IMG/VR virus record: IMGVR_UViG_3300006802_000558
Location: 1-24,177 of that record
Length of the DNA stretch: 24,177 nucleotides
DNA from: a virus
Strand: one strand, 5' to 3'
Shown: piece after piece, positions 1-24,177 of the stretch
Layout: each line of letters opens with the position of its first letter
Numbering within the stretch: the first letter of the stretch is position 1
The notes under the pieces: model-generated
What the model was told of the DNA's origin: nothing
The model's database searches: none
Seen by the model: the letters and a program-made list of their open reading frames with translations, nothing else
Program-made: the position numbers and the translations under genes

Positions 1-329
1 GAGCTGACATCTTTCCGCCTCCTTTTAGCCTGAGGCAGAATCCACCCGAGCAGGAAGGGCAAGCCCACCGATGCTCCGATATATGCCGCGAGGACCCATC
101 CAGCGGTCTCCACCAATTCATCGAGCAGGCCGTAAAGGGTTCTCACCTTCGGCTCCTCCCTGAATAACAACTCTCCCACCGCGTCTCCCGCAGCTGCGCC
201 CGCAACGCAACCCAGCGGACCACCAGCGACGCATCCTACAGCTGCCGATGCGCTCGTCGTGGCAACGCTAGGGAGGAGGGTGCTGCATCCTGTCAAAAGC
301 AGGGCAGCAAGCAAAACAAATACCCTCAT
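1..329 (-). CDS. Lipoprotein with transmembrane segment, 3' end beyond window (u-spanin-like candidate)
   Basis: The frame stays open from an ATG at 329 to the window edge (109 complete codons), so the gene is partial. The N-terminus is a short hydrophobic signal ending in a lipobox, LLTGC (Cys15), which predicts export and lipidation. A Gly/Ala-rich stretch with two cysteines follows (GCVAGGPLGCVAG, about residues 32-44), like the glycine-zipper segments of outer-membrane lipoproteins. Then comes a charged segment with FREEPKVR, a hydrophobic helix of about 20 residues (VLAAYIGASVGLPFLLGWIL, about residues 78-97) and a basic tail, KRRRK. It starts 10 bases after the stop of the TIM-barrel gene; GGGGGA just upstream is only a poor ribosome site. 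A lipid anchor at one end and a membrane helix with positive residues at the other is the layout of one-piece spanins, but the periplasmic part is short (about 60 residues) and Gly-rich. The family is not recognised; the spanin role is inference. Confidence 0.65.
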   Translation of the reverse strand, partial: MRVFVLLAALLLTGCSTLLPSVATTSASAAVGCVAGGPLGCVAGAAAGDAVGELLFREEPKVRTLYGLLDELVETAGWVLAAYIGASVGLPFLLGWILPQAKRRRKDVS

Positions 330-339
330 CTATCCCCCG

Positions 340-1386
340 TTAAAATCTAAAGTTGAAAAATCCCATATGACGACCTTCGTTGTCGAACTGAAGGCCAACC
401 GTGGTCCTCTCGCTTGCGTCAAAGGAGAGGGCGCCATTCAGGTAGTCATCCTGACCATCCAGGCTAAAGTTGAGTCGACCCTGGTAGTCGCTCTGGCTCA
501 TCATCTTGTAAATGATGAAACCGCCAGCAAGAACGACGGCAGCGAGGCCGATGCTCTTGCCATGCTTGTCTGCGAAGTCCTCTTCTTCTTCTTTTTGAGG
601 TGCTCCGCAATAGACTCCAGCCGGTGCGCCGTTACCAGTTCCCACCGCTCCCGCTGCACAGCCTGCCGCCCCCAGAGCCTTCGCTTCTGCGCTGTCGCTG
701 TCTAAGTGATACTCAGAGAGGATTACAGGGATGCCTAGCTTCTTCGCCTGAGCGACCATTGCGGCCACTTGCTCGGGGCTCTTATTGAAGCCGGTCTGGA
801 GGTAGATGTAATCAGCGCCGGCGTAGTAGCGAACGTCCCCCCTGATTCCCCCAACGCCGTCAGTCATATGGACGCCGACGGGCTTACTGGTTAGGCTCTT
901 CAGATATCGGGTCATGGCCTGCGCGGTTGCATGGTCCCAGGTCTCGTAGACCTCTAGGGCCGTCACATAACCCGCAACCCTTCCATCAAATCTGCGAACC
1001 ATCTCCCGAAAGTGCGCCTTATGCTCCTCGATGGATGCTCGCTGGATGCTGGGTGAGTCGTCAGGAGTGAGCCATAGGATCGGCTTGAAGCCCTTAGCGT
1101 TGAGTCTGTCGAGCTTTGCTTCCCAGTCAGCTCCGGGTCGGATATGACTGATCCCGAAGGTCCTTGTATCGTCGTTCCTCGTGTAAAGGTAAACGTGGGT
1201 GTCCCTGGCTTGAGCCATCAGATGCTCTGTTGCAGCCATCCGGTCCTGGGTCTCGTTCAGGTATCCGAGAGTCATGATGTCTCGAGCCTTGAACAAAAAC
1301 GAAGCCCGCGAGCCGTGGAGGCTATCGTCTGCCGCCGCGCTACCGATCAGGACTGCCGAGAGGGCGAGTGATGCCATAAAGCGCAC
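340..1386 (-). CDS. Secreted, membrane-anchored TIM-barrel-like protein (putative glycoside hydrolase)
   Basis: The product has 348 residues. The start is GTG at 1386, because AGGAGG lies exactly 8 bases upstream; the in-frame ATG at 1377 is too far from it. Residues 1-20 form a signal peptide ending in an AAA-type cleavage site. Residues about 28-230 alternate strand and helix like a TIM barrel: VYLYTRND (65-72), KPILWLTPDDSP (101-112), VAGYVTALEVYETWD (137-151), VGVHMTDG, ADYIYLQTGF (191-200) and VILSEYHLD (221-229). Glu145 or Glu148 and Glu225 sit where clan GH-A glycosidases carry their acid/base and nucleophile, after strands 4 and 7. An Ala/Gly-rich linker with Cys243 and Cys260 is followed by EEEED, a transmembrane helix (about 268-286) and a 60-residue strand-rich tail. 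It follows the last fibre gene after a 90-bp gap and precedes a lipoprotein gene. A cell-wall or surface-glycan hydrolase is plausible; substrate and family are unknown. Confidence 0.7.
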   Translation of the reverse strand: MRFMASLALSAVLIGSAAADDSLHGSRASFLFKARDIMTLGYLNETQDRMAATEHLMAQARDTHVYLYTRNDDTRTFGISHIRPGADWEAKLDRLNAKGFKPILWLTPDDSPSIQRASIEEHKAHFREMVRRFDGRVAGYVTALEVYETWDHATAQAMTRYLKSLTSKPVGVHMTDGVGGIRGDVRYYAGADYIYLQTGFNKSPEQVAAMVAQAKKLGIPVILSEYHLDSDSAEAKALGAAGCAAGAVGTGNGAPAGVYCGAPQKEEEEDFADKHGKSIGLAAVVLAGGFIIYKMMSQSDYQGRLNFSLDGQDDYLNGALSFDASERTTVGLQFDNEGRHMGFFNFRF

Positions 1387-1394
1387 TGTAGGCG

Positions 1395-1400
1395 CCTCCT
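1395..1400 (-). promoter_or_regulatory. Strong Shine-Dalgarno AGGAGG that fixes a GTG start
   Basis: A perfect AGGAGG lies 8 bases before the GTG at 1386 and 17 bases before the alternative ATG at 1377. The spacing selects the GTG as start of the TIM-barrel gene. This is one of the strongest ribosome sites in the window, in line with independent initiation after the intergenic gap. Confidence 0.7.
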
Positions 1401-1418
1401 AAAGTGGAATAGAATTGA

Positions 1419-1450
1419 CCCTAGGGCCAAAAAGGGGGTGAGCCCTAGGG
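1419..1450 (-). terminator. Perfect inverted repeat CCCTAGGGC / GCCCTAGGG; possible terminator or attenuator
   Basis: Nine-base arms at 1419-1427 and 1442-1450 pair perfectly around a 14-base loop, in the only longer gap (90 bp) at this end of the cluster, between the last fibre gene and the TIM-barrel gene. On the minus strand the stem is followed by TCAATTCTATT rather than a clean U-run, so it would be a weak intrinsic terminator. Each arm contains the 8-base palindrome CCCTAGGG, so a protein-binding site is also possible. Confidence 0.35.
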
Positions 1451-1476
1451 GCCGTAAATGGCCTCCTGGGGCGTTT

Positions 1477-2070
1477 CTAGGGGGTTATCTCGAACAATAT
1501 GACCGACAAGTATTCCACCTCGATGTCATCCGCATTTGTCCACGCGCGGAGGGTGTATGTTACTTGTGACGCTGTAGCGGGCGAATCCTCCCCAATAAGC
1601 GGGACATTTATATACAGTTGATGGTTCTCCGCCGTGTTGCCGAACCTCCCACGGTTTAAAAGCGACTTAATCCCAGTCGCGCCGCCGTCTCGATAGAACT
1701 CGAAATTAGCCTCGGGTGTAGACTGGTCAGTTCTTATACCGCTGAATTGAACTTGACCCGTGAATACGACCGTATTACTAGAGTCTGCAGGGGTGTAGTC
1801 CAGAGAATATCCCGTGACATCCGCTGGGCTTGTCGCGCTTTGTACCACGGTCGAGGTGTAAGACCACGCTGTGACGTTGGCAACCTTACCGACACCGTTC
1901 AAGACTGAGCCGGTCTGGGCGGTAATTGTCCCGCCCGAAGGGATGATTAGGTCGCCGCCGATGATGAGGTCTGCGCCGCTCGCAACTGTCAGCGTATCCC
2001 CGGAGTTGCCCAGTTGAACGTTGCCAGCCGCTACCCGAGGTACAACCTTATTGACTTTGATTTCGCTCAT
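1477..2070 (-). CDS. Short tail-fibre-type protein, variable C-terminal beta domain
   Basis: The product has 197 residues. Residues 1-60 form a low-complexity beta module, MSEIKVNKVVP followed by NSGDTLTVASGADLIIGGDL, a type frequent at the N-terminus of virion structural proteins of marine phages. Similar openings occur in the genes at 3052-3600 and 2369-3052, so this looks like a shared attachment module. Residues about 65-197 form a different strand-rich domain (YTPADSSNTVVFTGQVQFSG, FEFYRDGG, YTLRAWTNAD), resembling a jelly-roll or galectin-like lobe. Its start overlaps the preceding gene by 4 bases (ATGA), so translation is probably coupled. It is the last fibre-type gene before the 90-bp gap. 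Fibre or receptor-binding role is inferred from position and composition; no catalytic motif is seen. Confidence 0.6.
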   Translation of the reverse strand: MSEIKVNKVVPRVAAGNVQLGNSGDTLTVASGADLIIGGDLIIPSGGTITAQTGSVLNGVGKVANVTAWSYTSTVVQSATSPADVTGYSLDYTPADSSNTVVFTGQVQFSGIRTDQSTPEANFEFYRDGGATGIKSLLNRGRFGNTAENHQLYINVPLIGEDSPATASQVTYTLRAWTNADDIEVEYLSVILFEITP

Positions 2071-2372
2071 AAGCCGAGAGCCTCCAGTTCTTCATCGGTC
2101 AAGCCTTTGGGGCCAGCCTTTAGTTTTGCCCGCGCAGATATGCGCGATGCTTCCTGAGCCATAAGCAGGGCCTGTCGCGCTTGCGTGGCCGCTTGTTCTG
2201 CGGCGGTCAACTGTCTTGGCAGGAATTCGCCATTCACTCGTGTTCCGCCGATCTGGGCATTTTCCACCCCTTCGCATAGCACGAGATAACCAGCCTTAAT
2301 CGGTGGCCTTCCTTCTCCATCCCATAAGATGATATTTACGACCTTGTCGTCTACTATTTGCGCGTATCTCAT
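2067..2372 (-). CDS. Small tail accessory protein (fibre assembly or tip-associated)
   Basis: The product has 101 residues from the ATG at 2372, which overlaps the stop of the preceding gene in an ATGA. An in-frame start further upstream at 2441 would add 23 Arg/Trp-rich residues lying inside the preceding gene, and is rejected. The N-terminal half (MRYAQIVDDKVVNIILWDGE) is a small beta fold of a type common in short proteins encoded next to phage fibres. The C-terminal half is helical and Ala/Gln-rich (TAAEQAATQARQALL, then a basic stretch and LTDEELEALGL). Similar proteins are often annotated as tail fibre assembly or XkdW-like, but this family assignment rests on pattern only. The tight overlaps place it in the fibre operon. 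Confidence 0.6.
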   Translation of the reverse strand: MRYAQIVDDKVVNIILWDGEGRPPIKAGYLVLCEGVENAQIGGTRVNGEFLPRQLTAAEQAATQARQALLMAQEASRISARAKLKAGPKGLTDEELEALGL

Positions 2373-3052
2373 CCAGCGATCTCCCAAACAATAACAATCC
2401 CGTCCCCACCGGCGCCTGCGGTGCCACCCCCGTCTTTGCAAGCCCCGCCAGCGCCGTAATATGCGGTGCCTGGTGTATCGCTAGCAGTTAGCCTTTCGTC
2501 TACGGCCAGGCCCAAGAATGAGGCGCTCCCAAGTCTGCCGGTGTCAAACTGCCCTGGCTGATTGAAGTCGCCGCCGCTCGCGGTGGATCGAGCGGGCGGG
2601 GCTCCTGCGACTGACCCGTACCCGCCTCCACCTGTGACAGTGTTAGTGCCATCAGACCATATGCTGTCTCCACCATCGTTTCCGGTAGTGTTGACACCGC
2701 CAGCGCCGCCAGATCCGACCGTGATCGTTGCCGATGTGATGCCGGTCAGGTCTATCATTTTTGCGGCATATCCTCCGCCCGTTCCGCATTTGCGTTCCGA
2801 TGTGGTCCCGGACTCGTTACCTCCGCCGCCTCCGCCCTGCACTTGCACATAAACCCTTTTAAGCGTGACGCCGAGGGCCGCTTCTCGGGTTGCTTTGGTC
2901 CATGTGCCGGAAGATGTGTAATACATGACGTTGACAATCCCGGACTCGACGCCGGTGGCGTTACCTTGGACATCTAGCGTCGTGCCTGATGGGACTGTAA
3001 TAGTCGTCCCCGACTGGCCCTGTAATTGGTCTACTTTCAAGATGCTGGTCAT
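2369..3052 (-). CDS. Glycine-rich adhesin-like tail tip/fibre protein
   Basis: The product has 227 residues. It opens with the module shared by its neighbours (MTSILKVDQLQGQSGTTITV), then SGIVNVMYYTSSGTWTK. Residues about 73-227 are rich in Gly runs separated by short strands: VQGGGGGGNES, GYAAKMIDLTGI, ATITVGSGGAGG, GGGGYGS, YYGAGG and GGDGIVIVWEI. Such glycine-rich phage domains form stacked polyglycine-II-like layers or exposed loops that determine receptor specificity, as in Gp38-type adhesins of T-even phages and other Gly-rich fibre tips; the similarity here is in pattern. It starts on the stop of the preceding gene (1-base overlap) and ends overlapping the 101-aa gene. A receptor-binding role is likely. 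Confidence 0.65.
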   Translation of the reverse strand: MTSILKVDQLQGQSGTTITVPSGTTLDVQGNATGVESGIVNVMYYTSSGTWTKATREAALGVTLKRVYVQVQGGGGGGNESGTTSERKCGTGGGYAAKMIDLTGITSATITVGSGGAGGVNTTGNDGGDSIWSDGTNTVTGGGGYGSVAGAPPARSTASGGDFNQPGQFDTGRLGSASFLGLAVDERLTASDTPGTAYYGAGGACKDGGGTAGAGGDGIVIVWEIAG

Positions 3053-3600
3053 TAGATTGTTACCTCCAGGGCAAGCAATTCCGCCCAGTAGTGATATGCG
3101 TTATAAGCGACGGCGTTGGCCGCTCTGACCTGCATTTTCCCGGCGACCGTGGACGTGGTGCCCGCTGATCCGAACCTAAACCAATACATTTCGCCCTGGG
3201 TGTCGTCATAGCCTCCGTCCTGATCCGAGCCGACCTGAACGCCGCCAAGGGTGATCCTGTAAAGCATCGACTGCTGACCGGTGGTTCCCTTGTCGCTTGA
3301 CTCAATAAACCAGACAATCGTGTTACTTGCGGACTTGGGAGTTACGCTGAAATCGATGGTTGTGTCCTGCCAAGTCGTTGATTGAGTTGTGATCGGGGTC
3401 GCGTCGCTCTGCCTCCATACGTTGACAATATTCCCGAATCCGAACGCTTCGGCGCCCGCGGCTAGGCTTACGGTGCCGCCAGACTTTCCGATGTTGAGCG
3501 TGGTAGCGCTGAGGTCGATTATCGAGGAGTGCGTCCCACCGATAGTCATAGTCGATTCGCCAGAGGGCGTGTCAATGTCTTTAACTTCGATCTTGCTCAT
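3052..3600 (-). CDS. Short tail-fibre-type protein, paralogous N-terminal module
   Basis: The product has 182 residues and a good ribosome site (AGAGG, 5 bases before ATG). The N-terminal 60 residues (MSKIEVKDIDTPSGESTMTI, LNIGKSGGTVSLAAGAEAFG) match in type the openings of the genes at 1477 and 2369, followed by NIVNVWRQ. Residues about 70-182 form a strand-rich lobe with WQDTTIDFSVTPKSASNTIV, MLYRITLGGVQVG and MQVRAANAVAYNAYHYWAEL. This resembles the C-terminal lobe of the 1477-2070 product (a 'ysl.ytP..ssNtiv' core in both), suggesting these two share fold as well as position. Probably a fibre or tip decoration protein; no enzymatic motif is visible. Confidence 0.6.
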   Translation of the reverse strand: MSKIEVKDIDTPSGESTMTIGGTHSSIIDLSATTLNIGKSGGTVSLAAGAEAFGFGNIVNVWRQSDATPITTQSTTWQDTTIDFSVTPKSASNTIVWFIESSDKGTTGQQSMLYRITLGGVQVGSDQDGGYDDTQGEMYWFRFGSAGTTSTVAGKMQVRAANAVAYNAYHYWAELLALEVTI

Positions 3601-3609
3601 GTTTGCCTC

Positions 3610-4242
3610 TTAAACGATGACCCAGACTGAACCAGTCGGGACTGTGATGGTGGTGGAAGCTGCAACCGTGAAAGGGCCTGCGGTTAGGCCGTTCATGTTC
3701 GAGCTGACTGTGTAGGAGCCTGTGTTAGTTTGGTCGTTCTCGTAAATGATCTCGTCAGACCCCGCGCCTGTAGCGCCTCCGCCCCCAGAACCTCCGCCAA
3801 CAAAGAGCCAGTCGGTCCCATCGAAAGCGATCAGGGTAAGGTCGGCCATGTCGCCAGAGTTGAGGTTGACCTTTGACCCGTTTTGGATTTTCTTGATGCT
3901 GACCGCACCCTCGACACTCCCGATGTTGAGCGTGCTTGCCCCTGTGTTAGCGTTGACCGGGTCAAACAAAACCATATACCCCGTGGGGATGGAGTCCGAT
4001 GCCGAAGCAGCCGGGTCGGTGGTCGCGGTGTAGGTCGTGGTTGATCCAGAACTGTCGACGATGAACCATCTGGTGTCTATCAGCGCACCGAAGCCGGGTT
4101 CGCCACCACCTGACAGCGATGAAACGTCGTCCTGCGTGTTTTTGATGTGCTTCATCGCGTCGACAAATTGATCGTACCAGGGCGTCGTGCCTTGCGGTAA
4201 TGCGATGATCTGGTCGATTGTGTAGTCCGTAGCTAGTGCCAT
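3610..4242 (-). CDS. Tail fibre/tip protein with glycine hinge
   Basis: The product has 210 residues. The N-terminal helix-rich part (ALPQGTTPWYDQFVDAMKHI) may attach to the tail tip. A beta region follows (TGYMVLFDPVNANTGASTLN, VSIKKIQNGSKVNLNSGDMA, DGTDWLFVGGG) of the kind found in many fibres. After a Gly hinge (GGGSGGGGATGAGSDE) comes a short C-terminal unit, MNGLTAGPFTVAASTTITVP ending in GSVWVIV, a closing element common at the ends of phage fibre proteins. The start overlaps the stop of the 273-aa gene by one base. Fibre assignment is well supported by composition and position; the receptor is unknown. Confidence 0.65.
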   Translation of the reverse strand: MALATDYTIDQIIALPQGTTPWYDQFVDAMKHIKNTQDDVSSLSGGGEPGFGALIDTRWFIVDSSGSTTTYTATTDPAASASDSIPTGYMVLFDPVNANTGASTLNIGSVEGAVSIKKIQNGSKVNLNSGDMADLTLIAFDGTDWLFVGGGSGGGGATGAGSDEIIYENDQTNTGSYTVSSNMNGLTAGPFTVAASTTITVPTGSVWVIV

Positions 4243-5063
4243 TAGAGCGCTTCCTCAATCGTGAAGGATGCTGTCGCCCCTTCGTTTGTAATGGATGAAC
4301 CGCCACCGGAGGTGATGCGGCCCAGGATGGTGTTGCGCCTTTCGCGCGTGTTGGACTCACCTGGGAAGGCGGTCCAGAGTACGTCCGACCTGCGCCCAAC
4401 TGCCTCGAACAAATCCATCAGCCGGGCCTCGGCGGTGATGTCGAGGAGCGTCGTGTCAATCGTGGCCCACCGATAGGATGGTCGATTGTCTGATCTAAGC
4501 GCTCCGCCCCTTGTCCGGGTGAGTGATGTCTGCTCCGCGAAGCCCATCGAATAGCCTGGAGCGAATGGAACGTCGACCGCAGCGCCTATCTTCAGGCGCC
4601 CTGCCTCGATGTATCCGTCCGGGTTGGATGGGTCACTGATTGTGACTCGGATGGATTGCCCAACGACTACGCTAGAAGTCCAGTGCGTCGAGAACGTTTG
4701 AACGATCCCCTCGTCAGAGTATCCGCCGAGACCGTAGAGACCCAGGGGCTGCGTTCCCCAACCGTAGACGGGGGTCGTGCCGGGGAAGGTCGTGGTGTAG
4801 ATAAGATTGGTCAGCCCAGTGTCCTTGAACACCTCGAACGTTATCTCAGACGTGTCGCTGAAGTTGTGGGCGTAAATGGCGAAGCCGGTGGTCTCGCGCT
4901 GTTGCCCGAAGTTGCAGGTGATGACTTGATCCGTCAGATCAGTCGAGCGCCAGATCTTCCCTGGCTGCACATTCTGAAGGTTCTCCTTTAGATAGGTTCC
5001 CGCTTCAGATGTGATTGTGATGGCATTGTCATCAGTCCAAGACTTTCCGAGAAGCTTGCCCAT
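4242..5063 (-). CDS. Tail tip structural protein (beta-sandwich, possible carbohydrate-binding lobe)
   Basis: The product has 273 residues. The first half looks like a discoidin or galactose-binding type beta-sandwich (ENLQNVQPGKIWRSTDLTDQ, TTGFAIYAHNFSDTSEITFE, IRVTISDPSNPDGYIEAGRL). The second half carries SLTRTRGGALRSDNRPSYRW, DLFEAVGRRSDVLWTAFPGE and a closing strand TASFTIEEAL, resembling distal-tail or tip proteins that follow the tape measure. It shares one base with the stop of the 483-aa hub gene and with the start of the next fibre gene, so the three are probably translationally coupled. It is likely part of the tail tip complex, linking hub and fibres. The exact family is not recognised. 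Confidence 0.6.
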   Translation of the reverse strand: MGKLLGKSWTDDNAITITSEAGTYLKENLQNVQPGKIWRSTDLTDQVITCNFGQQRETTGFAIYAHNFSDTSEITFEVFKDTGLTNLIYTTTFPGTTPVYGWGTQPLGLYGLGGYSDEGIVQTFSTHWTSSVVVGQSIRVTISDPSNPDGYIEAGRLKIGAAVDVPFAPGYSMGFAEQTSLTRTRGGALRSDNRPSYRWATIDTTLLDITAEARLMDLFEAVGRRSDVLWTAFPGESNTRERRNTILGRITSGGGSSITNEGATASFTIEEAL

Positions 5064-6514
5064 TAGCGCCAGACCTCAATTTCAATTTTGTTATCGAGTA
5101 GATACTCGGTGATCCCAACTACCAGGCACACTTTTCCAGCGCTTAAGTCATATCTGTCGTCGTACAGCGTGATCGAGTCGCCGATCCTTATCTGGTAGGG
5201 AGCGGTAAACGCCTGGACCCGATATAGGAATCGTTGAACTCCATAGAGCGTCTGGAGCCTTTGCGCCTCGGTTGCCGCGTCTGCCTGGCTCTTTATGATG
5301 GAGGGCTTAACGTCCGGGTCTTGAGCTGAGAGGTGAGCGGTTTTAACGCTCGCGTCCTCATACTTTTCGACCTTCGAGAACTCTTCAGCTATCCAGGCTC
5401 GATGCGCTTCCGACACTGAGCTGGCTGGATCACTGTTGGGGGTCCAGTTCTTCTCGTAGCCCACACGCTGCCGCCAGGTGGGCGTATCCGCCTTATAGAC
5501 CTCAAGGCTGTTGTAAGTCTCAAGGTTGTCGATGTCCGCGACAGGGGAGGCGGGCTCATCGAGGACTGCGTAGACGAACGCACCGCTCCGGGTGAATCCG
5601 TAATACCAGCCGTTAGAGATCGAGTCGAGAACGTCCAGAAGGTTCTCCCGATCCTTAATGTAAAGACCGCAGTCATACGGGGCGGCTATAGCAAAGGCGG
5701 CCTTGGCAGTGGCGTCCACTGACGCTATTTCTCGCGTTACGACTCGCTCGATGATGTCGGCAAGGGCGGCGCTGTATCCCCCGGTTGCATCCCCTTGCAC
5801 GTCGCAAGTCAAAGCGCCCGAAGGCGCTGCGCTGAGAGTGAACTTGCCATTCGCTAGGTCTTTCGTGACCGTCAAGGCGGTGGCGGCCCCATCCTCGTAG
5901 ACTGCGGTTATGTCCTGGATGACCCCTTCATGCACCTGATACTCGTGCGTCGTGTCGTCTATCAAGACGGGGGTGATGTTTTTCACCTCGCCATAACAAA
6001 GCGGGACGACGTTGTCGGCATTAGGGCCAGACGCGATCAAGGTTTCCTGAATGGGTCTATCTAGTAACCGCTGTCGATCTCTGATTACTAACTCAAGCTC
6101 ACTGTCCGATTGGATGATGAGCTTCTCGCACACGCCAGAGATAACTGTGCGAAAGTCAGCGATCTCCCAGTTGGGATCGCCGAATTTAACTGTGATATCA
6201 CGACCGTCGAAGCTGTCCTCGATCCAGGAATCCAGCTCGCCGTCGTTGTTGTCAAATGTAAGTGAACCGAAGGAGACAAACGATCTCCCAGAGAACATCT
6301 CAGCCATCCGAGAGGTGAAGAAGGGCGATCCAGACAATACTCCGTTATAAGCCTGGTTCGGAGGAGTGTCCGAGGCCCCGGTGTTGAAGTAGTCGCTTCC
6401 AACGTACCGGGTCACCTCGGAGCCCCCGCTATAGACCTTAATCTCGGCAAGGATCAGGCGCTCTGCTTCATCATCTGAGAGCCAAGCCTGATATTGAGCG
6501 TCTGATATTGCCAT
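5063..6514 (-). CDS. Tail hub / tip baseplate-like protein
   Basis: The product has 483 residues and starts directly after the tape-measure stop. The N-terminal third (LILAEIKVYSGGSEVTRYVG, FVSFGSLTFDNNDGELDSWI, FDGRDITVKFGDPNW) has the strand pattern of distal-tail and hub proteins, followed by CEKLIIQSDSELELVIRDRQ. A middle section (VVPLCYGEVKNITPVLIDD, EGVIQDITAVYEDG) resembles the 'cYGev.n..P' segment of siphophage tip proteins. The C-terminal part (RLQTLYGVQRFLYRVQAFTA, IRIGDSITLYDDRYDLSAGK, VGITEYLLDNKIEIEVWR) is typical of hub domains. No lambda-style K, L, I or J homologue is seen, so this gene and the next probably replace that tip set. The hub role comes mainly from gene order and fold pattern. 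Confidence 0.65.
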   Translation of the reverse strand: MAISDAQYQAWLSDDEAERLILAEIKVYSGGSEVTRYVGSDYFNTGASDTPPNQAYNGVLSGSPFFTSRMAEMFSGRSFVSFGSLTFDNNDGELDSWIEDSFDGRDITVKFGDPNWEIADFRTVISGVCEKLIIQSDSELELVIRDRQRLLDRPIQETLIASGPNADNVVPLCYGEVKNITPVLIDDTTHEYQVHEGVIQDITAVYEDGAATALTVTKDLANGKFTLSAAPSGALTCDVQGDATGGYSAALADIIERVVTREIASVDATAKAAFAIAAPYDCGLYIKDRENLLDVLDSISNGWYYGFTRSGAFVYAVLDEPASPVADIDNLETYNSLEVYKADTPTWRQRVGYEKNWTPNSDPASSVSEAHRAWIAEEFSKVEKYEDASVKTAHLSAQDPDVKPSIIKSQADAATEAQRLQTLYGVQRFLYRVQAFTAPYQIRIGDSITLYDDRYDLSAGKVCLVVGITEYLLDNKIEIEVWR

Positions 6515-9500
6515 TTAGTGCCTCGAATTGGCGGCCTCTGCAAACTGCGCTCGCTGAATTGCTCGCACGTTGTTCGCGTCTGACCTTCTGATGCTTTCGG
6601 CGATCTCAGCCAGGAGCGAGTGCGTCGCTTCTGCACCTGACGATGCCTTCTGCTGTTCTGGGGTTTCGATAGTGACCTTCTCGCCCTTGGTTGCACGGAA
6701 GGCGACGACGTTCGTGTCGACCCCTCCTTTGCCGCCAACGGTGAACGAGCCACCAGTTGCAAAGCCCGGCAACTTAGCTGCTTGACTGACGTTGATCGCG
6801 TGCTGCGCGGTATTGGCCGCGTTCTGGGCCGCTCTGGTGTACGAGTTCATCGCACTGACCGCGCCGCCAATCGCTCCCGCCGCCGAACTTGCTGCGCTTG
6901 CTGTTGCATCGCCAAAGTCTCGAGCCGCGAAAGCTGCTCCCTGCGCTGCTGTGACCAGTTGCATGAATGCCGCCGATCCCATCTCGCGCAGACCGCTCAG
7001 GCCCATCTTGGCCAGTTCGGTCGACGACACAAAGCCATCAGACATCGCCTGGGATGCTTGCCGACTGCTCAGATTAATATCCTGCAGAGCCTTGACGCCA
7101 GCAGAGCCCATCTTTGTCAACCCGGAAGCTGAGTAGAGGGCTGAATCGAGGAACTTCTTGAAGTCCTCAGCCGTGCTGTCAGCGAATTGACCGAAGCCCA
7201 TTGACATCGCCTCAGCCTTGGAGATGAACCCGTCTGCCATCGCCTCAGTGGCCTGAGCCATCTGATGTTCCTGCATGACGAACATCTCGACCGCCAACTG
7301 CATATCCGACAGCTCGCCCTTGAACCCTTGACCGAGGCCGTCCATTTGCTCGACCGCGTCAATCAGCGGTTGAGTGATGGACAGCTCGTCCATTAGGGTC
7401 TGGAACTCTTTAACAGAGTATATTACGTTGCCGAATTCATCCTTCATTTCGGCGAGCCCGAACTTCATCGAGCCGAAGATGTCAGCCTCGTCGCCACCGA
7501 AGGCGCCGCGACCTTTCACCTGCAGGTCATCAAAGTATTTGGAGGTCGCCTTGCCCAGCTGGACAAATGTCCTCTCGCCTTTCTCCCCTAGAATCTTGAA
7601 GCCAGCACCCAAGGATTCGCTTGCCACGTTGCCGGATATGACCGGGTCTGACATGGCCTCCTCGAATCGGCCTCTAAGGAGTTTCTTATACTTTGCGGAC
7701 TTCATGAATCCGAAGCCTGCGATGGCTGCTATACCTGCGATGCCTGCTGCGCCAGCTAAGGCGCCGCCAGATCCGCTTAAAGCGCTTGAGACGCCAGAGA
7801 AGCCCTTGCTGATAGCTCCGCTGATCTTGGAGATGATTCCTCCAGCTCCGGCCATACCGCCACCGCCAGAGCCCGCTGCGTTTGCAAACAAGCCGACAGC
7901 TCGATGGCCTGCAACTGCGCCACCGCCGCCAAGGCCTAGAGCGCCCGCGACCTTGGAGGCTATGGATCCAATAAATCCGCCGCCGCTGCCGCCGCCTCCG
8001 ATACTTCCAGCGATGCCACCAAAGATCTTCTCACCGATACCGGCGAAAGCATCCTTTAGGCGGTTGGTGATAACTTCCTTGATGCCGCCAGCGATGGCAT
8101 CTATGACTGTATCTTTTAGCGCCTTGCCGAAATTCTTGAGTGCGTCCTTGTTGCCGTTCGCGATGTCTTTGAAGAGGTTGCCGAACGCATCGCCGATACC
8201 GCCAGCGATATCATCAAACATCCCCTGTGTCGCTTTGGCGAAGTTTCCAGCCCAATCATAGGCATCATTCACCATTTCCTCGCCGAGAAGTTTTACTTCC
8301 TTGCGGGCGCCTTCCATGTTTTCGATCATGGTGGCTTTGGAGATGCCGAACCACTCTGAAAGCCCATCAGCGAAGTCTCTGGCCCAGGTGTTACCGACTG
8401 CGTCCTTGACGATTCCCTCGCCCTGCGCGTTGATCTCTGCCCGGCCTTCCTCGGTGATTCCAACCATTTCATCGAAGGTGTCGCGCCACGACTCCGGGAG
8501 GACTTTCCTAAGCCACTTGATCGGCTTTAGAACTGCCGCGACTACCTTGTCGCCGATGCTCGTAAAAATGTCTACAGCGCCCTCCCAGGCGGCTGTGGCG
8601 TGATCCGTGACAGCGGTCCAGATATTATTGATCGTGACCTTCATCGACTCGAACATCGCGACGACTTTGGTCTTGGCCGAGAAGAAAACTGTTTCAAGCA
8701 TCTTGGCCGGACCATCCCAAAGATGGGACATCCCCGAAGCGATGCTGCTCAGAGAGTCCCAGAGTTGCTCGCCCTGATACTGGACGAACCCTATAGCCTT
8801 CTTAATGGCCTCGGTGGCACTGATGGAGCCTGACGACCACTCAGCAAAGATGGCGATCAATCCGCCAACGGTGCCGATGAGGTTTTCGATGGTGGCGGCC
8901 ACTGCCAAGATCGTCGCGACCATGACATCGCCGAACACCTCTCTCGCAGGCTCAGTGGCCTCCCAGAGTTTCTCGCTGATTTTTACGACCTCGCCAACAA
9001 TCAGAACGAGAGCGTCCTTTACCGCGACCACCGGGGTCATCAGCTCTTCAAACTTGCGTTTGAAATCGCCGTTCTTGATTGATAGAGCAATGACATCGAT
9101 CGCGGCTGAGACTCCGCTCAGAAGGACGGCCAGTCCGCCGACCGCATCCCCGGTCTCGCTCATCATGGTCCCGACCAGCATCTTTGCCGAGTTGGAGACC
9201 ATGGTCATCGAGCGCTCTACCGTGAGCGGCATCTTTTCAAAGTCCGCGCGGATGATGTCGGTTTGGGCCAGGATGGCGTTCGCCAATTCCCTAGAGGTCA
9301 ACTCCCCCTCGACAACCATCTTGCGAAGCTCGCCAGGGGTCTTGCCCAGCGCTGCTGCGATCTGGTTCGCGATCTCCGGCGTGTTCTCAAGGATGGAGTT
9401 GAACTCCTCCGCTCGCACAACGCCGCCAGCCACTGCCTGACCTAACTGGCGCATGGCGTTCCTCATTTCTTCGCCTGACGCACCAGAGGTCACGGCCATC

Positions 9501-9880
9501 ATCTGGAGGTTTTCCGTGATGGCGATGATCTGCTCTTGTGTCGCACCGATGTCAGGTGCTGCACGCGACAAGCTTTCAAAGAGCTTCGCGGTGCTTTCAA
9601 ATTCTGTCCCGGTCTTTTGGGAGATGGCGAAGATCGCCTGCCAGGATCGCTCCCAATCGCCTAAACCTTTTGAGGCTTTCTGGATTCGCGCCTCCAGCAT
9701 CTTGAACTGGTCAGCGCTTCTGATAATCCATTTTGCGCCAGCTAGAGCGGCATAAATCCCGATCAAGCCTTTGAGGCTTGTCATTAGGCTGCCGATACGT
9801 TTCTGGGCGCTCGAAAAAGCCTTGCCGGTTTTATCTCGACCCTTGAGGTCGATATAAATCTTGTTAATGTTTCCGGCCAT
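6515..9880 (-). CDS. Tail length tape measure protein
   Basis: The product has 1121 residues from the ATG at 9880, chosen because AAGGA lies 6 bases upstream; an in-frame TTG at 9895 sits beside the terminator and has no site. The N-terminal 230 residues are the classic tape-measure domain (FKMLEARIQKASKGLGDWER, ATQEQIIAITENLQMMAVTS, VVRAEEFNSILENTPEIA, KTPGELRKMVVEGELTSREL). A long helical middle follows, with hydrophobic segments (about 255-350), then a Gly/Ala-rich section (about 630-735). The C-terminus GGSFTVGGKGGVDTNVVAFR and TKGEKVTIETPEQQ is a hallmark ending. It sets tail length inside the tube and enters the host envelope at injection. At about 0.15 nm per residue the tail would be near 170 nm (inference). 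It lies just after the G/GT chaperones, as in lambda. Confidence 0.95.
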   Translation of the reverse strand: MAGNINKIYIDLKGRDKTGKAFSSAQKRIGSLMTSLKGLIGIYAALAGAKWIIRSADQFKMLEARIQKASKGLGDWERSWQAIFAISQKTGTEFESTAKLFESLSRAAPDIGATQEQIIAITENLQMMAVTSGASGEEMRNAMRQLGQAVAGGVVRAEEFNSILENTPEIANQIAAALGKTPGELRKMVVEGELTSRELANAILAQTDIIRADFEKMPLTVERSMTMVSNSAKMLVGTMMSETGDAVGGLAVLLSGVSAAIDVIALSIKNGDFKRKFEELMTPVVAVKDALVLIVGEVVKISEKLWEATEPAREVFGDVMVATILAVAATIENLIGTVGGLIAIFAEWSSGSISATEAIKKAIGFVQYQGEQLWDSLSSIASGMSHLWDGPAKMLETVFFSAKTKVVAMFESMKVTINNIWTAVTDHATAAWEGAVDIFTSIGDKVVAAVLKPIKWLRKVLPESWRDTFDEMVGITEEGRAEINAQGEGIVKDAVGNTWARDFADGLSEWFGISKATMIENMEGARKEVKLLGEEMVNDAYDWAGNFAKATQGMFDDIAGGIGDAFGNLFKDIANGNKDALKNFGKALKDTVIDAIAGGIKEVITNRLKDAFAGIGEKIFGGIAGSIGGGGSGGGFIGSIASKVAGALGLGGGGAVAGHRAVGLFANAAGSGGGGMAGAGGIISKISGAISKGFSGVSSALSGSGGALAGAAGIAGIAAIAGFGFMKSAKYKKLLRGRFEEAMSDPVISGNVASESLGAGFKILGEKGERTFVQLGKATSKYFDDLQVKGRGAFGGDEADIFGSMKFGLAEMKDEFGNVIYSVKEFQTLMDELSITQPLIDAVEQMDGLGQGFKGELSDMQLAVEMFVMQEHQMAQATEAMADGFISKAEAMSMGFGQFADSTAEDFKKFLDSALYSASGLTKMGSAGVKALQDINLSSRQASQAMSDGFVSSTELAKMGLSGLREMGSAAFMQLVTAAQGAAFAARDFGDATASAASSAAGAIGGAVSAMNSYTRAAQNAANTAQHAINVSQAAKLPGFATGGSFTVGGKGGVDTNVVAFRATKGEKVTIETPEQQKASSGAEATHSLLAEIAESIRRSDANNVRAIQRAQFAEAANSRH

Positions 9881-9892
9881 TTGGGTTCCTTT

Positions 9893-9920
9893 CAAAAGAA
9901 AAGGGAGCCCGAAGGCTCCC
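9893..9920 (-). terminator. Intrinsic terminator between GT and tape measure
   Basis: On the minus strand GGGAGCC (9914-9920), a TTCG tetraloop and GGCTCCC (9903-9909) form a perfect 7-bp GC-rich stem, followed at once by TTTTCTTTTG (9893-9902). This is a textbook rho-independent terminator, 9 bases after the end of the frameshifted T region and 13 bases before the tape-measure start. Since the tape-measure and tip genes must still be expressed, it probably works as a partial terminator that tapers expression, or is read through by an antiterminated polymerase. Confidence 0.85.
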
Positions 9921-9928
9921 TCTCTTGA

Positions 9929-10452
9929 TTAACGTCTGCGCCTGTGGCGCTCCTCTTCTTCCGCTTTGAAATTGAAATACGCAACCCAGGAGCGGAACTC
10001 CAGAGGCGTCATCTGGGTCTTTACTTCTTCGACGGTTTTGCCCAGTCTTAGAGCGACTTCAAAGTATGCTCTTAGCTCTCCGTCGAGGAGGAATTTCCCT
10101 TCAGCTCCTCTGGGTCGGGTGCGATATCCTCAAATGCCCCGATTTTTTCCGAGATTGCAGAAACGAACTCAGGGTCCAACTTGAGCAGCTGCTCTTTGTC
10201 AGCCTGACGGAATCGTCTCTTGCCTTCTTCGGTGTAGCATCGCCAGAAGATCGCTTCCACCTGGGCGGCGAAGAAGTCGCCAGCGTTTATCTTCCTGATG
10301 ATGTGGTCAGCCTGGACTCCGGTTGCTGCTTTGAAGTGCCAGACTTCGTCTAGGTCGGGGTCGATCTCTCGAAGGTCTACAACCTTAGTGTCGTTGTTTA
10401 ATTTCTCTCGAAATTTCCTTTGCAACAGATCGAGCGTTGCATCTTTAGCCAT
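9929..10452 (-). CDS. GT: Frameshifted tail assembly chaperone G-T fusion (-1 shift)
   Basis: A -1 shift at G GGA AAT (10093-10099) joins the first 120 codons of G to an open frame of 54 codons with no start of its own, ending at the TAA at 9929-9931, giving a product of 174 residues. The extension reads FLLDGELRAYFEVALRLGKT, VEEVKTQMTPLEFRSWVAYF and ends in EEEERHRRRR. This is the pattern of the T domain of G/GT chaperones ('alrLGkTv.el...m...Ef..w.ayf'). In lambda the rare GT form binds tail tube protein through T and tape measure through G. The extension lies in a stretch that would otherwise be a 140-base gap. The join must be made at 10093: that base is read twice. Confidence 0.85.
10072..10452 (-). 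CDS. G: Tail assembly chaperone (lambda gpG-like), unshifted product
   Basis: The product has 126 residues from an ATG with GAGGAG 8 bases upstream. It is a small charged protein (LDLLQRKFREKLNNDTKVVD, WHFKAATGVQADHIIRKINA, IFWRCYTEEGKRRFRQADKE) located between the tail tube and the tape measure, the invariant position of the G chaperone. It is not part of the virion in lambda; it coats the tape measure during tail assembly and is degraded or released later. The last six codons after the slippery site G GGA AAT are read only in the unshifted product (ending SSSTES). Family assignment rests on gene order, size and the frameshift described separately. Confidence 0.85.
   Translation of the reverse strand: MAKDATLDLLQRKFREKLNNDTKVVDLREIDPDLDEVWHFKAATGVQADHIIRKINAGDFFAAQVEAIFWRCYTEEGKRRFRQADKEQLLKLDPEFVSAISEKIGAFEDIAPDPEELKGNSSSTES
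10093..10099 (-). promoter_or_regulatory. Programmed -1 ribosomal frameshift site, GGGAAAT
   Basis: The heptamer G GGA AAT fits X XXY YYZ in the G reading frame (AAG GGA AAT). The lambda G/GT site is the near-identical GGGAAAG. A Shine-Dalgarno-like AGAGGAG (10105-10111) ends 5 bases before it, an element that stimulates -1 shifting in bacterial dnaX. A short stem (CTCC/GGAG) is possible just downstream but is weak. Confidence 0.85.
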
Positions 10453-10493
10453 TTGAGAAACTCCTCAATAAAAAAAGTGAAATAAGAAAGGAC

Positions 10494-10507
10494 CGCCTTA
10501 TTAGGCG
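10494..10507 (-). terminator. Short stem-loop and U-rich run after the tail tube gene; weak terminator
   Basis: CGCCT and AGGCG form a 5-bp stem around an AATA loop that includes the tail tube stop codon. Downstream on the minus strand lie GTCC, TTTCTTATTTC and a run of seven T (10470-10476). The stem is short and the longest T-run is distant, so termination would be partial at best; it may also protect the 3' end of the tail tube message. Confidence 0.35.
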
Positions 10508-10893
10508 ACGGTTCCCTGAGTGACCACGCCGTCAACGCTGAAGGCGTATTCACGTGAGACGATGTCGGCCATCGCCACCGAGATGGACTCGGAGGTGATC
10601 CACGCGCTCATGGAATATTCCACGTCGCCGGTGGAGTCACCCTCTGGATACAGTTTGAGGGTAATCAGGGAGCCAACTGCCAGAGCTTCCTGGCCGGTCG
10701 AATCGGTTGCGTCCCAGTGGCAGGTGATAGAGCCATCGCCGCGGGTGATGCCGACCATGAAGGAGGCCGCTTGATCGCCGCAGGCGGTGGACTCAGCCAC
10801 GTCCGCGCTGCGGTTCAGGGTGAACGCGGAAACTTCCGCAATTTGGTTGGAGTCAAGGAAGACCTTGCCACCTTTTCCGTGTGTCGTTGCCAT
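10501..10893 (-). CDS. Major tail (tube) protein
   Basis: The product has 130 residues, starting directly after the stop of the 60-aa gene, with AGGA 7 bases upstream. The sequence (GGKVFLDSNQIAEVSAFTLN, TACGDQAASFMVGITRGDGS, ITLKLYPEGDSTGDVEYSMS, YAFSVDGVVTQGT) has the alternating strands and 'rgdGsi...wd..d..gq..l..g' core of siphophage tail tube proteins, which stack as hexamer rings. Position immediately before the G/GT chaperones and tape measure confirms the role. The length is short for the family, with no C-terminal Ig-like domain as found in lambda gpV. It should be one of the most abundant tail proteins. Confidence 0.85.
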   Translation of the reverse strand: MATTHGKGGKVFLDSNQIAEVSAFTLNRSADVAESTACGDQAASFMVGITRGDGSITCHWDATDSTGQEALAVGSLITLKLYPEGDSTGDVEYSMSAWITSESISVAMADIVSREYAFSVDGVVTQGTVA

Positions 10894-11076
10894 TTACTTT
10901 TCCTCGTGCACGATTTCAATGATGCCGTCGAATTCAGCCACTTCAGGGTCGACCTTTGGCTTCTTCTTGGCTTTGGGTTTCGGAGTTTCCTCCACTGGTT
11001 TCCATCCTTTGCGGATCATGTTGTCCTCATTGGATGGGTGAACTTCGATAACGGTTTTTCCGTTGGTCAATTTCAT
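10894..11076 (-). CDS. Small conserved-type protein between tail terminator and tail tube
   Basis: The product has 60 residues. The start overlaps the stop of the preceding gene by 4 bases, and the stop abuts the tail tube start, so it is tightly embedded. Residues 1-27 form a small beta motif (MKLTNGKTVIEVHPSNEDNM, then IRKGWKPVE) seen in many siphophage small proteins near the head-tail junction. A Lys/Pro-rich linker follows (KPKAKKKPKVD) and an acidic end (FDGIIEIVHEEK). Function unknown; a role in tail completion or as an assembly factor is only suggested by location. Confidence 0.6.
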   Translation of the reverse strand: MKLTNGKTVIEVHPSNEDNMIRKGWKPVEETPKPKAKKKPKVDPEVAEFDGIIEIVHEEK

Positions 11077-11525
11077 ACGATTACCTCGGCGTCGTTTTCG
11101 AGGGTCGTGTAGATCGCCTCGAAGGTGATTGCAGCTTTTGCGATTGGCCTCTCTCCCTCCGCCAGCAGCTCAATCTCAGTTGATCTCAAAGTGATTTCCT
11201 GGACGAGTGCCTGGAGGGCAGCATTGCCAGCAATGGCCGCCTCAACCTCGGCGCAAACGGTATCGACCAGGTCATCGCTATCGCTCGAAGCCATAACGAA
11301 AGCGCTGATCTCAACGCCGAGCTCTCTGACCAGCAGGAAGCCGGAGGATGATCGAGAGCTCATCTCTTCGTCGACCTCTTCGCTGGTGGTAACTACATTA
11401 AGAGCAGGGGTGTTTGCAGGATCCAGGTTGAAGATTCGGGACTCGTAAACATTCGACCCCGTAGTCGTCAGCCCGGTCACTGCTGCAACCACTGCCTCTC
11501 GAATTTGTTGTCTCGCGTGGGACAT
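11073..11525 (-). CDS. Tail terminator / minor tail protein (gpU- or gpZ-like)
   Basis: The product has 150 residues with AAGG 7 bases before the ATG. The pattern SHARQQIREAVVAAVTGLTT, SNVYESRIFNLDPANTPALN, ELGVEISAFVMASSDSDDLV, VCAEVEAAIAG and GERPIAKAAITFEAIYTTLE is typical of siphophage proteins that cap the head-proximal end of the tail ('vRq.i..av...ltgl.ttg..Vy.sRv..l'). They fix tail length once the tape measure is covered and dock to the head completion proteins. Position just upstream of the tail tube supports this. Only one such gene is found, so the separate U and Z functions of lambda may be combined or one may be missing. Confidence 0.7.
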   Translation of the reverse strand: MSHARQQIREAVVAAVTGLTTTGSNVYESRIFNLDPANTPALNVVTTSEEVDEEMSSRSSSGFLLVRELGVEISAFVMASSDSDDLVDTVCAEVEAAIAGNAALQALVQEITLRSTEIELLAEGERPIAKAAITFEAIYTTLENDAEVIV

Positions 11526-11571
11526 TCAAAGACCTTTTTGCTAGAAAATAGAATTGACGCAGGGGATAAAA

Positions 11572-12861
11572 CTAAGCAACCCCGGAGACGTTGGATATAT
11601 TTGCCACCAGAGTCGGATTCACCGCGCCCGGATTGGTTGTGCCTATCACTGTTCCGGTCCAGCCAGAAGCATAAGCAGGTTCATATAGCACAACTGCGCC
11701 TAATGAATAAACATCAAAATCTTGGCCACCTGATCCTCTTCTAATACCAAATCTAATATAATCGCTAGTTGATGGAAGATAGGTAGCATTTTCGTGTAAA
11801 AACTCACGATACTCGACAGAAGTTGATAAACCCAAATTGCTTGATTCTGGTATTCCCGTAACTTCGTTTTTATCACCGGGATATTTGTCCAAACAAAAAG
11901 TGTGCGTTGTGCCTGATCCAGTTCCTCTACCAACAAATCCAGCCATCTTAGCGGCAAAAATTGAATCTAATGCTGGTGTAAATGTATCCCCGCTTGGTCC
12001 AGCACGACCACTGTTTATGGTTGCTCCGTCAGCATCAGTTGCAATATATTCCCCGTTTGTGTCTGTGGAGGCGGCACTTACACTCCATGCGGGAGACGTC
12101 TCGTCAAAGGGCAATTCATCTATGAGATCCCATGTCCCAGAATCCCATGCATCACCCGCATCTTGACTTGTATTGTCGCCAGTAAGATATGTTTTACTGA
12201 CAGCAATACCTTTCGGTATGTCTGTTTCTACTAACTGAGAGGTTTTCCAACATACCCATGAGTCAATGTAAATATCACCGTCTCCTGAATCAAGACCCCA
12301 GCAACCCAAACTTGTGGTTGCCGTGCTATTAAATGTATCATTATTAGCATCGCTTGTCTGTGGTGTTCCGCCTAATCCTTCATCAACAGTTACTCTAACT
12401 TCTCCTACTGTGTTAGATAAAACAGCATCAACTCTAACGCTATGCCATGTGTTTACTGTAAAAGGATTTGACACGGTAAGAATATTTGTGGCGGTGCTAT
12501 CAAACACTCTAAGATCACCGTTTGTGTTTAATCGTATATCAAAATTACCAGAAAAATCAAAAATTTCTTGTTCAGTAGACGGAGTTGTATCAGTAAGCCT
12601 TACATTGATAATCCAAGTATAAGATTCTCCGTTTGATATAGCAGTCGGAACTCCACCAGACATAACGGTAAAATCTTTTTGTATAAGTTGATTAGTTGCG
12701 TTATTAGAAAGTTGATAAGCATAATCGCCGCTATAAACTGTCGTGTTTTGTATGCTAGGAGTTCCTAAAACTGAATTTTCTAATTCTCCCGGCGTACTAT
12801 CAGTAGTGAGGCCAACAGTGCCTGAAATACCAGTAAGTGCGGCTTGAAGAGTGCTAGCCAT
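11572..12861 (-). CDS. AT-rich gene for a concanavalin/LamG-like virion protein
   Basis: The product has 429 residues. It starts one base after the stop of the repeat fibre, so the two are probably translated together. Residues about 40-210 fit a lectin/LamG jelly-roll: YSGDYAYQLSNNA, ESYTWIINVRLTD, EIFDFSGNFDIRLNTNGDLR, NTWHSVRVDAVLSN, VGEVRVTVDEG and DGDIYIDSWVCWK. The C-terminal half has a second beta lobe (WDSGTWDLIDELPF, FDVYSLGAVVLYEPAYASGW) and ends in a small strand-rich tail. Base use is very unlike its neighbours: by hand count 12541-12600 is about 32% G+C, against about 65% in a tape-measure line. This suggests recent import or a different source. A sugar-binding appendage partner of the fibre is likely; neither target nor virion position is proven. 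Confidence 0.65.
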   Translation of the reverse strand: MASTLQAALTGISGTVGLTTDSTPGELENSVLGTPSIQNTTVYSGDYAYQLSNNATNQLIQKDFTVMSGGVPTAISNGESYTWIINVRLTDTTPSTEQEIFDFSGNFDIRLNTNGDLRVFDSTATNILTVSNPFTVNTWHSVRVDAVLSNTVGEVRVTVDEGLGGTPQTSDANNDTFNSTATTSLGCWGLDSGDGDIYIDSWVCWKTSQLVETDIPKGIAVSKTYLTGDNTSQDAGDAWDSGTWDLIDELPFDETSPAWSVSAASTDTNGEYIATDADGATINSGRAGPSGDTFTPALDSIFAAKMAGFVGRGTGSGTTHTFCLDKYPGDKNEVTGIPESSNLGLSTSVEYREFLHENATYLPSTSDYIRFGIRRGSGGQDFDVYSLGAVVLYEPAYASGWTGTVIGTTNPGAVNPTLVANISNVSGVA

Positions 12862-12862
12862 A

Positions 12863-15800
12863 CTATGCCACCGTCACCCAAGTTTTATCCGGATCAAAAT
12901 AAATAACATCGGCCGATAAAGCGTAGCCGACAACCCTTACGATTGCATTCGAAGTCGTTGGTGCCGTCTGGGTGAACTCCCCAGCGGTCTCAGACACATA
13001 GAGAATCCCACCAACAGTCCACGCCCAAGCATCATTTCTTATAACAGCCGGTCCAGCCGTCACTTTCACCGGGTTCGATGCGGTGCCCGCCTCTAATGCG
13101 CAAGCAAGCATCACTGGCCCAGCGGTAGCAGACGCGGATGCGTCAACGTCAACCCATTGCGCCGACCCGTTCAGATAAACGAGATCACCCATTGCGAGCG
13201 TTTGACCTGCGCTCAGGTCATTAAACGTAAACCCGTTGGCCGTTGCATCTGTATCAGGGATGGCGTCGATCTTGATCTCGTGAACGTCGGTGAGATCAAA
13301 TCCGGCCATATTGATGTCAGCCGCTTGAGTCGAAGTGATATAGGAACCAAGGTCACTAATCTGACTCTCAGTTATAGTGAGAGCCGCCTCGTGGGCTGTA
13401 ACGTCTCCCTCGGTCACTGTATAACTGGTGATGTAGCCCGAGTCGTTCGTAAACGTCGACACGTTTGTCGGTGTGCCACTGAGGTCGCTGTAGTCGAGAA
13501 CTGCATCGACCCAGTTTGTCCCGTTGTGCCGGAGCACTTCGCCAGATGCCGCGCCAGTGATGGTTACGTCCGAATGGCCGCCAATGGACCCGAGGGTCGT
13601 CAGGTAGCCAGAGTCGTTCGTAAAGGTCGACACGTTTGTCGGCGTACCGGACAAGTCCGAGTAAGCCAGTTGCGTATCGACCCACGCAGATCCGTTGTAG
13701 CGGATGACCTCGCCAGTTGCGGCGCTAGAGATCGTAACGTCAGTCAGATCATTAAGCGCTCCACCTCCGCCACCAGTGGCATCGGTGTCGTTGATCCAGT
13801 TCGTGCCGTTGTACTTAAGAACCTGCCCATTGCTGGGGGTCGTGATAACAACGTCGGTGTGGCTATTGATTGACCCCGTTGAGGTCAAATAAACCCCTAG
13901 ATCGCTGATCTGACTTTCGGTGATCGTCAGCGCGGCCTCGTGGGCAGTGACATCACCCTCGGTTACCGTGTAGTCGGTGATATATCCTGAATCGTTCGTG
14001 AACGTCGACACATTGGTCGGTGTTCCGGTGAGATCAGAATAGGCCAGTTGCGCATCGACCCAGGCTGTCCCGTTGAATCTTAGAACCTCTCCCGTAGCTG
14101 CACCAGTGATCGTGACGTCGCTATGCCCGCTGATCGACCCAAGGGTTGTCAGGTAGGCTTGAAGGTCGCTAATCTGGCTCTCAGTGATACTGAGTGCCGC
14201 CTGATGGGCCGTTACGTCACTCTCGGTCACGGTATAGCCCGTGATATAGCCCGAGTCGTTGGCGAAGGCTGAGACGTTCGTGGGAGCGCCTGTCAGATCG
14301 CTGTAAGGGAGGGCTGTGTTTAGCCACGCCGTCCCACTGTAGCGCAGGACATTCCCAGCTGCCGGAGTCGTTACTGTTACGTCGGTGTGACTGTCGATGC
14401 TGCCGGTCGAGGTGAGATAACTGCCGAGATCGCTGATCTGACTTTCGGTGATTGTCAGTGCCGCCTCATGCGCAGTCACGTCGCCCTCGGTCACTGTATA
14501 ACCAGTGATATATCCAGAGTCATTCGTGAACTGGGAGACGTTGGTCGGTGTTCCTGACAGATCTCCATAAGCCAGTTGAGCGTCAACCCAGTTGGCCCCG
14601 TCGTACCGGAGAACCTCTCCAGTCGCCGCTGCCGTAACCACAACATCAGTGTGGCTGTTGATCGATCCGGTTGAGGTCAGGTAGGACCCGAGGTCGCTAA
14701 TCTGAGATTCCGTGATCGTCAGAGCCGCCTCATGCGCGGTGACGTCGCCTTGCGTTACGGTGTAGTCCGTGATATAGCCCGAGTCGTTGGTAAAGCTCGA
14801 CACATTGGTCGGCGTTCCGCTGAGATCGGAATAAGCTAGAGTTGCATCCACCCAGGCGGTCCCATTCCAGCGCAGGACTTCGCCCGTAGTCGGTGCAGTG
14901 ATCGTGACATCTGAATGACCACCGATTGGCCCTAGTGCCGTCAAATATGCGCCGAGGTCACTGATCTGCGACTCGGTAATGGTCAGGGCTGCCTCATGAG
15001 CTGTCACGTCACCTTCTGTGACAGTGTAGCCCGTTATGTAGCCCGAATCATTGGTGAAGCTCGACACGTTCGTCGGGGTTCCACTAAGGTCGCCATAAGC
15101 CAGAGTGGCATCAACCCAAGCGGAGCCGTTGTATCTCAGAACCTCACCAGTTGTAGCGCCCGTGATCGTGACATCAGTATGCCCGCCGATAGAGCCGACA
15201 GACGTGAGATATCCTGAATCGTTCGTGAACGTGGAGACGTTCGTTGGCGTCCCTGAGAGGTCGCTATAGGCAAGCGTCGCATCAACCCAGGCGGAGCCAT
15301 TGTACCGAAGCACCTCACCCGTCGCCGCCGATGTAATGGTGACGTCGGTGATGTCGTTCAAAGCACCGCCACCTCCGCCAGTGGAATCGGTGTCGTTGAT
15401 CCAGTTGGTCCCGTTGTATTTCAGCACCTGGCCATTCGATGGCGTGGTGATTACAACGTCGGTGTGCGAATTAATGCTCCCCGTCGAGGTCAGATAGGCC
15501 CCGAGATCGGAGATTTGCGACTCGGTGATTGTGAGAGCCGCTTCGTGATTGGTGACGTCGGCCTCGGTCACCGTATAGTCGGTGATGTAACCGCTGTCGT
15601 TTGTGAAGGTTGAGACGTTAGTCGGTGTCCCACTGAGATCACCATAAGCGAGGGTCGCGTTGACCCAGGCAGTCCCATTCCAGCGCAACACCTGAGCTGC
15701 CGAAGGCGTGGTCACTGTGACATCAGTGTGACCGTTGACACTTCCCAAAGAGGTCAGATAAGCCTGGAGATCGGTGATCTGACTTTCGGTGATGTTTAAG

Positions 15801-17506
15801 GCTGCCTCGTGAGCAGTGACGTCTCCCTCGGTGACGGTATATCCGGTTATGTAGCCGGAATCGTTCGTGAAGGCGGACACGTTGCTCGGTGTGCCGCTCA
15901 GATCGCTGTAATCCAGCGTCGCATCCACCCAAGCAGTCCCGTTGAATCTTAGGACTTCTCCGGTAGCTGCTGCGGTAACAGTGACATCGGTGTGGCCGCC
16001 AATGCTGCCCAAGCTCGTAAGATATGCGCCGAGGTCAGATATCTGGCTCTCGGTGATCGTTAAAGCTGCCTCGTGAGCTGTGACATCACCCTGCGTCACG
16101 GTGTATCCCGTGATGTATCCGGCGTCGTTGGTAAATGCCGAGACGTTGCTCGGGGTGTTTGCCAGGTCAGCGTAGTCGAGCTGTGTGTCGACCCAGTTGG
16201 TGCCGTTGAATCGCAGCACCTCGCCAGTCGCGGCTGACGTGATGAGGACGTCAGACAGCTCATCGAGCTGCGTCGCGCCTGATCCGTCGTTGTTTTGGTT
16301 GGTCCAGGATGTCCCGTTGTAGGTGAGGACCTGTCCGGTTGATGGCGTTCCCAGTGAGACATCGCTCAGGTCGTCAATATTCTGCGGCGTTGCATCCGCC
16401 ACATTAACCCAGTGCGTCCCGTTAAATTTAAGGAACTGACCCGTAGATGCTGACGTGATAATGACGTCATCGATGTCGTCGATATTGATGACCTTGTCGT
16501 CAGTGTCATTGATCCAGTTGGTGCCGTTGAATTTGAGTACCTGACCCGCAGATGGCACGCCAGTCGCAACATCAGAAAGGTCGTTCAGTTGTAGAGCGCC
16601 CTCGTCAGCACTGTTGACCCATCCAGCGCCGTCCCATTTAAGAACTTCGCCAGTAGAGGGGGTCGTGACCGTGACGTCGGTGTGACTGTCGATGCTGCCG
16701 GTCGAGGTCAGATAGGCCTGAAGATCAGAGATTTGGCTCTCAGTGATTGAGAGCGCTGCTTCGTGAGCCGTGACCTGAGACTCCGGTAAGGACCCGACGA
16801 TTTCGCTGTAGTCGACGTCAGCGTTGCCCCACTGAACGCCATCCCATTTCAGGACTTCGCCAGTAGCCGGGACAGCGATCACTACGTCGTCAAGCTCTGA
16901 CAGGTTTTCCTTGTCCAGATCGGGCGCAGCAATCCATTCCGCGCCATCAAATACGAGAACGTCGTTGGTATTAGGCGCTGGGATGTTGGTATCCGTCAGC
17001 TCCTCAAGGGAAAACGACGCGGTAAAGGTGTCGGTGTCATTGACCCACGCGGAGCCATTCCACTTCAAGACCTCATCGATCTGCGGCGATGTAATAGTGA
17101 CGTCCGAGAGATCGTCAAGCGCGTTCGAGCCTGCGCCAATGATAACGCCCGTCAGGTAGTCATTCAGGTTGGTGATCGCGCTGGCAAGGCTGATACCTGC
17201 CGCTGCGTCTTCGATTGTGATGTTGTTCCAATCGAGCCCCTTGATGACGGGCTTCTGGCCCTTGATGGTGCGAATCCAGATCTCGTCCAGATATTCGCCC
17301 TCGACCGCTTCCAGATAGTTTACTGGGAAGTTGTCGCCGTTATCCAGAAGGATGGTTGCACCGGACGAGTCCTTCGAGAAGTCGAGCTCGAACCCGGTAG
17401 GCGCAATGATGGATGGGGTGGTGGTTGCTGCGTTCTTTGAGAGCTTATAGTTGTCCGAAGAATAGAGGTTCGCGTCTATCTTTTGTGGTCGCGGCTGCTT
17501 TGCCAT
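12863..17506 (-). CDS. Giant repeat fibre at the head-tail gene junction
   Basis: The product has 1547 residues. Residues 1-128 form a unique N-terminal, probably anchoring, domain (FELDFSKDSSGATILLDNGD, YLDEIWIRTIKGQKPVIKGL). Residues about 129-1394 are repeats: first variable short units of about 35 residues ('LsDV.it.p..GeVLkwnGt.Wvn'), then nine units of about 88 residues with HTDVTVT, GEVLRFNGTAWVDA, DLSGTPTNVSTFTNDSGYIT, VTEGDVTAHEAAL and ITESQISDL, mixed with two 39+56-residue variants carrying GGGGG. Residues 1395-1547 are a C-terminal domain (AMGDLVYLNGSAQWVDVDA, ACALEAGTASNPVKV, YFDPDKTWV). Such fibres are trimeric shafts in other phages. The gene sits between head-completion and tail-terminator genes, not after the tail tip, so a head or neck fibre is plausible. 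Longest ORF in the window. Confidence 0.8.
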   Translation of the reverse strand: MAKQPRPQKIDANLYSSDNYKLSKNAATTTPSIIAPTGFELDFSKDSSGATILLDNGDNFPVNYLEAVEGEYLDEIWIRTIKGQKPVIKGLDWNNITIEDAAAGISLASAITNLNDYLTGVIIGAGSNALDDLSDVTITSPQIDEVLKWNGSAWVNDTDTFTASFSLEELTDTNIPAPNTNDVLVFDGAEWIAAPDLDKENLSELDDVVIAVPATGEVLKWDGVQWGNADVDYSEIVGSLPESQVTAHEAALSITESQISDLQAYLTSTGSIDSHTDVTVTTPSTGEVLKWDGAGWVNSADEGALQLNDLSDVATGVPSAGQVLKFNGTNWINDTDDKVINIDDIDDVIITSASTGQFLKFNGTHWVNVADATPQNIDDLSDVSLGTPSTGQVLTYNGTSWTNQNNDGSGATQLDELSDVLITSAATGEVLRFNGTNWVDTQLDYADLANTPSNVSAFTNDAGYITGYTVTQGDVTAHEAALTITESQISDLGAYLTSLGSIGGHTDVTVTAAATGEVLRFNGTAWVDATLDYSDLSGTPSNVSAFTNDSGYITGYTVTEGDVTAHEAALNITESQITDLQAYLTSLGSVNGHTDVTVTTPSAAQVLRWNGTAWVNATLAYGDLSGTPTNVSTFTNDSGYITDYTVTEADVTNHEAALTITESQISDLGAYLTSTGSINSHTDVVITTPSNGQVLKYNGTNWINDTDSTGGGGGALNDITDVTITSAATGEVLRYNGSAWVDATLAYSDLSGTPTNVSTFTNDSGYLTSVGSIGGHTDVTITGATTGEVLRYNGSAWVDATLAYGDLSGTPTNVSSFTNDSGYITGYTVTEGDVTAHEAALTITESQISDLGAYLTALGPIGGHSDVTITAPTTGEVLRWNGTAWVDATLAYSDLSGTPTNVSSFTNDSGYITDYTVTQGDVTAHEAALTITESQISDLGSYLTSTGSINSHTDVVVTAAATGEVLRYDGANWVDAQLAYGDLSGTPTNVSQFTNDSGYITGYTVTEGDVTAHEAALTITESQISDLGSYLTSTGSIDSHTDVTVTTPAAGNVLRYSGTAWLNTALPYSDLTGAPTNVSAFANDSGYITGYTVTESDVTAHQAALSITESQISDLQAYLTTLGSISGHSDVTITGAATGEVLRFNGTAWVDAQLAYSDLTGTPTNVSTFTNDSGYITDYTVTEGDVTAHEAALTITESQISDLGVYLTSTGSINSHTDVVITTPSNGQVLKYNGTNWINDTDATGGGGGALNDLTDVTISSAATGEVIRYNGSAWVDTQLAYSDLSGTPTNVSTFTNDSGYLTTLGSIGGHSDVTITGAASGEVLRHNGTNWVDAVLDYSDLSGTPTNVSTFTNDSGYITSYTVTEGDVTAHEAALTITESQISDLGSYITSTQAADINMAGFDLTDVHEIKIDAIPDTDATANGFTFNDLSAGQTLAMGDLVYLNGSAQWVDVDASASATAGPVMLACALEAGTASNPVKVTAGPAVIRNDAWAWTVGGILYVSETAGEFTQTAPTTSNAIVRVVGYALSADVIYFDPDKTWVTVA
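13325..17122 (-). repeat. In-frame repeat array (main unit about 264 bp, 88 residues)
   Basis: About 3.8 kb of tandem coding repeats within the fibre gene. Nine units are close to 88 residues; two composite units of 39 plus 56 residues, each with a GGGGG run, lie 535 residues (1605 bp) apart; the first part of the array has shorter units of about 35 residues. Copies are nearly the same as protein but differ at most synonymous sites, so exact DNA repeats are short. Confidence 0.9.
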
Positions 17507-17516
17507 TCCTTTGCCC

Positions 17517-17792
17517 CTAGCTGTAAATCAAGATCAAGGCTGTAAAGCCCTCGCCGTCATCTTCTTTTCCGACGACTTCGTAATTGGTTCCGCTATAAGT
17601 AAGCGTGTCGCCGTGATTGACACCTGAGACATCTATAGAGCGGCACTCGAAAACGGGATACTCGCTCTCGATATCGCCGACGACTTTGAATTCCCTGTCG
17701 AGAATCCCTCGCACTGTCGCCGCGTTGATCGTTGCATCTACGCCGAAATCAGTGAGAAGTTGAAGTCTGTCGTTGTCGCTTTCGACTGCCAT
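17517..17792 (-). CDS. Head completion / head-tail joining protein (gpFII-like)
   Basis: The product has 91 residues with AAGGA 7 bases before the ATG. The order of elements, LLTDFGVDATINAATVRGIL, an acidic strand, FECRSIDVSGVNHGDTLTYS, YEVVGKEDDGEGFTALILI, matches the small beta-barrel head-tail joining proteins related to lambda gpFII ('..DFGv.vt..g..f.gifd...v', 'l.crs.dv.gl..Gd.v...g..y.V'). It plugs the portal vestibule side and gives the surface on which the tail docks. It follows the capsid gene, as expected, and stops 10 bases before the repeat fibre. Confidence 0.75.
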   Translation of the reverse strand: MAVESDNDRLQLLTDFGVDATINAATVRGILDREFKVVGDIESEYPVFECRSIDVSGVNHGDTLTYSGTNYEVVGKEDDGEGFTALILIYS

Positions 17793-17815
17793 CTTTTTAT
17801 CCTTTGAAAATGGGT

Positions 17816-17836
17816 TGCCCCACCCCCGAAGGGGCA
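17816..17836 (-). terminator. GC-rich stem-loop after the capsid gene
   Basis: TGCCCC (17831-17836 on the minus strand) and GGGGCA (17816-17821) form a 6-bp stem; inside it CCCC-TTCG-GGGG is an alternative stem with a stable UUCG loop. Downstream is AACCCATTTTC, only a short T-run. It lies in the 62-bp gap after the major capsid ORF, a usual place for partial termination or message-stabilising hairpins. Confidence 0.45.
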
Positions 17837-17854
17837 GGGCTATCCCGTGCCTAA

Positions 17855-19762
17855 TTAGGCGGTGGTGATGTCTTTGATCGCCGCGAAAGACTCCACACGT
17901 CGGACAACGAAGTCGACGTCGTGGAACGCGGTGACACGGACAGCGCCGGTCGTGCTCAGTGAGTACGGATCAACGGCCAGATCAAGGCCGGACCACTCGC
18001 AGATCACGAGGTCGTTCCAGTTGCCATAGATCAGGGCGGAGCAAACTCCGCTGCTGGCGCCTTTGTCGAGGTCGCTGCGGACCTGGTTGCTGACCATCAG
18101 CGGATACCCCGCCAGTGAGTCGCCTTCCAGGAGGAAGCGAGCTTCGCCAGCAACCTTCTGGGTCTGACGCATGGCGCCTGCCACTTTCGGGTTGGTCAAA
18201 AACTTGAGCGCGCCGAATTCAGCGTTGTCGACGGCCACTTCCGTCTGAAGGTCGACGATGGAGGCCCAGTCAATCGCGCCGCCGTCGGTGCCCATCGGGA
18301 CGTCGTTGATCGCGTATGCGAGCACGCCGTCAGGCTGGTTGGCGTCCGCACCGCTGTCGCCGTGGATACCGGCGAAGTCAACGGCCAGGGCCATCACGGA
18401 AGCCAGATCATTTCGGATCAGCGCTTCGATTGACGGGTCGGACTGAATCATCAGGCGACGGCTCATGTCGACATAGGCTGCGACAGTGTGAGGCGTGGCT
18501 GACTTCTGCGCGAAGGTTGCACTCGACTCGGTCGGAGCAGCGTTCTCACCGACCCAGTAGGCGGTCGACGCGCTGTCCTGCACGGGGATCTGGATGTTGC
18601 CCTGGAGGCCTGAAAGGCTACGGGCACCCAGCGCGCGAATCACCTGCTTGTTTCGGAGCAGGTCGATAAACGACGCACCGAGGTGGTCGGTGCCGACCAG
18701 GTTACCGCCGTCGGCGGCTACGCCCACGGTCTGGTCACGATGGAGCACTTCGTTCGGGACCATGATGCCTCGAACTTCTTTGCCGTATGCTTTCGCAGCG
18801 GCTTCAGAGACTTCGCGCTCGAACGAGGCGTCTGCCTGCGCTTTCGAATCGGTCGGGTTTGCAAGGGCACGGATCGCGCGGACGAAAGAAAATTCTTTCG
18901 CTTCTTTTGCGCTCAGGCCAACTTCTTCTTTCTCTACGGACATGGGTTTTGATTCCTCAGTCATTCGCTCTAAGAGAGCGGCGTTAAACTCATCGACAGA
19001 TTTGCCTCCGTCGATAAACTCTTTAGCGAGATCAACCGCACCAGCCTTCTCGCCCATTACGGCGATATCGGCTGCGCGTTTACGTTCGGATCTGACAGCA
19101 TCCTCACGCGCCGCATTGACTTCGATCTCGGCGGATTTCTCGGAGACCTCTTCGGCGACTTCCTCGGCGACTGCGACTTCTTCCACAATCTCCTCGGCTG
19201 GCGCTTCAATGATCTCCTCGGATTTCACTTCCTCGGTCATTGGTGTTTCCTCGGTGTTTTCATCACTCCGACCAATTCCGACAGTCGCGTCCGCGGGAAT
19301 AGAAACTAGAGAAATCTCTAGAGGCTGCCACTTGTTCACGCGATAAACAGGTGGATTCCCATCGGTGGCGTCTCGCTCCATGACCATGTCAAGAACGCGA
19401 TAACCAACTGATATGGAACGTCGGATTCCATCAACCACGTCATTAAAGATTTCGGTAGCGCGGGCACCTCGACCGAAGCGCACTCTCGCACGACCGCGCC
19501 TGTCACCATCGACAGACACCGATTCCACAACCCCAACGTGGTCAGTAGGGTCATGGTCGACCAAGACCGGACCGCCTTCCGTCATACGATCCAACTGGAT
19601 CGACTCGGGCGAATGATCTAGGATTTCGATTCCAAAACTTCTCTCATATGGCTCCTCTGATGAGAAGGCCAGCTCAACGGTTCGCTCTTCTTCGTTGATT
19701 GCGTTGTCGTTCTTTGCAATCGTGAAGGCTCGCCGCTCAATCTTCTGTTTGTGGGGCTTCAA
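17855..19762 (-). CDS. Fused prohead protease - scaffold-like linker - major capsid protein (HK97 type)
   Basis: One ORF carries three parts. Numbering here is from an upstream in-frame TTG at 19786; the preferred start is the TTG at 19762 (residue 9), which has GGAGGG 8 bases upstream and gives 635 residues. Residues about 14-175 are a U35/S78-family prohead protease: VLVDHDPTDHVG with His78, GIRRSISVGYRV with a serine of the 'S.GY' motif (Ser126), and PLEISLVSIPADA with Glu157. Residues about 176-330 are highly acidic and helical (repeated EEV/EEI, then AKEFSFVRAIRALAN), like an HK97 delta or scaffold domain. From about 332 the HK97-fold capsid follows: VRGIMVPNEVL, LSGLQGNIQIPVQ, AYWVGENAAPTESSATF, AGIHGDSGADANQPDG, FVVRRVESFAAI. 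Protease and capsid are separate genes in HK97, so expression ratio and cleavage of the fusion matter. The start overlaps the portal gene. Confidence 0.85.
   Translation of the reverse strand: MKPHKQKIERRAFTIAKNDNAINEEERTVELAFSSEEPYERSFGIEILDHSPESIQLDRMTEGGPVLVDHDPTDHVGVVESVSVDGDRRGRARVRFGRGARATEIFNDVVDGIRRSISVGYRVLDMVMERDATDGNPPVYRVNKWQPLEISLVSIPADATVGIGRSDENTEETPMTEEVKSEEIIEAPAEEIVEEVAVAEEVAEEVSEKSAEIEVNAAREDAVRSERKRAADIAVMGEKAGAVDLAKEFIDGGKSVDEFNAALLERMTEESKPMSVEKEEVGLSAKEAKEFSFVRAIRALANPTDSKAQADASFEREVSEAAAKAYGKEVRGIMVPNEVLHRDQTVGVAADGGNLVGTDHLGASFIDLLRNKQVIRALGARSLSGLQGNIQIPVQDSASTAYWVGENAAPTESSATFAQKSATPHTVAAYVDMSRRLMIQSDPSIEALIRNDLASVMALAVDFAGIHGDSGADANQPDGVLAYAINDVPMGTDGGAIDWASIVDLQTEVAVDNAEFGALKFLTNPKVAGAMRQTQKVAGEARFLLEGDSLAGYPLMVSNQVRSDLDKGASSGVCSALIYGNWNDLVICEWSGLDLAVDPYSLSTTGAVRVTAFHDVDFVVRRVESFAAIKDITTA
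18941..18958 (-). promoter_or_regulatory. Second internal Shine-Dalgarno and ATG, near the capsid domain
   Basis: GAGGA (18954-18958) precedes an in-frame ATG at 18941-18943 by 10 bases (residue 282 counted from 19786). The peptide from there, MSVEKEEVGLSAKEAKEF, looks like a normal capsid-protein N-terminus and would give a 362-residue product. The spacing is a little long, so it is weaker than the site at 19240. Confidence 0.3.
19238..19252 (-). promoter_or_regulatory. Internal Shine-Dalgarno and ATG inside the protease-capsid ORF
   Basis: GAGGA (19248-19252) is followed after 7 bases by an in-frame ATG (19238-19240; residue 183 counted from 19786). It lies exactly at the junction between the protease and the acidic linker. 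Initiation here would give a 461-residue scaffold-capsid product without protease. Confidence 0.5.
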
Positions 19763-21239
19763 TTTCTTGACCCTCCGGTGCTTCAATGGAGACGCTGGTG
19801 CTCACCGTCTCTGCGGTGCTCATCTGCGTCGAGTTATCAATCGGGATATCCAGAGACTTCATAACTTCACGCTCTGCCTTGATCTCCATCCAAACGTCGT
19901 CCGGGTCTTTGCCCATCTCGCGGATGATGTCGGAGCGTGATCGAAGTCCCAGCCTGATCGCTTCCTTAGCGGCCTGCATATCCTTGACGGGGTCAACCCA
20001 TGACCAGCGTCGCGGTTGCCAGGTAGCCTCTTTGAATTTGTCGATTCGGGAGTAGCCCAAGGCGCCGCCCTGGACGACAATCTTTCCCGTCAACAATGAA
20101 AGTGCGAGCCACTCCTCAAAGATCGGTCTACAGAACGTGTCGATCAAAAACTCCTGGAGCATCTTCCAGGCTTCGCGGTCTTCAAGAACGCCAGCGCGGA
20201 TCGATGAGAAGTTGACCCCTTCGAGATCGTTCGCCAGGGTGTTGTAGGACACGCCAAGGCCTGAGGAGATGCCTCGGAGACAAGACTTCACGAAGCTCTC
20301 AAACTCGCCCGTCGGATAACTTGGGTCGAAAGCGGTGAAATCAACGTTTGCGGGCAACTGGTGAAATGTTCCAGGCTCCGCGTCGGTGATGATTTCGCCC
20401 TGATCGTTGTAATCTGTGCCTGTAAATGACTCGCCATCGCTGGATTTGAAGAATCCGAGCTTTGAAGCGCCAACGCGAGCAGCGACCACCGCCGCCTCCT
20501 CGTAAGCGTTCAACTGCTTCATGCGTGCGAGGGCTGTCGACATCCAGGGCAGGCCTCTTTTTTGCCCAATGCGCTCAGGCAAGAAGCCGTGAATCATGTT
20601 TTCGGCGCTGACTCTGGTGTAACTCTTCCCGTTGTAAACATAGGCGCCGCTGTTGTTGTCGGTGACGATGTGATACGCCACCGGCTCCGCCCATTCGTTG
20701 AATTCAATCCCGGCGCGTATGTAGTTGCCGCCCTTGAGACCGTCGTGCCTATAAGTCACGTCGATCAGCTGGGAATCAATAAACTGAAGCCTTAATCCTT
20801 TCTTCGTTTTGACCTTTCGGACAAAACACTCGCCATCGAGGACAACCGTTCGCATGTAAATCACCTGGGCCTGCTTCCATGAAAGCGTCCCAGTGACATC
20901 GCATGATCCACGTCGCCCCCAGGTCTCCCAAGCGCTCTCCACAGCCTCATTTCCGAGGGTATCGAGCCCACCCCTGGGGTTGGTGGCCCTGGACTGCATG
21001 ACCACACCATGAGGCCCTACAACGTTGCTCTGGACCAATTCGACGAAGCGTCGCGCGTAGTCGTTGTTCGCGTATTGCTCGCGAGATCGAGCCACCAGGG
21101 TGACGAGATTACCCTCGACGATCTGATCCGGCGTCTGCGGGGTCGCAGTCCACGAAGCGGTCAGTCGATCAACACGTCCCGCAGCGTAATTCCGTTTCTG
21201 AGGTGCTGGCTTCTTCTTAAATCTATCCCATAGTGCCAT
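19737..21239 (-). CDS. Portal protein (lambda gpB family)
   Basis: The product has 500 residues and starts one base after the stop of the preceding gene. Family features in order: a basic N-terminus (MALWDRFKKKPAPQKRNY), ANNDYARRFVELVQSNVVGP, a wing region with VVLDGECFVRKV and GLRLQFIDSQLIDV, MIHGFLPERIGQKRGLPWM, the clip and stem region FVKSCLRGISSGLGVSYNTL, LEGVNFSSIRAGVLEDREAW, FCRPIFEEWLALS and WQPRRWSWVDPVKDMQAAKE. It forms the dodecameric ring at one capsid vertex through which DNA is packaged and ejected. The length is normal for the lambda-type family. The C-terminal tail (about 30 residues, acidic) overlaps the start of the protease-capsid ORF. Confidence 0.93.
   Translation of the reverse strand: MALWDRFKKKPAPQKRNYAAGRVDRLTASWTATPQTPDQIVEGNLVTLVARSREQYANNDYARRFVELVQSNVVGPHGVVMQSRATNPRGGLDTLGNEAVESAWETWGRRGSCDVTGTLSWKQAQVIYMRTVVLDGECFVRKVKTKKGLRLQFIDSQLIDVTYRHDGLKGGNYIRAGIEFNEWAEPVAYHIVTDNNSGAYVYNGKSYTRVSAENMIHGFLPERIGQKRGLPWMSTALARMKQLNAYEEAAVVAARVGASKLGFFKSSDGESFTGTDYNDQGEIITDAEPGTFHQLPANVDFTAFDPSYPTGEFESFVKSCLRGISSGLGVSYNTLANDLEGVNFSSIRAGVLEDREAWKMLQEFLIDTFCRPIFEEWLALSLLTGKIVVQGGALGYSRIDKFKEATWQPRRWSWVDPVKDMQAAKEAIRLGLRSRSDIIREMGKDPDDVWMEIKAEREVMKSLDIPIDNSTQMSTAETVSTSVSIEAPEGQEIEAPQTED
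19771..19776 (-). promoter_or_regulatory. Shine-Dalgarno GGAGGG selecting a TTG start
   Basis: GGAGGG lies 8 bases before the TTG at 19762, inside the end of the portal gene. The upstream in-frame TTG at 19786 has no ribosome site. No in-frame ATG exists before the protease motifs, so a TTG start is the best choice. Confidence 0.6.
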
Positions 21240-21240
21240 G

Positions 21241-21789
21241 CTAGAACCTCACTCGGATGATGGCATCGCTGCCGAGACCCGCCTTGATGCGATCTGCGCG
21301 CTGTTCCTTCGCCCATTCGCTTTTGTATTTGTCTCGCCACTCCAGCAGCTCGCTCGGAGTCATGCGGGAAAGGGAGCGGCCTCTTATGGAGTAGCTAATT
21401 TGATCTTGGGAAGCTTTACCCTCAAGGAGAGCCTCAAGCGCGTCGAGGACCTTTTTGACGTGAGAACGTCGGTCAGCGTTTGAAGCGCCGCCAGGTTTAA
21501 GCGTCAGGCTTGATCGCTCGACGTGGTAGACCTTTGAGTCGCTCAACGCGGTCGCTTGCACCTCCAGGAACAGAGTCCCCAGGGCATGAGAGTCAAAGGC
21601 GCTCGCCGGGAAGGCGAATTCAAAATATCCATCAACTGCGCTGGCGGGGTCCTGCGCGACGACGCCATTAGCGTCGACGATAAAGCAGATCGCCGTATAC
21701 TCAGTGACTGGGAATTCTGAAAATTTGCGCTTGAACTCAAGGACGGTGCCTTGTGTCGTCTCAAGGGGCAGTGATTCAGAGATTGCCAT
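21241..21789 (-). CDS. gpW-like head protein with N-terminal beta domain
   Basis: The product has 182 residues from the ATG at 21789; an in-frame TTG at 21795, overlapping the terminase stop, is an alternative. Residues about 5-100 are strand-rich (GTVLEFKRKFSEFPVTEYTA, GYFEFAFPASAFDS, LGTLFLEVQATALSDSKVYH), an Ig-like domain often found in this gene of siphophages. The C-terminal part (RRSHVKKVLDALEALLEGKA, SYSIRGRSLSRMTPSELLEW, RDKYKSEWAKEQRADR) is helical with the 'sYsi.GRsl.rm...eLl..rd.y' pattern of gpW-related head proteins. It lies between terminase and portal, where lambda has W. It probably stabilises the filled head or prepares the portal for tail joining. Confidence 0.65.
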   Translation of the reverse strand: MAISESLPLETTQGTVLEFKRKFSEFPVTEYTAICFIVDANGVVAQDPASAVDGYFEFAFPASAFDSHALGTLFLEVQATALSDSKVYHVERSSLTLKPGGASNADRRSHVKKVLDALEALLEGKASQDQISYSIRGRSLSRMTPSELLEWRDKYKSEWAKEQRADRIKAGLGSDAIIRVRF

Positions 21790-21791
21790 AT

Positions 21792-23603
21792 TCAATTTTT
21801 CCAGTTAGTCGCAAAAGGCTTCGTCGATTGCTTTTTCTTTTGCGGTCGCTCATCCGGGGCCTGTCGCAAAGCGGTCCAGACCGGGTTGAGGAGTTTTAAA
21901 GCCGCCAGGGCATAGACGCGGATATCGAGAGCTTCGTTCCTGGAGCGAATCTGATACCAGAACTGCGTCGGCACACCTTGCTGGTATTTCGTCCTGATCT
22001 CTTCCGCGGTGAGTTGATCGAAGTATTGTTCGTCGTAAGTCATCGGGAAATGGCAAAGGCCAGCGCCCTCTTCAACGCCGAGACGACCCATGACGATCCT
22101 CTTACATGTATCGACTCCAATGGTAAACAGTCGTACATTGCCTCCAGTGCGACCGTATCGCTTGACGTTGGCCGCGCTGACGATGGGCTTGCCTTCGCCC
22201 GCCATGCCTTTGACGGCAAAGACGCGACGCCCTGCACGTTTTGAACAGAAGTCATAAACTGCGGAAGTGTGATGACCGCCTGAGTCGATGCAAGTCGCGC
22301 TTATAGGGAGACTTCTCCCGTCCTCGGTTTTGTAGGTTTGGGAGAGAATTCGATCAAGGTCGCTCCAGACTTCCGGGCGGCCCGGGTCTCCCCAGATGAC
22401 TCGGTATTCAATTCCCCAGCTTTCTTCGCCCTCACCGTATCCAATGACCTCCAGCTCCAGCCGATCGCCCTGCACGTCAACACCAGCAACAAGGACAAGG
22501 GCGCCCAAAGGGACAAAAGAGTAAGACTCGCGCCTGCTGAAAAGAGAAGCAGGATCGACAGACTCACCCGCTTCGCTCCATGTCTCAGCGAAAGCAGTGT
22601 TGATGACTGTTTGGAGCTTGAGGGGGTCGTCTTTTGCATTGAGAAATTCCGCTACGGTTTCAGACCATCGCGCAAAAGGCGAGGCCCACTGATTGAAGTG
22701 ATAACCTTTTGACTTGTTGCCAGAGTCCTCGATGCACACCCACTTTCCGGTGGCCTTTACCTTGAACTCCTCATTAGGCTGATGCACCGCGCCGCAAGCG
22801 CCGCACGTGTAAGATGTTGTGTCAGGCTGATCCTTTTCCCAATGAAAGAACTTAAACTCTGGGAATTGAAATTCGCCGCAATGTAAGCAGGCGACATGCC
22901 ACTGCCATTTTTGCTGACAGTTCGAATATTCGGCATCGATCCCGTGATTCTCATAGGTCGGGGTCGATACCTTTAAAATTTTTCGATTGTGAAAGGTCCT
23001 GGTCCGCTTCTCCGCGAGCTTCTGGGCATCACCCTCACGGGTAGCCTCGAATCTGTCGACCTCGTCCATCAGCAACACCCGAATCGGGCGTGATGCGAGC
23101 GAGGAGGGCGAGTTAGCGCCTGAGATGGTTAAGTGACCACCAGGAAAGACCTTGTGGAAAATCGTGTTGTTTGACTCCCGTCGCCCAGTGTCTTTGATAA
23201 GGCCAGATAGGGCAGGGGTGTCGCGCATCATTGGCGCGATTCGATCTTTCGCGAACGATTCGCCCATCGGTTTCATGTTGGGCTGCACGGCCATGATCGG
23301 ACCCGGGTCGTTCGCCATGTAGAAGCCCGCACAGTTGAGCAGAACTTCAGACTTGGCGCTCTGGGCGCTCCATTTGAGCACCACAATCTCACATGGGTCA
23401 GATGGACTCATCGCATCCATCGGTGCGACCGCGTGAGGGGCGCGTTCGTTATGCCATTGGCCTGGTTCAGCCGATGCCTCGGGGCTCAGTCTCCTCTCGG
23501 TCGCCGCCCACTGGCTGATCGTCTGTCTCGGAGGAGGTGTCAGCGCCTTCGCCGCCGCTGATAAGATTCTCGACCGCTTCTGAAGCACGCCATAGGGCAG
23601 CAT
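21792..23603 (-). CDS. Terminase large subunit (GpA family)
   Basis: The product has 603 residues from an ATG with AAGGA 8 bases upstream. TPPPRQTISQWAATERRLSP (22-41) is the conserved N-terminal GpA signature. ATPase: a Walker A-like KWSAQSAKSE (77-86) in the K..Q..K form of this family, and Walker B VLLMDEVD with Asp180/Glu181. A zinc-finger-like insert has CLHC (239-242) and CGAC (267-270). The nuclease part carries GVDVQGDRLELEVIGYG (Asp376), ATCIDSGGHHT (Asp440) and NEALDIRVYALAAL (Asp560), matching the acidic residues of RNase H-like terminase nucleases. It cuts concatemeric DNA and pumps it into the prohead through the portal. The first 45 codons overlap the small-terminase gene in another frame. 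Confidence 0.95.
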   Translation of the reverse strand: MLPYGVLQKRSRILSAAAKALTPPPRQTISQWAATERRLSPEASAEPGQWHNERAPHAVAPMDAMSPSDPCEIVVLKWSAQSAKSEVLLNCAGFYMANDPGPIMAVQPNMKPMGESFAKDRIAPMMRDTPALSGLIKDTGRRESNNTIFHKVFPGGHLTISGANSPSSLASRPIRVLLMDEVDRFEATREGDAQKLAEKRTRTFHNRKILKVSTPTYENHGIDAEYSNCQQKWQWHVACLHCGEFQFPEFKFFHWEKDQPDTTSYTCGACGAVHQPNEEFKVKATGKWVCIEDSGNKSKGYHFNQWASPFARWSETVAEFLNAKDDPLKLQTVINTAFAETWSEAGESVDPASLFSRRESYSFVPLGALVLVAGVDVQGDRLELEVIGYGEGEESWGIEYRVIWGDPGRPEVWSDLDRILSQTYKTEDGRSLPISATCIDSGGHHTSAVYDFCSKRAGRRVFAVKGMAGEGKPIVSAANVKRYGRTGGNVRLFTIGVDTCKRIVMGRLGVEEGAGLCHFPMTYDEQYFDQLTAEEIRTKYQQGVPTQFWYQIRSRNEALDIRVYALAALKLLNPVWTALRQAPDERPQKKKQSTKPFATNWKN

Positions 23604-24024
23604 GAATGATATCCTTCGCCACTTCCTCGACCTCGCGGGCCGTTGTCGAGTTGAAAACAGCCGGGGCCAGTTTGGGCGGTAAATTTGTCAGATTGCTTTT
23701 GATTTGCGCCATGACGTCGGCGAGCGTCTGGGCAACGTGCTCGACCTCGATAACTTCGCCGCGAGCTTTGGCGACCGCGATCTCGCGCTCGTCCGCTTGA
23801 GCCTTTGTCAGCCTCAGCCTTTCGTCGTTGAGTGTGGTTTCCTCCTCTGGCGCGTAATAGCGACGCACTCCCTCAAGGAATCCCCGAGCCGTCCAATACT
23901 TAGCGAGGTTGTCCTGTGAGTCGTGTTTGATCGGATCGAGGATTTTGCTGATCGTTCGCCGGTCAAGTCCGGTTTCACGCGCCCATCCCGAAATTGATAA
24001 TTCGATTCTTTCTTTGTTGGACAT
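23467..24024 (-). CDS. Terminase small subunit (Nu1/DUF1441-like)
   Basis: The product has 185 residues from the ATG at 24024. Residues about 8-35 hold a helix-turn-helix (ISGWARETGLDRRTISKIL) for binding the packaging site. Then come TARGFLEGVRRYYAPEEETT, a long charged coiled region (LNDERLRLTKAQADEREIAV, ARGEVIEVEHVAQTLADV) and LPPKLAPAVF, the order of small terminases of the Nu1/DUF1441 type. The acidic, probably disordered C-terminus is encoded in the region that also encodes the large-subunit N-terminus. Start choice is open: a TTG at 24081 has AAAGG 6 bases upstream and would add 19 residues, while the ATG lacks a close ribosome site. The ATG was preferred because the HTH normally lies near the N-terminus. 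Confidence 0.85.
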   Translation of the reverse strand: MSNKERIELSISGWARETGLDRRTISKILDPIKHDSQDNLAKYWTARGFLEGVRRYYAPEEETTLNDERLRLTKAQADEREIAVAKARGEVIEVEHVAQTLADVMAQIKSNLTNLPPKLAPAVFNSTTAREVEEVAKDIIHAALWRASEAVENLISGGEGADTSSETDDQPVGGDREETEPRGIG

Positions 24025-24081
24025 CCAGCACGCAGCACCGGCACCTCTTTCAATAGGTTGCTGGCCTCTTTCGGCAGACAA

Positions 24082-24177
24082 CGCAGACCTTTTGCTCAGG
24101 TTCCTCCGGGCTTTCCTCCTCTTTTGTCGATGTTTCCACTGACTAGACCGTGGCTAAGTGATTGATTTATATATATA
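24082..24177 (-). other. Upstream end of the window, before the terminase genes
   Basis: Nothing certain is seen here. The outer edge is AT-rich (ATATATAAATCAATC on the minus strand), followed by two GGAGGAA stretches. A possible short frame (GTG at 24139 to TGA at 24050, 29 codons) would give an acidic peptide ending in CVVCRKRPATY but has no ribosome site. The packaging recognition site could lie here or in the small-terminase gene; no repeat set marks it. Confidence 0.2.

Follow-up and report, generated by a model that had tools for sequence, protein, structure and literature searches.

The window, a stretch of 24,177 nucleotides that makes up the whole of the analysed DNA and comes from an uncultivated virus record, is a fragment of a lambda/HK97-type tailed phage. 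Its head genes comprise a lambda-type terminase and portal, an HK97-type protease-capsid fusion and a head attachment gene, and its tail genes follow in the order terminator, major tail protein, G, T and tape measure. The features considered here all lie on the minus strand.

11073-11525, minus strand: tail terminator (PHROG 4204, E 1e-19), given for gene-order context
10501-10893, minus strand: major tail protein (PHROG 10528, E 2e-16), the presumed partner of T
10072-10452, minus strand: G-type tail assembly chaperone of 126 aa, the zero-frame product (ORF, PHROG 344, 2OB9 fold match)
10105-10111, minus strand: SD-like AGAGGAG (anti-SD duplex -8.3 kcal/mol), conserved in relatives
10093-10099, minus strand: slippery heptamer G GGA AAT in the phase of G (in-frame X XXY YYZ at the homologous position in 166 of 166 loci)
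9929-10093, minus strand: T extension in the -1 frame, 54 codons and a stop, with no start codon at its 5' end (PHROG 337, PHROG 26456, leave-out T profile)
6515-9880, minus strand: tape measure protein (PHROG 3519, E 9e-63), the presumed partner of G

The heptamer is thus located between the genes for the major tail and tape measure proteins, as is characteristic of the G/GT family. Two further ORFs, also on the minus strand, separate the tail terminator from the head closure gene (17517-17792). One is a repetitive ORF of 1547 aa (12863-17506) with tail-fibre-like matches to PHROGs 9729 and 9627, and the other, of 429 aa (11572-12861), belongs to no known family. This is an unusual location for a fibre gene, and the 1547-aa ORF possibly encodes a head or neck fibre.

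The G ORF begins with ATG and runs for 126 codons to a TAA at 10072-10074. Its product alone matches the tail assembly chaperones of PHROG 344 at E 1.7e-4; of 45 G proteins that were aligned, 27 match this family too. Among solved structures, the HK97 chaperone 2OB9 comes closest to the AlphaFold model of G (pLDDT 86.6): Foldseek gives a probability of 1.00, yet an E value of 0.008, and structural comparison gives Z 9.0 across 104 residues, far ahead of the next entry. The zero-frame product therefore has both the fold and the family assignment of a tail chaperone. A profile search of PDB sequences with G found no match, and neither G nor T of the window had a match above cut-off in Pfam and NCBIfam.

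The preliminary description of this DNA had placed a perfect in-frame heptamer six codons before the G stop, and this was borne out: GGGAAAT is read as AAG GGA AAT in G, with six codons and then TAA, and the -1 frame stays open beyond the G stop. Across the genes of the window, in-frame XXXYYYZ sites of any type occur 17 times in 7588 codon steps. Those of the form XXXAAAZ with X = A, G or C occur only twice, once as the GGGAAAT site and once inside the portal gene, so that a chance site close to one chosen stop is unlikely (about 0.3% for a site within ten codons of a given stop, before an open -1 frame with a T domain is required). It is the T domain in the opened frame that settles the matter against a chance heptamer. 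The A-site codon at the window site is AAU (Asn). A literature search for GGGAAAT or GGGAAAU as a slip site returned no relevant paper; in the haloarchaeal virus HCTV-1, G_GGA_AAC has been reported (PMC5009743). On the 3' side of the window site (10028-10087, minus strand) a stem of -18.2 kcal/mol can be drawn, but its z of -2.2 in a 60-nt stretch weakens to -1.35 in 78 nt and to -0.39 when the stretch is widened, and no convincing 3' stimulatory stem-loop was found among these.

After the heptamer the -1 frame reads TTC CTC CTC GAC GGA GAG and continues to 54 codons in all, ending in a TAA at 9929-9931, which gives a GT fusion of 174 aa; extension and product length agree with what had been predicted. 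The earlier remark that these codons lack a start of their own holds for the 5' end of the frame and fails further in, where a sole ATG (10010-10012) forms the thirtieth codon from the slip. It lies mid-domain, too late to provide a whole T domain. A T-domain pattern had also been suggested for the peptide, along with a profile search against T families, and such searches matched it to PHROG 26456 (E 6e-9) and PHROG 337 (E 4e-8). Lambda T likewise matches PHROG 337 (4.8e-7), and the family is common to the T proteins of the window, lambda and Bcep176, although BLASTP of window T against lambda T gave no match. Furthermore, a T profile built from ten relatives with the window left out matched the window stretch at E 3e-17, and in all six frames of the window the same profile found no other stretch below E 1.

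Relatives were surveyed by searching some 250 fetched loci with an iterated T profile, and T was found in 173. The T frame is -1 relative to a G-sized ORF in 166 of these, and every one of the 166 carries an in-frame heptamer in the overlap: A AAA AAC in 111, A AAA AAG in 44, G GGA AAC in six, A AAA AAA in four and G GGA AAT in one, the window itself. These counts include near-identical loci, which clustering reduced to 75 representatives. Most relatives use AAC, so that Asn in the A site is usual for this group. Beyond the G stop, substitutions in the T frame fall on codon positions 1, 2 and 3 in the proportion 181/79/352 (46 independent pairs of relatives), showing that this frame behaves as coding sequence.

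Seven of the 173 loci were scored as exceptions. In three (L176, L195 and L212) no X XXY YYZ site was found near the end of G, and the T motif, near 1900-2180, lies in another frame than the G-like ORF; these may use a different slip sequence. In L175 (about 1982-2174) the T motif is +1 relative to the G-like ORF, and a +1 chaperone frameshift is possible there. L167 and L198 show what are apparently small phase changes, and the seventh, Bcep176, was mis-scored by the script and has an in-frame AAAAAAG. In L002 (3673-3751), a more distant tape-measure relative, the ORF preceding the tape measure gene carries an in-phase T TTT TTT close to its end, and the open -1 frame encodes a different type of T.

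Eleven annotated phages, found via the major tail protein or T, were also read. In all 11 an in-frame A AAA AAC or A AAA AAG is present and the -1 frame runs open across the T motif; the two parts are annotated as joined in Bcep176 alone. In nine isolate phage records (L006-L014, from Pelagibacter, Roseobacter and Sinorhizobium), all with an in-frame slip site, T is left blank or represented by a 36-aa fragment. Other routes to relatives yielded little. Single-protein scans of viral contigs with the window G or major tail protein found no relative, those with the Bcep176 and L016 G proteins found few, and a T alignment scan of genome contigs gave no confirmed relative; an alignment of eight major tail proteins was dropped as a scan query for being too diverse.

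The locus therefore almost certainly represents the conserved programmed -1 ribosomal frameshift that yields G and GT in long-tailed phages, as the preliminary description had proposed; gene order, the fold of G, the PHROG matches, the leave-out profile and the 166 of 166 slip sites all support it, and from these we infer the slippage itself. Could T be instead a separate small gene, with its own start and coupled to the end of G, for which GAGGA serves as the ribosome binding site? The SD-like element does stand just before the T region, and a small separate T ORF is annotated in the records of lambda and Nitrincola 1M3-16. This is nonetheless very unlikely, given that the window T frame has no ATG, GTG or TTG in the 28 codons after the slip and that its only ATG is mid-domain. 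Among the 75 representatives, 39 have no start within 15 codons and ATG is present in only 15, and a separate T would leave the in-frame heptamer of all 166 loci unexplained.

Some relatives have 8 or 9 consecutive A at the site, which would suit a fusion made by transcriptional slippage on a homopolymer, but the window site consists of GGG AAA only, with no long run, and most relatives keep a phase-specific heptamer, which makes this account extremely improbable. The origin of the window in an uncultivated virus record also brings to mind a sequencing or assembly error, the real phage having G and T in one frame. That is barely conceivable when the same -1 relation and slip site recur in isolated phages that were sequenced separately, and in 166 loci in all, and as a general account assembly error is refuted by the isolate phages.

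Under the programmed -1 frameshift, the majority of ribosomes would read G to its stop and produce the 126-residue chaperone. A minority, with GGA in the P site and AAU in the A site, would shift back by one base at G GGA AAU and continue in the -1 frame to give the GT fusion of 174 residues. As in lambda, the G part would bind the tape measure protein and the T part would recruit the major tail protein, and neither G nor GT would be kept in the virion. The anti-SD of 16S rRNA probably pairs with GAGGA, 6 nt upstream, an interaction that may tune the rate of slipping.

The preliminary description had noted AGAGGAG 5 bases upstream of the heptamer, and this element is indeed found at 10105-10111, ending 5 nt upstream; the GAGGA core common to relatives (10106-10110) ends 6 nt upstream, in the context GAGGA GCTGAA GGGAAAT. 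Across the 75 representatives, the energy of anti-SD pairing has a sharp peak 4-6 nt upstream of the heptamer, averaging about -4.9 kcal/mol there, and from 10 nt on it ranges from -0.8 to +0.8 kcal/mol. GAGGA or a similar core ends exactly 6 nt before the heptamer in 44 of the 75, and within 4-7 nt in 59. Its presence shows no clear difference between heptamer types (31 of 47 with AAAAAAC, 11 of 19 with AAAAAAG). The element at 6 nt was observed in Bcep176, Nitrincola 1M3-16 and L263, and is absent at that spacing from lambda and HK97.

At the protein level, codon -3 is Glu in 60 of the 75 representatives and codon -2 is Glu or Asp in 65. Where codon -3 is Glu and the codon after it starts with GA (n = 54), codon -3 is GAG in 43 and GAA in 11, compared with GAG:GAA backgrounds of 142:340 across the other genes of these loci and 37:89 within G itself. 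Locus-specific expectation is 17 GAG, and 43 was never reached in 200000 simulations. The excess is present in AT-rich loci (21 of 30 vs 6.6 expected) and in GC-richer loci (22 of 24 vs 10.5 expected), and the GAG fraction stays at 0.82-0.85 after collapse to between 20 and 40 protein clusters. Such a preference, in a test that is not fully phylogeny-corrected, points to selection acting on the RNA in addition to any Glu-Glu/Asp motif. Upstream anti-SD complementarity under selection at the nucleotide level is a mark of SD-stimulated -1 signals such as those of dnaX and IS elements.

The suggestion that AGAGGAG has a part in the shift is supported by the GAG codon choice in relatives, although the spacing falls outside the published -1 optimum. 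SD stimulators act at 9-14 nt for -1 shifts and at 3 nt for +1 shifts (PMC5009743), and dnaX in the E. coli MG1655 record has its SD at 10 nt, against 6 nt in the window and most relatives. For these phages, many in number and often marine among those sampled, there is about an even chance that the position-fixed GAGGA is a 5' regulator of the -1 shift that sets the G:GT ratio. Somewhat less probable is that it is no stimulator and either damps slippage or is a protein motif, the acidic end of G. The spacing of 6 nt, too short for the -1 range and longer than the +1 value, speaks for this reading, as do the conserved acidic residues at codons -3 and -2, but a pure protein motif leaves GAG over GAA unexplained (43:11 vs 142:340, stable under clustering). 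A regulatory GAGGA may either stimulate or damp slippage. In the window, TCCTCC just 3' of the heptamer could also pair with GAGGAG, which is impossible in most relatives, where the G stop directly follows the heptamer (58 of 75). No description of a conserved SD-like element at 6 nt was found in a literature search whose reach ended short of the original 2004 survey.

The mechanism itself is textbook material. The tail-chaperone frameshift was reportedly already described by Xu, Hendrix and Duda in 2004, as a citing review has it, and what is new here is an additional G/GT case with the rare heptamer G GGA AAT. With raw sequence as the starting point, the case confirms a gene product that annotations usually overlook, and suggests a rule for finding GT in such phages: an in-frame heptamer, often with GAGGA 6 nt before it, and, ahead of the tape measure gene, a short T motif. 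A further question is what effect an SD-like element with such unusual spacing has on -1 shifting; if GAGGA is a regulator, it acts at a spacing outside the described ranges.

Among known systems, lambda gpG/gpGT is alike in gene order, in the -1 direction and in a GGGAAA-Z heptamer a few codons before the G stop; its sequence, read directly, has GGGAAAG at the same place, as had been claimed. The T motif (DGEL, M..xE[YF]xxW) directly follows the heptamer there as well, and T belongs to PHROG 337. Lambda differs in its A-site codon (AAG, Lys, compared with AAU, Asn, with Z = T in the window), in the length of T (about 144 aa vs 54 aa), in lacking GAGGA 6 nt upstream and in a G not detectably similar to that of the window by sequence. 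Its low-level -1 shift yields about one gpGT per thirty gpG, and its tape measure protein is bound by the G part and its major tail protein by the T part (PMC5009743). HK97 gp13/gp14 (PDB 2OB9) provides the best fold match to window G, and its fusion is annotated as a -1 frameshift product, but identity is only 11% and GAGGA is missing at 6 nt.

Genes 69/69' of Burkholderia phage Bcep176 are annotated as lambda G/T equivalents joined by a frameshift. Their T motif is 40% identical to window T over 42 residues, and the in-frame slip site has GAGGA 6 nt upstream; T is longer and the heptamer is AAAAAAG. The Roseobacter CRP, Pelagibacter HTVC and Sinorhizobium phi3LM21 phages have the same order of major tail protein (32-42% identity), G, T and tape measure, with T in an unannotated gap or, in phi3LM21, beside a 36-aa fragment. 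They differ in having AAAAAAC or AAAAAAG heptamers, and the frameshift is absent from their annotation. E. coli dnaX likewise combines an X XXY YYZ site with an upstream SD-like element, but at a spacing of 10 nt compared with 6 nt in the window, and its shift shortens the product.

Follow-up and report, generated by a model that had tools for sequence, protein, structure and literature searches.

Salmonella phage Gifsy-2 reportedly carries protease, scaffold, and capsid in one gene, and in phage lambda the protease-scaffold frame of gene C contains an internal start that yields the scaffold Nu3 without the protease. According to the parts of PMC8508860 that deal with these phages, HK97 encodes its gp4 protease and gp5 as two genes, and Pseudomonas phage MD8 joins protease, scaffold, and capsid in a single gene product, gp5. 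Unlike the protein studied here, MD8 gp5 consists of a ClpP-like protease and a Mu-like capsid, and the MD8 section of that paper does not mention an internal start in it (PMC8508860). Closest to our locus are the phrog_617-type fusions of phages VP882, phiHAP-1, vB_EcoM-ep3, Arya, R4C, and FoX5, which have the same one-gene protease-scaffold-capsid layout over the whole length; for R4C, the main text of the structural paper gives a T=7 shell with 415 capsid copies (PMC10276861). Among the open-licence papers, judged by title and the beginning of the abstract, we found none that describes a second start inside such a fusion, and the 20 isolate records annotate the fusion as one coding sequence with no second start at the junction. 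This annotation poses the puzzle of how a phage can afford one protease per shell subunit, to which a conserved internal start offers an answer. We consider it probable (about 0.8) that the fusion gene described here has two in-frame starts, giving a 635-residue protease-scaffold-capsid chain and a 461-residue scaffold-capsid chain that co-assemble and are trimmed by the protease.

The window, that is, the whole 24,177-base viral record that we analyzed (IMGVR_UViG_3300006802_000558), has a lambda-like order of genes on the minus strand, namely the terminase small and large subunits, head-tail joining, portal, fusion, head closure, and tail genes. The features around the fusion are as follows.

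19737 to 21239, minus strand: portal gene, overlapping the start of the fusion by 26 bases
19771 to 19776, minus strand: Shine-Dalgarno sequence GGAGGG of the full-length start (pairing score -10.95)
17855 to 19762, minus strand: protease-scaffold-capsid fusion frame, 635 residues from TTG 19762, matching phrog_617 over residues 5-633 (E 2.5e-168)
17517 to 17792, minus strand: head-closure gene (lambda FII-like), downstream of the fusion

The frame, coordinates, and product sizes given in the preliminary description were borne out, because TTG 19762 to the stop at 17855 makes 635 codons and the internal ATGs at 19240 and 18943 would give products of 461 and 362 residues. The match to the phrog_617 "major head protein" profile extends over positions 5-625 of 626 and places the protein in that family of fusions. 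The NCBI model of a prohead protease/major capsid fusion (NF045541) scored 184 bits against a cut-off of 525 and matched the N-terminal half only (residues 22-300), and the protein falls outside that model. A tblastn search with the fusion matched 113 phage records, 55 of which cover at least 80% of the query, with identity below 60% throughout; to any relative found, the protein of the window is at most about 50% identical. The fusion as such is therefore not new but belongs to an established family.

The preliminary description had divided the protein into a protease, an acidic scaffold-like linker, and an HK97-fold capsid, and an AlphaFold2 model built from 49 family sequences (mean pLDDT 81.8) agrees with it in showing an ordered protease, a disordered acidic linker, a helical scaffold, and a capsid fold.

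19289 to 19741, minus strand: protease domain, ordered part, residues 8-158 (Pfam, AlphaFold2 model, and conservation of His-70 and Ser-118)
19124 to 19288, minus strand: disordered acidic linker, residues 159-213, which holds Met-175 (pLDDT about 33)
18743 to 19120, minus strand: scaffold region, mostly helical, residues 215-340 (AlphaFold2 model)
18674 to 18727, minus strand: flexible segment, residues 346-363, the probable region of maturation cleavage (AlphaFold2 and the alignment to R4C)
17858 to 18670, minus strand: HK97-fold capsid domain, residues 365-635 (Pfam, R4C alignment, AlphaFold2, and Foldseek)

In Pfam, residues 65-172 match Peptidase_S78 (E 9.8e-8, 32.7 bits against a cut-off of 21), and His-70 and Ser-118, which we take to be the catalytic pair of that family, are conserved in 165 of the 166 clusters of relatives defined below, which identifies the domain as an S78 prohead protease. 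Residues 361-630 match Phage_capsid (PF05065; E 4.6e-44, 151.3 bits against a cut-off of 24.2), and the best Foldseek match in the PDB is the R4C capsid (8gta, E 4.6e-21), as befits an HK97-type major capsid protein. The scaffold helices are predicted at residues 215-326, with a low-confidence break at 273-276 that holds Met-274. By sequence, the 268-residue R4C chain of 8gta aligns from residue 352 of the window protein. The mature shell protein thus probably begins near residue 352, in the flexible stretch and far downstream of both internal ATGs, with the proviso that the deposited R4C chain may begin at its first ordered residue. Cleavage near residue 352 would probably produce this N terminus from a chain begun at any of the starts, and the N terminus of the virion capsid therefore cannot tell the starts apart. 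In the main text of the R4C paper, neither "protease" nor any word beginning with "cleav" occurs (PMC10276861).

Two in-frame ATGs, each preceded by GAGGA, had been proposed as internal starts that could supply capsid alone, and both are present in the sequence.

19248 to 19252, minus strand: internal Shine-Dalgarno sequence GAGGA of the first internal start, conserved in the family
19238 to 19240, minus strand: first internal start codon, ATG, residue 175, 7 bases from GAGGA
17855 to 19240, minus strand: predicted short product, 461 residues, scaffold plus capsid, comparable to the HK97 gp5 precursor
18941 to 18943, minus strand: second internal ATG, residue 274, in the hinge, 10 bases from GAGGA at 18954-18958; not conserved

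Neither would yield capsid alone: the first gives scaffold plus capsid, and the second would leave the mature capsid preceded by about 78 residues. Both ATGs have a pairing score of -7.69, compared with -10.95 at the full-length start, whose codon is TTG. Among 200 synonymous shuffles, 47% reached or surpassed the internal Shine-Dalgarno score of the window, as did 31% of 200 codon-order shuffles, and, taken alone, the window gives an internal start signal that is indistinguishable from chance. Neither ATG beats chance here because a Glu-rich linker writes GAGGA cheaply.

We then turned to relatives. Loci from six of seven viral-contig scans and from one genome-contig scan were combined with the 20 isolates and the window to give 519 sequences, the window's own copy (L081) being left out; a scan with L084 as the query returned zero relatives. 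The family was matched in 516 of the 519, and 497 of these have a full-length fusion frame. The remaining 19 were set aside as not full length, 5 because they are cut by contig ends and 14 (the genome-contig loci L085-L098) because they have no protease of the same family in frame; the linker starts of some excluded loci were read by eye only, and L097 seems to have arisen separately, by fusion to a different protease. One of the nearer relatives (L003/L469) has a break in its fusion frame within the protease domain; it looks like a frameshift and may reflect an assembly error or a defective copy. Some Roseobacter phage and cyanophage fusions (L110, L114, L116, and L118) are annotated at about 790-840 residues, with extra residues ahead of the protease, and the fusion of CRP-823 (L115) is preceded by a separate gene of 717 bases that bears the name major capsid protein as well. 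The 497 fusions form 166 clusters at 70% identity and 114 at 60%. We defined the junction as the stretch from the conserved end of the protease (VGxGR) to the first scaffold helix and took the first in-frame ATG within it, ignoring the upstream sequence in the choice; a Shine-Dalgarno core (AGGA, GGAG, GAGG, or AAGG) starting at -15 to -8 was then scored as present or absent. G-U pairs were allowed in the first start scan, and the later pairing-score and shuffle tests used Watson-Crick pairs only.

An in-frame ATG lies between protease and scaffold in 162 of the 166 clusters, and in 129 of these 162 it carries a core at -15 to -8. Core positions peak sharply at -12 (76 clusters) and -11 (70), compared with a background of 1.8 per position, and shifting the search window by whole codons lowers the count to 10-27 of 162. 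Elsewhere in the gene, the first in-frame ATG has a core in 8/148 clusters in the protease, 15/120 in the scaffold helix, 6/111 in the hinge, and 5/166 in the capsid, and ATGs in frame +1 of the junction itself have one in 6/110 (controls overall, 3-12%). Other clusterings gave 91/111 at 60%, 201/271 at 90%, and 300/489 over all 497 sequences, the last rate being lower because of a large marine clade that has the Met without a Shine-Dalgarno sequence. The absence of the internal Shine-Dalgarno sequence and ATG from relatives that keep the fusion had been named as an observation that would speak against internal initiation; for the first start, most relatives have both.

Pairing scores agree with these counts. 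The best-scoring junction ATG is at or below -5.5 in 148 of 166 clusters, compared with 32 clusters for the hinge, 38 for the scaffold helix, 37 for a protease stretch, and 73 for a 60-codon capsid stretch. The mean junction score of -8.18 lies beyond both the synonymous shuffles (-6.39, S.D. 0.18) and the codon-order shuffles (-4.42, S.D. 0.20; 200 each), which indicates that the choice of codons and the choice of residues both lean toward the site. The residue that follows the junction Met is enriched for Ser, Pro, Asp, and Glu and depleted of Val, Leu, Gly, and Ala relative to 2247 control Mets. RNA around the 148 junction starts (40 bases) is predicted to fold at a mean of -3.8 kcal/mol, compared with -9.2 for other internal ATGs and -9.3 to -9.4 for shifted positions; for GC-matched ATGs, the means are -6.4 and -4.2, respectively, for controls and junction starts. 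Dinucleotide-shuffled junction windows fold equally little, so that the openness reflects composition rather than the order of bases and is weaker as an independent sign of a start than it first appeared.

The exceptions were also inspected. Eighteen clusters lack an ATG that reaches -5.5; a GTG or TTG with a strong site takes its place in 4 of them (L004, L186, L278, and L299), and the rest show nothing clear. Fifteen of the 20 isolates have the core at the first junction ATG, the other five being Serratia phage MQ-4, three cyanophages, and FoX5 (L105, L111, L116, L118, and L120). In the marine clade (L010-L080), most members keep one or two Mets just ahead of the scaffold helix (NTMTEP, MDNTPD, or MENTPD) without a Shine-Dalgarno sequence; this clade may use other kinds of start or may have given up the second start. 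Conservation of Met-175 as an exact alignment column is an uninformative measure, as linker columns are mostly gaps and the position of the Met drifts. Overall, the comparative evidence, which is one of sequence, indicates that ATG 19240 is very probably a real, conserved translation start.

ATG 18943 fared differently. Of the 111 clusters with an ATG in the hinge, 6 have a core, a proportion no higher than the background rate, and the six residues seen most often in the column aligned with residue 274 do not include Met. We therefore rejected ATG 18943 as a second start on comparative grounds, and its pairing with GAGGA is probably due to chance.

As a positive control, we scanned lambda gene C, where the best in-frame ATG is at 5342 (score -13.0), inside the C/Nu3 overlap and presumably the true start of Nu3; the lambda record (L528) annotates nu3 from 5132, a position with a weak Shine-Dalgarno score (-2.2). 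For the first start, the nested C/Nu3-like logic that the preliminary description had suggested is upheld by the signal that most of the family conserves where protease and scaffold meet, and, as judged from this comparison, the gene would work like lambda C/Nu3. It does not belong to the same class, because the lambda protease is of family S49 and capsid protein E has its own gene, whereas the window combines an S78 protease with the capsid in one frame. The predicted short product resembles HK97 gp5, that is, a delta domain plus capsid, and both the protease and the capsid are of the same families as in HK97, but the single open frame sets the window apart from the two-gene HK97 arrangement.

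Relatives in which the genes are split suggest how the fusion may have arisen. In Faecalibacterium phage FP_Epona and Dulem virus 34, the homologous protease is a separate gene with the start of the capsid gene right behind it, and a strong Shine-Dalgarno sequence precedes that start; they differ from the fusion in having a stop codon between the two genes and a capsid of another type. The protease stop of FP_Epona lies inside TAGGAGG, the Shine-Dalgarno sequence of the capsid gene, and that of Dulem virus 34 is a TGA inside the capsid gene's Shine-Dalgarno sequence, TGAGGAGG. In Dulem virus 34, the capsid ATG also shares the frame of the protease, so that nothing more than losing the stop would be needed to fuse the genes. 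Read by eye, the deltaproteobacterial loci L087, L088, L089, and L091 likewise have the capsid Shine-Dalgarno sequence within the last codons of an upstream protease-like gene. ES18 was considered as a fused outgroup and rejected, as its genes are separate. Fusions with another capsid type (Stenotrophomonas S1, RcKvothe, PBb002, B8b, and Pd_22F) have an ATG with a Shine-Dalgarno sequence behind the protease in five of five cases (scores -6.3 to -10.7), the ATGs being picked by eye and the one in Pd_22F being the second in-frame ATG. Most likely, a protease gene lost its stop while the ribosome-binding site of the capsid gene behind it persisted, and two genes could plausibly have become one in this way.

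Several other explanations have to be weighed against two starts. It could be that only the full-length chain is made, with several hundred fusion chains assembling and the protease trimming all of them, with the internal ATG and GAGGA arising as side effects of an acidic linker sequence. The window alone, with its 47% and 31% of shuffles, fits this idea, as does the frame that stays open in 497 of the 516 matched loci; however, an acidic linker does not account for a family-wide Shine-Dalgarno peak at the correct spacing before the in-frame ATG only, for the signal at synonymous sites, or for open RNA and a start-like second residue at the junction, and we regard it as unlikely. A Shine-Dalgarno-like stretch exactly at a domain boundary might instead pause the ribosome so that the protease folds before the scaffold is made, the Met being incidental. 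Such a pause would leave unexplained the ATG in 162 of 166 clusters, the -12/-11 peak measured from that ATG, and the low rate in frame +1 of the same stretch (6/110), and this is the explanation to which we give the least credence, scarcely any.

Use of both ATGs to make three products draws on their equal scores of -7.69 in the window and on their location in predicted flexible segments, but the background-level core at the hinge ATG and the lack of conservation of Met-274 make it quite improbable. The fact that the capsid start of the split relatives lies at the same place would also suit an internal start that is a fossil of a former capsid gene start, now out of use. In that case decay would be expected, yet 80% of the ATG-bearing clusters (70% identity) retain the spacing despite turnover of the position, the codons, and the neighboring residues, and we think a fossil very improbable.

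Returning to two in-frame starts, we propose that the portal and then the full-length fusion would be translated in sequence across their 26-base overlap. Ribosomes that start at TTG 19762 would make the full protease-scaffold-capsid chain, and those that enter independently at the internal Shine-Dalgarno sequence and ATG 19240 would make the scaffold-capsid chain, the equivalent of HK97 gp5. Both would co-assemble into the procapsid, with the long form, the minority, bringing the protease inside at the N terminus of a shell subunit. Cutting near residue 352, the protease would then remove the scaffold and itself and leave all chains as the same mature capsid subunit. Our analysis establishes the fusion, its domains, and an internal start signal conserved across the family; the synthesis of both products in this phage, their ratio, their co-assembly, the site of cleavage, and the route of origin are inferred from these, and it is a fair inference that the dose of protease is uncoupled from that of capsid. 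The conserved start predicts two protein products for a large family of phages, and the shell-building product may be overlooked in expression clones and annotations that consider just the full-length frame. More broadly, the odds seem to us evenly balanced that such fusions are dual-output translational devices in several tailed-phage lineages, in which a stop that overlaps or adjoins the capsid Shine-Dalgarno sequence was lost and the ribosome site kept. The minority full-length product would deliver the protease as part of a shell subunit and then remove it, no separate targeting signal would be needed, and the relative use of two starts on a single message would determine the protease dose.

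A promoter scan of 17400-20000 on the minus strand found no promoter-like site on the coding strand, and we therefore assume one message. At about 17815-17850 (minus strand), between the fusion stop and the head-closure gene, lies a G+C-rich inverted repeat, and phages Mano and Mica have terminators annotated at the equivalent place; the repeat may lower the expression of genes downstream of the capsid. Further along the minus strand, 12863-17506 encodes a repetitive protein of 1547 residues with tail-fiber-like PHROG matches (phrog_9627 and phrog_9729), and its place between head closure and tail terminator is unusual for a fiber gene in a lambda-like module. An antisense open frame of 250 residues without a PHROG match runs through the fusion (18594-19346, plus strand) and is probably a shadow frame; the VP882 record also annotates antisense genes inside its fusion.
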